Assembly (NCBI GenBank): GCA_029248105.1
Contig: JAQWJZ010000010.1
Coordinates: 1-64,000 of the forward strand
DNA length: 64,000 nt
Source of the DNA: Flavobacteriales bacterium
GTDB lineage: Bacteria; Bacteroidota; Bacteroidia; Flavobacteriales; UBA7312
Reading direction: 5' to 3'
This document shows positions 1 to 64,000 of the stretch, one piece after another; position 1 is the stretch's first letter; each line of letters starts with the position of its first letter. The notes beneath the pieces are model-generated. The model did not search any database. It had not been told where the DNA came from and saw only the letters and a list, made by a program, of their open reading frames with translations. Made by a program: the position numbers and the translations under genes.

Positions 1-95
1 CATAGACATTTTGAAAAAAATTGGCTTTCATATTAAGCGTAAAATTATGATTAAAAAATTCTTATATTAGTAGCTCTTAAAAATATGATTTAACT

Positions 96-1343
96 ATGAC
101 TTTATCCACTGCAAAATGGGTTAACATTTGGCTGTTATTCTGCTCTTGTCAACTGCTTAATGCCCAAACTGCCGACCAACTGCTTCGGGTTTATAATATC
201 ACTAACACATCTACCCTAAACAACATTTCCTCGCCGCTAAGTGGCAACTTAGCATATAAATAAAATCATTTATATCATTACGATGGTAGCCAATGGCGAA
301 GTTCTTGGACAACCAAAGGCAATACTAACATTGGAAACACCGATTTTTTAGGCACAACTAATAATACAGACCTTAGGTTTAGAACTAATAATGCGCAAAG
401 AATGGTAGTAAAATCCGACGGGAAAGTAGGGGTAGGCATAAATAATCCAAGTGGAATTTTTGAAGTCAATAGCAATGATGGACTACTAGCGGTTTCAAAT
501 GCTAATACAAACACATCTTCCATAACCTACCCCAACAGTCTTAACGATAATAATTTTTTTTCTTTTTCGATTTTTCAATCTGCTACTGCTAATGTTGATT
601 TTCTAACACCTAATACCACATTGACCCGTATGGTTCTATATTCAGATAACCCTCTACCACAAAATGGTTTTGATCCAGATAACCCAACAGGCATTACTGT
701 ATCTGCAAGGCAAACAGGAGGAAGTTGGACGGTTATATTCACCCAAACCTACACACCAGCGTCCTGTCTATCTGACGAATTAGTTGTTATTACTCAAAAT
801 CAGTTTTATTTGAGAGCTAAAAATATAGATTTAGCTAATTCAACAGAATATGATGAATACAGAATTCAACTACAAAACACTCAACATAACCCTATTCATA
901 ATTCTAGGATAGCTGAAATAAGGTTATTTGAAGACAAAACATCAGAATTTATTGTTAACACAAATGGCAATGTTGGCATTAACCATGATAACCCCACCCA
1001 AAGGCTTCATGTTATCGGCAATATCTTAGCTAGCGGCACTATCACTCCAGACTATGTGTTTGAAAATTATTATGATGGCAAAAGTGATCTCAATCCTACT
1101 TACAAATTTCAACCGCTTAGTGAGGTAGAACAATTCATAAAAGAAAACAAACATCTGCCTGGTGTTCCTTCAGCCCAAGATATTGAGGAACAAGGTGGAA
1201 TTCTTGTCAATAAAGCCACCGAAATAAACCTTGAGAAAATTGAGGAATTGTACATTCACTTATTTGAACTCATTGATGAAAACGAAAGAATAAAGAAAAG
1301 TATAAAACGAATTGAAAAAGAAGTTTTGGACTTAGCCAAATGA
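96..1343 (+). pseudogene. T9SS-era tail-fibre-like secreted protein, interrupted by an in-frame stop
   Basis: An ATG at 96 opens a frame with a signal peptide ending near LNAQ. It reads to a TAA at 261-263 and then continues in the same frame, without any shift, to 1343. The codons after the stop (HLYHYDGSQWR, then LRFRTNNAQRMVVKSDG and GVGINNPSG) look like normal coding sequence of this family, so a single nonsense codon or a small in-frame deletion seems to have split one gene of about 415 codons. An ATG at 402 could give a 313-residue product, but without a signal peptide. The C-terminus (LASGTITPDYVFENYYDG, HLPGVPSAQDIEEQGG, ATEINLEKIEELYIHLFEL) is the tail-fibre/collar-like end common in secreted flavobacterial proteins, with a closing coiled coil. 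Function is unknown. A sequencing error at 261-263 is an alternative explanation. Confidence 0.7.
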
Positions 1344-1345
1344 AG

Positions 1346-2011
1346 CTATTTAAGCCTAAACCTCAAATAGGTTATTGGCATACCTTTTTCTAAAAAAAGT
1401 TGTTCGTAATGCGTTTTGATTTCCATATTTTCTCTTTGCAAAACCGCATTGTAAATGTCGTGTTCAGCATCTTCCAAATGATGATTGTGCCCTTCAATAA
1501 TACCTAAAGTGTAACCGTGCAAAAACTGACTATCTGTTTTTAGGTGTATCAGTCCGTCTTTGGCTAAAAAACGAGAATATCGTTCTAAAAAAGTAGGGTG
1601 TGTTAAACGATTTTTAGCTCTTTTCTTTTTGATTTGAGGGTCTGGAAAGGTTATCCATATCTCATCAACTTCATCGGCATCAAAGCACAATTCTATAAAC
1701 TCAATACGTGTTCTCAAAAATGCCACATTACCAACACCGCCTTCAATAGCATCGGTAGAGCCTTTCCACATACGAGCTCCTTTCACATCAACACCCAAAA
1801 AGTTTTTGTTGGGGTATTTTTGAGCCAAGCCAACAGCGTATTCACCCTTACCACAGCCCAACTCTACAACCAATGGATTGTCGTTTTTAAAAAAGTCTTT
1901 CTTCCACTGACCTTTCATCTTATAGCCAGATTTTAATTCCTCAAAAGTGGGCTGAAATACATTAGGGTATTCTGCCATTTGAGAAAACTTACGGAGTTTG
2001 TTCTTTGCCAA
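1346..2011 (-). CDS. trmB: tRNA (guanine-N7)-methyltransferase
   Basis: TrmB transfers a methyl group from S-adenosylmethionine to N7 of G46 in the tRNA variable loop, in the cytoplasm. The protein of about 221 residues shows the SAM-binding motif VELGCGKGEYA (about residues 49-59), the family segment FPDPQIKKKRAKNRLT (112-127) and the closing TxYExxF signature in THYEQLF (about 180-186). I place the start at a TTG at 2011 because the family begins with a KNKL-type sequence. An upstream TTG at 2041 would add 10 residues that look non-family. The gene ends 2 bp after the convergent broken gene on its left and is divergent from the glycosyltransferase at 2062. The start codon is the least certain part. 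Confidence 0.93.
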   Translation of the reverse strand: MAKNKLRKFSQMAEYPNVFQPTFEELKSGYKMKGQWKKDFFKNDNPLVVELGCGKGEYAVGLAQKYPNKNFLGVDVKGARMWKGSTDAIEGGVGNVAFLRTRIEFIELCFDADEVDEIWITFPDPQIKKKRAKNRLTHPTFLERYSRFLAKDGLIHLKTDSQFLHGYTLGIIEGHNHHLEDAEHDIYNAVLQRENMEIKTHYEQLFLEKGMPITYLRFRLK

Positions 2012-2061
2012 TGCTAAAAATTTTATGCGAAAATAGCTCAATTTTTAAGTACTTTCGAAGC

Positions 2062-3108
2062 GTGAATTCTAAAAAAAGAATACTGATTGCCCCTCTAGAT
2101 TGGGGTTTAGGTCATGCTAGCCGATGCATTCCTATTGCTCAAGCATTAGAACAAAAGGGCTTTGAAGTGGTTTTTGCCTCTAGTGGTCGACCATTAGAAT
2201 TACTCATTCAAGAATTTCCAAAGAACGATTTCATTAAGCTAGAGAGCTACAACATACGCTATCCCAAAAATGGTAAAATGGCTTGGAGTATGCTTAGTCA
2301 GAGTTTAAAAATATGGAAAGGTATTCGCCAAGAGCATGCGCTATTACAACAGATTATAGATGATTACAATATTGACGGCGTCATATCTGACAATCGTTTT
2401 GGGCTACACTCCAAAAAAGTGCCATGTGTATTCGTTACCCACCAACTGAATATACAAACGCCTATTTTTTCAGATTTTATACGAAAAATGAATTTCAAAT
2501 ACATTCAAAAGTTTGACGAATGTTGGATTCCTGACTCTGACAATCATCAGCTAAGTGGTCAGCTATCTAAAGTTGAAAACACCACTTTCAACTGTCAGTA
2601 TATAGGGGCTTTATCCCGTTTTGAGAAATTAGAAAAAACTAAAGACATAGATGTTCTTGCTATCGTTTCTGGACCTGAGCCACAACGCAGTATGTTTGAG
2701 GAGTTACTAAAAAAACAACTGATAGAGGCGAAGTTAAAAGCCACATTGGTATTAGGTAAAACAGAAGAACATAAAGAAGAGCATATTGGAAAGCTCAAAA
2801 TTATCAGCCACCTCAACGCCAAAGCCCTCAATCAGGCTATGGTGAATGCCAAAGTGGTCATTAGTCGCTCAGGATATTCTACCGTAATGGACATTGCCAA
2901 ACTGAACAAATTAGCCATATTCGTTCCTACCCCCGGGCAAACAGAACAACTATATTTAGCAAAGTATTTTTACGATAAAAAATTAGCTTTTGCTATGCAT
3001 CAAAAGGAATTAGAGGTTCGTACAGCAATAGAAAAAGCGAGTGAATTTGAAGGCTTAAGCCTAGAAAAATTTCAAGCAAATTGGGATAGTCTGTTAAGCC
3101 TTTTTTAG
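2062..3108 (+). CDS. MurG-like glycosyltransferase (family 28-type fold)
   Basis: This is a cytoplasmic or membrane-associated glycosyltransferase of about 348 residues with a GT-B fold; donor and acceptor are unknown. The N-terminus KKRILIAPLDWGLGHASRC is the glycine-rich motif of the family, as in UDP-sugar transferases related to MurG. The C-terminal half has ISRSGYSTVMDIAKLNK and FVPTPGQTEQ, the expected nucleotide-sugar binding region. I choose the GTG at 2062; a TTG at 2005 would add residues overlapping the divergent trmB start. The gene overlaps the convergent phoR by 15 bp. Such stand-alone enzymes are common in Bacteroidota and are usually annotated only to family level. Confidence 0.8.
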   Translation: MNSKKRILIAPLDWGLGHASRCIPIAQALEQKGFEVVFASSGRPLELLIQEFPKNDFIKLESYNIRYPKNGKMAWSMLSQSLKIWKGIRQEHALLQQIIDDYNIDGVISDNRFGLHSKKVPCVFVTHQLNIQTPIFSDFIRKMNFKYIQKFDECWIPDSDNHQLSGQLSKVENTTFNCQYIGALSRFEKLEKTKDIDVLAIVSGPEPQRSMFEELLKKQLIEAKLKATLVLGKTEEHKEEHIGKLKIISHLNAKALNQAMVNAKVVISRSGYSTVMDIAKLNKLAIFVPTPGQTEQLYLAKYFYDKKLAFAMHQKELEVRTAIEKASEFEGLSLEKFQANWDSLLSLF

Positions 3109-4116
3109 AGTAAATGAAAAGGTAGTTCCCACGTTCTCCGTACTTCTCACATTAATAGTTTGTCGGTGAGCATCGACAATATGCTTGACTATAGACAAGC
3201 CTAAACCCGTTCCTCCTGCACTTCTAGAACGTGACTTATCTACTCTGTAAAATCTTTCGAATAAACGGGGTAGGTGTTCAGAAGGAATACCATCGCCATC
3301 ATCGGCAATTTCAACCAAAATATTTTCTCCCATTTCAAAAAGACGTACCTTGGTGTGTCCTCCTTCATTGCCGTATTTTATGGAGTTTTCAATAAGGTTT
3401 ATTAAAACTTGAGATATTTTATCTCTGTCTGCCTCAACAAAGTTATTTATAGATTGATTATTGATACTTAAAGTAATACTTCTCTTTTTGGCCTTCATCT
3501 CAAGAATATCAAACAACTCTTGAATATGATCAACGATATTCCAACGAGTAAACTCCAGCTCTAATCGATTCGACTCAATCTTGGATATCATCTCTAAATC
3601 TTCCACAATATTTATCATTCTATCCACACTTTTGCTAGAGCGTTCCAAATATTGCATGTTTACATTTTCATCTCTTATAGCCCCATCAATAAGCGTATGT
3701 ATATACCCTTGAATATTAAAAATGGGTGTTTTGAGTTCGTGTGAAACATTACCCAAAAACTCTCTTCGAAAAGACTCCATGTTTTTAAGTTCTTCTATTT
3801 CTCTTTGACGTTCATTAACCATCCTGTCAACATCTTCATCTACTTTATTCAAATCTGTTTCAACATCATCACTAACCCCTCTTTGTCTAGTCAGCGATTT
3901 ATAAATCACTTTTACTCTTTCATGAATGAATTTCTTTAAAAAAAGAAAAGAAATAATGTATATGGAAATAGTAGAGGATATAATAACTGTGAGGATTTGC
4001 CAAAATTGAATGGTGCTTTCTGACCAGAAACACATTAAAGAAAACAAAATAAAAAATGGAACTGACAAAGCAAGCGTCAAGTAAAAGGCAATTTTTTTAG
4101 GCGTTGTCCATTGCAT
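3094..4116 (-). CDS. phoR: PhoR-like sensor histidine kinase
   Basis: This is a membrane sensor kinase that should phosphorylate the response regulator encoded just upstream. Two membrane helices (about residues 9-31 and 38-60) are separated by only a few residues, so there is no periplasmic sensor domain. A charged coiled-coil stretch leads to the HisKA motif NVSHELKTP with the phospho-acceptor His126. The ATPase domain shows the N box NLIENSIKYG (240-249), DDGDG (272-276) and GGTGLGLSIV (301-310). Its ATG overlaps the stop of phoB by one base (TAATG), which suggests translational coupling. The phosphate assignment rests on kinase type, the phoB partner and the adjacent pst genes. Confidence 0.88.
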   Translation of the reverse strand: MQWTTPKKIAFYLTLALSVPFFILFSLMCFWSESTIQFWQILTVIISSTISIYIISFLFLKKFIHERVKVIYKSLTRQRGVSDDVETDLNKVDEDVDRMVNERQREIEELKNMESFRREFLGNVSHELKTPIFNIQGYIHTLIDGAIRDENVNMQYLERSSKSVDRMINIVEDLEMISKIESNRLELEFTRWNIVDHIQELFDILEMKAKKRSITLSINNQSINNFVEADRDKISQVLINLIENSIKYGNEGGHTKVRLFEMGENILVEIADDGDGIPSEHLPRLFERFYRVDKSRSRSAGGTGLGLSIVKHIVDAHRQTINVRSTENVGTTFSFTLKKA

Positions 4117-4796
4117 TAGTATTCAAATTTATAGCCTACACCTTTTACTGTTTTGATGTAGTGGTCGGCTAATTTCTCACGCAATTTACGAATATGTACG
4201 TCAATAGTTCTATCTCCTACAACAATATCTGTGCCCCAAACCTTTTCTAGAATTTCCTCTCTAGTGAATACTTTGCCGGGCTTGGATATTAATAACTTCA
4301 ATAGCTTAAATTCTTTTTTGGCGAATACAACCTCAACACCTTTGTAGGTTGTCATATGTTTTTCCTTGTCAATGACGATATCTCCCAATTCTATAATAGA
4401 TGTGGTGTCTTGTGTAATACCTCTTCGCTTAAGCAAGGCTTTTACTCTACTTATCAAAACCTTAGGCCTAATGGGTTTAGTAATATAATCGTCAGCACCT
4501 GCTTCAAAACCTGCTATTTGAGAATAATCTTCAGATCGAGCAGTAAGGAAAGTAACCACCGATTGACTCAAAGATGGTATCTCTCTGATTTTCTCACAAG
4601 TTGTAATGCCGTCCATATTCGGCATTTGAACATCAAGTATAATGAGTGAGGGCTCATGTTTTTTGGCTAATTCAATAGCCAGTAAACCATTGTCAGCAAC
4701 TATAACCTCATAACCTTCGGCACGTAAGTTATATCCTAGAAACTCTAAAATATCTTCCTCGTCATCAACAACAAGAATTTTAATTTCATTGTTCAT
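4116..4796 (-). CDS. phoB: PhoB-like response regulator (OmpR family)
   Basis: This 226-residue regulator has an N-terminal receiver domain with acidic pocket DDEED (11-15), phospho-acceptor Asp55 in LIILDVQMP and the conserved Lys107 in ITKP. A C-terminal OmpR-type winged helix ends in VVGDRTIDVHIRKLREKL and TVKGVGYKFEY. Members of this family bind tandem half-sites spaced by 11 bp, which is what appears before the divergent porin, pstS and the PiT-like operon. The gene is first in the phoB-phoR pair and is divergent from the porin across a 141-bp region. A TACTTTTG element lies upstream on its own strand. I did not see phased repeats oriented toward phoB. Confidence 0.9.
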   Translation of the reverse strand: MNNEIKILVVDDEEDILEFLGYNLRAEGYEVIVADNGLLAIELAKKHEPSLIILDVQMPNMDGITTCEKIREIPSLSQSVVTFLTARSEDYSQIAGFEAGADDYITKPIRPKVLISRVKALLKRRGITQDTTSIIELGDIVIDKEKHMTTYKGVEVVFAKKEFKLLKLLISKPGKVFTREEILEKVWGTDIVVGDRTIDVHIRKLREKLADHYIKTVKGVGYKFEY

Positions 4797-4819
4797 ACTT
4801 TATTCAAGTTTAATTTTTA

Positions 4820-4827
4820 CAAAAGTA
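4820..4827 (-). promoter_or_regulatory. Predicted -7 element for phoBR
   Basis: On the minus strand this reads TACTTTTG, a full match to the Bacteroidota -7 consensus TAnnTTTG, and lies 24 bases before the phoB ATG. No convincing -33 TTTG was found at the usual distance. Confidence 0.5.
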
Positions 4828-4853
4828 TCATATAAAGCCTTTCATTTGAGTAA

Positions 4854-4881
4854 TTTACAATTTTTTAACATATACTTAATA
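4854..4881 (+). promoter_or_regulatory. Putative PhoB box before the porin (three 11-bp-phased repeats)
   Basis: TTTACA at 4854, TTAACA at 4865 and TTAATA at 4876 are spaced exactly 11 bp apart, the arrangement bound by PhoB/OmpR-type dimers. The last repeat begins 27 bp before the -7 element at 4903, so the box overlaps the -33 region as expected for an activator. The regulator assignment is inference from the neighbouring phoB. Confidence 0.7.
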
Positions 4882-4902
4882 TTGGACTAGACAATGTAAA
4901 CT

Positions 4903-4910
4903 TATATTTG
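4903..4910 (+). promoter_or_regulatory. -7 element of the porin promoter
   Basis: TATATTTG matches TAnnTTTG perfectly and lies 27 bases before the porin ATG. A weak -33 ATTG sits at 4881-4884, with an 18-base gap. Confidence 0.65.
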
Positions 4911-4937
4911 TACCGAATTAACAATTAATAATTTAAA

Positions 4938-5900
4938 ATGAAAAAAATCTTAAACGTATTAACTCTTTCATTTATAGGGTTGAGTGCAATGGCTCAAGGT
5001 CAGCCAAGCGCAAAAGTATTTTCTAACTTCAATTATAATGTATCTGACGAAGACAACAACTTCAAAGCCTTTGATGTGAATAGAGCTTACTTAGGGTACA
5101 GCTATGCGTTAAGCGATGAGTTTAGCACAAAAATAACTTTTGACGTAGGTAATAATAGTGCAGGAAGTGCTTACACCGCTTTCTTGAAAATTGCTTCTGT
5201 TAGCTGGAAAACTAATGAAAACATGAAAATCAATTTTGGTATGATAGGTACCAAAAACTTTAAGTTCATGGAAAAAGCATGGGGACATAGATACATATAC
5301 AAATCTTTGCAAGACAAACACAAATGGGCTAGTTCTGCCGATGTAGGTGTTTCTGTTGATTATCAACTAAATGATAAGATGAGTATTGATGCTCAAGTAC
5401 TTAACGGCGAAGGGTACAAAAAAGAACAAGAGTCTAACGGTTTGTTTAGAGGAAGTGTTGGCTTAATTTATGACCTTTCAGAAAATGTTGTAATGAGAGT
5501 TCACCGAGATGTAGTGCCAAGAGAATCTTATGGAGCTAATGACTCTCATCAAAATACAACAAGCGCTGCTTTAGCTTATACAGGAAATGGCTTCAAATTA
5601 GGCGCTGAGTATAACCTTCAAGAAAATGCTAAAAATGTAACGGATCAAGAGCGTACAGGTATGTCAGCATATGGTAGTTATGATCTAAATGATGGCATGT
5701 CTTTATTTGGAAGATACGATGAGTTGAGCTCTGAGGACGATTGGAATTTATCTAAAGATGGCACATTTATGATTGTTGGTATTCAAAAGCAAATGGTCAA
5801 GGGCTTAAAAGTTGCTTTAAACTACCAAAGCTGGACTGCTGCAACAGAAGGTGCTGATGCTGAAAGCTCAATATTTATGAACTTAGAATTCAAGTTCTAA
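4938..5900 (+). CDS. Outer-membrane porin, probably phosphate-related (Porin O/P type)
   Basis: This 320-residue protein has a signal peptide ending at SAMAQ and a body of alternating beta strands ending in an aromatic residue (LEFKF), typical of an outer-membrane barrel. Repeated strand and turn patterns such as INRNTY-free aromatic strands, YGSYDLNDGMSLFGRYDEL and KGLKVALNYQSW resemble the phosphate-selective porin O/P group. It sits between phoBR and pstS under a predicted PhoB box, so a role in taking phosphate or polyphosphate across the outer membrane during starvation is likely. Substrate selectivity cannot be read from the sequence. A strong terminator follows. Confidence 0.75.
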   Translation: MKKILNVLTLSFIGLSAMAQGQPSAKVFSNFNYNVSDEDNNFKAFDVNRAYLGYSYALSDEFSTKITFDVGNNSAGSAYTAFLKIASVSWKTNENMKINFGMIGTKNFKFMEKAWGHRYIYKSLQDKHKWASSADVGVSVDYQLNDKMSIDAQVLNGEGYKKEQESNGLFRGSVGLIYDLSENVVMRVHRDVVPRESYGANDSHQNTTSAALAYTGNGFKLGAEYNLQENAKNVTDQERTGMSAYGSYDLNDGMSLFGRYDELSSEDDWNLSKDGTFMIVGIQKQMVKGLKVALNYQSWTAATEGADAESSIFMNLEFKF

Positions 5901-5922
5901 ATACACACCAAACTAAAGTTTG

Positions 5923-5950
5923 AAAGCGAGGCAAAAGCCTCGCTTTTTTT
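5923..5950 (+). terminator. Rho-independent terminator of the porin gene
   Basis: AAAGCGAGGC pairs with GCCTCGCTTT around an AAAA loop and is followed by a T run. It isolates the porin transcript from pstS. Confidence 0.9.
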
Positions 5951-5973
5951 ATGCTTCTCAGCCGTTAATACGC

Positions 5974-6022
5974 TTTACAATTACTTAACATTATATATTT
6001 TAAAATTTACATTTTATTAATA
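5974..6022 (+). promoter_or_regulatory. Putative PhoB boxes before pstS (two pairs of 11-bp-phased repeats)
   Basis: TTTACA at 5974 and TTAACA at 5985 are 11 bp apart; TTTACA at 6006 and TTAATA at 6017 are again 11 bp apart. A degenerate third unit (GTAAGC, 6028) would sit 26 bp before the -7 element, matching the geometry at the porin promoter. PhoB binding is inferred. Confidence 0.65.
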
Positions 6023-6053
6023 TTAAAGTAAGCTTTAGGTTCAATTAGCCCTC

Positions 6054-6061
6054 TATGTTTG
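6054..6061 (+). promoter_or_regulatory. -7 element of the pstS promoter
   Basis: TATGTTTG is a full match to TAnnTTTG and lies 28 bases before the pstS ATG. The -33 region has no clear TTTG, which fits activator dependence. Confidence 0.65.
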
Positions 6062-6089
6062 TAGGGTAATTAAAATCAAAAATAGATAA

Positions 6090-7028
6090 ATGAAAACATT
6101 AGGAAAATTATTTTTAGGCATCACTACAATTGCACTTGTTGCTTGTGGCGGAAGCGAACAAAAATCTACCAAATCAGGGCTGAGCGGAGCAATCAAAATT
6201 GACGGCTCTAGTACAGTATATCCTGTTACTGAAGCAGTGGCTGAAGAATTCAGAGCAGTTGAACCTGCTGTTAATGTTACTGTTGGTGTTTCTGGAACTG
6301 GTGGTGGTTTCAAAAAATTCATGAGAGGTGAAACAGATATCAATGATGCTTCTCGTCCTATTAAAGCAAAAGAAGCTGATGCTTGTGCAGAGATTGGTAT
6401 TGGATACCAAGAGTTAAGTGTTGCTTATGATGGTTTGGCTGTATTAATTAACCCTGAAAATGACTGGGTGGATTACTTAACAGTAGAAGAGCTCAAGAAA
6501 ATATGGCTGCCTGAAGCACAAGGACAAATTATGTATTGGGATCAAGTAAGAGAGGGCTGGCCTCACGAAGAGCTTCACCTTTTCGGTCCTGGCGTAGCGT
6601 CTGGTACTTACGACTACTTCGCTGAAGCTATATGCGGAAAGAAAGTAGGAACACGTGGCGATTATACCGCTTCTGAAGACGATCATGTTTTAGTGCAAGG
6701 TATAGCAACAGACAAAAATGCTTTAGGATTTTTTGGTTTAGCATACTATGAAGAAAATAAAGACAAACTAAAATTAGTTGGTGTAGATAATGGTAATGGG
6801 GTAGTAATGCCATCATTAGAAACCGTTGGTAACGGTTCTTATGCACCACTATCAAGACCAATCTTTATTTACGTGAGTAGTCTAGCAGTACAAAAAGAAG
6901 AAGTAAGAGGATTTGTTTCATTCTATTTAGAAAACGCTTCTTCATTGGTTGCAGAGGTAGGATACATTCCACTTCCAGATGCAGAATATGCTAAAGAGAT
7001 TGAAAAATTTAATGCATTTATAAAGTAG
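6090..7028 (+). CDS. pstS: Phosphate-binding lipoprotein of the Pst transporter
   Basis: PstS captures phosphate in the periplasm and delivers it to PstCA. The 312-residue protein has a lipoprotein signal with lipobox LVAC followed by GGS, so it should be anchored to a membrane. Family motifs include [19 protein letters not shown] near residue 35, [10 protein letters not shown] and the ASRPI segment, which form the phosphate pocket, and [13 protein letters not shown] in the second lobe. It is preceded by predicted PhoB boxes and followed after 98 bp by pstCAB-phoU. A stable hairpin in that gap may let pstS mRNA accumulate above the permease mRNA. Confidence 0.95.
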
Positions 7029-7089
7029 TTTTTTTTCATAGTGTTAACTCTTTTTTTTCATTGTGTAGAAGGTTAATTACTATTTATAT

Positions 7090-7111
7090 CCAAGCAACTT
7101 AGGTTGCTTGG
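7090..7111 (+). other. Intercistronic hairpin between pstS and pstC
   Basis: CCAAGCAAC and GTTGCTTGG form a perfect 9-bp stem with loop TTAG. No T run follows, so it is more likely an mRNA-stabilising or attenuating structure than a full terminator. It lies 15 bases before the pstC ATG. Confidence 0.6.
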
Positions 7112-7126
7112 GTTATTTCAAATAAA

Positions 7127-8008
7127 ATGAACAGAAGAAGCAAAGAAAAAATAATTGAATTTCTCCTCAAAGGTAGTGCAGCTATTACAATCCTCACTAC
7201 TATAGGAATTATATGGGTACTCCTTTCGGAGAGCTTTACTTTTTTTAAGGAAGTTTCTATAGTTGATTTTCTTACTGACGACCAATGGACGCCACTTTTC
7301 GCCAACAAGCATTTTGGCATAATGCCCCTAATTTCAGGGACATTACTAACAACAGTGATTGCCGTATCTGTGGCATTGCCAGTTGGATTAACTATAGCCG
7401 TCTATCTTAGCGAGTATGCTCCTAAGAAATTCAGAAAAACAGTAAAGCCTATGCTAGAGGTTCTAGCAGCAGTACCAACCGTAGTATACGGATTCTTTGC
7501 CTTGATGGTTGTTACTCCTTTTTTGCAAAAACTAATTCCCGAAATGGCTGGTTTCAACGCTCTTTCAGCAGGAATAGTAATGGGTATAATGATTATCCCT
7601 TTTGTCAGCTCACTTAGTGAAGATGCTCTTCAAGCTGTACCAAAATCGTTAAGAAATGCTTCTTACGGATTAGGCTCAACACGCTTCCAAACAGCATTTA
7701 AAGTAATGGTTCCTGCCGCATCATCGGGTATTGTAGTGTCTGTTATTTTAGCATTTTCAAGAGCAATTGGAGAAACTATGATTGTAGCCATTGCTGCTGG
7801 TCAGCAACCACGACTAACGGCTAATCCTTTAGTACCTATAGAAACTATAACAGCATATATTGTACAAGTTAGTTTGGGTGATGTGCCACACGGATCATTA
7901 GAATATAGAACAATCTTTGCCGCTGGTATGACCTTATTTGTTTTCACATTTATATTAAATAATATCAGCTTCTGGGTAAGAAAGAAATTTAGAGAGCAAT
8001 ATGACTAA
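7127..8008 (+). CDS. pstC: Phosphate ABC transporter permease PstC
   Basis: PstC and PstA form the inner-membrane channel of the high-affinity phosphate importer. The 293-residue protein has about six hydrophobic helices. The cytoplasmic EAA-type loop appears as EDALQAVPKSLRNASYGLGSTRFQTAFKVMVP, which contacts PstB. The segment LAAVPTVVYGFFALMVV and the SRAIGETMIVAIAAG stretch are typical of PstC. The ATG at 7127 gives a normal N-terminus with the first helix at about residues 15-40. Its end overlaps pstA by 8 bp, so the two should be cotranslated. Confidence 0.95.
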   Translation: MNRRSKEKIIEFLLKGSAAITILTTIGIIWVLLSESFTFFKEVSIVDFLTDDQWTPLFANKHFGIMPLISGTLLTTVIAVSVALPVGLTIAVYLSEYAPKKFRKTVKPMLEVLAAVPTVVYGFFALMVVTPFLQKLIPEMAGFNALSAGIVMGIMIIPFVSSLSEDALQAVPKSLRNASYGLGSTRFQTAFKVMVPAASSGIVVSVILAFSRAIGETMIVAIAAGQQPRLTANPLVPIETITAYIVQVSLGDVPHGSLEYRTIFAAGMTLFVFTFILNNISFWVRKKFREQYD

Positions 8009-8858
8009 CTCGAGAAAAAATAGAATCAAGGATAAAATCTTTGAATACATTGGAATTATTTGCACCTTTTTAGGGCTTGTTGTTCTGGCTATTTTTATAG
8101 GCAATATCCTTGTCGATGGGCTATCAAGAATCGACTGGGACTTCATGAAAAGTCTTCCGTCTAGAAAAGCTGAAAAAGCCGGTATATACACCGCTTGGAC
8201 AGGTTCGCTATGGATATTGGGCTTTACAACACTGATTGCTTTTCCACTAGCAGTGGCTGCAGGTGTGTATTTAGAAGAGTACGGCAAAAAAAGCCGATTA
8301 TCTTCTCTCCTCGAGGTAAATATTTCGAATTTAGCGGGCGTGCCATCTATCATATATGGACTACTTGGTCTTGAAATATTCGTTCGTGTTTTCCAAATGG
8401 GAAATAGTGTATTGGCAGGCGCTTTTACATTAGCTTTACTAATACTGCCTATCATAATAGTAGCAACAAGAGAAGCCATAAGGGCCGTACCACCAAGTAT
8501 CAGAGCCGCATCCTATGGCTTAGGAGCAACAAAATGGCAAACCATTTGGCATCAAGTATTGCCTAGTGCTATGGGAGGAATATTGACAGGTGTAATATTG
8601 GCAATCTCTAGAGCCGTAGGTGAAACCGCACCATTAATTGTGGTAGGAGCATTAGCCTATGTGCCTTTTGCACCAAGCTCACCAATGGACGAGTTTACAG
8701 TAATGCCAATTCAAATTTTTAATTGGGTTTCAAGACCACAGCACGGATTTACAATCAATGCTGCAGCCGCTATTATAATACTATTAATCATCACATTTAT
8801 TATGAATGGCTTAGCCGTTTATCTAAGAAATAAATGGGAAAAGAAAATCAGTTGGTAA
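8001..8858 (+). CDS. pstA: Phosphate ABC transporter permease PstA
   Basis: This 285-residue partner of PstC also has about six membrane helices. Its EAA-type loop reads [32 protein letters not shown], and [18 protein letters not shown] is the PstA signature stretch. [18 protein letters not shown] is the conserved helix that pairs with the PstC equivalent. It overlaps pstC by 8 bp and is followed by pstB after 2 bp, a tightly packed operon. No sign of truncation or odd composition. Confidence 0.95.
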
Positions 8859-8860
8859 GA

Positions 8861-9628
8861 ATGACAACAGAACAAGAATACATTTTAGAAACTAAGTCAC
8901 TCGATGTTTTTTACGGCGAAATGCAAGCCTTGAAAAATATCAATATGAATATTGAAAAAAATAAAGTGACCGCTTTTATCGGCCCTTCAGGCTGCGGTAA
9001 ATCAACCTTTCTCAGAGTCTTCAATAGAATGAACGACTACATCGAATCTTACAGAATGGAAGGGCAAGTATTTATGAAAGGGCAAAACATTTATGATAAA
9101 AACATAAAGGTGGATGAATTGAGAAAAAACATCGGAATGGTGTTTCAAAAGCCCAATCCTTTTCCTAAAAGCATATACGAAAACGTGACTTATGGCTTGG
9201 TAATTCAAGGCATAAAAGATAAAGCATTTCTAAAAGAGCGTGTTGAAAAATCCCTCAAACAAGCCGCCTTATGGGACGAAGTTAAAGACGATTTAAAAAA
9301 ATCTGCCTTAGCACTTTCTGGAGGTCAACAACAACGCTTGTGTATCGCAAGAGCCTTGGCCGTTGAGCCTTCTGTTCTACTTATGGATGAACCTACCTCG
9401 GCATTAGACCCCATTTCTACAGCAAAGGTTGAAGAGTTAATCCATGAACTAAAAGAAAAATACAGTATCGTTATCGTAACTCACAATATGCAACAGGCAA
9501 GTAGGGTTAGTGATAACACAGCCTTTTTCTATATGGGAGACTTAATAGAATTTGGTAAAACAGAAGAGATTTTTAGAAACCCTAAAAAAGAACGCACACA
9601 AAACTACATTACAGGTAGATTTGGTTAA
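8861..9628 (+). CDS. pstB: Phosphate ABC transporter ATPase PstB
   Basis: PstB hydrolyses ATP to drive phosphate import through PstCA. With the start at ATG 8861 the protein is 255 residues, close to the normal size. It has Walker [10 protein letters not shown] (41-49), Q loop VFQKPNPFP, signature LSGGQQQRL (152-160), Walker B LLMDEP (173-178) and the switch histidine in VTHNMQQ. An upstream in-frame ATG at 8834 would overlap pstA and add nine residues; I consider it less likely. The stop is 12 bp before phoU. Confidence 0.96.
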
Positions 9629-9640
9629 TCCCATTTTATT

Positions 9641-10300
9641 ATGACACAATTAGAGCAAGAAATTAATGAATTGAGAAAGGAATTGCTGAACATGTTTTTA
9701 GCAGTAAATAATCAATTGCTAAAAAGTGAAAAAGCCCTTTTAGAATTTGACAAAGATTTGGCGGCTGAAATAACTAATGCTGAAAAAAGAATCAATTCTC
9801 TAGAGCTAAAGATCGATAGAGATTGTGAAAATATATTAGCCTTATATTCTCCTGTTGCCGTCGATTTGCGCTTTGTTCTTTCGGTATATAAAATCAATCA
9901 CGAATTGGAACGTATAGCTGATATTGCGGATGGCATCGCCAATTATGTCAATAATGTAAAAGATCCATTTCCTAAAAAAGCTATTGCCGACGTAAAGATT
10001 GAAGACATGTTCTCTCAATGTCAGGCTATGATGGATAATGTGATAGAGGCTTTTGAAAAAGAAGACACCAAAATAGCTCGTAGAGTTTTCAAACAAGATG
10101 AATTATTAAATACCATAAATTCAAACGGAAGTAGCGCCATCATAGAAAACTATGATGAAAAGAATGCAGAGGCATTATTCTATCTTTTGTCATGCGTACG
10201 AAAACTGGAACGATCAGGAGATTTAACAAAGAATATTGCTGAAGAACTTATTTTTTCTATCGAATCAAAAGTTATAAAGCACCGAAAAAATAAGCGATAA
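9641..10300 (+). CDS. phoU: Phosphate signalling protein PhoU
   Basis: PhoU links the Pst transporter to the PhoR kinase and keeps the Pho regulon off when phosphate is plentiful. The 219-residue protein is all-helical with two repeated three-helix bundles. The metal-binding ExxxDxxxD-type segments show as NHELERIADIADGIANYV and VRKLERSGDLTKNIAEEL. It is the last gene of pstCAB-phoU. Since PhoR here lacks a periplasmic sensor domain, sensing through PstSCAB-PhoU is the likely route. The first repeat of the next PhoB box begins 10 bases after its stop. Confidence 0.94.
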   Translation: MTQLEQEINELRKELLNMFLAVNNQLLKSEKALLEFDKDLAAEITNAEKRINSLELKIDRDCENILALYSPVAVDLRFVLSVYKINHELERIADIADGIANYVNNVKDPFPKKAIADVKIEDMFSQCQAMMDNVIEAFEKEDTKIARRVFKQDELLNTINSNGSSAIIENYDEKNAEALFYLLSCVRKLERSGDLTKNIAEELIFSIESKVIKHRKNKR

Positions 10301-10312
10301 ACAAAATCGCTT
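10292..10312 (+). other. Weak hairpin at the phoU stop codon
   Basis: AAGCGAT and ATCGCTT form a 7-bp stem with a 7-base loop that includes part of the phoU stop and runs into the first Pho repeat. There is no T run, so termination here would be inefficient. Confidence 0.35.
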
Positions 10313-10349
10313 AACAATTTCTTAACATTAGATTTACTTTCAATTAACT
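10311..10349 (+). promoter_or_regulatory. Putative PhoB box with four 11-bp-phased repeats
   Basis: TTAACA at 10311, TTAACA at 10322, TTTACT at 10333 and TTAACT at 10344 are each exactly 11 bp apart. This is the most regular of the three Pho-box candidates in the window. The last unit begins 26 bp before the -7-like element at 10370, matching the porin promoter within one base. Confidence 0.75.
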
Positions 10350-10369
10350 TGGAGTGAGAATTCATTGTG

Positions 10370-10377
10370 TTCATTTG
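10370..10377 (+). promoter_or_regulatory. -7-like element after the four-repeat Pho box
   Basis: TTCATTTG matches TAnnTTTG at all but one fixed position and lies 25 bases before the microprotein ATG. Its spacing from the Pho box supports it. Confidence 0.5.
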
Positions 10378-10402
10378 TATAGTACTAATAAAACACAACA
10401 CA

Positions 10403-10489
10403 ATGGAAACTACACAAAACAAATTTGACATCAGTAAATTACTCTACGTTGTTATCATGATTGCAGTATACACTATAGCTGTACTCTAG
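10403..10489 (+). CDS. 28-residue membrane microprotein, probably Pho-regulated
   Basis: A short frame starting at ATG 10403 encodes 28 residues: a polar N-terminus (METTQNKFDISK) and one hydrophobic helix (LLYVVIMIAVYTIAVL) filling the rest. It lies directly behind the best PhoB box and its -7-like element, and 30 bp before the PiT-like permease, so the two should share a transcript. I do not recognise a family. The tail of the protein is entirely membrane-spanning, like small regulatory subunits of transporters. A role as a partner of the permease or of Pst/PhoR is inference only. The frame could also be a non-coding leader. Confidence 0.55.
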   Translation: METTQNKFDISKLLYVVIMIAVYTIAVL

Positions 10490-10519
10490 TAAAAACCTTA
10501 ATTAACATATTTTTTTTCG

Positions 10520-11662
10520 ATGAAAAAATTAATGTCGAAGTTCAGTTACCCAACTAACTTATGGATTCATAAAGGTGAAAGAAACTTCCTTTCTTTCATA
10601 GTTGTCGCATTTATTCTCGCCATGTTCGTTACGCCATACCCTCAATTGGGAATGTGGGTAGGCTTTATTTTTGCAGCCTATGCTGCTGTTGCAAACGACA
10701 GTATCCAAACTCTTGGAACTTTCATTGCATCAAATCAAGACAAAAAGTGGTGGGTGCTCTGGATATTTATTGGGGGTATATTTTTATTTACCGTCGGCTA
10801 TTCATGGTTTAACTTTGCGGGTGATGTCAGCCATGGTCGACTCATGGCTAAAGGCTTTGAAAAAAGCCCAACAAACTTTCACTTCCTACAGATAGCAGCA
10901 CCTATATTTTTATTAATACTTACTCGTTTAAGAATGCCTGTTTCTACAACATTCATTCTATTAACATCATTTGCTGCTGCGCCAGCAGCCGTAGGCAAAG
11001 TACTTGCTAAGAGTATGAGTGGGTATGTATTGGCCTTCTTTATGGGCTTCATTATTTTTATGCTCATCTCTAAATGGGCAAAAGAAAAATTCGTTGGTGA
11101 AGCCAAGTTTGGCTGGACCATCGCTCAGTGGATTACTAGTGGTACCTTATGGTCAGTATGGCTAATGCAAGATGCGGCTAACATTGCCGTTTACCTACCT
11201 AGAAGTATGAGTTTTATGCAATTCATGGGTTTTGCTGGAGTCGTATTTATAGGACTAGGGTTGTTACTCTACTTCAAAGGTGGAAGAATACAAAAAATTG
11301 TAACAGAAAAGTCAGTAGTTACCGATGTGCGTTTCGCTACAATCATTGACTTTATATACTGTATCATATTGTTCTATTTCAAACTCTACTCACAAGTGCC
11401 TATGAGTACCACTTGGGTATTCATCGGTTTATTAGGAGGTCGAGAAGTTGCTATGGCAATAAGAAACTCAGGAGAAAATAGTACGGCTACAGCTGTTAAA
11501 TTATTAGTAAAAGATTTCTCATATGCTTTGATTGGCTTAATCATCTCTATAGCCATTGCAATAGGAGTTAATGATCAGCTTACATTTAGCTCAATGTTAG
11601 TAGAAATACCAAAAGAATTTGTTTCAGGTTTAACAAAATTCTTCGGAAAATTAGGCCTTTAA
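10520..11662 (+). CDS. PiT-like inorganic phosphate permease (divergent)
   Basis: This 380-residue inner-membrane protein has about ten hydrophobic helices. Two internal repeats carry motifs resembling the PiT family signatures: NDSIQTLGTFIAS (compare GANDVANA) with MPVSTTFILL, and QDAANIAVYLP with VPMSTTWVFIGLLGGRE (compare PVSTT). PiT proteins are ion-coupled phosphate symporters. The match is to motifs, not to a close homologue I recognise, so sulfate or another anion is possible. The phosphate role is supported by the position after pst-phoU and by the four-repeat Pho box upstream. The ATG at 10520 follows the microprotein stop by 30 bp, and a terminator follows the gene. Confidence 0.72.
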   Translation: MKKLMSKFSYPTNLWIHKGERNFLSFIVVAFILAMFVTPYPQLGMWVGFIFAAYAAVANDSIQTLGTFIASNQDKKWWVLWIFIGGIFLFTVGYSWFNFAGDVSHGRLMAKGFEKSPTNFHFLQIAAPIFLLILTRLRMPVSTTFILLTSFAAAPAAVGKVLAKSMSGYVLAFFMGFIIFMLISKWAKEKFVGEAKFGWTIAQWITSGTLWSVWLMQDAANIAVYLPRSMSFMQFMGFAGVVFIGLGLLLYFKGGRIQKIVTEKSVVTDVRFATIIDFIYCIILFYFKLYSQVPMSTTWVFIGLLGGREVAMAIRNSGENSTATAVKLLVKDFSYALIGLIISIAIAIGVNDQLTFSSMLVEIPKEFVSGLTKFFGKLGL

Positions 11663-11682
11663 TAAGCGCTTAATTTAGTAAC

Positions 11683-11713
11683 AAAAAGCTCCTTTTCAAG
11701 GAGCTTTTTTTTT
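11683..11713 (+). terminator. Terminator closing the phosphate island
   Basis: AAAAAGCTCCTT pairs with AAGGAGCTTTTT around a TTC loop and is followed by a T run. It lies 20 bp after the permease stop. Confidence 0.9.
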
Positions 11714-11724
11714 ACCTTAGTCCT

Positions 11725-12705
11725 ATGCATTGGGTATTCGATCAGACCGTATCATTTGAAGAAAAAGCATTGAAATTATTTCAGCTTCAAGCACAGCATT
11801 GTTCTGTTTATAAACGCTATCTAGACCTTTTAAAGGTCGATTTAAATGCTATTAATTCCATTGACAAAATTCCTTTTCTTCCCATCGAATTATTCAAGAA
11901 TAATCGAATAATATCTGATAACCAAAAACCTCATATTACATTTAGCAGTAGCGGAACAACAGGACAACAACAGAGCAAACATTATGTAGCTGATGCTTCA
12001 ATTTATCAAGACAGCTTCAAACAAGGATTTCAGCATTTCTATGGCAACCCTAAAGACTATCGAATCCTTGCCCTACTACCCTCCTACCTTGAAAGAGAAG
12101 GCTCTTCATTAGTGTATATGTGCGACCAACTCATACAAGAAAGCCAATACCCACAAAGTGGCTTCTATCTGCACAACATCAAGGAATTAGCTGAAATTTT
12201 AACCCAAGAATGTGAAAGAAAAACTTTACTTATTGGTGTTAGCTATGCGCTATTAGACCTTGTCGAATTAGGTCCTTTCAATTTAGAAAATACCATTGTA
12301 ATGGAAACAGGAGGCATGAAAGGAAAACGAAAAGAAATGATAAAATCGGAATTGCATTCCGTATTACAACAAGGGTTTTCTCTCCAAAATATTCATTCAG
12401 AGTACGGTATGACTGAATTGCTTTCTCAAGCTTACTCCAAAGAAAATGGAATTTTTGAAACACCACCTTGGATGAAAGTTTTAATTAGAGATACCGAAGA
12501 TCCACTAAGTATCTTAAAATATGGGCTAACAGGTGGCATTAATGTAATCGATTTAGCCAATGTAAATTCTTGCGCCTTTATTGCTACCCAAGATTTGGGC
12601 AAATCATTTGATAATAATACTTTTGAAATCCTTGGTCGCTTTGAACAAGCTGACATCAGGGGGTGTAACTTATTGCTCAATGAAAATGATTATACGAAAA
12701 GCTAA
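11725..12705 (+). CDS. LuxE-like acyl-protein synthetase/adenylate-forming enzyme
   Basis: This 326-residue protein resembles the LuxE acyl-protein synthetase family, which activates a fatty acid as acyl-adenylate. The phosphate-binding loop is FSSSGTTG (about 73-80) followed by SKH, and HSEYGMTELLSQAYS is the adenylation motif. The C-terminal DIRGCNLLL is normal for the family. No luxCDAB or reductase genes are nearby, so bioluminescence is not suggested. Flavobacteria carry such proteins alone, with unknown acyl substrate. Its end overlaps the GNAT gene by 26 bp, so the two are probably cotranslated. The start lies only 12 bp beyond the previous terminator. Confidence 0.8.
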   Translation: MHWVFDQTVSFEEKALKLFQLQAQHCSVYKRYLDLLKVDLNAINSIDKIPFLPIELFKNNRIISDNQKPHITFSSSGTTGQQQSKHYVADASIYQDSFKQGFQHFYGNPKDYRILALLPSYLEREGSSLVYMCDQLIQESQYPQSGFYLHNIKELAEILTQECERKTLLIGVSYALLDLVELGPFNLENTIVMETGGMKGKRKEMIKSELHSVLQQGFSLQNIHSEYGMTELLSQAYSKENGIFETPPWMKVLIRDTEDPLSILKYGLTGGINVIDLANVNSCAFIATQDLGKSFDNNTFEILGRFEQADIRGCNLLLNENDYTKS

Positions 12706-13186
12706 TAAAAACGAACTAGATGCTATCATGCAAGTGTACAAGTCTTGCGTGGAAGGCATGATCAAGTTAGGTATTGACCAATGGGACGAAACGTATCCTA
12801 ACAGGAAAGTCATTCAAAAAGACTTAGAAATTGGCGACTACTATGTAGGAGTTTTAGAAGACGAAATTGTTGCTGGCATCAAAATTGACAGAAAGCAAGA
12901 CCCTACATATCTGACTATTGACTGGGAAGACAAAAGCAATAAATTTATGGTAGTCCATCGCCTATGTTCTAAGACGAGTGTTTGGAATAAAGGAGTGGGA
13001 AGAAAAATGATGACTTTTGCTGAAGAATTAGCCGCAGAAAAGGGATGTATATCTATGCGATTAGACACCTACATCAACAATCCAAAGGCTATTGCCTTTT
13101 ATAAGCACATTGGCTACCAACAGCTTGGTCATATCAAGCTCAAGCCGCACAAAGACATCTACTATTGCTTTGAGAAAATCTTTTGA
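12680..13186 (+). CDS. GNAT-family N-acetyltransferase
   Basis: A 168-residue acetyltransferase of the GNAT fold. The acetyl-CoA site is visible as CSKTSVWNKGVGRKMMTFAEELA (the V-G-x-G-x-M loop), and LDTYINNPKAIAFYKHIGYQQLGHI is the closing motif B. Substrate is not readable. I place the start at ATG 12680 (MKMIIRKANKNELD); ATG 12686 is equally possible. It overlaps the upstream LuxE-like gene by 26 bp in another frame. The coupling raises the possibility that both act on the same small molecule or protein, which is inference. Confidence 0.85.
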   Translation: MKMIIRKANKNELDAIMQVYKSCVEGMIKLGIDQWDETYPNRKVIQKDLEIGDYYVGVLEDEIVAGIKIDRKQDPTYLTIDWEDKSNKFMVVHRLCSKTSVWNKGVGRKMMTFAEELAAEKGCISMRLDTYINNPKAIAFYKHIGYQQLGHIKLKPHKDIYYCFEKIF

Positions 13187-13195
13187 TTAACTTTG
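13165..13195 (+). promoter_or_regulatory. Promoter of the gliding-type secreted protein
   Basis: TTG at 13165-13167 and TAACTTTG at 13188-13195 are separated by 20 bases, matching the Bacteroidota promoter pattern. The elements lie inside the end of the GNAT gene. Confidence 0.6.
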
Positions 13196-13220
13196 TTAAA
13201 CGTAGATTCCTTAAAGCACC

Positions 13221-15098
13221 GTGAAAAAGCCCTTAATTGTATTTATAGCACTCATTGCATTTACTACCCTTTCAGCACAAAACCTAGTGCCTAATGCTAG
13301 CTTTGAGGAATTTGATAGCACTTTTGTTTTACCTGGCCCCTATTACCTCAATCAATCTTTTGGAATTTATGACTACTGGAATAGTATATATACAGCTGAC
13401 TTCTATTACACCGATAATTATTGGATTTTCGATAGTATGCCTGAAGGTCTCTTTGATAGCTTATCTACAAACGTATATTTAGGTGCCGACTCTTGTTTCC
13501 TCTGCGCTCCTTACAACAACTTCGGTTACAGAACACCCCGTACGGGCAATGGATATACAGGTATAAGAGCCTACATTGGAGCGCTGGGACATAACTACAT
13601 AGAATTTATAAAAGTAGAGCTGAATGAACCACTTATAAAGGGTAAGCTATATCAAATCTCATTTTATACTTGCCCCTCAACCCAAAATCCTTTTGCACTA
13701 AACTCCTTAGGGGCATACATCACTACTAACGAAGTCAACGACTATAATAATTTACCTGCACAAGTTCTTTCAGAAGACACAATTTCAGACACCTCAGAAT
13801 GGACTGAAGTAAAAGGACTATATCGAGCCAATGGAGATGAAAACCATATTACTATTGGAAATTTTGATACTGAAACTGAATTTAACGACCCTTTTTTTAA
13901 TGTAAGGCTCAGCTGTCTATATTACTTCTTAGAAGATGTTTCGTTTTTTCCCTATTCTAACATCACAGACACAACAATGTGTGAAGGTGATACTTTAATA
14001 CTAAGTCCAAAAAGACAAGATAATGTCACATGCCTTTGGCAAGACGGCTCAACAGATACACTTTTTTATGCCTATGAAGAAGGCACATATTGGATGAAAC
14101 AAAGCTATTATTGGCAAGAAACGTCAACAACAGTTAATCATTACGACACGATTTATGTAAGCTTCAAATCTCTTGATGATTTATTACCCACCGATTTAGG
14201 TAATGACACTTCTATTTGTCCGGGCGAAAACTTAATCTTTACAGCAACAAATTCAAATGTAAATTACCAGTGGAGCAATGGGGCAAACACTAATCAGTTT
14301 ACTACCAATCAAAGTGGTATGGTATGGCTGAAAGAATACAATGAATGCGAAATGATTGCAGATAGCATAAAAATAAGTCACATAGAAAAGTTGTTTCTAG
14401 AATTGGGCTCAGATACAATTATGTGCTATAACGATTCGCATACCTTACAAGTTAAATGCCCTAATGTAAACATCCTTTGGAATGATGGGAGTACAAACAA
14501 CAATTATGAAGTAAATAATGAGGGCTTGTATTATGTGACCATAAGTAACCAATGCGAAAGCATCAGTGATAGTATTAGGTTTAGTCATTATCCTCGCTTG
14601 AATTTGAACCTAGGTGAAGATGTTTTGTTATGTAAGGATGATACGATTAACTTTGAAATGAATACTAATGTAAGCAATGAAAATGCGCATTACTTATGGC
14701 AAGACGGTTCACAGAATCCAAGTTATACTTTTAAAGATTTAGGAGAATATTGGGTGAAAATCTCCTCCAACTGTGAAACGCTAATAGATAGCTTAGTAAT
14801 CCGATACTTTTGTGAGTGTGAGGTTTTTATCCCTAATAGCTTTACACCAAACCACGATCAACACAACGATTATTTCTTAACGAAACAAAACTGTGGTTAC
14901 GATTCATTTCATTTGCAGATATTTAACCGATGGGGAGAATTAATATTCGAAACCTACAATCCTAAGGAATATTGGGACGGAAAATATAAAGGCAAAATGT
15001 GCCCCATTGGAGTCTACACCTATAAGCTCATCTTACAATTTGAGGAAGGTTACAAAAAAATTAAACGAAAAACAGGCACAATACTATTGGCTCAGTGA
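13221..15098 (+). CDS. Secreted T9SS protein with gliding-motility-associated C-terminal domain
   Basis: The 625-residue protein starts with GTG and has a signal peptide ending FTTLSAQ. Residues from about 20 to 250 form an N-terminal domain with a jelly-roll look ([12 protein letters not shown], later [10 protein letters not shown]). Then come about four Ig-like repeats of roughly 75 residues, each beginning like [10 protein letters not shown] and containing WSNG or WQDGS. The end ([44 protein letters not shown]) is the gliding-motility-associated C-terminal domain used for T9SS export and cell-surface attachment. Likely an adhesin or surface-binding protein; no catalytic motif seen. Its end overlaps the convergent tyrS by 15 bp. 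Confidence 0.88.
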
Positions 15099-16370
15099 TT
15101 TTCCATTTACAATCACCATAAAGTAATTCTTTTTACCTTTTTGGATAAGTAAATACTTATTAGAAATCAGTTCGTCAGTAGAAAGTGTTTTATCAGCAGT
15201 AATTTTTATTTTATTGATGCTTACCGCATTACTCTGTATCATTCTTCGAGCTTCACCTTTAGAAGAAAAAACTTGAGTTTTATCCGCTAGAAAATCAAGA
15301 ATATCGCCCTCTAAATCAGACGAGTTAACTTCAAACTGTGGAACACCTTCAAAAACAGACAGAAAAGTTTCTTCGTCTAAAGACATTAAATCATCCGATG
15401 TTGATTTACCAAAAAGAATATTAGATGCTGTAATCGCTGCTTGTAAATCTTCTTCTGAATGTACGCGTTTTGTAATATCTTCAGCTAAGGTCTTTTGCAG
15501 TAACCTTTGATGTGGAACTTCATCGTGTTGTTTTTCAAGATCTTCTATTTCTTCTTTAGTTAGTAGCGTAAAAATACGGATGTAATTTTTAACATCTTCA
15601 TCAGAAGAATTCAACCAAAATTGATAAAACTTATAAGGTGAAGTTAGTCGTTTGTCCAACCATACATTGCCTTCCTCTGTTTTACCAAATTTACCTCCAT
15701 CCGCCTTTTTTAATAAAGGTGTGGTCACAGCAAAAGCAGTTCCACCATCTTTACGTCTGATGAATTCAGTACCTGTGGTAATATTACCCCATTGGTCAGA
15801 GCCTCCTAGCTGTATTTTGCAGTTTTTATTTTTATACAACCAATAAAAATCATAACCTTGAACCAACTGATAACTAAATTCTGTAAAGCTCATTCCTGTT
15901 TCCAAACGAGATTTTACAGAATCTTTGGCTAACATATAGTTTATAGAGATATGCTTACCTGCTTCTCTAATGAAATCTAAAAAACTAAACTCTTTAAACC
16001 AATTGTAATTATTGACTATTTCGGCTGATTTTGCACCACAGTCAAAATCTAAAAAACGCTCCATTTGTTTTTGTACACTGTTCAAGTTATGCTGCAATAC
16101 TTCTTCCGACAACATATTTCTTTCTTTGGATTTGCCAGAAGGATCACCTACCATTCCTGTTGCTCCACCCATAAGTGCAATAGGCTTATGACCACATCGC
16201 TGAAGGTGTACTAATATCATTATCTGAACTAATGACCCAATATGGAGAGAGTCTGCTGTTGGATCAAATCCTATATAAGCAGTTGTCATTTCTTTTTGCA
16301 ATTGCTCCTGAGTGCCTGGCATGATATCGTGTATCATACCTCTCCATTTTAATTCTTCTACAAAGTCCAT
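15084..16370 (-). CDS. tyrS: Tyrosyl-tRNA synthetase
   Basis: TyrS charges tRNA-Tyr in the cytoplasm. The 428-residue length is normal. The class I motifs are HIGS (43-46) after [10 protein letters not shown], and KFGKT in the KMSKS position ([15 protein letters not shown]). The tyrosine-binding stretch [11 protein letters not shown] and [10 protein letters not shown] are present. A C-terminal S4 RNA-binding domain begins near [26 protein letters not shown] element on the minus strand at 16390-16397 is a plausible -7 site. Confidence 0.97.
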
Positions 16371-16389
16371 TATTATAAATTCTTTTGAG

Positions 16390-16397
16390 CAAATATA
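16390..16397 (-). promoter_or_regulatory. Predicted -7 element for tyrS
   Basis: Minus-strand TATATTTG is a full consensus match 19 bases before the tyrS ATG. No convincing -33 element. Confidence 0.5.
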
Positions 16398-16429
16398 AAT
16401 AATGTAAAAAATTGGGGCTATTTTTTATC

Positions 16430-16437
16430 TACCTTTG
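16430..16437 (+). promoter_or_regulatory. -7 element just before the reductase/epimerase gene
   Basis: TACCTTTG matches TAnnTTTG and lies only 6 bases before the ATG at 16444. If used, the mRNA would be leaderless or nearly so. Confidence 0.55.
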
Positions 16438-16443
16438 TTCAAG

Positions 16444-17454
16444 ATGATATTTTTAACAGGTGGTACAGGTTTAGTTGGAGCACACATACTCCTAAAGTTA
16501 ACCGAAAATGGACAAAAAGTAAAAGCTTTAAAAAGGCAAAAAAGCTCTTTAGCTGTCGTTGAAAATATTTTTTCACACTATAAAAAAAGGAATTTATTGA
16601 ACTCTATTGAATGGATAGATGGCGATCTGATGGATATATTCTCGTTGGAAGAAGGCATGAAAGACTGTAATATGGTCATTCATTGTGCCGCTATTGTTTC
16701 TTTCAATCCAAAACATTTTGATCAAATGATGAAGCAGAATGTGGAAGGAACAGCTAATATTGTCAATGTATGCCTGTCGCAGAACATCCAAAAATTAGGT
16801 TACGTCAGCTCTATTGCTACTCTAGGAAGTGCCGAAGAAAATAAAACTAGGACAGAAGAGGATTATTGGAGAGAAGGTAAAGTAAATACTCAATACGCTA
16901 TTAGCAAATATCTTTCTGAGCAAGAGGTTTGGCGAGGTGTTGAAGAGGGCTTGGATTCTATAATTGTAAATCCATCCGTTATATTAGGACCAGGCGATTG
17001 GACAAAGGGCAGCTCACAAATGTTTGAAAAAGTGTGGAGTGGCTTAAAATTTTATAGTACCGGTAGCACCGGATATGTTGATGTGTTGGATGTTGCAGAA
17101 TGCTTAATAAAACTATTGAAAAGTGATATTGTCAACGAACGTTTTATATTAAATTCTGAACAGATGAAGTATAGGGATATTTTCGATGAAATTGCAGAAA
17201 ACTTAAATAAACCAAAACCACACATAAAGGTTACCCCTTTTTTAAAAGAAGTCGCATGGCGTGTAGAATGGCTTAAATCCATTTTCACTAATAAAAGCCC
17301 ATTAGTGACTAAAGAAACAGCAAATACAGCTATGAAAAACAAAAGCTTTTCTAACCAAAAAATAGTAACCGCATTGAATTATACATTTATACCTATATCA
17401 AATAGTATCAAAAGATATAGCAAATGGTTCTTAGACGAACACACTAATTCTTAG
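16444..17454 (+). CDS. NAD(P)-dependent epimerase/reductase (extended SDR)
   Basis: A 336-residue extended short-chain dehydrogenase. The nucleotide-binding motif is TGGTGLVGAH at the N-terminus. The catalytic pair is in YAISKYLSE, and the preceding HCAAIVSF and SSIATLG segments are typical. It is probably a sugar-nucleotide epimerase or a dihydroflavonol-reductase-like enzyme; substrate unknown. The ATG at 16444 is preferred over the TTG at 16435 because it directly precedes the Rossmann motif. It overlaps the convergent DUF4296 gene by 11 bp. In flavobacteria this gene is often near dihydroorotase and DUF4296, as here. Confidence 0.85.
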   Translation: MIFLTGGTGLVGAHILLKLTENGQKVKALKRQKSSLAVVENIFSHYKKRNLLNSIEWIDGDLMDIFSLEEGMKDCNMVIHCAAIVSFNPKHFDQMMKQNVEGTANIVNVCLSQNIQKLGYVSSIATLGSAEENKTRTEEDYWREGKVNTQYAISKYLSEQEVWRGVEEGLDSIIVNPSVILGPGDWTKGSSQMFEKVWSGLKFYSTGSTGYVDVLDVAECLIKLLKSDIVNERFILNSEQMKYRDIFDEIAENLNKPKPHIKVTPFLKEVAWRVEWLKSIFTNKSPLVTKETANTAMKNKSFSNQKIVTALNYTFIPISNSIKRYSKWFLDEHTNS

Positions 17455-17788
17455 ACTTCTCCTCCAATAACTGTAATTCTTGCAACACCTTATCATAAAT
17501 CAAAAGAAGGTCTTCACTGCCGTTGCTGGTATAATAATCCCAACTTGTTTTGAAATCCTCCTCTGAATAGCCTAATGTCACATAGGAACTTGCTAGTAAA
17601 GAATCTACATGATTCTCTGAAAAACTCCCTTGATATTGAAATGTATTTAACTCAGAAACAACGAGCTGTCTGCTAGTCAATATTTTCACCATTTCATCTG
17701 CCGAGATAACACCTTTTGAATTAAATTCTACTGGATTAGAACAAGAGAATAAGATCGTAACAACAACAATCAAAATTAAATTTTTCAT
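17444..17788 (-). CDS. DUF4296-type lipoprotein
   Basis: A 114-residue protein with lipoprotein signal MKNLILIVVVTILFSCS (lipobox FSC). The body is helical; ISADEMVKILTSRQLV and YSEEDFKTSWDYYTSNGSEDLLLIYDKVLQEL match the arrangement I know as DUF4296, found almost only in Bacteroidota. Function unknown. It should be exported and anchored to the outer or inner membrane. It overlaps the end of the convergent SDR gene and is divergent from the acidic lipoprotein. The family assignment is from memory of the pattern. Confidence 0.7.
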   Translation of the reverse strand: MKNLILIVVVTILFSCSNPVEFNSKGVISADEMVKILTSRQLVVSELNTFQYQGSFSENHVDSLLASSYVTLGYSEEDFKTSWDYYTSNGSEDLLLIYDKVLQELQLLEEKSKN

Positions 17789-17829
17789 ACTTCAAAGTTA
17801 ATCATCTTAAATGATAAACATATATAAAC

Positions 17830-17837
17830 TATCTTTG
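17830..17837 (+). promoter_or_regulatory. -7 element for the acidic lipoprotein
   Basis: TATCTTTG matches TAnnTTTG and lies 29 bases before the ATG at 17867. The -33 region is not clear. Confidence 0.55.
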
Positions 17838-17866
17838 TTGTGATTTTAATTTTAAAACCATACACA

Positions 17867-18064
17867 ATGAAAAATTTAATTTACGTTTTAGCGATTGCTT
17901 TCATGGGCTTAGTAGCTTGTGGTTCTCCTGCTTCTGAAGAAGCTACAACTGAAGAAAAAGTTGAAGTTGTTGCTGAAGAAGTTACAGCTGAAGACACTGT
18001 TGAAGTTGTTGCTGAAGAAGCTGAGATGGACTCAACAGCAACTGAAGAAGAAGCTGCAGAGTAG
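17867..18064 (+). CDS. Small, highly acidic lipoprotein
   Basis: A 65-residue protein starting at ATG 17867. The signal MKNLIYVLAIAFMGLVACGS has a clear lipobox (LVAC). The mature part of about 47 residues is almost only Glu, Ala, Val, Thr and Asp, with an imperfect tandem repeat: EEKVEVVAEEVTA followed by EDTVEVVAEEAEM. It is likely unstructured and strongly negative. It has its own promoter and terminator, so it is a single-gene unit. Acidic lipoproteins like this occur in marine Bacteroidota with unknown function. The longer frame from 17840 lacks a signal peptide at its start and is less likely. Confidence 0.75.
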   Translation: MKNLIYVLAIAFMGLVACGSPASEEATTEEKVEVVAEEVTAEDTVEVVAEEAEMDSTATEEEAAE

Positions 18065-18086
18065 AATTATTCTTAATTCTAAACAT

Positions 18087-18113
18087 AAAAAGAGGCTTTT
18101 TAGCCTCTTTTTT
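18087..18113. terminator. Bidirectional terminator between the acidic lipoprotein and pyrC
   Basis: AAAAAGAGGCT pairs with AGCCTCTTTTT around a T4 loop; A and T runs on both sides let it serve the plus-strand lipoprotein and the minus-strand dihydroorotase. Confidence 0.85.
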
Positions 18114-18114
18114 G

Positions 18115-19449
18115 TTATCTATCAAATAGTAATCTTTGCCCTTTTATAGATTCATCAAATTGACTTTCATAATAGGCTAAATGTCCATTAACAAAAGTAT
18201 GGCTAACTCTAGATTTAAACGTTGTCCCTTCAAAAGGCGACCAAGCACATTTATAGAGTATGTTTTCTTTTTGTACTTGCCACTCACTATCAAGATCAAT
18301 AAGCACTAAATCGGCGGCGTAGCCTTCTCTTAAAAAACCCCTACCTTGAACTTGAAAACAGATAGCAGGTGCATGGCACATTTTTTCTACAATTTTTTCT
18401 AAACTTATTTTGCCTTGATGATAAAATTCCAACATTGCGACTAAAGCGTGTTGAACAAGGGGGCCTCCCGAGGGAGCGTTAAAGTAAGTGTTATTCTTTT
18501 CTTCTAATGTATGCGGTGCATGGTCAGTAGCAATAACATCTATCCGATCATTTAAAAGAGCCTCAAATACAGCATCTCTATCAGAAGCACTTTTCACCGC
18601 AGGGTTCCACTTGATATGCGTTCCTTTTTCGGCATATTGGCTATCGTCAAACCATAAATGATGAATACATACTTCAGCGGTTATGCGTTTTTCTTCTAAC
18701 GGAATGTCGTTTCTAAACAGTTCCATCTCTTTTGCCGTCGACAGGTGAAATACATGAAGTCGAGTATTGTGCTTTTTGGCCAATTCTATTGCCATTGAAG
18801 ACGATTTATAACATGCCTCATCGCTTCTTATCTTTGGATGAAGTTCAATGGGAACATCTTCACCATAAATGGATTTATAATGAGCTGTGTTTTTTTGTAT
18901 GGTAGCTTCATCTTCACAATGAACTGCTATTAACATTTTCGATTTTTCGAAAATATTCTCTAAGACACTTTTGTCATCTACTAGCATGTTTCCCGTTGAT
19001 GAACCCATAAATATTTTGATTGCACCAACAGTCTTTGGGTCAGTTTTTAAAACTTCTTCCAAATTATCATTAGAAGCACCCATAAAAAAGGAGTAATTAG
19101 CTAGTGATACTTCTTTAGCTCTTTGGTATTTCTGTTCTAAAAGTTCTTGGGTAAGGGTCTGTGGCTTAGTATTTGGCATTTCCATAAAGGAAGTGATACC
19201 ACCAGCCACAGCTGCTTTAGATTCAGTATATAATTCTGCTTTATGAGTCAGGCCAGGCTCTCTAAAGTGAACCTGATCGTCAATAACACCAGGCATAAGG
19301 TATTTACCCTTTGCATCTATGACGTGATCGGCTTGTTCATCAATCGATGTTGCTATTTTGGCAATTACACCTTCTTTGATTAATAGGTCTGCTTGAATAA
19401 TCTGACCCTCATTAATCAAATTAGCATTTCGAATTAAAGTGCTTGACAT
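18115..19449 (-). CDS. pyrC: Dihydroorotase
   Basis: This amidohydrolase of 444 residues closes N-carbamoyl-aspartate to dihydroorotate in pyrimidine synthesis. Metal-ligand motif DQVHFREPG lies near residue 60, the lysine that is normally carbamylated is in AIKIFMGSS, and further ligands are in VHCEDE, LHVFHLST and ATDHAPHT. PSGGPLVQHAL is the substrate loop. Length and motifs fit the class I dihydroorotases. It follows the GT2 gene by 1 bp, an arrangement that I have seen in other flavobacteria. No sign of being an inactive PyrC-like protein. Confidence 0.93.
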   Translation of the reverse strand: MSSTLIRNANLINEGQIIQADLLIKEGVIAKIATSIDEQADHVIDAKGKYLMPGVIDDQVHFREPGLTHKAELYTESKAAVAGGITSFMEMPNTKPQTLTQELLEQKYQRAKEVSLANYSFFMGASNDNLEEVLKTDPKTVGAIKIFMGSSTGNMLVDDKSVLENIFEKSKMLIAVHCEDEATIQKNTAHYKSIYGEDVPIELHPKIRSDEACYKSSSMAIELAKKHNTRLHVFHLSTAKEMELFRNDIPLEEKRITAEVCIHHLWFDDSQYAEKGTHIKWNPAVKSASDRDAVFEALLNDRIDVIATDHAPHTLEEKNNTYFNAPSGGPLVQHALVAMLEFYHQGKISLEKIVEKMCHAPAICFQVQGRGFLREGYAADLVLIDLDSEWQVQKENILYKCAWSPFEGTTFKSRVSHTFVNGHLAYYESQFDESIKGQRLLFDR

Positions 19450-19450
19450 T

Positions 19451-20185
19451 CTATGACTTTTGTTTGAATTTGGTAAATAAACTGATAATTTTCAATTGTA
19501 TAACTCCAATGAACGCTTCAAAGAAAATAGAGGTGTCCATTTTTGAATGACCTTCTTTTCTATCCGTAAAAATTACAGGCACTTCAAATATATCAAAGCC
19601 AGACTTCCATGTTTTGAATTTCATTTCTATTTGAAAGGCATAACCTACAAACCTAATATTTGCTAAATCGATAATTTCTAAAACTTGACGTCTGTAGCAA
19701 ATAAAACCTGCAGTAGAGTCATTCACAGGAAGGCCTGTTATAAATTTGACATACTTTGAAGCAAAAAATGACATCAACAATCTACTCATTGGCCAGTTCA
19801 CAATATTAACACCGTTAGTATAGCGTGAACCTATAGCTAAATCTTTACCATTGTTTTTACAAGCATCGTACAATCGTAACAAATCATCCGGATCATGCGA
19901 GAAATCGGCATCCATCTCAAAAATAAACTGATAGTCTTTTTTTAAAGCCCATTTAAAACCATGAATATAAGCAGTCCCTAGACCTAACTTACCACTACGC
20001 TCTTGTATGTAAAGTCCATTAAATTCTTTTTGAAGGTTTTTAATAATATCAGCAGTGCCGTCAGGTGAGCCATCATCAACTATTAAAATATCAAACGAGT
20101 GACTAAGCGAAAAAACTTTTCGAACTATTCGCTCAATATTTTCCTTTTCGTTGTAAGTAGGTATTATGACTAAACTATCTGACAT
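19451..20185 (-). CDS. Polyprenol-phosphate mannosyltransferase (GT2)
   Basis: A 244-residue GT2 enzyme close to dolichol/polyprenol-phosphate mannose synthase (Dpm1 type). It should transfer mannose from GDP-mannose to a lipid phosphate at the cytoplasmic membrane face. Motifs: IPTYNEKENIERIV at the N-terminus, VDDGSPDGTADI, MDADFSHDPDDL with the metal-binding DAD, and GSRYTNG. There is no long C-terminal membrane domain, so it is the soluble short type. The product could feed protein or surface-glycan mannosylation. Predicted as first gene of the pair with pyrC. Confidence 0.88.
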   Translation of the reverse strand: MSDSLVIIPTYNEKENIERIVRKVFSLSHSFDILIVDDGSPDGTADIIKNLQKEFNGLYIQERSGKLGLGTAYIHGFKWALKKDYQFIFEMDADFSHDPDDLLRLYDACKNNGKDLAIGSRYTNGVNIVNWPMSRLLMSFFASKYVKFITGLPVNDSTAGFICYRRQVLEIIDLANIRFVGYAFQIEMKFKTWKSGFDIFEVPVIFTDRKEGHSKMDTSIFFEAFIGVIQLKIISLFTKFKQKS

Positions 20186-20330
20186 AAGATGATTTATAGT
20201 TGGTAAATATAAATAATTTGTTGGTTTAATATTAATTGCATAATAACGTAAAAAAATCCTCTTTAATATGAAAAAAAAGTTAATTTTATAAAAGCATACA
20301 ATTTCTACTTTAAATAATAGAAATTTAAAC

Positions 20331-20338
20331 TAAATTTG
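20331..20338 (+). promoter_or_regulatory. -7 element for the lamin-tail protein
   Basis: TAAATTTG matches TAnnTTTG and lies 25 bases before the ATG at 20364. The rest of the 178-bp intergenic stretch is AT-rich with nothing else I recognise. Confidence 0.55.
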
Positions 20339-20363
20339 AAGCACTTAACAAACATCAACATTT

Positions 20364-21272
20364 ATGAAATCAATTTTATCTTTTATTCTAACACTTTCTA
20401 CTTTTACTCTTGTTGCTCAAGACTGTTCAGAGCTTTTCTTTTCAGAATATGTAGAAGGCTCTTCTAACAATAAAGCTGTAGAAATCTATAACCCTACTAG
20501 TGAGGCAATAGATTTAAGTAGCTATACAATTGGCCGCTATTCTAATGGCTCTGCTGAAGTTTCTGACGAAATGAATTTGTCAGGATCAATTGGCGCAGGA
20601 GAAACCTGGATAGTTACCAATTCTGACACTAATTCAACTAATGAGTTTGGTTATATTATGGTTGAACTTTACAACATGGCCGATCAATGGGCTCCTGTTT
20701 ACCCGTCTCCATTATACATGAATGGAAATGATGCCATGACACTTTCTAAAAATGGAACTATCGTTGACATTATTGGAAAAATTGGCGAGGATCCTGGTGA
20801 TGCTTGGACAGATGATGCAACAGCAGGTTTTACTGATGCCAATGGTGGTGCTTGGTGGACAAAAAACCACACTCTTATCAGAAAGGCAAGTGTGAAGTCT
20901 GGTGTTACAAGCAGCCCTATTCTTTTCGACCCTTCTGCTGAATGGGATTCATTGTCTATCAATACATGGACACAGCTTGGCTCTCATACTTGCGACTGTT
21001 CATCTGGTTCTACATCAATTGATGAAAACTCAACTTCTTTTGTGTTGTATCCTAACCCTGCAACGAATAATCAAACGATTAACATTAGTGCTAACAAATC
21101 AATTAGAACTTTCGAACTATTCAACGCTCTTGGTCAAAAAGTTGAAATCAACTATTCAAATTCTAATCTTCAAGCTTACATCTACACTCAGAACTTAAAC
21201 AGTGGATTTTACAGCTTGTCCATTATCTTTGATGATAATAGCGTCAAGACCAGCTCTATTGTCATAAACTAA
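20364..21272 (+). CDS. Secreted lamin-tail-domain protein with T9SS sorting domain
   Basis: A 302-residue protein. The signal peptide ends LVAQ. An N-terminal lamin-tail domain (LTD) of about 130 residues is shown by LFFSEYVEGSSNNKAVEIYNPT and IDLSSYTIGRYSNG. The C-terminal 75 residues (FVLYPNPATNNQTINIS, FELFNALGQKVE, LNSGFYSLSI) are a type A T9SS sorting domain, so it should reach the cell surface. LTD domains in bacteria often accompany secreted nucleases or phosphatases, but no catalytic domain is in this protein. It lies before the TonB receptor and HKD hydrolase; a terminator separates it. Confidence 0.85.
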   Translation: MKSILSFILTLSTFTLVAQDCSELFFSEYVEGSSNNKAVEIYNPTSEAIDLSSYTIGRYSNGSAEVSDEMNLSGSIGAGETWIVTNSDTNSTNEFGYIMVELYNMADQWAPVYPSPLYMNGNDAMTLSKNGTIVDIIGKIGEDPGDAWTDDATAGFTDANGGAWWTKNHTLIRKASVKSGVTSSPILFDPSAEWDSLSINTWTQLGSHTCDCSSGSTSIDENSTSFVLYPNPATNNQTINISANKSIRTFELFNALGQKVEINYSNSNLQAYIYTQNLNSGFYSLSIIFDDNSVKTSSIVIN

Positions 21273-21284
21273 AACTATTAATTT

Positions 21285-21320
21285 AAAGTGCTGATAGAAA
21301 ACTATCAGCACTTTTTTTTT
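21285..21320 (+). terminator. Terminator after the lamin-tail gene
   Basis: AAAGTGCTGATAG and CTATCAGCACTTT form a 13-bp stem around AAAA, followed by a long T run. The TonB receptor ATG follows 11 bases after the end of the T run. Confidence 0.9.
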
Positions 21321-21331
21321 ATTTAAATTCA

Positions 21332-24139
21332 ATGAAACTCCAACTCATATTATTGTTTTGTTTTGCATCAATAATGGGAGCTTTAGCACAGACACGTGTA
21401 AGCGGCACCGTTACAGACAATACTACAAACGACCCTCTTTTTGGAGCAACAATAGCCTACAACGGAAAAGGAATTATTAGTGATTTTGATGGTAAATTTG
21501 CATTTGTTTCCAGCGAGAAATCTTTAGAAATCACTATCTCATACGTTGGTTATGAAAAAGTAGTCAAAAAATTGACTCTCAATGGCAAACCCATAAAGTT
21601 AGATGTCAAACTGAATACTATTCTTCTAAATGAAGTACAAGTTGTTGCCGATGTGGCTATTGATAGAAAAACGCCTGTCGCTTTTTCTACCATACCTCTC
21701 AAAAAGATTAACGAAGAGTTGGCTTCACAAGACATACCTATGGTGCTAAACTCTACCCCTGGCGTTTATGCTACACAGCAAGGTGGTGGTGATGGTGATG
21801 CTCGAATTACAATTAGAGGGTTTAATCAACGTAATGTAGCTGTTATGATTGATGGTATTCCTGTTAATGATATGGAAAACGGTTGGGTGTATTGGTCCAA
21901 TTGGTTTGGTTTAGATGCAGTAACTAGCAATATTCAAGTTCAACGAGGACTTGGTGCTTCTAAAATAGCTATCCCATCGGTTGGCGGCACAATGAATTTA
22001 CTCACTAAAGGTATTGAGAGTCGTAAGGGTGGCAGCTTCAAACAAGAAGTTGATTCTTATGGTAAACTGAGGACCTCGCTTGGCTACAACTCGGGAAAAC
22101 TAAAGAATGGATGGGGGTTTACCTTTGCAGGATCGTATAAAAGAGGAAGAGGTTTTGTTGAAGAGACTTTTAGTGAAGGTTTCTTTTATTACGCTAAAGT
22201 ACAGAAGAGTTTAGGTAAACATACACTTAGCTTATCGGCACTTGGCGCACCACAACAGCACGGACAACGTTCGTATAAAAGCGATATCGCAACATACTCC
22301 AGCGAGTATGCAAACGACTTAGGTATAAACGATACTTTGTTTGGTGATTACTCTAATAAAGGAATTAACTACAACAAACATTGGGGAAATTTAAACCGTT
22401 GGGAGCTTGACGCAAATGGTGACACTATTTCGAACACAGAAACATTAAACTCAAAGAAAAATTATTACCACAAACCTCAATTTTCACTTCGTGACTTTTG
22501 GGCCGTAAGTGATAAATTTTACGTCTCAAACATTGCCTACGTATCAATTGGAAATGGTGGGGGGACAAATCTTAGTGGTAACACAAACAATCTAGACTCT
22601 AATGGGCAATACAATTTTCAAGACGCTTATAATTTCAACCATACTAACATCAACCCACTTTATAGTTCAACTGAAAAAGCATCAGATACTTATTTGTTAA
22701 GTTCAAGAAATAACCATTATTGGTATGGCGCCTTATCGACATTAAACTATCAACTCAGCAATCCTATTACCCTTTCAGGAGGGGTAGATTTACGTTATTA
22801 TAAAGGAGAGCATTACAGAGAAGTTTACGACTTATTAGGTGGCGACTATGCTATTGATGAAGGCAATAATTTACTACAAGAAAGTCAAATCAAAAGAGTC
22901 GGTGATAGAGTTGGTTATCATAATGATGGCATCGTAAAATGGTCTGGTCTATTCACTCAACTTGAATATAGCAATGATAAATTAAGTGCATTTTTAAACC
23001 TATCAGGCTCAAACTCTGCTTACAAAAGAATTGACTACTTTAAAAAGAAAGACCTTATTTTAGATGACACCACTTATGTAGAAGCTTTAGGAACTTCTGT
23101 GTTAACAGAAATCGTGTATGATGAAGCCGGTAATATCATTGGAGCTGTAAAAAGTATGAAAGAAGACACTATTATTCATAATGGTGTAGCATACACGATG
23201 AATTCGGCGGAAGCTCAAAGAGCTGAAACCTCATGGAAGTGGATAAGAGGAATGACTGTTAAAATGGGTGCTAATTACAACATTGACTTCAACAACAATG
23301 TCTTTTTCAATATTGGATACATCTCTAAAGCGCCTCGCTTTAATAATATCTACGATTATTCAAATAACCTATATCGAGATATTGAAAACGAAATAGTAAA
23401 AGCCGTTGAAGGAGGTTATTCCTATCGCTCGACTTCATTTTCTGCTAACTTAAACGGTTATTACACTCGTTGGGAAAACAAACCCTCCAATGGTGGAGTA
23501 ACTATTATGCTAGATGATGAGCCTATAAAGGCCAATATCAACGGTATGGATGCCTTGCACAAAGGTATCGAAATGGACTTGGCATACAAACTCAACGACA
23601 AATTAACCATCGAAGGCTTGATGTCACTGGGAGACTGGACATGGCAATCTAAAGATAGTGTTAGATTCTATGACGATAACAATAACGCTGTAATTGATGA
23701 TTTTGGAAATGAGGTTGTAGAATCTTTTGATGCTGTAGGTGTTCATGTAGGTGATGCTGCACAAACTCAGTTTGGTATGAGTATTCGTTACGAACCTCTT
23801 GACCATATTTATCTTAAAGTAAGAGGCACTTATTTTGACGATTACTATTCAGACTTTGACCCACTATCATTAGACGGTGAAAACGCTAGACGTGAATCAT
23901 GGAAAATACCTTCATACTCCTTAGTAGATTTTCACGCTGGTTACACCCTAAAACTCAATAAAAAGACAAAAATAAATTTCCGTATAAGTGTCTTGAATGC
24001 GCTTAACGAAGTTTATATTTCTGATGCACAAAACAACGACTCCTATAATGCTGATTACTCTGAATTTGATGCTAAATCAGCAGGGGTATTTTTTGGTATG
24101 GGCAGACGAATAAACCTATCTGCAAAACTTACATTTTAA
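21332..24139 (+). CDS. TonB-dependent receptor with carboxypeptidase-like regulatory domain
   Basis: An outer-membrane receptor of 935 residues. The signal peptide ends GALAQ. Residues about 22-105 form a carboxypeptidase-like regulatory domain (VSGTVTDNTTNDPLFGATI, ISDFDGKFAF). The plug follows: LNSTPGVYATQQGGGDGDARITIRGFNQRNVAVMIDGIPVND and VQRGLGASKIAIPSVGGTMNL. The rest is a 22-strand barrel with a typical aromatic end (INLSAKLTF). Ligand is unknown. It is followed after 13 bp by a secreted HKD phosphodiesterase, so the pair may act together. No SusD partner is present, so a polysaccharide role is less likely. Confidence 0.9.
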   Translation: MKLQLILLFCFASIMGALAQTRVSGTVTDNTTNDPLFGATIAYNGKGIISDFDGKFAFVSSEKSLEITISYVGYEKVVKKLTLNGKPIKLDVKLNTILLNEVQVVADVAIDRKTPVAFSTIPLKKINEELASQDIPMVLNSTPGVYATQQGGGDGDARITIRGFNQRNVAVMIDGIPVNDMENGWVYWSNWFGLDAVTSNIQVQRGLGASKIAIPSVGGTMNLLTKGIESRKGGSFKQEVDSYGKLRTSLGYNSGKLKNGWGFTFAGSYKRGRGFVEETFSEGFFYYAKVQKSLGKHTLSLSALGAPQQHGQRSYKSDIATYSSEYANDLGINDTLFGDYSNKGINYNKHWGNLNRWELDANGDTISNTETLNSKKNYYHKPQFSLRDFWAVSDKFYVSNIAYVSIGNGGGTNLSGNTNNLDSNGQYNFQDAYNFNHTNINPLYSSTEKASDTYLLSSRNNHYWYGALSTLNYQLSNPITLSGGVDLRYYKGEHYREVYDLLGGDYAIDEGNNLLQESQIKRVGDRVGYHNDGIVKWSGLFTQLEYSNDKLSAFLNLSGSNSAYKRIDYFKKKDLILDDTTYVEALGTSVLTEIVYDEAGNIIGAVKSMKEDTIIHNGVAYTMNSAEAQRAETSWKWIRGMTVKMGANYNIDFNNNVFFNIGYISKAPRFNNIYDYSNNLYRDIENEIVKAVEGGYSYRSTSFSANLNGYYTRWENKPSNGGVTIMLDDEPIKANINGMDALHKGIEMDLAYKLNDKLTIEGLMSLGDWTWQSKDSVRFYDDNNNAVIDDFGNEVVESFDAVGVHVGDAAQTQFGMSIRYEPLDHIYLKVRGTYFDDYYSDFDPLSLDGENARRESWKIPSYSLVDFHAGYTLKLNKKTKINFRISVLNALNEVYISDAQNNDSYNADYSEFDAKSAGVFFGMGRRINLSAKLTF

Positions 24140-24152
24140 CTAACATCTTATT

Positions 24153-26429
24153 ATGAAAAATATATTTTTACTATGTGCTGCTATTATTTGTCAAACAAGC
24201 GTATTTGCTCAAATGGATATTGCCACAGCTCGACAACAAGCTGAAAATTCTGAAGTAACTATAAGTGGAGTCGTAACAAATGGCGACGAACTAGGAAGTC
24301 CCATCCGCTATATTGAAGATGGAACTGCTGGAATTGCAATCTATGACCCCGAAAACACAGAAGGTGTTAATAGAGGCGATAGCATTACAGTTACTGGCAT
24401 ACTAGTTGACTATAATGGTCTACTTGAAATTCAGCCAGTTAGCAACCTTATTAATCATGGTAATGGATACAGTATTACACCTCAAACCATTACTCCAAAT
24501 TCAATTGGAGAGGAGACAGAATCCGAGCTTGTAAGTATTGAAAATGTAGTGTTTGAAAATTCTGGTCAACTGTTTAGTGTTGGAATACACAATTTTAGTG
24601 TAGGAGGTCAGAACGGAATGATTTATGTAAAGGCTGATTGTGATATAGAAAATACTCTAATCCCTTCTTGCCCAGTTAAACTGACTGCTATATCATCGCA
24701 ATATTCATTTACTGGATTTGATGGCTATCAGTTACTGGTAAGAGACGAAAATGATTTTGAATTCAGCGGTGGCATTTGTTACAATTCACCATTGACACAA
24801 AGTGATATCACTACTACAAGCTTTATCGTAAATTTTACAACTAATAGTATTGCTGCTTCAGAATTAAGTTACGGACTAACAACAGACCTTGAACTAGGCA
24901 CTGTAAATTCTGATAGTGGTTATGTTTTTAATCATGCTATTTCTTTAGATAATCTTGAGGCAGGAAGTATATATTATGTTCAAGCATTATCCTATGAGGG
25001 CAGCGATAGTGCATATTCCGCTGTATTTGCTTTTGCTACTCAATCAACATCTTCTGGAAAAATAAGAGTGTGTTTCAATAATCCCGTTGACACAACAGTA
25101 GCAACAATTGAAAATGCTCAATTCTCGGGTGTATTTACCAACGATAGCATTAAAGCTTACATTGATAAAGCAGATTCTACACTTGATATTGCCGTTTATA
25201 ACCACTCGGACAACATGATTGCTAACGCTATTAATGATGCCTACGAAAGAGGAGTTAGAGTAAGGTATATCACTTGCGAATCAACAACGACAGCTGCTTT
25301 AGGAACTCTAAACAGCAATATTCCACGAATTGAACGCCCTGAAGGAATGGGAATTATGCACAATAAATTTATTGTGATTGATGCTGATGTAGCAGATAGT
25401 GCATGGGTGCTTTCTGGCTCAACAAACTGGACTTCTAGTCAGATTTTTGATGACCCTAACCATATCATTATGGTGCAGGACCAGTCCGTAGCTAGAACTT
25501 ATGAATTAGAATTCAATGAAATGTGGGGTTCTGATGGCAATGAACCTGACGATGAAAACGCAAAGTTTGGAAGCAATAAAACTAATAATACTCCACATCA
25601 TTTTATAGTGAACGGCAACGATTTTGAAGTTTATTTTTCTCCTACTGACAATACAACCTTGAACATCTCTAATGCATTAAAATCTGCTGATGATGAAATC
25701 GATTTTGCTCTCTTAGTATTCACCAATAATCAACTAGGCACTACTATTGCAGAAGAACATGAAAGTGGAGTCGAAGTAAATGGCATTATCGAACAAATTA
25801 ATACAGAAGGTTCAGAATATGATTTTTTAGTAGAAGAAGGCGTTAATGTCATTTCACATCAAGGATTTGGCGATAGCTTTCACCATAAATACTGCATTGT
25901 TGACCACGATAATACGGATTCAGACCCATTAGTTATTACCGGTTCTCACAATTGGTCAGGTGCAGCAGAAACTAATAATGATGAAAACACCATGATTATT
26001 CATGATGCTAATATTGCCAATCAGTTCTTTCAAGAGTTTAATGAACGAATGAATGAAATAGAAAATCAAGTAGAGCCGTCATTTAATTGCGTTGGTGAAG
26101 CGTGTATTGATCCAATGGACGGAAGTGGAACGTATTCATCATTAGTAGCTTGCGAATACGTTTGTTCTCCTGCATCAATACATGAATTAGTACAAGGCAA
26201 TATTCAAGTTTACCCTAACCCTAATGAAGGTAAGTTTACTATTCAGATTAATAGTTTAATATCTACCACATTAAAATACAGAATCTCTGACTTGCAAGGA
26301 AAGATTGTAGTTGAAAACAAGGTGAATCTTCTAAAAGGGATGAATAAATTGGAAATAAACGAAAACATCACAACAGGATTTTATTTTGTTGAAATGGCTA
26401 ACGAACGCATTAAAATTATCGTTCAATAA
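24153..26429 (+). CDS. Secreted phospholipase D-family protein, two HKD motifs, T9SS sorted
   Basis: A 758-residue protein with a signal peptide ending VFAQ. Residues about 30-205 look like an OB-fold domain of the type found in extracellular nucleases (VTISGVVTNG, IRYIEDGTAGIAIYD). Residues about 208-298 look like a fibronectin-III-like domain. Then two phospholipase D half-domains follow, each with an HKD motif: H403-K405-D410 with GSTNW, and H577-K579-D584 with GSHNW. Both catalytic halves are intact. A Cys-containing linker (CVGEACIDPMDGSG) leads to a T9SS sorting domain (VYPNPNEGKFTI, TGFYFVEM). It should cleave phosphodiesters outside the cell: DNA or phospholipid cannot be decided. Confidence 0.85.
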   Translation: MKNIFLLCAAIICQTSVFAQMDIATARQQAENSEVTISGVVTNGDELGSPIRYIEDGTAGIAIYDPENTEGVNRGDSITVTGILVDYNGLLEIQPVSNLINHGNGYSITPQTITPNSIGEETESELVSIENVVFENSGQLFSVGIHNFSVGGQNGMIYVKADCDIENTLIPSCPVKLTAISSQYSFTGFDGYQLLVRDENDFEFSGGICYNSPLTQSDITTTSFIVNFTTNSIAASELSYGLTTDLELGTVNSDSGYVFNHAISLDNLEAGSIYYVQALSYEGSDSAYSAVFAFATQSTSSGKIRVCFNNPVDTTVATIENAQFSGVFTNDSIKAYIDKADSTLDIAVYNHSDNMIANAINDAYERGVRVRYITCESTTTAALGTLNSNIPRIERPEGMGIMHNKFIVIDADVADSAWVLSGSTNWTSSQIFDDPNHIIMVQDQSVARTYELEFNEMWGSDGNEPDDENAKFGSNKTNNTPHHFIVNGNDFEVYFSPTDNTTLNISNALKSADDEIDFALLVFTNNQLGTTIAEEHESGVEVNGIIEQINTEGSEYDFLVEEGVNVISHQGFGDSFHHKYCIVDHDNTDSDPLVITGSHNWSGAAETNNDENTMIIHDANIANQFFQEFNERMNEIENQVEPSFNCVGEACIDPMDGSGTYSSLVACEYVCSPASIHELVQGNIQVYPNPNEGKFTIQINSLISTTLKYRISDLQGKIVVENKVNLLKGMNKLEINENITTGFYFVEMANERIKIIVQ

Positions 26430-27203
26430 CTAAAGACAAAAACGCACCGTCATTTCAAAAAATGACTGAGGACTTTCGGCATGTAACCAATGACCAACAT
26501 TAGGAATTGTCTCTATTTCAGCATCTGTGAAATGCTCAAATATTAGGTCTTCATCGTGGTCTTGTATATAATTTGAGCTACCTCCTTTGATAAATAAAGT
26601 TGGTATTGAACATCGAACATGCTCGTTAAGTGCTTCACCAACATTAGCAATATTTTTAGAAATGGAATCTAGATTAAATCGAAAATCCAACTGACCTTTT
26701 TCTTTCCAATACATACTTTTTAAGAGAAATTGACGAACATCTACTTCATCAATATGTTCAGATAGAACTGCATCAGCTTGAGAGCGAGACTTAAGCTCTG
26801 AAAAATCAAGTGATTTTAATCCTGCAATAATTTTGTCATGATGAATAGGATAAAAACGAGGAGAAATATCTACAACAACTAATTTGGCTAATAACTCAGG
26901 GTGGCTTACCGCAAACTGCATAGCTGTTTTACCGCCTAAAGAATGACCTATGATGATAGAATTTTCCAATTTATTATCCTCTATATACAACAACAAATCG
27001 TTTGATAAAACTTCGTAAGAAAAATCATCAGCATGTGGCGAACGCCCATGGTTTCTTTGATCTATAAGATGAACTTCAAAGTAATCGGCAAATAATTTGG
27101 CCAATGACTGCCAATTATCGGACATCCCAAACAAACCGTGAATGATTAATAAAGGCTGTCCTTGACCTATGATTCTAGAATACAACTTCACTTCTTCAAA
27201 CAA
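26430..27203 (-). CDS. Alpha/beta hydrolase (YbfF-like esterase)
   Basis: A 257-residue cytoplasmic alpha/beta hydrolase. The oxyanion motif is HGLFGMSDNW, the nucleophile elbow is GHSLGG with Ser near residue 93, and NVGHWLHAESP supplies the catalytic His. DQRNHGRSPHADDFSY is characteristic of the YbfF-like esterases. It has a short cap domain. The physiological substrate is unknown. It overlaps pdxJ by 16 bp, so it should be cotranscribed with vitamin B6 synthesis, an arrangement I have seen in other Bacteroidota. It ends 1 bp after the HKD gene, convergently. Confidence 0.9.
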   Translation of the reverse strand: MFEEVKLYSRIIGQGQPLLIIHGLFGMSDNWQSLAKLFADYFEVHLIDQRNHGRSPHADDFSYEVLSNDLLLYIEDNKLENSIIIGHSLGGKTAMQFAVSHPELLAKLVVVDISPRFYPIHHDKIIAGLKSLDFSELKSRSQADAVLSEHIDEVDVRQFLLKSMYWKEKGQLDFRFNLDSISKNIANVGEALNEHVRCSIPTLFIKGGSSNYIQDHDEDLIFEHFTDAEIETIPNVGHWLHAESPQSFFEMTVRFCL

Positions 27204-27904
27204 TTTTTATATTTTTCTATGGTTCTCTCTAATCCTAAGTATAAAGCATCTGAAATCAATGCATGCCCAATAGAAACCTCATCCAAAAAAGGTACTTGAG
27301 CAGCAAAGTAACCGAGATTATCAAAATTCAAGTCATGACCAGCATTAACCCCTAAGCCCAAATCGTGTGCCATAATAGCTGAATCTATAAATGGCTTTAC
27401 AGCATGTTCTTTATTTGCTTCAAATTGTTGAGCATAACTTTCGGTATAAAGCTCTATTCTATCGGCTTGAATTGCTTTAGCACCTTCTATATATTTTGCG
27501 TCAGCTTCAACAAATAGAGATGTGCGAATACCAGCATTTTTAAAGTCAGCTATAATTGCTTTCAAAAAAGATTGATGAGTAACTGTATCCCACCCCGCAT
27601 TTGACGTTATGGCATCGGGTGCATCGGGCACTAATGTCACTTGATGTGGCTTAACAGATTTCACCAAGTCGATAAATGTTTTTGAAGGATAACCTTCTAT
27701 ATTGAATTCGGTCGTAACAATTGGTGCTATTTGACGTACATCATTATAGGTAATATGTCTTTCATCGGGCCGAGGATGAACGGTAATTCCGTTAGCTCCA
27801 AACTTTTCACACTGTATTGCTGCATCCAAAACATTAGGCATATTACCCCCTCTAGCGTTACGAATTGTTGCAATTTTGTTAATGTTAACACTTAACTTTG
27901 TCAT
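27188..27904 (-). CDS. pdxJ: Pyridoxine 5'-phosphate synthase
   Basis: PdxJ condenses 1-deoxyxylulose 5-phosphate with 3-amino-2-oxopropyl phosphate, the last ring-forming step of DXP-dependent vitamin B6 synthesis. The 238-residue TIM barrel shows SVNINKIATIRNARGG at the N-terminus, ITVHPRPDERHI with the catalytic His, ELYTE and GLGVNAGHDLN near the end. All fit the family. Its promoter (TACCTTTG on the minus strand at 27931-27938) faces that of the CBS gene. Confidence 0.97.
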   Translation of the reverse strand: MTKLSVNINKIATIRNARGGNMPNVLDAAIQCEKFGANGITVHPRPDERHITYNDVRQIAPIVTTEFNIEGYPSKTFIDLVKSVKPHQVTLVPDAPDAITSNAGWDTVTHQSFLKAIIADFKNAGIRTSLFVEADAKYIEGAKAIQADRIELYTESYAQQFEANKEHAVKPFIDSAIMAHDLGLGVNAGHDLNFDNLGYFAAQVPFLDEVSIGHALISDALYLGLERTIEKYKNCLKK

Positions 27905-27930
27905 TAATAGATGATGTTATAATATAGGGA

Positions 27931-27938
27931 CAAAGGTA
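27931..27938 (-). promoter_or_regulatory. -7 element of pdxJ
   Basis: Minus-strand TACCTTTG is a full consensus match 26 bases before the pdxJ ATG. Confidence 0.55.
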
Positions 27939-27945
27939 AAAATAC

Positions 27946-27953
27946 TATGTTTG
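27946..27953 (+). promoter_or_regulatory. -7 element of the CBS-led envelope operon
   Basis: TATGTTTG matches TAnnTTTG and lies 9 bases before the ATG at 27963. Together with the opposite element at 27931 it forms a compact divergent promoter pair. Confidence 0.55.
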
Positions 27954-27962
27954 CTAACTATT

Positions 27963-28622
27963 ATGATTACAAGAAAACTCATATCTAAGGAAATACAAAC
28001 TATTACGCTGCAGAATTCAGGTGCTGAAGCATTGACCATCATGCAAGAGTATCACCTTTCCCATTTAGCTGTTGTTTCAGATAATGAGCTTTTAGGTGTA
28101 ATATCTGAAGATGATATATGGGGAATGCATGATGAGAATAATAAATTGTTGAGCATTAAAGAAAAAGTTCAGCTCTATTTTATGCCTTTAGGAAAAGATG
28201 TTTTTGAAGTCATCAACTATATGGATGAGTATAACCTCAGCTTACTACCTATGCTGGCGAACGGCAATTACATTGGCTCAATTACTCACCAGTCATTAAT
28301 CCGTTCTTTAGCGTCTATTGTTGCCATTCAAGAAAGTGGTGGGGTTATCATCTTGGAGATGAATAAAAAAGAATACGCTATGAGTGAAATTGCTCAAATT
28401 GTAGAAAGTAATGGCGCAAGAATACTCAGTGCCTACATTACAGATGTTGATGATAGAGATATTATGAAGCTCACTATGAAGCTTAATATTGTTGATATTG
28501 CCCCTGTGATACAGACCTTTGAGCGCTACAAATACACTGTTGCCGCCAGCTACAATCAGTCTGAAAACAAAGACAATCTAGATGATAGATATAATTTATT
28601 AATGAGGTACCTCAACCCCTAA
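27963..28622 (+). CDS. CBS-domain protein
   Basis: A 219-residue cytoplasmic protein with two CBS domains, one near residues 10-55 (AEALTIMQEYHLSHLAVVSDNELLGVISEDDI) and one near 65-120 (YNLSLLPMLANGNYIGSITHQSLI), then an ACT-like C-terminal part (GGVIILEMNKKEYAMSEIAQIVESNGARI). CBS pairs bind adenine nucleotides and usually act as sensors. The upstream TTG at 27951 lies inside the -7 element, so ATG 27963 is preferred. It opens the operon, and its stop overlaps the next start as TAATG. The target of regulation is unknown. Confidence 0.85.
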   Translation: MITRKLISKEIQTITLQNSGAEALTIMQEYHLSHLAVVSDNELLGVISEDDIWGMHDENNKLLSIKEKVQLYFMPLGKDVFEVINYMDEYNLSLLPMLANGNYIGSITHQSLIRSLASIVAIQESGGVIILEMNKKEYAMSEIAQIVESNGARILSAYITDVDDRDIMKLTMKLNIVDIAPVIQTFERYKYTVAASYNQSENKDNLDDRYNLLMRYLNP

Positions 28623-30004
28623 TGCGCTTAGTCATAACATTTCTATTAATAGTTACCGCATTTGCCACTTTTGCGCAAGACGTCTATAGAGTCAATTCTA
28701 TTGAAATTGAAGGTAATAAGTTAACCAAAAGAACTACTATTTTAAGAGAGTTGTCTTTTGAAATAGGTGATAGCCTTACTAAACTAGAGTTTAATGAAAA
28801 GCTCAATCAAAGCAAATTGAATATTAGTAGTCAATGGCTATTTAACTTTATAGAAATCAAACCATCATTTACTAAAAATGAAATTGATGTAAACATAAAA
28901 GTTGTTGAGCGGTGGTATGTTTGGCCTTATCCTATTTTAGAAATATCTGAACGTAATTTTAATGTCTTCTGGGACAGCCTTCAGAACTCTAATTTTAACG
29001 ATTTTTCAAGACTAAATTATGGGGTGTTTCTAAATTGGTATAATTTTAGAGGGCGCAACGAGATATTGAAAGTTAAATTTAGGAAAGGCTATAAAGAACA
29101 TTATTTGTTTGAATACGACATTCCATACATCAATAAAACCAAAACCTTAGGTACAATTATCATCTTAGAAATGTTTCGAATGAAACAATTTCATTATAAA
29201 ACTATTGACAATACCCTGATTTACAAAGAATTTGAAGATGAACGCTTTAGAAATTGGAACGGCTCATTTTCACTTCAATATAAAAAAGATTTGAACCTGA
29301 CACACAGACTTAGCCTCAAACATTCAATATTTGAAACACCACAAGAAATTCAAACTTTGAATCCCAATTTTCTAGGCGTAGAATCTAACCGGTTCGAATT
29401 CTCATCAATGGAGTATCATTATGAAAATGAAAAGAGAAATTCAATATCATATCCTACCGAAGGATCTTTCAATGAGGTGTTAGTCTCAGGTTTTATAGGC
29501 AGAAAAAATGACTTTAAGAATTTACAAATTATAGCAAAGACAGAAAATCATTTTAACCTTAGACCAAGGTGGCACCTGGGTAATAGTATCAAGGTGAAAG
29601 TACAAACAAACACCAGCCTACCCTATATTTTAAACGAATCTTTAGGGTTTGAAGATTATCTTAGAGGGTACGAATACTATGTTTTTGATGGAGAACATTA
29701 TGCCATGTCTAAAACAGCATTAAAATATGAACTCGTTCCAAAACAAAAATTAGATATTCCATATTTGAAAATGGAGCAATTCAAAAAGACACATTATTCT
29801 ATTTACTTCAGTATATTTGCTGATATGGGAACGGTAGTTGACAATCAATATCCTGACGAAAATCAATTGAATAATATATTCTTAATGAGTCAAGGAGTGA
29901 GTCTTGATTTTGTCACTTATTACGATAAACTCATACGTTTAGAATACAGTAGAAACCACCTCAATCAGTGGGGCTTATTTATTCATTTTTCAAATCCATT
30001 TTAA
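28622..30004 (+). CDS. POTRA-domain outer-membrane barrel protein (BamA/TamA-like, short)
   Basis: A 460-residue protein with a signal peptide ending TFAQ. One POTRA-like domain follows (VYRVNSIEIEGNKLTKRTTILREL, IDVNIKVVERWYV), then about 350 residues of beta strands ending HFSNPF, an Omp85-type C-terminus. It is about half the size of BamA (825 residues, same operon) and has fewer POTRA domains. It may be a specialised assembly or secretion factor, or a simple two-partner-type pore. Its start overlaps the CBS stop by one base. I do not know a characterised member. Confidence 0.75.
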   Translation: MRLVITFLLIVTAFATFAQDVYRVNSIEIEGNKLTKRTTILRELSFEIGDSLTKLEFNEKLNQSKLNISSQWLFNFIEIKPSFTKNEIDVNIKVVERWYVWPYPILEISERNFNVFWDSLQNSNFNDFSRLNYGVFLNWYNFRGRNEILKVKFRKGYKEHYLFEYDIPYINKTKTLGTIIILEMFRMKQFHYKTIDNTLIYKEFEDERFRNWNGSFSLQYKKDLNLTHRLSLKHSIFETPQEIQTLNPNFLGVESNRFEFSSMEYHYENEKRNSISYPTEGSFNEVLVSGFIGRKNDFKNLQIIAKTENHFNLRPRWHLGNSIKVKVQTNTSLPYILNESLGFEDYLRGYEYYVFDGEHYAMSKTALKYELVPKQKLDIPYLKMEQFKKTHYSIYFSIFADMGTVVDNQYPDENQLNNIFLMSQGVSLDFVTYYDKLIRLEYSRNHLNQWGLFIHFSNPF

Positions 30005-30006
30005 GA

Positions 30007-30882
30007 ATGAGAATTGCACTTTTCGGCACACAGTTTAACCCCTCCAAAGCTAAATATGTTCAACACTTAGTTAATAAGCTTGAACAAGAAAATGTTAAGT
30101 TGATTATTGAAAATCAGTTTTATGATAACTTAATTGACATAAACTTCAAAAAGGAATTTGACACTTTCGAAACCCCTCAAGAACTGAAAGAAAAAGCCGA
30201 TATACTTCTCAGTATTGGTGGTGATGGCACACTACTTGGGGCAATTACATTAGTTCGAGATTCAGACATCCCCATTTTAGGGATTAATACCGGTACATTA
30301 GGTTTTATATCAAGTGTTTCTACAGATCAGATAGAGTATGCTATTAACCATTTATTGAAAGATGAATACACTATCAAAGAAAGGACATTATTACAGCTAG
30401 AAAGCGACAATAAGCTATTTGGTGAAACCAACTTTGCTCTAAACGAAGTTACAGTTCTAAAGAAAGATACCTCTTCGATGATTCGGATACATGCTTATCT
30501 TGATGATGAATTTATAAATACCTACTGGGCAGATGGGCTGATTATCTCCAGCCCTACTGGTTCAACAGGCTACTCATTAAGTTGTGGTGGTCCAATTGTT
30601 TTGCCTGGCACAAATAATTTTATCATTACGCCTATTGCACCACACAACCTAAATGTGCGTCCAATAATAGTTTCTGACGAATCGAAAATCACCTTAAAAG
30701 TATCACAACGGGATGAACTCGCTCTGGTTGCACTAGACAGTCGTTCACGAGCTATTGGTCCCGAATTAGAACTAACAATACGTAAAGCCGATTACAAGGT
30801 AAAGCTCATACAATTTGAAAAACAAAGCTTTATTTCGACCATTAGAGAAAAACTCATGTGGGGTAAGGATAAAAGAAATTAA
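30007..30882 (+). CDS. nadK: NAD kinase
   Basis: NadK phosphorylates NAD to NADP. The 291-residue protein has the catalytic GGDGT motif at 71-75 (LLSIGGDGTLLGA), GINTGTLGF, and the C-terminal signature DGLIISSPTGSTGYSLSCGGPI. The ATG at 30007 lies 2 bp after the previous stop and fits the family start (MRIALFG). In Bacteroidota it often sits between the CBS gene and the porG-uppS-bamA group, as here. All catalytic segments look normal. Confidence 0.96.
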   Translation: MRIALFGTQFNPSKAKYVQHLVNKLEQENVKLIIENQFYDNLIDINFKKEFDTFETPQELKEKADILLSIGGDGTLLGAITLVRDSDIPILGINTGTLGFISSVSTDQIEYAINHLLKDEYTIKERTLLQLESDNKLFGETNFALNEVTVLKKDTSSMIRIHAYLDDEFINTYWADGLIISSPTGSTGYSLSCGGPIVLPGTNNFIITPIAPHNLNVRPIIVSDESKITLKVSQRDELALVALDSRSRAIGPELELTIRKADYKVKLIQFEKQSFISTIREKLMWGKDKRN

Positions 30883-30945
30883 CTCTATTTTATCATAAAT
30901 ACTTATATTTGTGCGTTACCTATGAATCGTAACAACATAATTTAG

Positions 30946-31860
30946 ATGAAAAGACTAATCATATTTATTTTTTCTGCACTCATTTTCACTTCGAATAATG
31001 CTTTTTCACAAGGGATTGATCCCTATTCTGAAATAGGTGTAATGCTAGGGACCTCTTATTATATTGGAGATTTAAATGATCAACACCTCAGGCTAGCAAG
31101 ACCAGCCACAGCGATACAATACAAAACAAATCTAAATAGACGATTTGCTATAAGAGGTGGTATATCTGCTGGAGAATTGAGAGGAAGTGATAAGCTAAAT
31201 GAGATAGATACTGCAAAGTTCAATAGAAATTTACACTTTAAGTCGTCTATATATGAGCTTTCTGGAATCATAGAGTTTAACTTTTTTCCATACGAAACGG
31301 GCAACTTAAGGTATCCTTTCACCCCCTATATCTTTACAGGGATATCGATGTTTAGCTTTAACCCGCAAGCTAGAAAATTTGACACAGACACCCCATTTGA
31401 CAACGATGGCAATCAAAGCAATAATGAATGGCTTGACCTACAACCATTAGGTACTGAAGGTCAATATTCGAGTCAATACCCAGAAAAAGATCCCTATCAA
31501 CTCATACAATTCGCTATTCCCGTAGGAGTAGGGTTTAAAGCCAGTCTAGGTAATCGATTTAGCATGGCAATAGAATACGGATTACGTAAGACATTTACCG
31601 ATTACATAGACGATGTAGGAGGCACATATGCTAGTCCACAATACTTAACAATGGAAAATATAGACGCTGCAAATCTTTCCGATAGAAGTAACGACTTACA
31701 GAATTACATAGCAAGTAATCCAGGAGCTGATATTACCACTTGGACAGCTAACACCAACAGAAATAGAGCCAATGAAAACCTATGGGACGATTGGTATTAT
31801 TTCGCTGGACTAACACTTTCATACAAGATATACACTAAACCTAAAGTCTGTCAATACTAG
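30946..31860 (+). CDS. porG: PorG-like outer-membrane protein of the T9SS (DUF6089)
   Basis: A 304-residue protein with a signal peptide ending NNAFSQ and an outer-membrane barrel. Family segments are SEIGVMLGTSYYIGDLN, FNFFPYET and PYIFTGISMFSFNP, then ALPVG-like and YGLRKTFTDYIDDVGG. I recognise this as the PorG/DUF6089 group, an outer-membrane component of the type IX secretion system. Its position before uppS and bamA matches the conserved neighbourhood I know for this gene. Its stop (TAG) is directly followed by the uppS ATG. Assignment is from motif and context, without a database search. Confidence 0.8.
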   Translation: MKRLIIFIFSALIFTSNNAFSQGIDPYSEIGVMLGTSYYIGDLNDQHLRLARPATAIQYKTNLNRRFAIRGGISAGELRGSDKLNEIDTAKFNRNLHFKSSIYELSGIIEFNFFPYETGNLRYPFTPYIFTGISMFSFNPQARKFDTDTPFDNDGNQSNNEWLDLQPLGTEGQYSSQYPEKDPYQLIQFAIPVGVGFKASLGNRFSMAIEYGLRKTFTDYIDDVGGTYASPQYLTMENIDAANLSDRSNDLQNYIASNPGADITTWTANTNRNRANENLWDDWYYFAGLTLSYKIYTKPKVCQY

Positions 31861-32613
31861 ATGACTCAACATACTGACATCAACAAAGACACTTTGCCCA
31901 AACACGTTGCAATTATCATGGATGGTAATGGCAGATGGGCAAAAAAGCAATCTAAGATTAGAATCTTTGGACACAAGGTAGGCGTAAAAGCAGTAAGAGA
32001 TACCGTTGAAGGTGCTGCAGAGCTAGGGCTAAAATACCTTACATTATACGCTTTCTCATCAGAAAATTGGAATAGACCAAAAAAAGAAATTGACGCCCTT
32101 ATGGAATTACTCGTCAATACTATTCTTGATGAAACAAAAACTCTAATGGACAACAACATTAGATTAGAAGCTATTGGTAATCTAGAAGACTTACCAAAAA
32201 AATGTCTTCAAAACCTAAATAATACCATAGAGAAAACTGTAAACAACACCCACATGACTTTGGTACTAGCATTGAGTTACAGTTCAAAGAAAGAAGTAAC
32301 ACAAGCTATTAAGAGCATCGTTAAGAAAGTAGAAAATGGTGATTTGAAAAGTGATGAAATAAATGAAGATCTTATTCAAAATCATCTCTATACACACAAT
32401 ATTCCAGATCCAGAGTTGTTAATACGAACAAGTGGTGAACAACGCATAAGCAATTTTTTATTATGGCAAATTGCTTATTCAGAATTATATTTCACTGACA
32501 TATTGTGGCCCGATTTCAGAAGAGAAGATCTTTACAAAGCAATTGTAAACTATCAAAAAAGAGAAAGAAGATTTGGTAAAACCAGTGAACAAATTGAAAA
32601 AGAAAATGCTTAG
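31861..32613 (+). CDS. uppS: Undecaprenyl diphosphate synthase
   Basis: UppS makes the C55 lipid carrier for peptidoglycan and surface glycans by cis condensation of isopentenyl diphosphate. The 250-residue protein shows HVAIIMDGNGRWAKKQ with catalytic Asp21, GHKVGVKAVRDTVE, LTLYAFSSENWNRP, and the C-terminal LLIRTSGEQRISNFLLWQIAYSE. The ATG abuts the porG-like stop. The final bases overlap the bamA start. Confidence 0.97.
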   Translation: MTQHTDINKDTLPKHVAIIMDGNGRWAKKQSKIRIFGHKVGVKAVRDTVEGAAELGLKYLTLYAFSSENWNRPKKEIDALMELLVNTILDETKTLMDNNIRLEAIGNLEDLPKKCLQNLNNTIEKTVNNTHMTLVLALSYSSKKEVTQAIKSIVKKVENGDLKSDEINEDLIQNHLYTHNIPDPELLIRTSGEQRISNFLLWQIAYSELYFTDILWPDFRREDLYKAIVNYQKRERRFGKTSEQIEKENA

Positions 32614-35083
32614 GAATAGTTTACTTATAACGATCATTTGCCTATTTGTTAGCAATTTCATTCTAGGACAGGTTAGCCTAACTAACACTAACTTTGATTA
32701 TGCTAATCCTAAAGAGCTTGTCATTGGTGGCATTAATGTTGAAGGCACAAAATTTTTAGATCATAAAACCCTTATTCAACTTTCTACACTGGAAGTTGGT
32801 TCAAAAATTATGGTTCCTGGAGACCAACTTACTAAAGCTAGTCGAGTACTTTGGGAACAGGGGCTATTTTCAGACATTCAAATCCGTGTTAAATCTATTC
32901 AAGGAAACTCGATTTTCTTTACCTTATATCTTGAAGAAAGACCTCGTCTTTCTAAATTTAAGTTTGAAGGAATTAAACGATCCGAAATAGATGCAATTAG
33001 AGATAAAATCAAATTAGCGAGGGGGAAAATCATTACTGAAAACGTAATAATTAATACCAAAAACATTATATCGAGCCATTTCAAAGAAAAAGGCTTTTTA
33101 AATGTAAACACTACTGTTAGTCAGGAGGTAGATACGATTACTAAGAATCACGTTATTTTGGTATTAGCCATCGATAAAGGCAAAAAAGTTAAAATCGGAG
33201 AAATTAGCTTTGAAGGCAATGAAGTATTTACCGACAAACGTCTAAAACGTTTGATGAAAGACACTAAAGAGAAGAAGTTTTTCAGAATTTTCAAATCATC
33301 AAAATTCTTAGACCAAGCGTACGAAGATGATAAGCAAAAAATTATTGCTAAATACAATGAAAAAGGGCTAAGAGATGCTAAAGTTCTCAGTGATTCTGTT
33401 GCTTATAACAAAGAAGAGGAACTTCTCAATATTGGCTTAAAAATAAATGAAGGAAAAACCTATTATTTTGGTGACATCACGTTCGTAGGAAATACAAAAT
33501 ATTCCAATAACGAACTAGCGGCGATTGTTGGCATTAACAGAGGTGACATTTTCGACCAAAGCATTTTAGAAAGTCGAATTTTAGGAAGCCCTGACAGTAG
33601 AGATGTCCACTCTATCTATCTTGATAATGGGTATTTATTTTCACAAGTAACACCTATAGAAACGGAGATTCGAAACGATACAATCGATATAGAAGTACGT
33701 ATTTATGAAGGACTTCAAGCAAGAGTAAATAGAGTGTCTGTTAGTGGAAATTCTAAAACCAACGACCACGTTATAATGCGTGAAATACGCACTAAGCCAG
33801 GCGATTTATTTAGCCGCGCCGATATTATGCGTTCACAAAGAGAGATAGCAACACTAAACTATTTTGACCCTGAAAAATTAAATATCGATGTAGAGCCCAA
33901 TCAAGAAGATGGTACCGTAGATTTGAATTATATCGTTGAAGAAAAATCTTCTGACCAAGTGGAGCTTCAAGGTGGTTATGGTGCTGATAGAATCATCGGA
34001 ACATTTAGAGTCTCTTTCAATAATTTCTCTGCAAAAAATATGTTTAAAAAAGGGGCTTGGGCACCATTACCATCAGGCGATGGACAAAGACTAAGTCTTT
34101 CAGCATCTTCGAATGGAGTACAATATCAATCATATAATATCTCATTCACTGAGCCTTGGCTAGGTGGTAAAAAACCCAACTCTCTAACTATTGGCGCATA
34201 TCATTCTATTACATCTAATGGATTAGATAGAGACGATGAAGGAAGAGGTGAATTTAAAGTTACTGGCGCATCTTTTGGACTAGGGAAACGATTGAAGTGG
34301 CCCGATGACTTCTTTACATTATATCAAAACATAAGTTTAAAGAAATATTTAGTTGATCAATATAGCTTTGGCAACTTTGAAGATGGCACTTTCTACAACA
34401 TGTCTTACTCTTTCATATTGGGAAGAAATTCTGTTGATCAGCCAACATTCCCAAGAAAAGGATCAAACATGAAGCTCTCTGTTCAACTAACTCCACCTTA
34501 TTCGGTATTAGATGGCATTGATGACTATTCAGAATCAGAAATTGCAGACTTAAATACTTGGGTTGAATACCACAAATGGAACTTTGGCGCTAATTGGTTC
34601 AATAGCCTAGCAGATAAGCTTGTTTTGAAAACAAATCTGGAGTATGGTCTTATTGGAAAATATAGTGACGACAAAGAGTTAACACAGTTTGAGCGTTTCT
34701 ATGTTGGTGGTGATGGACTTAGTGGCTATGCTGTTGATGGTAGAGAGGTTGTTGGCCTAAGAGGTTATGAAAACAATTCCTTATCGCCAACTAATGGAGC
34801 AACTATTTACAACAAATATACTTTAGAGTTAAGATATGCGTTATCATTAAACCCACAGTCTCCTATTTTTGCATTAGCATTTTTAGAAGCAGGTAATACT
34901 TGGAATATGGCTAATAAATTTAACCCATTTGATGTAAAACGATCTGCCGGTGTTGGTGTGAGAATGACTATTCCTATGATGGGAATAATGGGAGTAGATT
35001 GGGGATATGGCTTTGATGAAATTCCTGGAAGTCCGTCTTCTAACGGTAGTCAATTCCATTTTTCTATTAATCAACAATTTTAA
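32606..35083 (+). CDS. bamA: Outer-membrane protein assembly factor BamA
   Basis: BamA inserts beta-barrel proteins into the outer membrane. The 825-residue protein has a signal peptide ending FILGQ, five POTRA domains over about residues 25-440 (for example VIGGINVEGTKFLDHKT, IGEISFEGNEVF, YFGDITFVGNTKYSN) and a 16-strand barrel. FTEPWLGGKKPNSL and VGLRGYENNSLS, containing the conserved barrel-lumen RGY motif, are present. It ends FHFSINQQF, a normal Omp85 end. The ATG at 32606 overlaps the uppS stop; the TTG at 32573 is less likely. Two Skp-like chaperone genes follow. Confidence 0.95.
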   Translation: MLRNSLLITIICLFVSNFILGQVSLTNTNFDYANPKELVIGGINVEGTKFLDHKTLIQLSTLEVGSKIMVPGDQLTKASRVLWEQGLFSDIQIRVKSIQGNSIFFTLYLEERPRLSKFKFEGIKRSEIDAIRDKIKLARGKIITENVIINTKNIISSHFKEKGFLNVNTTVSQEVDTITKNHVILVLAIDKGKKVKIGEISFEGNEVFTDKRLKRLMKDTKEKKFFRIFKSSKFLDQAYEDDKQKIIAKYNEKGLRDAKVLSDSVAYNKEEELLNIGLKINEGKTYYFGDITFVGNTKYSNNELAAIVGINRGDIFDQSILESRILGSPDSRDVHSIYLDNGYLFSQVTPIETEIRNDTIDIEVRIYEGLQARVNRVSVSGNSKTNDHVIMREIRTKPGDLFSRADIMRSQREIATLNYFDPEKLNIDVEPNQEDGTVDLNYIVEEKSSDQVELQGGYGADRIIGTFRVSFNNFSAKNMFKKGAWAPLPSGDGQRLSLSASSNGVQYQSYNISFTEPWLGGKKPNSLTIGAYHSITSNGLDRDDEGRGEFKVTGASFGLGKRLKWPDDFFTLYQNISLKKYLVDQYSFGNFEDGTFYNMSYSFILGRNSVDQPTFPRKGSNMKLSVQLTPPYSVLDGIDDYSESEIADLNTWVEYHKWNFGANWFNSLADKLVLKTNLEYGLIGKYSDDKELTQFERFYVGGDGLSGYAVDGREVVGLRGYENNSLSPTNGATIYNKYTLELRYALSLNPQSPIFALAFLEAGNTWNMANKFNPFDVKRSAGVGVRMTIPMMGIMGVDWGYGFDEIPGSPSSNGSQFHFSINQQF

Positions 35084-35096
35084 TACATTAGTAACA

Positions 35097-35606
35097 ATGA
35101 AAAAGTTAATTCTTATCTCACTAATTTGCTTGACTTCACTAGGGGTTAATGCTCAAAAATTCGCTTATGTTGATTCGGATTATATTCTTGAGCGTATGCC
35201 TGAATATGGCTCAGCCCAAGATCAGCTGGATAAACTATCCTTAAATTGGCAAGAAGAAATAGAAGAATTGTATGGGCAAATAGATCAACTTTATAAAAAA
35301 TACCAAGCGGATAAGATTTTACTTACTCAGGAGATGAAAAATAAAAGAGAAAGTGAAATCATTAATAAAGAGAAAGATGCTAAAGAATTACAAAGAAGAC
35401 GATTCGGTCCTGAAGGCGATTTATATACCAAACGACAAGAGCTAATACAGCCCATTCAAGACAAGGTATACAATGCCATTCAAGATTTTTCAAACGAAAA
35501 AAGATATGATATCATCTTTGATAAATCAAGCAACTTAATCATGCTATTCAGCAACCCTAGCCTAGATAAAAGTGATGACATTTTAAAAATGTTAGGCTAC
35601 AAATAA
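35097..35606 (+). CDS. OmpH/Skp-family periplasmic chaperone (first copy)
   Basis: A 169-residue periplasmic chaperone of the Skp type, which holds unfolded outer-membrane proteins. Signal peptide ends GVNAQ; then KFAYVDSDYILERMPEY and a long charged coiled coil (LSLNWQEEIEELYGQIDQLYKKYQ), ending IIFDKSSNLIMLFSNP. It differs from the second copy in a longer and more basic helical arm. The ATG at 35097 is chosen because it precedes the signal peptide. It follows bamA directly, as is usual in Bacteroidota, and the second copy comes 27 bp later. Confidence 0.92.
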   Translation: MKKLILISLICLTSLGVNAQKFAYVDSDYILERMPEYGSAQDQLDKLSLNWQEEIEELYGQIDQLYKKYQADKILLTQEMKNKRESEIINKEKDAKELQRRRFGPEGDLYTKRQELIQPIQDKVYNAIQDFSNEKRYDIIFDKSSNLIMLFSNPSLDKSDDILKMLGYK

Positions 35607-35633
35607 TTTTAAATTAACTAAAACACTAAAACA

Positions 35634-36134
35634 ATGAAAAAAGTATTATTGACCCTAGCTTTGTCCTTAGCCGTAGTGGTATCGACACAAGCACAAAGTA
35701 AATTCGGATACCTAAACTCTAACGAGCTCTTAGCTATGATGCCTGAAAGCCAATCTATGCAAGAAGAGTTACAAACCTATGCTAAAGGCTTAGAGTCTCA
35801 GCTTACTGCTATGCAAGCAGAATATGAAAAGAAAGTTGTGGAGTATCAACAAAATGAAACGTCTTACACTGATATTATCAAGGCTGATAAAGTTCGTGAG
35901 ATTGAAGGAATTCAACAGAGAGTTGTAGAGTTTCAAAAAAATGCTCAACAATCATTAGGTGAAAAAGAAGCTGAACTATTCACTCCAATTAGAGAAAAAG
36001 CTATGGCTGCAATAGATCAAGTCGCCAAAGAAGGTAGTTATACATTTATCTTTGACTCTGGCGCTGGAAGTTTCCTTTATGCTGCAGAAAGTGAAAATGT
36101 ACTTAACTTGGTAAAATCTAAGTTAGGACTATAA
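35634..36134 (+). CDS. OmpH/Skp-family periplasmic chaperone (second copy)
   Basis: A 166-residue paralogue of the previous gene. Signal peptide ends STQAQ; then KFGYLNSNELLAMMPESQSMQEELQTY and a coiled coil rich in Gln and Glu, with YTFIFDSGAGSFLYAAESENVL at the end. The pair is tandem and on one transcript with bamA, and probably forms homotrimers or mixed trimers. Which copy serves which client cannot be told. A terminator follows. Confidence 0.92.
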   Translation: MKKVLLTLALSLAVVVSTQAQSKFGYLNSNELLAMMPESQSMQEELQTYAKGLESQLTAMQAEYEKKVVEYQQNETSYTDIIKADKVREIEGIQQRVVEFQKNAQQSLGEKEAELFTPIREKAMAAIDQVAKEGSYTFIFDSGAGSFLYAAESENVLNLVKSKLGL

Positions 36135-36153
36135 CAAACAATAAGACATTCAT

Positions 36154-36187
36154 AAAAGCAGTTTGTTTCGTGCAAACTGCTTTTTTT
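36154..36187 (+). terminator. Terminator of the envelope operon
   Basis: AAAAGCAGTTTG pairs with CAAACTGCTTTT and is followed by a T run. It separates the bamA-skp transcript from murI. Confidence 0.88.
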
Positions 36188-36203
36188 ATGCTATTTTAGA
36201 AAA

Positions 36204-37004
36204 GTGAATAAGGATAACCCAATAGGAATTTTTGACTCAGGTATAGGAGGGCTTACCGTAGCAAAAGCTATTCGATCACTTATGCCTCATGAGAGTTTGC
36301 TTTATTTTGGTGATACGAAACACCTTCCTTATGGTGAAAAATCAGCTCAATCGATACAAGAATTTTCAAAAAATATTTCTCTATTCCTCAAAGAAAAACA
36401 GTGCAAAATGATTGTGATTGCCTGTAATACAGCATCTTCTGTAGCTTATGACATCGTTAAGAAAGAGTGCCCAGGTATAGAAATTATAAATGTTATTGAC
36501 CCCGTTGTCAATCGTATCACTACATCAAAAAACAATTCTACCATCGGTATTATAGGCACAAAGGGTACTATTAATTCAAATGTCTATCCTCAAAAAATAA
36601 AATCGGCAAACAATAACATAAAAGTCAAGTCGTTGGCTACGCCTCTATTAGCAGCAATGATTGAAGAAGGTTTTTTTAATGATAAAATTAGCCAAGCTAT
36701 CGTTCATAACTACCTTAAAGACCCAGCACTTGCTGATATAAAACAGCTGATTTTAGCTTGTACGCACTATCCGCTTATTCAAGGTCTTATTGGTGATTTT
36801 TATACTCAAGAAATAGATATTATAGACTCCGCAAGTCAGGTGGCTTTACACATTAAAGAAGTGCTGAAAAAGAAAAATCTACTAAGTCAAAAAAGTCCCA
36901 AACAACGCTTCTTTGTATCAGACTATACCTTATCGTTTGAAAAATCAGCGAAGTTATTTTTTGGAGAAGATATTCATCTAGAAGAAATCAAGACTATTCA
37001 CTAA
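36204..37004 (+). CDS. murI: Glutamate racemase
   Basis: MurI supplies D-glutamate for peptidoglycan. The 266-residue protein starts with GTG and shows GIFDSGIGGLTV (catalytic Asp near 11), the first catalytic Cys in IACNTASS (Cys74) and the second in LACTHYPL (Cys186). The GTG lies shortly after the terminator of the envelope operon, with a TATTTTAG stretch between that may act as a weak -7 element. It overlaps the convergent hexapeptide gene by 11 bp. Confidence 0.95.
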   Translation: MNKDNPIGIFDSGIGGLTVAKAIRSLMPHESLLYFGDTKHLPYGEKSAQSIQEFSKNISLFLKEKQCKMIVIACNTASSVAYDIVKKECPGIEIINVIDPVVNRITTSKNNSTIGIIGTKGTINSNVYPQKIKSANNNIKVKSLATPLLAAMIEEGFFNDKISQAIVHNYLKDPALADIKQLILACTHYPLIQGLIGDFYTQEIDIIDSASQVALHIKEVLKKKNLLSQKSPKQRFFVSDYTLSFEKSAKLFFGEDIHLEEIKTIH

Positions 37005-37509
37005 ACCAAGAGGAGTACATCACATAATTATCGGCAATACCCTCTATGAGTCGTGCTGTTTGTTCTTGACTTAGACTTTTTACTTTTTTGGCAGGAACAC
37101 CAGCGTAAATACTGCCACTCTCTATACGTGTACCCTCAAGGACTACTGCTCCGGCAGCAACAATAGAATTACTTTCGACCACTACCCCATCCATTACAAT
37201 TGCTCCCATTCCAATCAATACATTATTGTGAATCGTACAGCCATGAACTAAAGCGTTATGACCAATAGAAACATTATTTCCTACCTCTGTTGGGTGCTTT
37301 TGATAAGTACAATGAACCACAGCACCGTCTTGAATATTTACCTTATTGCCAATTCTGATATAATGCACATCCCCTCGAACAACAGCATTAAACCAAACGC
37401 TACAATTATCACCAATAACCACATCTCCCACAACCGTAGAATTCTCTGATAGATAAACACCTTCTCCAAATTGTGGTTCTTTGCCATTTACTACTTTGAT
37501 AAGTGCCAT
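36994..37509 (-). CDS. Gamma-carbonic-anhydrase-like hexapeptide protein
   Basis: A 171-residue left-handed beta-helix protein of the YrdA/gamma-carbonic-anhydrase family. Hexapeptide repeats run from NSTVVGDVVIGDNCSVW, and the metal ligands are in NIQDGAVVHC, SIGHNALVHGC. The end AGVPAKKVKSLS is typical. The family is a zinc or iron trimer; some members are carbonic anhydrases, many have unknown activity. It is divergent from nfu with two facing -7 elements. No gene cluster gives a specific role. Confidence 0.88.
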   Translation of the reverse strand: MALIKVVNGKEPQFGEGVYLSENSTVVGDVVIGDNCSVWFNAVVRGDVHYIRIGNKVNIQDGAVVHCTYQKHPTEVGNNVSIGHNALVHGCTIHNNVLIGMGAIVMDGVVVESNSIVAAGAVVLEGTRIESGSIYAGVPAKKVKSLSQEQTARLIEGIADNYVMYSSWFSE

Positions 37510-37520
37510 ATTTTTATTTC

Positions 37521-37547
37521 CAAAGATAAAAGAATGGCTTAACTTTG
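37521..37547. promoter_or_regulatory. Divergent promoters of the hexapeptide gene and nfu
   Basis: Minus-strand TATCTTTG at 37521-37528 serves the hexapeptide gene; plus-strand TAACTTTG at 37540-37547 serves nfu, 13 bases before its ATG. Both match TAnnTTTG. -33 elements are not obvious. Confidence 0.55.
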
Positions 37548-37560
37548 CGAAAACCTTTAA

Positions 37561-38161
37561 TATGACTAAAATACCAACATCTTTATATAGTGAAGCAACA
37601 CCAAACCCAAGGGTTATGAAGTTTACGGCTAACCGTATGTTAGTAGATCAAAATATTTATGAATTCAATAACAGAGCTGAAGCTAGTGCTTCACCGCTGG
37701 CCCTAGAATTGTTTGGTTTCCCTTTTGTGGAAAGTGTTTTTATCAGTAATAATTTTATCTCTATCACCAAAAAAGACAATGGTATTGAATGGAGTGATAT
37801 TATTTTAGAAATGCGTGAATTTATAAGAGATTATTTGATGGATGGGGGTAGCGTGATTAATGAAGATGCCTCACCTAAAAAAAGCAAAACAGTCACACAT
37901 AAAGAAGAGTTAAAAAGAGAATTTTCAGAAATAGAAAAGAAAATTGCCGATTTATTGGACGAATATGTTCGCCCAGCTGTCGAGCAAGACGGAGGCTTTA
38001 TTTCTTTGAAGAAATTCGAAAAAGGAACCGTTACTGTTTCTTTACAAGGAGCATGTAGTGGATGCCCTTCATCGAGTATGACGCTAAAATCAGGTATTGA
38101 AGGCTTATTAAAAAGAGAAATGCCAGATGAAATAGTAGAAGTGATTGCTGATAATGACTAA
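37561..38161 (+). CDS. NifU-like iron-sulfur scaffold/carrier (Nfu)
   Basis: A protein of about 199 residues with an N-terminal Nfu_N domain (TPNPRVMKFTANRMLV) and a C-terminal NifU domain with the cluster-binding CxxC at Cys165 and Cys168 (LQGACSGCPSSSMTLKSGIEGLL). It should deliver iron-sulfur clusters to target enzymes. The ATG at 37561 lies close behind the -7 element; the longer frame from 37481 would run into the divergent gene. It overlaps the next gene by 8 bp. Confidence 0.92.
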
Positions 38162-38885
38162 GCAACTGCTCATACCATTCTTATTACTTCCTTTTTTGTT
38201 GAAGGGACAGAACGATTTGGAAGAAATTAGCTTTGGATTGCAATTTAAACCCATTATAGCCGCTGCTTATTTTGATGCTGGTGACGAATCTGCACAATGG
38301 CAAGAATATAACTTTAACTTATCGCCACGCTTTGGACAATCCTTGGGAATGATAGTAAGATACAATTTGAGCTCTACTTTTTCTACCGAAACAGGCTTGA
38401 ACCTTGTCAATAGAAGGTATCAATTAAGCCTTGACAATAGCTATATAGGATTGCAAGACTTGAGCAATTTCACCTTACGTTCTTACGAATTACCTATTCA
38501 GATTTTATCCCATGTCAAAGTTTCAGACAAGTATTATTTAAATGCTGCCTTTGGCAATTCCTTCAATATTTTTGCTTCAGACGTCATAAGCTTTGGCGAG
38601 GAAAATCCTTTTTTCTTTCAAAGTACGTCGAGAAGAAAGCGTACTCAATCGGCATTGATTGCCAATTTAGGAATGGAATACAGAACCCTTGAAAAAGGCA
38701 TCTTTTATTTGGGTTTTAGCTTACACAGACCTTGGAAAAATACGGCTAGAAGTTATCCTGAATTTGATGATGGAACCAATTCCTTCAACACTCTAGCTCC
38801 TGGTGGAAAAGATGCCAAGTATATGGATATTTCTGGCAATTATCTGACTATTGATTTACGGTATTTCTTTCCACAAAAAAAATAA
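38154..38885 (+). CDS. Outer-membrane beta-barrel protein
   Basis: A 243-residue protein with a hydrophobic signal (LLIPFLLLPFLLKGQ) and a beta-barrel body (FGLQFKPIIAAAYFDAG, GMIVRYNLSSTFSTETGLNLV) of about eight strands, ending TIDLRYFFPQKK. It resembles the PorT/OmpA-barrel-like group of Bacteroidota, but I cannot claim PorT itself. It overlaps nfu by 8 bp. The ATG at 38154 gives the shortest clean signal. Function unknown; membrane or T9SS-related role is possible. Confidence 0.72.
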   Translation: MTKQLLIPFLLLPFLLKGQNDLEEISFGLQFKPIIAAAYFDAGDESAQWQEYNFNLSPRFGQSLGMIVRYNLSSTFSTETGLNLVNRRYQLSLDNSYIGLQDLSNFTLRSYELPIQILSHVKVSDKYYLNAAFGNSFNIFASDVISFGEENPFFFQSTSRRKRTQSALIANLGMEYRTLEKGIFYLGFSLHRPWKNTARSYPEFDDGTNSFNTLAPGGKDAKYMDISGNYLTIDLRYFFPQKK

Positions 38886-38998
38886 AGCTATTTTATTATT
38901 GAAGTCGTAAGATTTTCTGACTGCAAGAAAAAAACTATTTGTCCCTAATCTATTTTTTTGTAAATTTATACTCAACCTTTAGTTCAAAACCAATTAAC

Positions 38999-41566
38999 AT
39001 GCTTAACCTTAACTCTATCCTCACATTTGTGTGTGTTACGTTTTTTTCTGTTGTTTCTGTGGCTCAACCGCTAACCAATGGAATGGGCATCATTACGCAT
39101 TGGACAGGTTTTAGTGGTGAATGGGATGCTTTTAGCATATACGAAACAGAAGACAATGCCTCTGCCACTCTTGGTCAGAATTGGGCAACAAACTTCAACA
39201 CACCAGCCGACCCGACAGTACATGATTCTTGGAAAGGAACTAATATGGGTGATGTCTTTGGCATTGCCATAGATGCCGATAAAAACGTCTATTTCAGTGC
39301 TACCAAAGCCATATCATCGAGTGGGTCAACAGGCACATCAGCAGGTGTAGCTGGAGATGGTGGTGTCTATAAAATGGATGCTAATACTTGGATAGTAACA
39401 CCATTTATTTTTACAGGAAATGGTGCTAATGAAATTCCCAATCAAGGTAATGGCTTGGGTAATATCGCTTATGACAAATGGAACAATCAATTATTCGTTA
39501 CCAATTTTGAAGACGGTAATATTTACCGTTTTGATATGTCAGGTAATTTACTCTCAACTTTTGACCCCTTCACTGCAAATACTACAGCGCTAGGTACTTT
39601 TAGTGGTCATGGTGAAGCCTTATGGGGAATAAATATATATGGCGATTCTGACGGCGTAAAGGTTTACTTTTCACTATGGACAGAAGACAACTCTTTGTCA
39701 GACCCTAGTGGTGACAACAATTCTGTCTGGTCAATAGATTTAGATGCTACAGGCGATTTTGCGGGTAGCGAAACACTATGCTTTGCCTTGGAAGACAATA
39801 CAGGTAGTTTTATGAGTGGGATAGTTGGAGCCTCATATCCTATTTCTGATATTACTTTTAGTTCTGATGGTAAGATGTACGTCTGCGAAAAAGTACAAGG
39901 TGGTTGGGGCGCATTTGGCGGTTGGAACGATTTTTTCACCCCTGGAGCACACAGTTCAAGACTTTTTGAATACCAAAAAATAGGTGGCGTATGGACACGC
40001 ACTATAAAATATGCTGTCGGCAACTACAACACCCCCAACGATGCAGACAACACCACTGGCGGTGTTGCTTTAGGAAATAGGCAACTCCCAAATGGAGAAA
40101 TAGAATGCGAAAAAATAATTTGGGCTTCGGGCGATGCTCTACGTTTTGCAGGTTATAATGACATAGCTGGGCAAGACTATGTTTATGGAGTAACGGGTAT
40201 TCCTGTTGAAGGAAACTCTAACGATCCTACCGACCCGGACTATGTTCAACTGAGCAGTATTTATATTGATGTAGATTATACAGGAACAGGAAGTAATGGT
40301 GGACAAAAAATGTCCTATGGCGATATCGAAATCTATTCCGATGCTGTTAACGATGCCAACTTCACTATTAGTCCTAACACTATTATTTGTCCGGGCGAAT
40401 CTATACAGCTCAACGTAAGTGGTGGTGGCAATTACGAATGGAGTCCGTCTGCTACATTGGACGACAATACCTCGGACAGCCCAACTGCTAGTCCTACTGA
40501 AAATACCATTTATACTGTAACAGGAGAGGGAAGCTGTGGCGGTAGAGATACCGTTAGTGTGAGTATAAGTATTGATGATTTCACCTTTTCTTTAGGGCCC
40601 GATTTAGCTATATGTGAAGGCATAAGTGGAGTTTCTTTAGATGCTGGTAGTAGTGCTATAGCATACATATGGAATACTGGGCAAACCTCTCAAACCATTA
40701 GTGTAAACGATGAAGGAATATATAGCGTTAGTGTAACTAGCCCAGCCGGTTGCAATTATACAGACGAGGTATCTGTGGAAAATAAATTTTTACCCACAGT
40801 GCTATTTGGCACTCCTAATGACAATGCATGTCCGCCTGCCAAATTCACTTTGTTAGATGAGAGCATTCCACAAGTTGACGACCCTATTGTCGCTTGGAAT
40901 TGGCAAATAAATAACCAAAACTATAACAATCCCTCACCCAATGTAGATTTACCAATTAGTGGCAGCTACAACGTCACTTTGGAAGTAACAACAGAATTGG
41001 GATGTGTGGCAACACTAAGTTTGGACGACTACCTAAGCGTTCACAATTTACCAAGCCCTAATTTTATTACTGAACCTGAAGAAATTAGTCAATGTGACAA
41101 GACCATTAAACTGATTAACTTCTCTACTGGTTACGATTCATTATCGTGGGACTTTGGCGATGGATTTGTAAGTGCCGAAGACACCAATTCAGAATACACC
41201 TATAATGAAGTTGGTAGCTACCTAATTAAATTGAATACTATTAATGAGTTCGGTTGTGAAGATCAATTCTATCGAGAAATTAATCCGATAGCCAGTATTC
41301 CGTTCTTTACGCCTAATGCCTTTACACCAGATGGCGATGAGCTGAACGAAACCTTTACGCCTCAATTGGGCTGTACAGATCAATTCGAATTTTGGGTAAT
41401 GAACCGATGGGGCGAAGTGATATTCTATAGTAATGATGTCAATGTAGGGTGGGATGGAACCTATGAAAAGCAAATATGCCCAGTTGGTGTATACTCATGG
41501 AAGGCACGGTACAATGGGGCTAAAAACAACCAAATAAAACTGGGAGAAGTACACCTCATGAACTAA
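38999..41566 (+). CDS. Large secreted protein with gliding-motility-associated C-terminal domain
   Basis: An 855-residue surface protein. The signal peptide ends VSVAQ after ATG 38999. Residues about 20-450 look like a six-bladed propeller-like domain (GDVFGIAIDADKNVYFSATKA, GNIAYDKWNNQLFVTNFEDGNIYRFD). Then come an Ig/PKD-like part (NTIICPGESIQLNVSGGGNYEWSP, then LGPDLAICEG) and a PKD domain (SWDFGDGF). The end FFTPNAFTPDGDELNETF, MNRWGEVIFYS, CPVGVYSWKARY is the T9SS gliding-associated sorting domain. No catalytic motif was seen. Likely a surface adhesin or structural protein. Confidence 0.88.
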   Translation: MLNLNSILTFVCVTFFSVVSVAQPLTNGMGIITHWTGFSGEWDAFSIYETEDNASATLGQNWATNFNTPADPTVHDSWKGTNMGDVFGIAIDADKNVYFSATKAISSSGSTGTSAGVAGDGGVYKMDANTWIVTPFIFTGNGANEIPNQGNGLGNIAYDKWNNQLFVTNFEDGNIYRFDMSGNLLSTFDPFTANTTALGTFSGHGEALWGINIYGDSDGVKVYFSLWTEDNSLSDPSGDNNSVWSIDLDATGDFAGSETLCFALEDNTGSFMSGIVGASYPISDITFSSDGKMYVCEKVQGGWGAFGGWNDFFTPGAHSSRLFEYQKIGGVWTRTIKYAVGNYNTPNDADNTTGGVALGNRQLPNGEIECEKIIWASGDALRFAGYNDIAGQDYVYGVTGIPVEGNSNDPTDPDYVQLSSIYIDVDYTGTGSNGGQKMSYGDIEIYSDAVNDANFTISPNTIICPGESIQLNVSGGGNYEWSPSATLDDNTSDSPTASPTENTIYTVTGEGSCGGRDTVSVSISIDDFTFSLGPDLAICEGISGVSLDAGSSAIAYIWNTGQTSQTISVNDEGIYSVSVTSPAGCNYTDEVSVENKFLPTVLFGTPNDNACPPAKFTLLDESIPQVDDPIVAWNWQINNQNYNNPSPNVDLPISGSYNVTLEVTTELGCVATLSLDDYLSVHNLPSPNFITEPEEISQCDKTIKLINFSTGYDSLSWDFGDGFVSAEDTNSEYTYNEVGSYLIKLNTINEFGCEDQFYREINPIASIPFFTPNAFTPDGDELNETFTPQLGCTDQFEFWVMNRWGEVIFYSNDVNVGWDGTYEKQICPVGVYSWKARYNGAKNNQIKLGEVHLMN

Positions 41567-41662
41567 ATCTCATTTTTGGATTTATTTATTTTTTTTTAAA
41601 TTAGCTGATACTCGTACAATTTAGTATTACCCCTTAAACAACCTATTTAAATTACTTGTGTC

Positions 41663-41932
41663 ATGAAAAAAATCTATCTATTCATAACTATTGTATGTAT
41701 TTCCATTTCTACCAAATCCCAAAGTTGCTATGACCCTTACGAAGATTTTGTAGACCCCAACCCTACTACAAGCCTACTGCATACCAACAATACAACTGAA
41801 AAGAGCATCTACAACCTACAAGGGCAATTGCTGTGGCAAGGTCAAGACGAAAAAGTGGATGTCAGCCAATGGGAACAAGGGGTTTACCTTTTAAGAACTA
41901 AAGAAAAAACTTATCGGTGGATAAAAAATTAA
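41663..41932 (+). CDS. Miniature secreted protein consisting of little more than a T9SS-type C-terminal domain
   Basis: An 89-residue protein. The signal peptide ends TKSQ. About 25 residues follow (SCYDPYEDFVDPNPTTSLL), and the rest (IYNLQGQLLWQGQDEKVDV, WEQGVYLLRTKEKTY) matches the second half of a type A T9SS sorting domain, ending in basic residues. It thus has an export signal and a sorting tail but almost no passenger. It may be a functional small surface protein or the remnant of a larger cargo gene. No Pro-rich YPNP start strand was seen. Confidence 0.6.
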   Translation: MKKIYLFITIVCISISTKSQSCYDPYEDFVDPNPTTSLLHTNNTTEKSIYNLQGQLLWQGQDEKVDVSQWEQGVYLLRTKEKTYRWIKN

Positions 41933-41935
41933 AGT

Positions 41936-43423
41936 CTAGTTGTAAATGATTTTCTGGTATTCACGCATCTTTTTGGTAGGTTCTAAAATATCGTAACCCT
42001 GCCATAAGCTATCGTCAAACTGATTGACGTAAATGACTTTCATCTTTTTGTTCTCTTCAAAATTGATAAAGTCGTTTTCGCTAAGGCGGTCGTGAGATAA
42101 AACCAAAAATTCAAAAGATTTCTGGTTGCTAACTTGCACATCAATACCAGACTTGAGCTCCAATAAGGTTTTGTCAAAAAGTGGTCTTTTTCTCTTTTTC
42201 AATAGGGCTATTTTTCTATCTATACCAAAAGTTGATAGGTCTTTAAAAGAAAAATATTTGAGCTGATAGCTATCCTCTATTTTTTCAAAATAAACTGAAA
42301 CCTTAAATTCCTGCTCAGTATAGTTAATTCCCATTAACTTAAAATTTGTGCCATGCTTCCCTTCAGCATATTGAAAATCGGCTCTGAGTAAAGCATAGGA
42401 AGATAAGCCTATGTACAATCGCCCCTCGTATTTTCCTTTATTTTTTGGGACAAAATCGATAATATAAATGTCTTCGCCATTCAGTCGTGTACCGCCTGCC
42501 AAAGTGAAGATATAACGAGAAGATTTGTGTAAAAAGTCCCACATGTCTTCGTTGTTGAATTCATAATCGTTCAAATCATAATACAAACCATTTGCAAAAG
42601 AACGTACTTCCATTTCATCTGCTGCCAAATTTAAGGTCGTATCAGCATAATCGAGATGCACTTTACCGCCTATAACTCCTGTTTTTACTTTCCAATATTC
42701 TAAGCTGTCGGTTTTCTTAAAGACATCTTCAAAAACTTGAGTAAGCTGATCTATTTCAGTAATATCCTTGTCTTTCAAACTAACCACCCTATTGGCTTTA
42801 ATCTTGACGCGAATGCTATCTTCCTCGTTAGGTGAGGACAATATATCGCCCAAAAAATCGGTATAAGAAGTAGAGTGTCGAGGAAGTTTTTGTTCTGCTG
42901 TAGCTAGTGCCTCTTGGTCTATATCAGAAATGGTACTTTTCTTATAGTTGAGCATAAAACGATGTATATCCGATTCAAATCGTTGTCTAACAAACACCTC
43001 TCTAGCCGAATAATCCGAACGGTAATTGCTATCGGCATACATCAATACATTTTGTACAATTAAGGCAGGGTCCAATTCACGACCAAAAATGAGGGTCTCA
43101 CTAATGTTTATGATATTCTCTTCCAAATAAACATCTGCCGAATTAATCAAATCACTAATGGCAATATCTTTAGTCTGATAACCCATATACTGAAAACGTA
43201 TAGTGTCCACAACAGAAAAGGAAGAAATATCCAAAGCATACTGCCCTTGTTCGTTAGTAATAACCCCAGCATTGTTATTCAAAACGTATATATTGGCATA
43301 CATAAGGGGTTCTTGACTATTCTTGTCCCACAAAAAACCTTTCAAAATAGTGTCTTGTACTGCTTGTCCAAACAAGGATGTCGTTATAAAAAGCAGAAAA
43401 AAAATAAGATTTGGGATTTTCAT
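41936..43423 (-). CDS. Carboxypeptidase-like regulatory domain surface/outer-membrane protein
   Basis: A 495-residue protein. The signal peptide ends SLFGQ. An N-terminal carboxypeptidase-like regulatory domain (FLWDKNSQEPLMYANIYVLN, VITNEQGQYALDI, YMGYQTKDIAI) is followed by about 380 residues without a TonB plug, including DPALIVQNVLMYADSNY and LRADFQYAEGKHGTNFKL. This architecture is common in Bacteroidota outer-membrane proteins of unknown role. The gene stands alone, with sucB upstream on the same strand but separated by a terminator. Confidence 0.75.
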   Translation of the reverse strand: MKIPNLIFFLLFITTSLFGQAVQDTILKGFLWDKNSQEPLMYANIYVLNNNAGVITNEQGQYALDISSFSVVDTIRFQYMGYQTKDIAISDLINSADVYLEENIINISETLIFGRELDPALIVQNVLMYADSNYRSDYSAREVFVRQRFESDIHRFMLNYKKSTISDIDQEALATAEQKLPRHSTSYTDFLGDILSSPNEEDSIRVKIKANRVVSLKDKDITEIDQLTQVFEDVFKKTDSLEYWKVKTGVIGGKVHLDYADTTLNLAADEMEVRSFANGLYYDLNDYEFNNEDMWDFLHKSSRYIFTLAGGTRLNGEDIYIIDFVPKNKGKYEGRLYIGLSSYALLRADFQYAEGKHGTNFKLMGINYTEQEFKVSVYFEKIEDSYQLKYFSFKDLSTFGIDRKIALLKKRKRPLFDKTLLELKSGIDVQVSNQKSFEFLVLSHDRLSENDFINFEENKKMKVIYVNQFDDSLWQGYDILEPTKKMREYQKIIYN

Positions 43424-43473
43424 ATCACTTCAGTTTAAGTCCACAAACGTCCATATCTTATTTGTATTATTAC

Positions 43474-43503
43474 TTATAAAAAAAGCCAACATAAGTTGGC
43501 TTT
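43474..43503 (-). terminator. Terminator of sucA-sucB
   Basis: On the minus strand AAAGCCAAC pairs with GTTGGCTTT around TTAT, followed by a T run. It lies 6 bp after the sucB stop. Confidence 0.88.
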
Positions 43504-43508
43504 AAATT

Positions 43509-44690
43509 TTAGAGTCCTAAACTCTTTTTTACATCACCATTCAATAGATGAGTAGTTGGGTCTTCCAAGCATTCTTTTACTCTGCATAAGAAACCGACCG
43601 ACTCTCTACCATCAATAATACGGTGGTCATAGGACAGTGCCACATACATAATAGGTCTTATCTCTACTTTTCCGTTTACTGCCATAGGGCGTTCAACGAT
43701 GTTGTGCATTCCCAATATTGCTGACTGTGGCGGATTAATAATCGGTGTAGAAAGCATAGAGCCAAAAACACCACCATTAGTAATGGTGAATGTTCCCCCT
43801 ATCATTTCGTCTGGTGTTATTTTTCCATCTCTAGCACGAAGAGCTAAACGTTTTACTTCCGATTCAACCTCTTTAAAATTCATCAACTCGGCGTTACGAA
43901 TAATAGGCACCATCAGTCCTTTGGGCGCACTTACCGCAATACTGATATCGGCATAGTTGTGGTAGATAACTTCTTTGCCATCTATTTGTGCATTGACATC
44001 TGGAAATTCCATTAGGGCAGTAGTAATCGCTTTAGTAAAGAATGACATGAAGCCTAAACTGACATCGTACTTTTCTTTGAAAATTTCTTTATACTCTTTT
44101 CTAATATCAAAAATAGCCGTCATATCCACCTCGTTGAAAGTGGTAAGCATAGCTGTTTCGTTCTTTACAGATACCAAACGCTGAGCGACCTTTCTTCTAA
44201 GCATGGACATTTTCTTGCGTTCCATACCTCTTGGCCCATCGGTCTTAACCGATGCCATTGCTTCCATAACATCGTCTTTCAAAATCTTTCCGCCTTCACC
44301 ACTTCCCTTAACGTCTTTTGGCGAAAGGTCGTTATGTGAAATAATAGCTTTTGCCAAAGGTGTTGCCTTGGTATCTACTGGTTTGCTAGGACTAGGAGTA
44401 CTCGCTGTTGATGTTGTTTCTTGACTTGGCGCTGTAGTTTTGGCTTCGCCTACACCATCGGTATCGATAATACAAACCACTTGACCAACCTCTACCGTAT
44501 CGCCTTCTTCAGCCACTAGCTTAATGGTACCACTTTCTTCAGCGGGCAGGGCTAGAGTGGCTTTATCAGAGTCAACCTCAGCAATTTCTTGATCTTTTTC
44601 AACATAGTCCCCGTCTTCCACCAACCATTGAGCGATTTCAACTTCGGAGATAGACTCTCCAGGACTAGGTACTTTCATTTCTAATAGCAT
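43509..44690 (-). CDS. sucB: Dihydrolipoamide succinyltransferase (2-oxoglutarate dehydrogenase E2)
   Basis: This E2 enzyme transfers succinyl groups to CoA in the TCA cycle. The 393-residue protein has an N-terminal lipoyl domain with Lys43 in [10 protein letters not shown], a flexible Thr/Ser/Pro linker (about 80-110), a peripheral subunit-binding domain ([27 protein letters not shown]), and a catalytic domain ending in [16 protein letters not shown] with the active-site His. It directly follows sucA with a 6-bp gap. Only one lipoyl domain is present, as is normal for E2o. No lpd gene is in the window. Confidence 0.96.
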
Positions 44691-44696
44691 AACGTT

Positions 44697-47408
44697 CTAT
44701 TTAAAAACTTCTTCTATAATTAATCGTTGTCTGTGAGCCGCTTGTTTGCTCGAACCGGAAGCAGTAGCCGCACTCGGTCTAGAGGCAATTAGCTCAAAAG
44801 GCAAGTGTTGCAATCGGTTTAGGATATGCGTCCAAGCGCCCATATTTTTAGGTTCTTCTTGAGCCCATATTAAGGGCTTGCCTTTGTATTTTTCTAAAAC
44901 AGCATTTATCTTTTCTTCAGGTAGTGGATACAATTGCTCTAAGCGAACTAAAGCCACATCCATTCGACCTAATTTCTCTCTTTCTTGTAGTAATTCGTAA
45001 TAGATTTTACCACTGCAAAACACCACTTTTTCTACTTCAGAAGGCTTTACTTGTGTGTCTTCAAACAATTCTTGGAAACGACCAGTCGATAGATCTTCCA
45101 AAGTGGAAACGCATAAAGGATGTCTCAATAAACTCTTAGGTGTAAATACAACTAATGGCTTTCTAAACTCTCGTCTTAATTGTCTTCTCAACACATGAAA
45201 AAAGTTAGCCGGTGTAGTACAATTGACTATTTGCATATTGTGCTTAGCACACATTTGCAAGTAGCGTTCCATTCTAGCGCTAGAGTGTTCAGCACCTTGC
45301 CCCTCATAACCATGTGGCAAAAGCATCACTAGACCATTGTAGGTCTTCCACTTATCTTCTGCGCTAGAGATAAATTGGTCTATCATTATTTGTGCCCCAT
45401 TACTGAAATCACCAAATTGAGCTTCCCATATAGTCAGACTATTCGGTAATGCCATAGCGTAACCATAGTCAAAACCTAATACACCATATTCCGATAACAA
45501 AGAATTGTAAGCTTCAAACTGAGCCTTAGGGTTTATACTATTTAAGGGAACTATTTCCTGTTCTGATTTTTCTAGCTTTAATACCGCATGACGGTGAGAG
45601 AAAGTTCCTCTTTCAACATCTTGTCCACTCAAACGAATAGGGTTGCCTTCGTGTAGTAAAGTACCATAGGCTAATAACTCGGCCATACCCCAATCTAATC
45701 GGTTGCTTTCTTCTACCATCTTTTTCTGGTCGGCCAACAAACGTTGAGTCTTTTTAAATAAAAGATCATTCTCAGGAACGGTATATAACTTTTTAGCAAC
45801 TTCTTTTAAAATATGCATTGGCACTGAAGTGTCTGGCGATTGTACAAAATCAGCATCTTGAGATTTTCTAAAGCCGCCCCATTCGCTTTGCATAAATCGA
45901 GTGATATAGGCTTTTTCTATTTCTTTGGATTCGTCAAATCGGTCTTGCAATAATTGCTTGAACTCTTGCTCCATTTCCTTAGCAATATTAGCCCCTACAA
46001 TTCCCTCTCCAATAAGCTTCTGATTGTAAATTTCTCTTGGATTAGGGTGCTTGCTAATAGCCTTATAAAGCATGGGCTGGGTAAAGCGAGGCTCATCGCC
46101 TTCATTATGTCCATATTTTCTGTAACATAAAAGGTCTATAAATACATCTTTATGAAACTTTTGACGATACTCTACGGCAATTTCCATTGCATGTACTACG
46201 GCTTCTACATCGTCACCATTAACATGAAAAACGGGTGATAAAGTAACTTTACCGACATCTGTACAATAGGTGCTAGAACGAGCATCTAAGTAATTGGTAG
46301 TAAAACCTACTTGATTATTCACTACAATATGTATAGTTCCTCCCGTTTTGTAGCCGTCTAACTGTGCCATTTGTATGACTTCATATACTACTCCTTGACC
46401 TGCTAATGCCGCATCGCCGTGAATAAGTATTGGAACGATTTTAGAATTGTCACCCTTGTGGTTTTGGTCAATCTTGGCACGAGAAATTCCTTGTACAACA
46501 GGGTCAACAGCCTCTAGGTGTGAAGGATTAGGCGAAAGTGACATTTTTACTTTCTTACCATTATTACAATTTTGTTCGGAAGTATATCCCAAGTGGTATT
46601 TTACATCGCCAGCAAAAAGGCGGTCATCGTATTCTTTGCCCTCAAACTCTGAGAAAATATCTCTGTAAGTCTTATTGAAAATATTAGCCAAAACATTCAG
46701 TCGGCCTCTGTGTGCCATACCCATTACAAATTCTTCAACTCCTATCCCAGCACCTTTTTCTACAAGTGCATCAAGAGCCGGTATCAAGGCTTCTGCACCT
46801 TCTAAAGAAAATCGCTTCTGACCAACAAACTTTTTATGTAAGAAGTTTTCAAAGGCTACAGCTTGATTTAATTTGCGTAGTATTTGTTTCTTTTCTTCAG
46901 AACTAAATGTTGGCGTATTGCTATTTTTATGTAATCTGTTTTTTATCCATTCTACCTGGTCGGGCTTACGAATGTACATATATTCTACCCCTATAGATTG
47001 GCAATATACTTGCTGAAGGTGTGCTATAATATCTTTTAAACTAGAAGGACCAATGCCTACTTGACTACCTGCCTGAAATACAGTTTCCATATCAGACTGT
47101 TCAAGTCCAAAATTTTCAATATTTAGTGTAGGAGAGTACTTTCTCCTTTCACGAACAGGGTTGGTATGGGTAAAAAGATGACCACTTTTACGATAGGCGT
47201 CAATAAGATTAATAACCTGAAATTCTTTCTTAAATGTTTCAGGAACTTCATCTTCTTCAGAATAAACTTCTTTAGCGAAATCGAAACCTGTAAAGAAATT
47301 ACGCCATTCTTCGTTTACAGATTCGGGGTTTTCAATGTACTGTTCATACATGATTTCTATCATGTTGGTATGAACAGCCCCTAGAAAAGAAAATTTGTTT
47401 GCCATCAA
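44697..47408 (-). CDS. sucA: 2-oxoglutarate dehydrogenase E1
   Basis: E1o decarboxylates 2-oxoglutarate with thiamine diphosphate and passes the succinyl group to E2. The 903-residue protein shows FSFLGAVHTNMIEIMYEQYIENP at the N-terminus, EAFIPALD-type active-site segments (GAEALIPALDALVEKG, MGMAHRGRLNVLANIF), the TDP-binding GDAALAGQGVVYE, and HLPLNSI-like and LLPHGYEGQGAEHSSARMERYL regions near the end. Length is normal. It should be transcribed first, with a TAGTTTTG element on the minus strand at 47423-47430. Confidence 0.97.
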   Translation of the reverse strand: MMANKFSFLGAVHTNMIEIMYEQYIENPESVNEEWRNFFTGFDFAKEVYSEEDEVPETFKKEFQVINLIDAYRKSGHLFTHTNPVRERRKYSPTLNIENFGLEQSDMETVFQAGSQVGIGPSSLKDIIAHLQQVYCQSIGVEYMYIRKPDQVEWIKNRLHKNSNTPTFSSEEKKQILRKLNQAVAFENFLHKKFVGQKRFSLEGAEALIPALDALVEKGAGIGVEEFVMGMAHRGRLNVLANIFNKTYRDIFSEFEGKEYDDRLFAGDVKYHLGYTSEQNCNNGKKVKMSLSPNPSHLEAVDPVVQGISRAKIDQNHKGDNSKIVPILIHGDAALAGQGVVYEVIQMAQLDGYKTGGTIHIVVNNQVGFTTNYLDARSSTYCTDVGKVTLSPVFHVNGDDVEAVVHAMEIAVEYRQKFHKDVFIDLLCYRKYGHNEGDEPRFTQPMLYKAISKHPNPREIYNQKLIGEGIVGANIAKEMEQEFKQLLQDRFDESKEIEKAYITRFMQSEWGGFRKSQDADFVQSPDTSVPMHILKEVAKKLYTVPENDLLFKKTQRLLADQKKMVEESNRLDWGMAELLAYGTLLHEGNPIRLSGQDVERGTFSHRHAVLKLEKSEQEIVPLNSINPKAQFEAYNSLLSEYGVLGFDYGYAMALPNSLTIWEAQFGDFSNGAQIMIDQFISSAEDKWKTYNGLVMLLPHGYEGQGAEHSSARMERYLQMCAKHNMQIVNCTTPANFFHVLRRQLRREFRKPLVVFTPKSLLRHPLCVSTLEDLSTGRFQELFEDTQVKPSEVEKVVFCSGKIYYELLQEREKLGRMDVALVRLEQLYPLPEEKINAVLEKYKGKPLIWAQEEPKNMGAWTHILNRLQHLPFELIASRPSAATASGSSKQAAHRQRLIIEEVFK

Positions 47409-47422
47409 TTTTTCAGTTAAAG

Positions 47423-47430
47423 CAAAACTA
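47423..47430 (-). promoter_or_regulatory. -7 element of sucAB
   Basis: Minus-strand TAGTTTTG is a full TAnnTTTG match 14 bases before the sucA ATG. No clear -33 element. Confidence 0.5.
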
Positions 47431-47491
47431 TTGAATTTTATTGATTTTTCTACCCATAATTCGCCCTATTTTTATGAGTACAAGGGTAGGC

Positions 47492-48457
47492 TTAGTTTTC
47501 TCTTTTCTTTAATAGTGATGCAAAGCGTTCCAATTCGCTTAAATCAGCGTCTATAGAATTTAAAAAATTCATCGCTTTAGAGTAGTAATCATCTATCAAA
47601 ATATGAATGTGGCTTTGCATATCCATAGCATCATAAATGGACTTCACACGCTCTACTTTTTCCGTATCATTCATGGACTCTGAACTGTAAAGGTTTACCA
47701 ACTCCATCTTGTGCTTACCCTCTGAAAGAGAAAGCGCTTTGAGATATAGACATGTTTTTTTATTGGCAATGATATCACCACCAACTTGTTTTCCAAAAGT
47801 TTGTTCATCACCAAAAACATCCAATAAATCGTCTTTAAGCTGAAAAGCGATTCCAATATTTCTACCAAATTCATACAGTGAGTCGGCTTGCTTTTCTGTA
47901 GCTCCACCGATAATAGCGCCCATCTTTAAAGATGCGCCTAACAAAACTGCCGTCTTATATTCTATCATTTTTAGGTACGAATCCATGCCTACTTCAGCCT
48001 GAATTTCAAAATCCATGTCGTACTGTTGACCTTCACAAACTTGAATAGCCATTTCATTGAATACCGATAAACACTTTGATAGCTGATCTGAGGGCAAATC
48101 GCACAAGTATTGATAAGACTGAATAAGCATAGCGTCTCCTGACAAAATAGCTACATTTTCATTCCATTTAGTATGTACTGTTGCTTTACCCCTTCTGACT
48201 GGCGCTTTATCCATAATATCGTCATGCAACAAGGTAAAGTTGTGAAAAACCTCAATGGCTAATGAAGGCTTTATAGCCTTTTGCATATCCTTATCGAATA
48301 GCTGATGTGCTAACAACAATAGTATGGGACGCATACGTTTTCCGCCTAATGATAATATGTATTCAATGGGCGAATACAAATCTGCAGGAGAGTTTGGGTA
48401 TTTTAGCCCATACAATTCTTGCTCTACTAATGTTCTTAATTCATCTATAGACTTCAT
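47492..48457 (-). CDS. Polyprenyl (trans-isoprenyl) diphosphate synthase
   Basis: A 321-residue all-helical synthase making a linear trans-isoprenyl diphosphate. The first aspartate-rich motif is [15 protein letters not shown], the second is [13 protein letters not shown]. The chain length (farnesyl, geranylgeranyl or longer) is set by residues before the first motif and cannot be read safely. In this group the product usually feeds menaquinone or carotenoids. It overlaps rmlA by 4 bp and thus lies in an operon with an RND transporter. Confidence 0.9.
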
Positions 48458-49314
48458 CTCTTCTTTAACAAGGATAGTAAATAATTTCCATAACCACTTT
48501 TCACTAATGGCTCTGCTAATTTCTGTAATTGATTGTCATCAATAAAACCCATTTTGTAGGCCGCCTCCTCAATACATCCTATTTTACGACCTTGTCGATC
48601 TTCAATAACTTGTACAAATTGACTGGCTTGCATAAGAGATTTAAAAGTGCCTGTGTCCAACCATGCAGTGCCACGACCTAAGGTTTGAACTTTTAACTTT
48701 CCTCTTTTCAGATATTCTAAATTCACATCTGTAATTTCATACTCACCTCTTGCTGAAGGCTTAATATTTTTGGCTATTTCAATAACGTCATTATCGTAAT
48801 AATACAATCCTGGAACAGCAAAGTTAGACTTTGGATTTTTAGGCTTTTCTTCAATACTTATAACACTGAAGTTATCGTCATACTCAACTACTCCATAACG
48901 TTCTGGATCATTAACATGATACCCAAACACTAAGCCTCCGTCAACATCGGTACTAGATTGTAAAATTTGACTCTTCATATAAAAGATATTGTCACCTAAA
49001 ACTAAACAAACTTTATCGTCACCAATAAATTCTTCTCCCAAGACAAAGGCTTGAGCTAATCCATTGGGCACTTCTTGTACTTTGTATTCAAAACGACACC
49101 CTAAAGACGATCCGTCGCCCAGCAACCGCTGAAAAACAGGCAAATCATGAGGTGTAGAAATAATCAGTATTTCCTTTATTCCTGAATATAGCAAGGTGGA
49201 TAATGGATAATAAATCATAGGCTTGTCATAAACAGGAAGTGCCTGCTTACTCACCGCTAAAGTTAAAGGATGTAATCTAGTGCCAGATCCTCCGGCTAGG
49301 ATAATTCCTTTCAT
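48454..49314 (-). CDS. rmlA: Glucose-1-phosphate thymidylyltransferase
   Basis: RmlA makes dTDP-glucose from dTTP and glucose 1-phosphate, the first step toward dTDP-rhamnose and related sugars. The 286-residue protein has [11 protein letters not shown] with [21 protein letters not shown], and [29 protein letters not shown] and TAWLDTGT. All are typical. The usual neighbours rmlB, rmlC and rmlD are absent; instead it overlaps the RND gene by 4 bp and the polyprenyl synthase by 4 bp. The other genes may be elsewhere. Confidence 0.95.
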
Positions 49315-51689
49315 TCGTTATTGTTCTTTATTGTTAATTCCTTTAATTCTATATCCTCTTCCTCGTCAAATACATCAAGTAAAGGGTCACTTATTGCTTC
49401 TTCAATAAGTGATTTTTCTAAACTCAACAACATGGCAGGCAAAACTACTAGATTAGACATTAAAGCAATTAATAATGTAATTGACACCAACAAACCTAAG
49501 GCTAGTGTACCCCCAAACTGAGAGGCTATAAAGATAAAAAATCCAAAGAATAAAACAATTGAAGTGTAAAACATGCTTACACCTGTTTCATTTATTGCGG
49601 CAACAACCGAGTCTTTAATATTGTTGTTTCTGTACTTTAATTCTTGACGGTATTTTGCTAAAAAGTGAATCGTATCATCAACAGATATACCAAAGGCTAT
49701 ACTAAAAACTAAAATCGTAGATGGCTTAATAGATATCCCAAAATAACCCATAATTGATGCCGTTATAAGTAGGGGAATTAAATTGGGAATTAAAGATACG
49801 ACTACCATTCTGAATGAATTAAACATCCAAGCCATAAAGATGGATATCAATAAAATCGCTAAAAATAAACTGATAAAAAGATTTTTAACCAAATAAGTTG
49901 TTCCTTCTAAAAAGACTACACTGGCACCCGTTAAAATAACTTTATACTTTTCAGGATTAAATATTTCATCAACTTTCAAACGCAGCTCTTCTTTTAACTC
50001 CTTCATTCGTGAAGTGCCTATATCAGTGACGTTTAAACTGATTCGTCCTATTTGTTGATTTTCATCAACAAGAGCATTCATCCATTCGTTAGGTGATTCA
50101 CTGTTGATAGTGTAATCTAACAACCATCTTTTCTCCTGAGAATTCGGCAAACGATAAAATTCTTTGTTGCCATTATAAATGGCTTGTTTAGAGTACTTAA
50201 TGGGATCAATTATAGAAAGGGGGGTTGAAAGCTCATTGTAGAGTAGCAAGGTATCCGTTAATTGATCAATACGTTTTAAAGTTGATAGCCTAGTAATACC
50301 GTTCTTCCTGTGTGTATCGATAATTATTTCGAAAGGCATAACTGAACTGTAGTATTTTTCAAAAAACTTAATGTTTTTATAAAGCGTCGACTCTTGAGGC
50401 ATATCGTCAGTAATATTTCCCGCTATACGCATCTGAAAAAGCCCGAAAATAGCTATTGAAATAATCACAATCGTTGCCGAATAAACAATGGCTCTTTTTT
50501 CAGTTACGAAGTAGGTTATTTTTTGAATCATACTATTTAACCAGTTTCTATCTAAGTGACTAGTATGACGTTTCTTAGGAGGCTTTAAATAGCTAAAAAC
50601 TATGGGAATGAGCAATAAGGATAGAATAAAAACAGCAAAAATATTAATGGATGCGACTAAACCAAATTGTCGTAAATCTTTGCTCGAAGTTAGTATAAAA
50701 GTAGCAAACCCTAGTGCGGTAGTTGTATTGGTTAGAATAGTAATATTCCCTACCCTTCGTATCATCTGAATCAATGCTCGTGACTTATTGCCGTGCATCC
50801 TAAATTCATTATGGTATTTATTAATCAAGAAAATACAATTGGGCACACCAATAACAATTAAAAGAGGTGGTATTAAAGCAGTAAGAATTGTTATCTCATA
50901 GTTCAAGATACCAAGAGTTCCGAAAGACCAAACAACGCCAATTCCAACGACTACCATTGAAATTAGCATAACCTTGACAGATCTAAAGAAGAAAAATAAA
51001 ATAATAGCAGTGACTAAAAGAGCTAAAAAGATAAATAAGCCCACTTCCTTACGGATCATTTCAGAATTAACAATACGTATATATGGCAATCCTGAATACA
51101 ATACTTCCTTTTGTGTTGCAGAAGTATATATATTTCCTAAATCTGTTATTGAGTTAATCATCTTAACTCGTTTGCCACTTGTCACAAAGTCATTACTCAA
51201 AGAAACTAACATAAGCATGGCACTGTCGCTTATTAGTCTATCTTCATAAAATGGCAGTTCTTTTAAATTGACAACAGCCTTTTGTAAAGACGTTTGTGTT
51301 GTTATCTTATCAAATAGTGGTTCGATAAGTAACTTTTTTTCTTCTTTACTTTTCTTTAAATCAACTGCATCTGTGATGGAATAAACCTCTTCAACTCCAG
51401 GAATTGATTTAATACTATCTGCAAAATCTTGCCACGATTTAAAATTATCAAAGTCAAAAAAGTCGTCTGATTTGACTCCAATAATCATCACATTATCCTT
51501 TATGCCAAATTTTTCGACAAAGTAATTGTAATCTAGTTGAGCGTCAGAATTTTTGGGGAGCAAGCGAGCCATAGAATAGGAAAGACTTACATCAGATGAC
51601 TTTTGTACCATAAAATACGTGGTCACTAATATCATCCATATGAAAACAGCTCTGTATCTAAGAATTACTCTGGCAATAGTTAACCACAT
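49311..51689 (-). CDS. RND-superfamily (MMPL/patched-type) transporter
   Basis: A 792-residue inner-membrane protein with two copies of the RND fold: a single helix, a large periplasmic loop and five helices (about residues 220-370 and 620-760). The tandem halves show [25 protein letters not shown] and [20 protein letters not shown], with the Asp pair used for proton coupling. No adaptor or outer-membrane channel gene is nearby, so it belongs to the lipid-exporting MMPL or hopanoid-type group rather than multidrug HAE. Substrate is unknown. The polyprenyl synthase in the same operon suggests an isoprenoid or glycolipid, which is inference. Confidence 0.85.
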
Positions 51690-51736
51690 AGTTTATTTAT
51701 AGGGACTGCTAAATTAGTGATAAAATTCAGAGCCAA

Positions 51737-51768
51737 AAAAAAAGCTCGATGAAAAATCGAGCTTTTTT
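51737..51768. terminator. Bidirectional terminator after frr
   Basis: AAAAAAGCTCGAT pairs with ATCGAGCTTTTTT around GAAAA. On the minus strand it ends the pyrH-frr transcript before the RND operon begins. Confidence 0.88.
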
Positions 51769-51788
51769 ATCAATTGTTAAAATAGAGT

Positions 51789-52343
51789 TTATACAGTCAG
51801 TATTTCTTGCTCTTTATTGGAGAAGAAAGCATCAATCTTTGCAACAAACTCATTGGTTATATTTTGAACCTCTGCTTCTGAGTCTTTTAATACATCTTCA
51901 GAGATACCACTCAATTTTTTCAACTCGTCGTTGGCATCTTTACGGGCGTTACGTATACTAACTTTGGCATTTTCGGATTCTGACTTAGCTTGTTTTACAA
52001 GCTGGATTCTTCGCTCCTCAGTTAATGGCGGCACGTTTATAATAATCATTTCTCCATTATTCATCGGATTGAACCCTAGGTTGGCATCAATAATAGCTTT
52101 TTCCATTACTTCAAGCATACTTTTATCCCAAGGCTGAACAGAGATAGTTCTAGCGTCTGGGGTATTGATATTTGATGCTTGTGACAAAGGTGTTATTGCG
52201 CCGTAGTAGTCTATACTTACATTATCTAACATTTGAGGAGAAGCTTTACCTGCTCTAATTTTTGAAAAAGATATTTCCAAATGCTTTATGGCGCCATCCA
52301 TTTGTTCTTTCGCACTATCTAATATAAATTCTATTTCTTCCAT
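51789..52343 (-). CDS. frr: Ribosome recycling factor
   Basis: Frr splits post-termination ribosomes together with EF-G. The 184-residue protein shows the three-helix bundle and small domain: KIRAGKASPQMLDNVSIDYYG, NTPDARTISVQPWDKSML, and GEMIIINVPPLTEERRIQLVKQA. Length is normal. It follows pyrH by 10 bp on the minus strand, the usual order. Confidence 0.97.
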   Translation of the reverse strand: MEEIEFILDSAKEQMDGAIKHLEISFSKIRAGKASPQMLDNVSIDYYGAITPLSQASNINTPDARTISVQPWDKSMLEVMEKAIIDANLGFNPMNNGEMIIINVPPLTEERRIQLVKQAKSESENAKVSIRNARKDANDELKKLSGISEDVLKDSEAEVQNITNEFVAKIDAFFSNKEQEILTV

Positions 52344-52353
52344 ATTTTAAAAT

Positions 52354-53061
52354 CTAAAAGTTAACTAAGGTGCCAACAGACTCACCTTGAAGCATCTTAT
52401 ATAGGTTTTGTTTTTTGTTAATATCAAAAACAACAATTGGTAATTTATTCTCATTACACAAAGTAAAAGCCGTCATATCCATTATATTAAGCTCTTTTTC
52501 ATAAACTTCTTTGAATGTGATAGTGTCGTACTTGGTCGCTGAATCATCTTTTTCTGGATCCGCAGTGTAAATACCATCTACTCGAGTACCTTTCAAAATA
52601 ACATCCGCTTCAATTTCTATAGCTCTTAAGGTTGCAGCTGTATCAGTAGTAAAGTAAGGGTTACCTGTCCCGCCACCAAATATGACAACTCTACCTTTTT
52701 GTAAGTGGCGCATTGCTCGACGACGAATAAAAGGTTCTGCTACCTGCTCCATCTTAATAGCGGTCAACAATCGAGTTTCAACGTCTGCTTTTTCTAAAGC
52801 TGATTGCAGAGCCATTCCATTAATTATTGTTGCCAACATGCCCATATAATCGCCTTGAACTCTATCTAGTCCTTGACCTTCAACCTGAACGCCTCTGAAG
52901 ATATTTCCTCCTCCAATAACTACTGCTACTTCAACACCAAAATCTATTGCTGTTTTTATTTCATTGGCATAAGATGATAACTTTTCTGTATCAATACCAA
53001 ATTGTTTGTCACCCATTAGGGCTTCGCCACTTAATTTTAAAAGAATTCTCTTATACTTCAT
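52354..53061 (-). CDS. pyrH: UMP kinase
   Basis: PyrH phosphorylates UMP to UDP. The 235-residue protein has [14 protein letters not shown] at the N-terminus, [10 protein letters not shown], and [21 protein letters not shown], all characteristic. It is preceded by tsf with a terminator between, so it may have its own promoter or depend on read-through. Confidence 0.97.
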
Positions 53062-53079
53062 AGTGCGCTAATTTAAGGC

Positions 53080-53108
53080 AAAAAAAAGAGAGTGAAAAAC
53101 ACTCTCTT
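53080..53108 (-). terminator. Terminator between tsf and pyrH
   Basis: Minus-strand AAGAGAGTG pairs with CACTCTCTT around T5 and is followed by a T run. It ends the ribosomal protein/tsf transcript. Confidence 0.85.
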
Positions 53109-53125
53109 AATAGATTTAGTTATAA

Positions 53126-53947
53126 TTAAACTCCAAGTCCGACTCTTTTAAAGTCTGTGACCGTTAAATCTTTCTCAATTTTATTTAAATACTGAGATAC
53201 TGGAGTCTTAGATTCTTTGATAAACTCTTGGTTCAGCAAGGTATTTTCTTTGAAGAATTTGTTCAAACGTCCCATTGCTATTTTTTCTAGCATTTCTTCA
53301 GGCTTTCCTTCCTGACGAGCTAAGTCTTTAGCTACATCAATTTCATTATCAATTGTTGCTTGAGACACGGATTCTTTATTTAGAGCAATAGGATTCATAG
53401 CTGCTACTTGCATAGCTATATCTTTACCCACCTGCTCATCAACAACAGCTGTAAGACCTACCAAAGTAGCTAAACGATTTCCACCGTGTATGTAAGCTGA
53501 AACTTGAGATGACTCTATAGTTTCGTATGATGATAAATCTAATTTTTCACCTATAACACCTGTTTGCTCGATAATTTTATCCTCAATAGTCATATCGCCA
53601 AGCATACATGCTTTTAAAGCGGTCAAATCAGAAGGCTTGTTAGCCATTGCTACATCTAAGAAAGATTTAGCTAATGAAATAAAGCTTTCATTTTTTGCTA
53701 CAAAATCTGTTTCACAGTTTAGTGCAATTAGCGCACCAAATTGTCCGTCAGTAGCAGATAAAACTACACCTTCAGTAGCATCTCTATCTGCTCGTTTAGC
53801 AGCCACTTTTTGACCTGTTTTTCTAAGAATGTCAATAGCTTGAGCCATATCGCCTTCGGCTTCAACTAAAGCTTTTTTACAGTCCATCATTCCAGCACCG
53901 GTTTGCTTCCTTAGTGCATTTACATCAGCAGCAGTTATTTTTGCCAT
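53126..53947 (-). CDS. tsf: Translation elongation factor Ts
   Basis: EF-Ts recycles GDP from EF-Tu. The 273-residue protein has the N-terminal UBA-like segment (LRKQTGAGMMDCKKALVEAEGD), the core LNCETDFVAKNESF and the dimerisation/coiled-coil region. Length is normal. It follows rpsB by 33 bp on the minus strand. Confidence 0.97.
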   Translation of the reverse strand: MAKITAADVNALRKQTGAGMMDCKKALVEAEGDMAQAIDILRKTGQKVAAKRADRDATEGVVLSATDGQFGALIALNCETDFVAKNESFISLAKSFLDVAMANKPSDLTALKACMLGDMTIEDKIIEQTGVIGEKLDLSSYETIESSQVSAYIHGGNRLATLVGLTAVVDEQVGKDIAMQVAAMNPIALNKESVSQATIDNEIDVAKDLARQEGKPEEMLEKIAMGRLNKFFKENTLLNQEFIKESKTPVSQYLNKIEKDLTVTDFKRVGLGV

Positions 53948-53980
53948 TTCGTAAAAGTATTATTAAGTTAATTTATTGTT

Positions 53981-54760
53981 TTATTTTTCTTCTGCAGGAG
54001 TTTCTACTTTCTTTTCTTCAGCAGTAGCCTGTTTAGCTTCAGCTTTAGCAGAGGCCGCAGCTTCTTTCTCTGAATTTCTTTCGGAAAGACCTTCTTGAAT
54101 AGCGTCTGTTACAAGAGAAACTATTTTTTCTATTGAACGGCTAGCATCGTCGTTTCCAGGAATACAGAAATCAACTTGATTTGGATCAGAGTTAGTATCA
54201 ACAATTGCAAAAGTAGGTATCCCTAATTTCTTAGCTTCTGCTATAGCAATGTGTTCTCTGTGAATATCTACCACAAATAATGCTGCAGGTATTCTGTTCA
54301 TTGAAGCAATACTACCTAAGTTTTTATCCAGTTTATCACGTGTTCTTGACACTTGTAAACGTTCTCTTTTAGAAAGTGTATCAATTGTTCCATCGGCTTT
54401 CATTTTGTCGATAGAGTTCATTTTTTTAATTGCCTTACGGATAGTAGCAAAATTGGTAAGTAAACCACCAGACCATCTTTCTGTAATGTATGGCATATTC
54501 ACTCTTTCAGCATGAGATGATACAGATTCTTTGGCTTGTTTTTTTGTTGCAACAAACATTACTTTTCTACCAGACTTTGCTAAGTGCTTAAGTGCAGCAC
54601 AAGCGTGATCTAATTTTGTAATAGTTTTGTTAAGATCAATAACGTGAATACCATTTTTCTCCATAAAAATATAAGGAGCCATTTTGGGATTCCACTTTCT
54701 TGTTAGGTGTCCAAAGTGTACACCTGATTCTAATAATTCTTTGAAATTTGTTCTAGACAT
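53981..54760 (-). CDS. rpsB: Ribosomal protein S2
   Basis: S2 is a small-subunit protein that binds the 16S rRNA and S1. The 259-residue protein shows [31 protein letters not shown] and [26 protein letters not shown]. The C-terminus extends by about 35 residues into a low-complexity tail ([15 protein letters not shown]). Such tails occur in other Bacteroidota S2. The gene follows rpsI after a 92-bp gap. Confidence 0.97.
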
Positions 54761-54852
54761 TTTTTAAATTGTTTACATTCATTAATTAACAATCACTTAG
54801 TAGTATGGTTTATAGTCTAAGTAATTTAGATACTAAACAATATCCTAAGATA

Positions 54853-55239
54853 TTAACGCTTACTAAACTGGAATTTCTTACGTGCTTTCTTCTGTCCTGG
54901 TTTTTTACGTTCAACCATTCTAGGGTCACGAGTCATCAAACCTTCAACTTTAAGAGCTGGACGGTTTTCAGAATCTAGTTGACATAATGCACGAGAAATT
55001 GCCAATCGTATTGCTTCTACTTGACCAGTAATACCACCACCGCTTACATTTACTTTAACGTCAAATTTGCCTTCCATGTCAACTAAGCTGAATGGTTGGT
55101 TTAATTTATAAAGTAGAGTAGCTGTAGTGAAATACTTATCAGACTCACGATTATTTACAGTGATATTTCCTTTTCCTTTGCTCATGTATATACGAGCAAC
55201 GGCAGATTTTCTTCTTCCAATGGTGTGTATTGTATCCAT
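54853..55239 (-). CDS. rpsI: Ribosomal protein S9
   Basis: S9 has a globular domain (IGRRKSAVARIYMSKGKGNITVN) and a basic C-terminal tail that reaches the decoding site and ends in KFQFSKR. 128 residues, normal length. It follows rplM by 2 bp. Confidence 0.97.
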   Translation of the reverse strand: MDTIHTIGRRKSAVARIYMSKGKGNITVNNRESDKYFTTATLLYKLNQPFSLVDMEGKFDVKVNVSGGGITGQVEAIRLAISRALCQLDSENRPALKVEGLMTRDPRMVERKKPGQKKARKKFQFSKR

Positions 55240-55241
55240 CG

Positions 55242-55691
55242 TTATAGTTTAATTTTTACTTCTTTGGGTTGTTGTGCTTCGTGCTTGTGGTCAGTGCCAG
55301 CATACACATGTAAGTTTGAATAGAGAGCGCTACCTAATTTGTTTTTCGGCAACATACCTTTTATAGCTTGGCGCACTAATGATGTTTGGTCTCTATCAAA
55401 CAATTCTTTTGGAGAAATCCTTTTTTGTCCACCAGGATATCCTGTGTGCTTAAAGTGCTCTCTATCAGTCCATTTCTGTCCTGTCAAACGAATCTTATCT
55501 GCATTGATAACTACTACATTGTCACCACAATCTGCGTGAGGAGTGAAATTGGTTTTGTGCTTTCCTCTTAGCATAAATGCTACTTGTGAAGCCAAACGAC
55601 CTAAAACCAAATCTTCAGCATTGACCAAAACCCACTGCTTGTTAGCAGTCTCTTTGTTTGCTGATACCGTTTTATAACTTAGTGTATCCAC
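55242..55691 (-). CDS. rplM: Ribosomal protein L13
   Basis: L13 is an early assembly protein of the large subunit. 149 residues with WVLVNAEDLVLGRLASQVAFMLRGKHKT and GDNVVVINADKIRLTGQKW. It leads the rplM-rpsI-rpsB-tsf group and has the best promoter match in the window. Confidence 0.97.
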   Translation of the reverse strand: MDTLSYKTVSANKETANKQWVLVNAEDLVLGRLASQVAFMLRGKHKTNFTPHADCGDNVVVINADKIRLTGQKWTDREHFKHTGYPGGQKRISPKELFDRDQTSLVRQAIKGMLPKNKLGSALYSNLHVYAGTDHKHEAQQPKEVKIKL

Positions 55692-55746
55692 TATAAATTA
55701 CTTTTATTATTAACACACTTTGAAATACCACATTCCAAAGGGTCGG

Positions 55747-55777
55747 CAAAAGTAGAACTTTATTTTAATTCAACAAA
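55747..55777 (-). promoter_or_regulatory. Promoter of the rplM operon
   Basis: On the minus strand TTTG (55774-55777), a 19-base gap and TACTTTTG (55747-55754) form a perfect match to the Bacteroidota consensus, 55 bp before the rplM ATG. Confidence 0.8.
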
Positions 55778-55793
55778 ATTTTATTAACCATAA

Positions 55794-56984
55794 TTAGTTG
55801 ATAATTTTCATTTCACGACCAACCTTAGTAAATGCAGCTATGGCTTTATCTAGGTGCTCCTTGGTATGTGCCGCTGAAACTTGAACTCTAATCCTAGCCT
55901 GATCTTTAGGCACAACAGGGAAAAAGAATCCAATCACATAAATCCCCTCTTCTAGTAGTTTGTCAGCCATGATTTGCGAAGTTTTTGCATCATAAAGCAT
56001 AACGGGAACTATGGGGTGAACGCCTTCCTTAATATCAAATCCAGCGTCAGTCATTTTACTTCTAAAGTAAGAAGTATTGCTTTCTAACTTATCTCTCAAA
56101 TCAGTTGAGGAAGATAAGATATCCAACACTTCGATGGCAGAACCAACAATAGATGGTGCTAAAGAATTAGAAAAAAGATAGGGTCTAGAACGTTGTCTTA
56201 ACATATCTATTATTTCTTTCCTACCTGAAGTAAACCCTCCCATTGCACCACCCAAAGCCTTACCTAAAGTACCGGTGATAATATCAACTCTGCCCATTAC
56301 ATTGTGATACTCATGAGTTCCTCGTCCTGTTTTTCCAACAAAACCTGTTGAATGACATTCATCAACCATAACTAAAGCATCATACTTTTCAGCCAAATCA
56401 CATATTTTATCTAGCTGAGCGATATAACCATCCATTGAAAAAACACCATCTGTTACAATAATTCTGTTGCGCTGGGCTTGAGACTCTATCAATTTCTGTT
56501 CCAAATCAGCCATATCGTTGTTGTTATATCTGTAACGAGCAGCCTTACACAATCGGACACCATCAATTATGGAAGCATGATTCAATGCGTCAGAAATAAT
56601 AGCATCTTCTTTACCAAACAGTGGTTCAAAAACACCACCATTGGCATCAAATGCAGCAGCATATAAGATGGTGTCTTCTGTTCCTAAAAATTCAGCTATT
56701 TTTTGTTCTAATGTTTTATGGATGTCTTGGGTTCCACAGATAAATCTTACTGAAGATAATCCAAAACCATGTGTATCTAAAGCATCTTTAGCGGCTTGAA
56801 TTACTCGAGGATGTGAAGATAACCCCAAATAATTATTTGCACAAAAATTGACAACCTCATCACCTGAAGAGACACGGATATCAGCCCCTTGAGGAGTAAC
56901 AATTGTCCTTTCATTTTTATATAGCCCTGAATCTTTAATTGATTTCAGTTCTTCTATTAATTGATTTTTTAATTTACCGTACAT
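55794..56984 (-). CDS. kbl: Glycine C-acetyltransferase (2-amino-3-ketobutyrate CoA ligase)
   Basis: Kbl cleaves 2-amino-3-oxobutyrate with CoA into glycine and acetyl-CoA in threonine breakdown. The 396-residue PLP enzyme has [40 protein letters not shown] and the PLP lysine in [14 protein letters not shown]. These match Kbl better than serine palmitoyltransferase or BioF. Threonine dehydrogenase is not adjacent. The gene lies after gdhA with a terminator between them. Confidence 0.92.
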
Positions 56985-57000
56985 CTTATTAAGTATTTTT

Positions 57001-57030
57001 AGAAAAGAAAAAAGGGAGTTTCCTCCCTTT
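57001..57030 (-). terminator. Terminator after gdhA
   Basis: Minus-strand AAAGGGAG pairs with CTCCCTTT around a short loop and is followed by a T-rich run. Confidence 0.8.
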
Positions 57031-57051
57031 GTAAAAAATTAATTTTGAAAC

Positions 57052-58410
<1,359 letters not shown>

Positions 58411-58424
58411 TTATTTTTCGCCAA

Positions 58425-58432
58425 CAAATGTA
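58425..58432 (-). promoter_or_regulatory. -7 element of gdhA
   Basis: Minus-strand TACATTTG is a full consensus match 23 bases before the gdhA ATG. Confidence 0.5.
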
Positions 58433-58552
58433 TCATTTTTCAATATTCAAATGATTTTTTTTTGAAAATTTTGGACTAAAAAATAGCATATCATCAACTT
58501 TTTTAATGACCTAATCTAAACAGCTTTTACATGGTGTAAGTAGTACACTAAT

Positions 58553-58831
58553 TTAATATAGGATGACTTTTTTGATATTATTCATGTTTGATTCTGTCTG
58601 ATATTGTAAAAAATAAATACCTCGAGCAAAATTAATTGTCGATAATTGAAGAGTTTCAAGCTCATTTGAGTTTAATTCTTTCTTCCATATTATTTTGCCA
58701 GAAACATCGATCAACTGAAGTTTAGATTGATTTTCAGCTACGTCAAACTTTATATGTATTAAATCTTTAGCAGGATTGGAATACAGATGGAAGTTTGCGT
58801 GATTATATGACTTTAAGCCCACCGTTTGCAC
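58553..58831 (-). pseudogene. Orphan T9SS sorting domain (C-terminal end of a lost cargo gene)
   Basis: This 92-codon frame begins with a GTG inside the dprA remnant and has no signal peptide. From about residue 13 it is a full type A T9SS sorting domain: FHLYSNPAKDLIHIKF, LQLIDVSGKIIWKKE, and NFARGIYFLQYQTESN, ending KKVILY. A sorting domain without signal and passenger cannot be exported, so this is most simply the 3' end of a cargo gene whose front part was removed when it was joined to dprA. The junction lies near 58803-58850. Confidence 0.65.
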
Positions 58832-59204
58832 TGGCCTTGCGAGTGCCTACAACACTAATGATGGGTTTATCGTTCCACTCTATTTTTCCTTTACTAAACA
58901 ACAAAATAGGTGCATCAACACATTGTTTTAATTGATATGGGTAATGTGAATCCCAAAATGACAATACTTCTATTTTATGTTTGTCTATGTAATTAATTTC
59001 TTCTTGAGCTCTTTTCAGAACAGTGGGGTTTTGTATTTCATTAGCTAAGGCACTCCCAATAGTTGGAATCTTTTTTAGATTAGAAATCTTCTCCTTAAAT
59101 ACGGCTTCTGGACCGCCACAATAAGCAATTAACTTTTTGGCGGTTACTGGACCAACACCTTTAATAAGTGAAAGCCCTAATTGAAAAACAAGCTCTTGTG
59201 ACAT
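58803..59204 (-). pseudogene. dprA: Truncated DNA-processing protein DprA (N-terminal third)
   Basis: DprA loads RecA on incoming single strands during natural transformation and is normally about 360-380 residues. Here only 133 remain: the helix-hairpin-helix-like N-terminus (LGLSLIKGVGPVTAKKLIAYCGG, KKIPTIGSALANEIQNP) and the first strand of the Rossmann core (IISVVGTRKAS), then NGGLKVI and a stop. The GxGxG-type nucleic-acid-binding core is missing. The reading frame runs directly into an unrelated T9SS sorting domain in another frame. I place the start at ATG 59204; TAGTTTTG on the minus strand at 59225-59232 would be the -7 element. Confidence 0.75.
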
Positions 59205-59245
59205 GACATTAAATTCGTACTTTGCAAAACTAAACAATATAATTT

Positions 59246-61603
59246 ATGAAACGTTTTTGCCGTTATATTCTAGTGGTTTTAATATTTGCATTTTCGAATG
59301 TTTATGGCCAAGAAATAACTGGAATCGTTTTAGACAATTCAAGTAAAGAACCTCTAATCGGAGTTAATATCATTCTTAATGAAAATGGCGTTGCTTCTTC
59401 TGATGTAAATGGTAATTTTATGATTAAAACATCTGAAGGTATTCATAAGTTAACATTTAAGTTTATAGGTTATAAAGATCAAGTTATAAACCTAAATCTT
59501 TCTACTGGCGAAAATAAAGAAGTGGTGGTAGAGATGAGTGAAGATGCTAAACTAATCGAAACTGTTGTTGTTTCAGCAGGAAAGTTTGAACAACGTATAG
59601 AAGAAACAACCGTTTCCATAGAAGTTATTAAGTCGCAACTGATTGCAAACAAAAACACCACTAATATTCAAACTGCTATAGATCAAGTACCTGGTGTTAA
59701 TATTACTGATGGTCAGGCTAATATACGTGGTGGTAGTGGCTGGAGCTATGGCGCAGGAACCCGAGTACAAGTATTGGTCGATGATATGCCTCTTATCTCT
59801 GGCGATGCAGGACAGGCGCAATGGAGTTTAATATCTACTGAAAATATTAATCAAGTAGAAATTATTAAAGGAGCATCATCTGCATTATATGGCTCTTCAG
59901 CTCTTAATGGGGTTATCAACATCAGGACAGCATATCCAACGGATAAACCAGAAACAAAAATAAACTTACATTATGGCTATTATGATGATGCTAAACGGCA
60001 AAGTTTAAACTGGTGGGGTGAAAGAAATCAGAAGATCTATGGTATGGATTTTCTTCACAAACAAAAAATAGGAAACTTTGATTTGGTATTTGGCGGTTTT
60101 CTTCTTGAAGATGAGGGTTATAGGTATAAAGAAATAACTTCAAGACAAAGAGTAAATTTTAATACCCGATACAGAAACCAAAAGATAGAGGGCTTATCCT
60201 ACGGAGTAAATGCTAATTTTTTATTTAACAAAACAGCTTCTGCCTTAATATGGGAAAGCTATGAGTCCGCTTATATAGCTTTAGATAGTTCTGTTACTAA
60301 AACAAGTGGCGATGTGCATAATATTGACCCCTACATTACTTATGTGAATCCTAGAAATGGAGATAAACATAATATCCGAACAAGGTACATGAAAGTTATT
60401 AATGATAACGAAACTAAAAATGACCCTGACGGACAAGACAATAAATCCACCACTTATTACACCGAATATCAATATCAAAAACACATTGAGCCTATAGGCT
60501 TAAATTGGACAACAGGACTAATGAATGAGTATGTAGATGCTGTTGCAGAGTTATTCAATGGCACCAATTACAGACTCAACAATGCCATCTTCACTCAGTT
60601 GGATAAAAAGTTAGGTTCAAAAATCAATTTATCATTTGGTGCTAGGTACGAGCAGTTCAAGCTACAGACAAGTGAATATTATGAAATGACAAATGGAGAC
60701 ACCATAAACTCATTCAAGGCGGCAAAGCCTGTTTTCAGAGCAGGTATCAATTATCAATTGGCAGAAGGCACTTTTTTAAGATCATCATGGGGGCAAGGAT
60801 ACCGCTTCCCGAGTATTGCTGAATTGTTTATAGAAACAGAAGTAACTAGCGGTATTTATGTTTATCAAAATCCACAGCTAAAACCTGAATCTGGTTGGAG
60901 CTCAGAATTAGCTTTAAAACAAGGATTTAAGCTGGGTAATTGGGGTGGCTATTTGGATATTGCAGGCTTCATAATGGAATACGAAAATATGATGGAGTTT
61001 AGCTTTGGTCAGTGGGAACAAACAACTAGTAACAGCTTGGGTTTAGGTTTCAAATCCATAAATATTGGTGACACCAGAATTTCAGGTCTTGAACTCTCTT
61101 TAAGTGCAGGAGGTAAAATAGGTAAAAATGAACTTTTCCTACTAGCAGGATATACCTATATTGATGCCATTCCTTTAAATCCTGAAATTCCATATGGTGA
61201 AGATGCTAATGGCAACGAACTCAATTATTATAATACGAGTTCATTAGATTCCAATACCTTATTTTTAAAGTATCGTCACAAACATGTAGCTAAGTTAGAT
61301 GCTGAATACAAAATGGGCAAATGGTCGTTTGGCTCTAGTTTAAGATACAATAGTTTTATGCTCAATGTGGACAATATATTTGTTTCTTCCTTCTTTGAAA
61401 CTATAGTGCCAGGCATTCCGCAATCTAGAGAAAATTTATCCGATGGCGATTTTATCGTTGATAGTAGAATTATCTGCCAATTGAGCGATGCCGCATCAGT
61501 ATCACTAATTATAAACAACCTATTCAATAGAGAATATCAAACGCGCCCCTCAAATATGATGGCACCGAGAACCATATCTCTCAAATTTGGAGTTGCTTTA
61601 TGA
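59246..61603 (+). CDS. TonB-dependent receptor with carboxypeptidase-like regulatory domain
   Basis: A 785-residue outer-membrane receptor. The signal peptide ends NVYGQ. The regulatory domain (EITGIVLDNSSKEPLIGVNI, VASSDVNGNFMIKT) runs to about residue 105, and the plug contains AIDQVPGVNITDGQANIRGGSGWSYG and IIKGASSALYGSSALNGVINI. The barrel ends with SLKFGVAL. It overlaps kdsB by 4 bp. Some features (RGGSG plug, alternating Asn/Tyr loops) resemble siderophore or cobalamin receptors, but the ligand cannot be assigned. The gene is divergent from the dprA remnant. Confidence 0.9.
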   Translation: MKRFCRYILVVLIFAFSNVYGQEITGIVLDNSSKEPLIGVNIILNENGVASSDVNGNFMIKTSEGIHKLTFKFIGYKDQVINLNLSTGENKEVVVEMSEDAKLIETVVVSAGKFEQRIEETTVSIEVIKSQLIANKNTTNIQTAIDQVPGVNITDGQANIRGGSGWSYGAGTRVQVLVDDMPLISGDAGQAQWSLISTENINQVEIIKGASSALYGSSALNGVINIRTAYPTDKPETKINLHYGYYDDAKRQSLNWWGERNQKIYGMDFLHKQKIGNFDLVFGGFLLEDEGYRYKEITSRQRVNFNTRYRNQKIEGLSYGVNANFLFNKTASALIWESYESAYIALDSSVTKTSGDVHNIDPYITYVNPRNGDKHNIRTRYMKVINDNETKNDPDGQDNKSTTYYTEYQYQKHIEPIGLNWTTGLMNEYVDAVAELFNGTNYRLNNAIFTQLDKKLGSKINLSFGARYEQFKLQTSEYYEMTNGDTINSFKAAKPVFRAGINYQLAEGTFLRSSWGQGYRFPSIAELFIETEVTSGIYVYQNPQLKPESGWSSELALKQGFKLGNWGGYLDIAGFIMEYENMMEFSFGQWEQTTSNSLGLGFKSINIGDTRISGLELSLSAGGKIGKNELFLLAGYTYIDAIPLNPEIPYGEDANGNELNYYNTSSLDSNTLFLKYRHKHVAKLDAEYKMGKWSFGSSLRYNSFMLNVDNIFVSSFFETIVPGIPQSRENLSDGDFIVDSRIICQLSDAASVSLIINNLFNREYQTRPSNMMAPRTISLKFGVAL

Positions 61604-62319
61604 CAATAATAGGAATCATACCAGCTCGATATAATTCGACACGTTTGCCGGGCAAACCACTAGCAGATATTCTAGGAAAAAGTATGATACGCCGAGTTTA
61701 TGAAAGAGCCCAACTGTCCAAGTTAGATAAAATAGTAGTTGCCACTGACGACCAACGTATTGTTGATGAAGTCAAGTCTTTTGGTGGCGAGGCAATAATG
61801 ACCTCAAGCCAACATATTAGTGGCACAGATAGGTGCTTAGAAGTACTATTATCGCTGACTGAAAAATACGACGCAGTGGTTAATATTCAAGGCGATGAGC
61901 CCTTCATTGAACCCAAGCAAATTAATCAACTAATTGATGCTTTTACCAACCAAAACATTGAGATAGCAACTCTAGCTAAAAGCATTGAAAATGAAGAAAT
62001 ATTAGTCAACACGAGCAAACCAAAAGTAAATTTTGATGCTAATGGTGTTGCTATTTCCTTTGATAGGCTTATAAATTCCCCTTTTCAGAAAGGTGCCTTT
62101 TTTAAACATATTGGCATTTATGCTTACCGATCTGATATTTTAGAAAAGGTATGTAAGCTAAAGCCGTCTTCTCTAGAAATTGAACACAAACTAGAACAGT
62201 GGAGGTGGTTAGAAAATGGTTATAAGCTATCGGTTTTAGAAACTCCATTTGAATCCCATTCTGTGGATACTCCAGCAGATTTGAAAAAAATTATTGAAAG
62301 ATTTGGGGACAGTTGCTGA
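61600..62319 (+). CDS. kdsB: 3-deoxy-manno-octulosonate cytidylyltransferase
   Basis: KdsB activates Kdo as CMP-Kdo for the inner core of lipopolysaccharide. The 239-residue protein has ARYNSTRLPGKPLADILGKSMI, VVATDDQRIVDEV, NIQGDEPFIEP and HIGIYAYRSDIL, all diagnostic. Its ATG overlaps the receptor stop (ATGA). Association with a TonB receptor is probably just transcriptional. Confidence 0.96.
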   Translation: MTIIGIIPARYNSTRLPGKPLADILGKSMIRRVYERAQLSKLDKIVVATDDQRIVDEVKSFGGEAIMTSSQHISGTDRCLEVLLSLTEKYDAVVNIQGDEPFIEPKQINQLIDAFTNQNIEIATLAKSIENEEILVNTSKPKVNFDANGVAISFDRLINSPFQKGAFFKHIGIYAYRSDILEKVCKLKPSSLEIEHKLEQWRWLENGYKLSVLETPFESHSVDTPADLKKIIERFGDSC

Positions 62320-62340
62320 TTTTGATACTTTAGCAAAACG

Positions 62341-63324
62341 ATGAAGATAAAAATTAACAAGCACATTTCATTCCTTTTGTGTGAGCACAATTGTGTAGTC
62401 ATTCCAGACTTTGGTGGCTTTGTTGCCAACTATGAGTCGGCACGTATTGACAGCCAATCACACCTTATGTACGCTCCCAAAAAGACCATTGTTTTTAATA
62501 AAAGTTTACAAAACAATGACGGACTACTGGTGAATGAAATAGCTTCTTGTGAAGGCTTGACTTTCAAACAAGCTAAAAAAGAATTGGATAAGTATGTAAT
62601 CGATTTGAAGGAGTCTTTACAGCTTTATAAAAAAGTTTTCATCGATGAAGTAGGTACTTTATTGCATACTTCTGAAGACAAAATATTGTTTGTTCAGTCT
62701 AACTCACGCAATCATTTGTTAGATAGTTTTGGACTAACGACATTACAATACCCTGCTATTGAACGTACATCTGTTCAAGAACGATTTGAAGAAAAAATCA
62801 AGCACATTGACAAGAAACATTTACCAAGCAACAAAAAGCCTTGGTTGAAAGCAGCGGCAGTTCTTCTCCCTCTTTTAATGGTTAGTGCATTGGGTATTTC
62901 CAATAAAGAAAAGATACAAACAACTTACGCTAATCTTTCTCCTTTTTCTTCATCATCTACAGAAGTTGTAGAGACGGTCAAGACGTATAGCATAGCTTCT
63001 TTTGATATTGAAAGCCCTACTAATGAAATTGAAGAGGCTGTGATATCATTCTATCAAGCAAAGGAGAATATCGCTAGTCCTGTATCGATTGAGTTGGACA
63101 AGCATTTTATTATTGCAGGTGCATTTTCGTCAGAGAAAAACGCTCAGAAAATGATAGATAGATTGAAGGGTGCAAACTTTGGCAATTCTAAAATCGTCAA
63201 TCAAAGTAGTTCAGGGCTTTACAGAGTATGCTACGATGGTTTTGTAAATTCTTCTGACGCTCTAATTGCACTTCGAAAAATTAAAAGAACCAATTCTTCA
63301 GCTTGGCTTTTATCACTAAATTAA
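62341..63324 (+). CDS. HU-CCDC81/SPOR-domain inner-membrane protein
   Basis: A 327-residue protein with an N-terminal HU-like domain of the CCDC81 type (ISFLLCEHNCVVIPDFGGFVANY, then a second half to about 130), one membrane helix (about 168-187) and a C-terminal SPOR domain (about 255-327: FIIAGAFSSEKNAQKMIDRLK) that should bind denuded septal peptidoglycan. The HU part would face the cytoplasm and could touch DNA or protein. This combination is widespread in Bacteroidota and may link the division site to the nucleoid; that role is inference. Confidence 0.85.
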   Translation: MKIKINKHISFLLCEHNCVVIPDFGGFVANYESARIDSQSHLMYAPKKTIVFNKSLQNNDGLLVNEIASCEGLTFKQAKKELDKYVIDLKESLQLYKKVFIDEVGTLLHTSEDKILFVQSNSRNHLLDSFGLTTLQYPAIERTSVQERFEEKIKHIDKKHLPSNKKPWLKAAAVLLPLLMVSALGISNKEKIQTTYANLSPFSSSSTEVVETVKTYSIASFDIESPTNEIEEAVISFYQAKENIASPVSIELDKHFIIAGAFSSEKNAQKMIDRLKGANFGNSKIVNQSSSGLYRVCYDGFVNSSDALIALRKIKRTNSSAWLLSLN

Positions 63325-63328
63325 AACA

Positions 63329-63838
63329 ATGTCATCCAAAACACCTTTACAAAGTTTAGCCACTCTTACCGAGATGGTACTTCCTAACGATACCAACAAT
63401 TTAGATAACCTAATGGGTGGTCGTCTTTTGCATTGGATGGATATTGCAGCCGCTATTTCTGCACACCGTCATTGTGGGCGAATTGTAGTTACTGCATCGG
63501 TAAATAATGTATCTTTTGAAAAGCCTATCCCAAGGGGTAGCATTGTCACTTTAGAAGCTAAAGTATCGAGAGCATTCAAGTCGTCTATGGAGGTATTTGT
63601 AGATGTATGGATGGAAAATCAAGCCACCAAAGGGCGACAAAAATGTAACGAAGCTATCTATACTTTTGTAGCCGTTGACCAATTGGGTAATCCTATTTCT
63701 GTACCTTCTATTAGTGCTGAGTCTGATTTAGAAAAAGAGCGTTTTGAAGGAGCCTTACGCAGACGCCAATTGAGTTTAATTCTTGCAGGTAGGTTGAAGC
63801 CTGAGGATGCCACAGAGCTAAAAGCACTGTTTACTTAA
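63329..63838 (+). CDS. Acyl-CoA thioesterase (hotdog fold, YciA/ACOT-like)
   Basis: A 169-residue cytoplasmic thioesterase. The hotdog active site is in LPNDTNNLDNLMGGRLLHWMDIAAA, with the Asn, Asp and Gly residues of the family, followed by VVTASVNNVSFEKPIPRGSIVTLEAKV. It hydrolyses acyl-CoA of unknown chain length. It follows the HU/SPOR gene by 4 bp and its end overlaps the convergent GT9 gene by 8 bp. Confidence 0.9.
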   Translation: MSSKTPLQSLATLTEMVLPNDTNNLDNLMGGRLLHWMDIAAAISAHRHCGRIVVTASVNNVSFEKPIPRGSIVTLEAKVSRAFKSSMEVFVDVWMENQATKGRQKCNEAIYTFVAVDQLGNPISVPSISAESDLEKERFEGALRRRQLSLILAGRLKPEDATELKALFT

Positions 63839-64000
63839 TAGGACTGAAATCTATTTCTGTCATACACTTGAAATGTCCACGTGGGCATTTGGCATAGCCT
63901 ATCTTGGAACAAGGACGACATCCTAATTCTTTATTCTCCACCATTACCGATTCAGGATCAGGAAGATAAGGCACCATGCCAAAAGCTGGTGCGGTATTAC
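63831..64000 (-). CDS. Glycosyltransferase family 9 (heptosyltransferase-like), C-terminal end
   Basis: On the minus strand a frame open at the right edge ends with TAA at 63831-63833. The visible residues (GMVPYLPDPESVMVENKELG, CRPCSKIGYAKCPRGHFKCM) match the C-terminal end of GT9 proteins, including the typical Cys-rich CRPC and KCPxGHFKC pattern. The rest lies outside the window. It probably adds a sugar to lipopolysaccharide, consistent with kdsB nearby. Confidence 0.7.
   Translation of the reverse strand, partial: NTAPAFGMVPYLPDPESVMVENKELGCRPCSKIGYAKCPRGHFKCMTEIDFSPIK

Follow-up and report, generated by a model that had tools for sequence, protein, structure and literature searches.

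A conserved family of single-helix microproteins encoded under a Pho box beside one clade of PiT-like permeases in Flavobacteriales

Introduction

The closest described counterpart of the locus reported here is found in Escherichia coli where, according to a review (PMC10710835, citing Yin et al. 2019), MgtS, a protein of 31 aa made under nutrient limitation, acts on the PiT transporter PitA; the same review places MgtS in magnesium homeostasis, with a further action on MgtA. The MgtS-PitA pair serves as a working precedent: here a PiT transporter is modulated by a helix of only some 30 residues. Small connectors of another kind, MgrB and SafA, act with the sensor kinase PhoQ, and intramembrane-sensing kinases of the BceS type receive their input from a transporter. 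For BceS, this driving transporter is reported to be BceAB (e.g. PMC10314905, PMC7828314).

We describe here a 28-codon gene found in a 64,000-nucleotide stretch of DNA from a Flavobacteriales bacterium, called the window below. As for MgtS and PitA, a single-helix protein of about 30 residues, probably made under nutrient limitation too, goes together with a PiT-like phosphate transporter. The gene differs from mgtS in its Pho box, in its place immediately ahead of the permease gene, and in occurring with one permease clade only; no sequence relationship between the two proteins is claimed. With MgrB and SafA, the product would share a single pass through the membrane, a gene inside a two-component regulon and a possible feedback on the kinase. 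Unlike them, it has no conserved cysteines and no periplasmic tail, ends at the membrane, and is linked to a transporter gene. The PhoR kinase of the window fits the plan of intramembrane-sensing kinases, with two membrane helices, a short loop and no sensor domain, and its candidate input is again a transporter; here, however, the transporter is a PiT-like secondary one rather than an ABC transporter, the response is to phosphate, a microprotein is involved, and flux sensing is putative. Compared with the transporter-modulating single-helix proteins (MgtS, AcrZ, KdpF), the microprotein is a genuine short one-helix protein, and it shows genetic linkage to, and probable co-regulation with, a transporter. 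The family is new, and the functional kind is already known.

Results

A 28-codon gene between a Pho box and a PiT-like permease gene

The original prediction proposed that an ATG at 10403 opens a frame encoding a polar N-terminus and one membrane helix, 30 bp before a PiT-like permease, and all of this is borne out by the sequence. The features of the window used below are the following.

3094..4116, minus strand: PhoR histidine kinase; a short loop joins its two membrane helices, and a sensor domain is absent (domain and helix prediction)
4116..4796, minus strand: PhoB response regulator (gene context)
9641..10300, plus strand: phoU, the upstream neighbour here, missing in most microprotein genomes (domain matches, genome content)
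10311..10349, plus strand: Pho box TTAACA-N5-TTAACA-N5-TTTACT-N5-TTAACT, four TTAACA-like repeats of 11-bp periodicity upstream of the microprotein gene
10373..10381, plus strand: probable Bacteroidota -7-like promoter element, around CATTTGT (sequence; the TTTG element recurs in relatives)
10403..10489, plus strand: microprotein gene, ATG to TAG, 28 codons, single-helix product METTQNKFDISKLLYVVIMIAVYTIAVL (family alignment, presence in 37 genomes, purifying selection, conserved helix face)
10520..11662, plus strand: PiT-like phosphate permease of 380 aa, the downstream partner gene; its sequence diverges from Pfam PHO4 (profile and fold comparison)

The microprotein frame is intact up to its stop codon (TAG, 10487-10489), and the ATG of the permease, at 10520, lies 30 bp past this stop. 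After the polar N-terminus comes a single hydrophobic stretch of about 17 residues, which reaches the C-terminus. An in-frame GTG is present upstream, at 10367; the starts of the relatives align with the ATG at 10403 instead. Neither Pfam nor NCBIfam gave a match for two members of the family, and the microprotein profile matched no PDB chain at E values up to 10. The family is absent from Pfam and NCBIfam, and was previously unannotated. Many members are shorter than 30 codons, which is close to or under the length limit that gene callers usually apply, so that annotation would miss them.

The frame is conserved and its amino acids are under selection

Relatives of the permease were gathered from whole genomes and from a public genome collection, and every short ATG frame upstream of them was listed. 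Within the close permease clade, almost every locus in the right orientation had the same short frame. A profile was built from the window microprotein and its relatives, and searched against 398 Flavobacteriales genomes, matches with E < 1e-4 being counted as strong. Strong matches were obtained in 37 genomes, and comparison with the permease positions placed all 37 immediately 5′ of the permease, in its orientation; no strong match away from the permease was found in the 398 genomes. The gene is single copy and fixed in position. Among 395 genomes sampled across the class, only weak and unconvincing matches were seen, the window's own match apart. The original prediction had proposed that related genomes be searched for the frame, and had named a lack of conservation there as its refutation; conservation in sequence, position and reading frame extends over 37 genomes, and the prediction thus clearly withstood this test.

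Family members are 25 to 33 residues long, each with a single hydrophobic helix. M1, S11 and Y15 are invariant in an alignment of 31 members, and D/E9, I/L18, M/L19, V22, F/Y23 and A26 are nearly invariant over 37 members. The helix face formed by S11, Y15, M19, V22 and A26 is conserved above the rest of the helix (p = 0.01), which suggests packing against a specific protein partner.

Ten close pairs of sequences differ by 117 substitutions, distributed 35/13/69 over codon positions 1, 2 and 3. They comprise 38 amino-acid changes, against 74.7 expected under neutral placement, and the lowest number reached in 2000 neutral simulations of these pairs was 61. Pairwise dN/dS values were noisy, as expected for so short a gene. 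The comparison of synonymous and non-synonymous change that had been suggested for this frame therefore puts amino-acid change well below neutral, and by this measure the amino acids of the microprotein are under strong purifying selection. On the strength of conservation and selection, the frame is a real gene and not a chance one, and it is very probably translated, with selection acting on the protein.

The microprotein is paired with one divergent permease clade

The permease is far from Pfam PHO4. Its score against Pfam PHO4 (E 0.016, 14.6 bits) is below the cut-off of 33.7, it has no match in NCBIfam, and profile searches of PDB chains with the permease and with the microprotein gave no sequence match. 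In a Foldseek comparison, a medium-confidence model of the permease had as its best match the PiT structure 6l85, a sodium-dependent phosphate transporter (probability 1.00, E 0.038, TM about 0.44). The motifs ANDSIQ and QDAANI are present, together with two P-x-STT motifs. Given its distance from PHO4 and its lack of an NCBIfam match, this clade would probably be missed by standard annotation of phosphate transporters.

Some structural variation was seen among these permeases. Members of the clade (window and L021-L058) carry a C-terminal extension of about 28 residues that is missing in more distant relatives. Large insertions of roughly 110-170 residues follow residue ~90-98 in L053, L056, L058 and G195; in L032, L040 and L052, the nearby loop holds a smaller insertion (about 18 residues).

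The microprotein accompanies this clade in 37 of 40 genomes; in all 21 genomes whose permeases are more distant (42-56% identity), it is absent. On the permease tree, this corresponds to one gain at the base of the clade (99/99 support), followed by two losses. The three exceptions (G051, G092, G250) keep the permease without the microprotein, meaning that the latter is not strictly required. Where it was lost, about a dozen permease positions have changed in the first lineage and a single one in the second; the two have no position in common, which leaves this comparison uninformative.

The gap between the two genes is mostly 9-73 bp, and reaches 142-197 bp in five genomes (L033, L037, L047, L055, L075). 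In three of these long-gap loci (L033, L047, L055), a hairpin followed by a T-tract lies 3′ of the microprotein gene; the hairpin is weaker in L075, and none is clear in L037. Ahead of the permease, four of the five carry a further TTAACA-type doublet, as read by eye, with one mismatch (L033, L055) or two (L037, L075). These hairpins and second doublets point to separate transcription units in the long-gap genomes.

A structural model of the pair was computed with AlphaFold2, the microprotein being joined to the permease by in-frame read-through of stops, with paired rows from relatives. From this shallow alignment of 27 rows, the permease was folded (block pLDDT mostly 70-85) and the microprotein helix was placed with a pLDDT of 30-46; the tethered model supports no interface, and speaks neither for nor against binding.

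A Pho box precedes the microprotein gene

As originally proposed, the gene follows the strongest Pho box of the window, made of four repeats, and a -7-like element. The only exact TTAACA-N5-TTAACA doublet of the window is found there, and the TTTG element lies downstream, at about 10376. The Bacteroidota promoter consensus is TAnnTTTG, which the element at 10373..10381 resembles. Weaker, one-mismatch repeats of the TTAACA type are present before the porin gene (4854-4881) and before pstS (5974-5990). As these other matches precede a porin gene and pstS, we read the TTAACA repeats as a PhoB site, to which PhoB would bind; the two weaker sites are probably other Pho boxes of the regulon.

The doublet is conserved in the family. 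Upstream of the start codon, 23 of the 37 distinct members have the exact doublet, 13 have a copy with one mismatch, and the remaining member has a copy with two. A doublet with at most one mismatch thus precedes 36 of 37 members, compared to 0.4% of shuffled sequence. The distance from its 5′ end to the start codon is 59-100 bp, and in most cases 87-95 bp. The other exact Pho doublets of the window's own genome, two sites, adjoin no evident phosphate gene. Two loci without the microprotein, L036 and L049, have nothing better near the permease than a doublet with three mismatches. Literature searches on Pho boxes and phosphate transporters in Bacteroidetes found no papers, and neither did those on small single-helix proteins in phosphate starvation.

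Most carriers lack detectable Pst and PhoU

Around the microprotein-permease pair, which is kept, the surroundings vary: the pair is found beside pst and phoU, as in the window, beside a porin gene, or beside phoB-phoR in either orientation. The frame had been expected between phoU and the permease; its usual site is instead directly before the permease, usually near phoB-phoR. PhoU was detected in 6 of the 37 microprotein genomes, PstS in 8, and neither of them in 28.

Single absences are uncertain in draft genomes, and we considered the 12 of the 37 genomes that are near-complete (at least 90% completeness, at most 5% contamination). In seven of them (G002, G006, G034, G043, G084, G125, G140), no PstS, PstB, PhoU, canonical PiT (PHO4) or NptA was detected, a pattern harder to explain by assembly gaps, and the PiT-like permease is the only phosphate importer recognised there. 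As these seven genomes keep the pair, a general dependence of the microprotein on Pst or PhoU is excluded. A genome of the same genus, G004 (95% complete), yielded no permease, microprotein, PstS, PhoU or canonical PiT; either another importer is used, or this is an assembly gap, and the absence of both permease and Pst suggests that such gaps may occur.

The statement that PhoR has no sensor domain was found to be correct, for the window and for its relatives: only HisKA and HATPase_c follow two membrane helices, which are separated by a loop of about 5-12 residues. In Flavobacterium, pstS is likewise scarce, and PhoR is annotated with HisKA and HATPase_c only (PMC8115612).

Discussion

The likeliest partner of the microprotein is the PiT-like permease, since the two are strictly paired within one permease clade; it would most probably serve this permease as a small accessory subunit or as a regulator. 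We propose that, at low phosphate, PhoB would switch on the microprotein and the permease together. The microprotein would span the inner membrane, its N-terminus on the cytoplasmic side, and its conserved face (S11, Y15, M19, V22, A26) would pack against the permease, whose stability, affinity or transport direction it may adjust during phosphate starvation. L036 and L049, which lack both the microprotein and a good Pho box at the permease, count in favour of this proposal. The usual closeness of phoB-phoR counts against it, since gene adjacency then fits a PhoR partner as well. The original prediction had the microprotein possibly modulating the permease, Pst or PhoR. A conserved, Pho-boxed, single-helix protein tied to the permease is what the comparison yields, with the permease and PhoR as plausible targets; Pst and PhoU fall away, most carriers having no detectable PstS and PhoU. 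On the genomic evidence, the microprotein probably adjusts the permease or its signalling.

In the main alternative, the microprotein would be a signalling connector. It would make contact with the sensor-less PhoR, either by itself or by bridging the permease and the kinase, and would signal the flux of phosphate or the occupancy of the permease in replacement of Pst-PhoU. As PhoR has the plan of an intramembrane-sensing kinase, the small membrane partner originally suggested for it is a reasonable candidate. PhoR has two helices, a short loop and nothing beyond HisKA and HATPase_c in the window and relatives, the pair is usually near phoB-phoR, and in 7 of the 12 near-complete carriers the usual input of PhoR is missing, along with canonical PiT and NptA. 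Against this, the strict linkage is to the permease and not to phoR, and three loci (L036, L039, L049) keep PhoB and the permease side by side without the microprotein. Moreover, a sensor-poor PhoR and a scarce Pst are also described in Flavobacterium (PMC8115612), and relatives of the microprotein were found only with one permease clade. We regard such a connector as possible and rather unlikely. Slightly more doubtful is the specific proposal that, in Pst-less marine Flavobacteriales, the permease and the microprotein together form a phosphate sensor in place of Pst-PhoU, with the microprotein passing the state of the permease on to the intramembrane part of the sensor-less PhoR.

It is improbable that the frame is a translated leader controlling the permease in cis, by attenuation or translational coupling, with a product devoid of function of its own. 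A short frame directly upstream of the permease, usually by 9-73 bp, and under a shared promoter, is what a leader would look like. However, the amino acids of the whole helix are kept by selection while synonymous sites change, and the 142-197 bp gaps of five genomes, with their hairpins or second doublets, make a leader role unlikely in those genomes. A toxin-like, membrane-active peptide, or a hydrophobic frame that arose by chance and travels with the promoter, would account for a product so short and hydrophobic, and is very improbable for a single-copy gene of fixed position, with conserved residues, a conserved helix face and selection, no relative away from the permease, and no antitoxin gene seen. 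Finally, an action on the Pst transporter or on PhoU, suggested by the place of the gene between phoU and the permease in the window, is hardly credible when neither PstS nor PhoU is detectable in 28 of 37 carriers, including seven at least 90% complete, and as obligatory or general partners both are rejected by the genome content of the carriers.

The permease-associated microprotein adds a conserved phosphate-starvation family to mostly uncultured marine bacteria. In many carriers, the recognisable phosphate machinery is reduced to the porin, the PiT-like permease, the microprotein and PhoB-PhoR, and the family makes it testable how PhoR learns the phosphate state without Pst, PhoU or any sensor domain. 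Besides MgtS-PitA, it would provide a second, unrelated case in which a PiT transporter is linked to a helix some 30 residues long.

Two minor observations concern the loci themselves. L027 (NZVG01000022.1) and L044 (PBNL01000034.1) are titled Euryarchaeota and carry permease and microprotein genes of the Flavobacteriales type; they are probably misnamed or mixed bins. A gene for a LuxE-like acyl-protein synthetase and the small gene next to it (11725-13186 in the window) are also found close to the phosphate cluster in many relatives, despite reordering of the other genes (L032-L035, L045-L047, L052, L055, L058).
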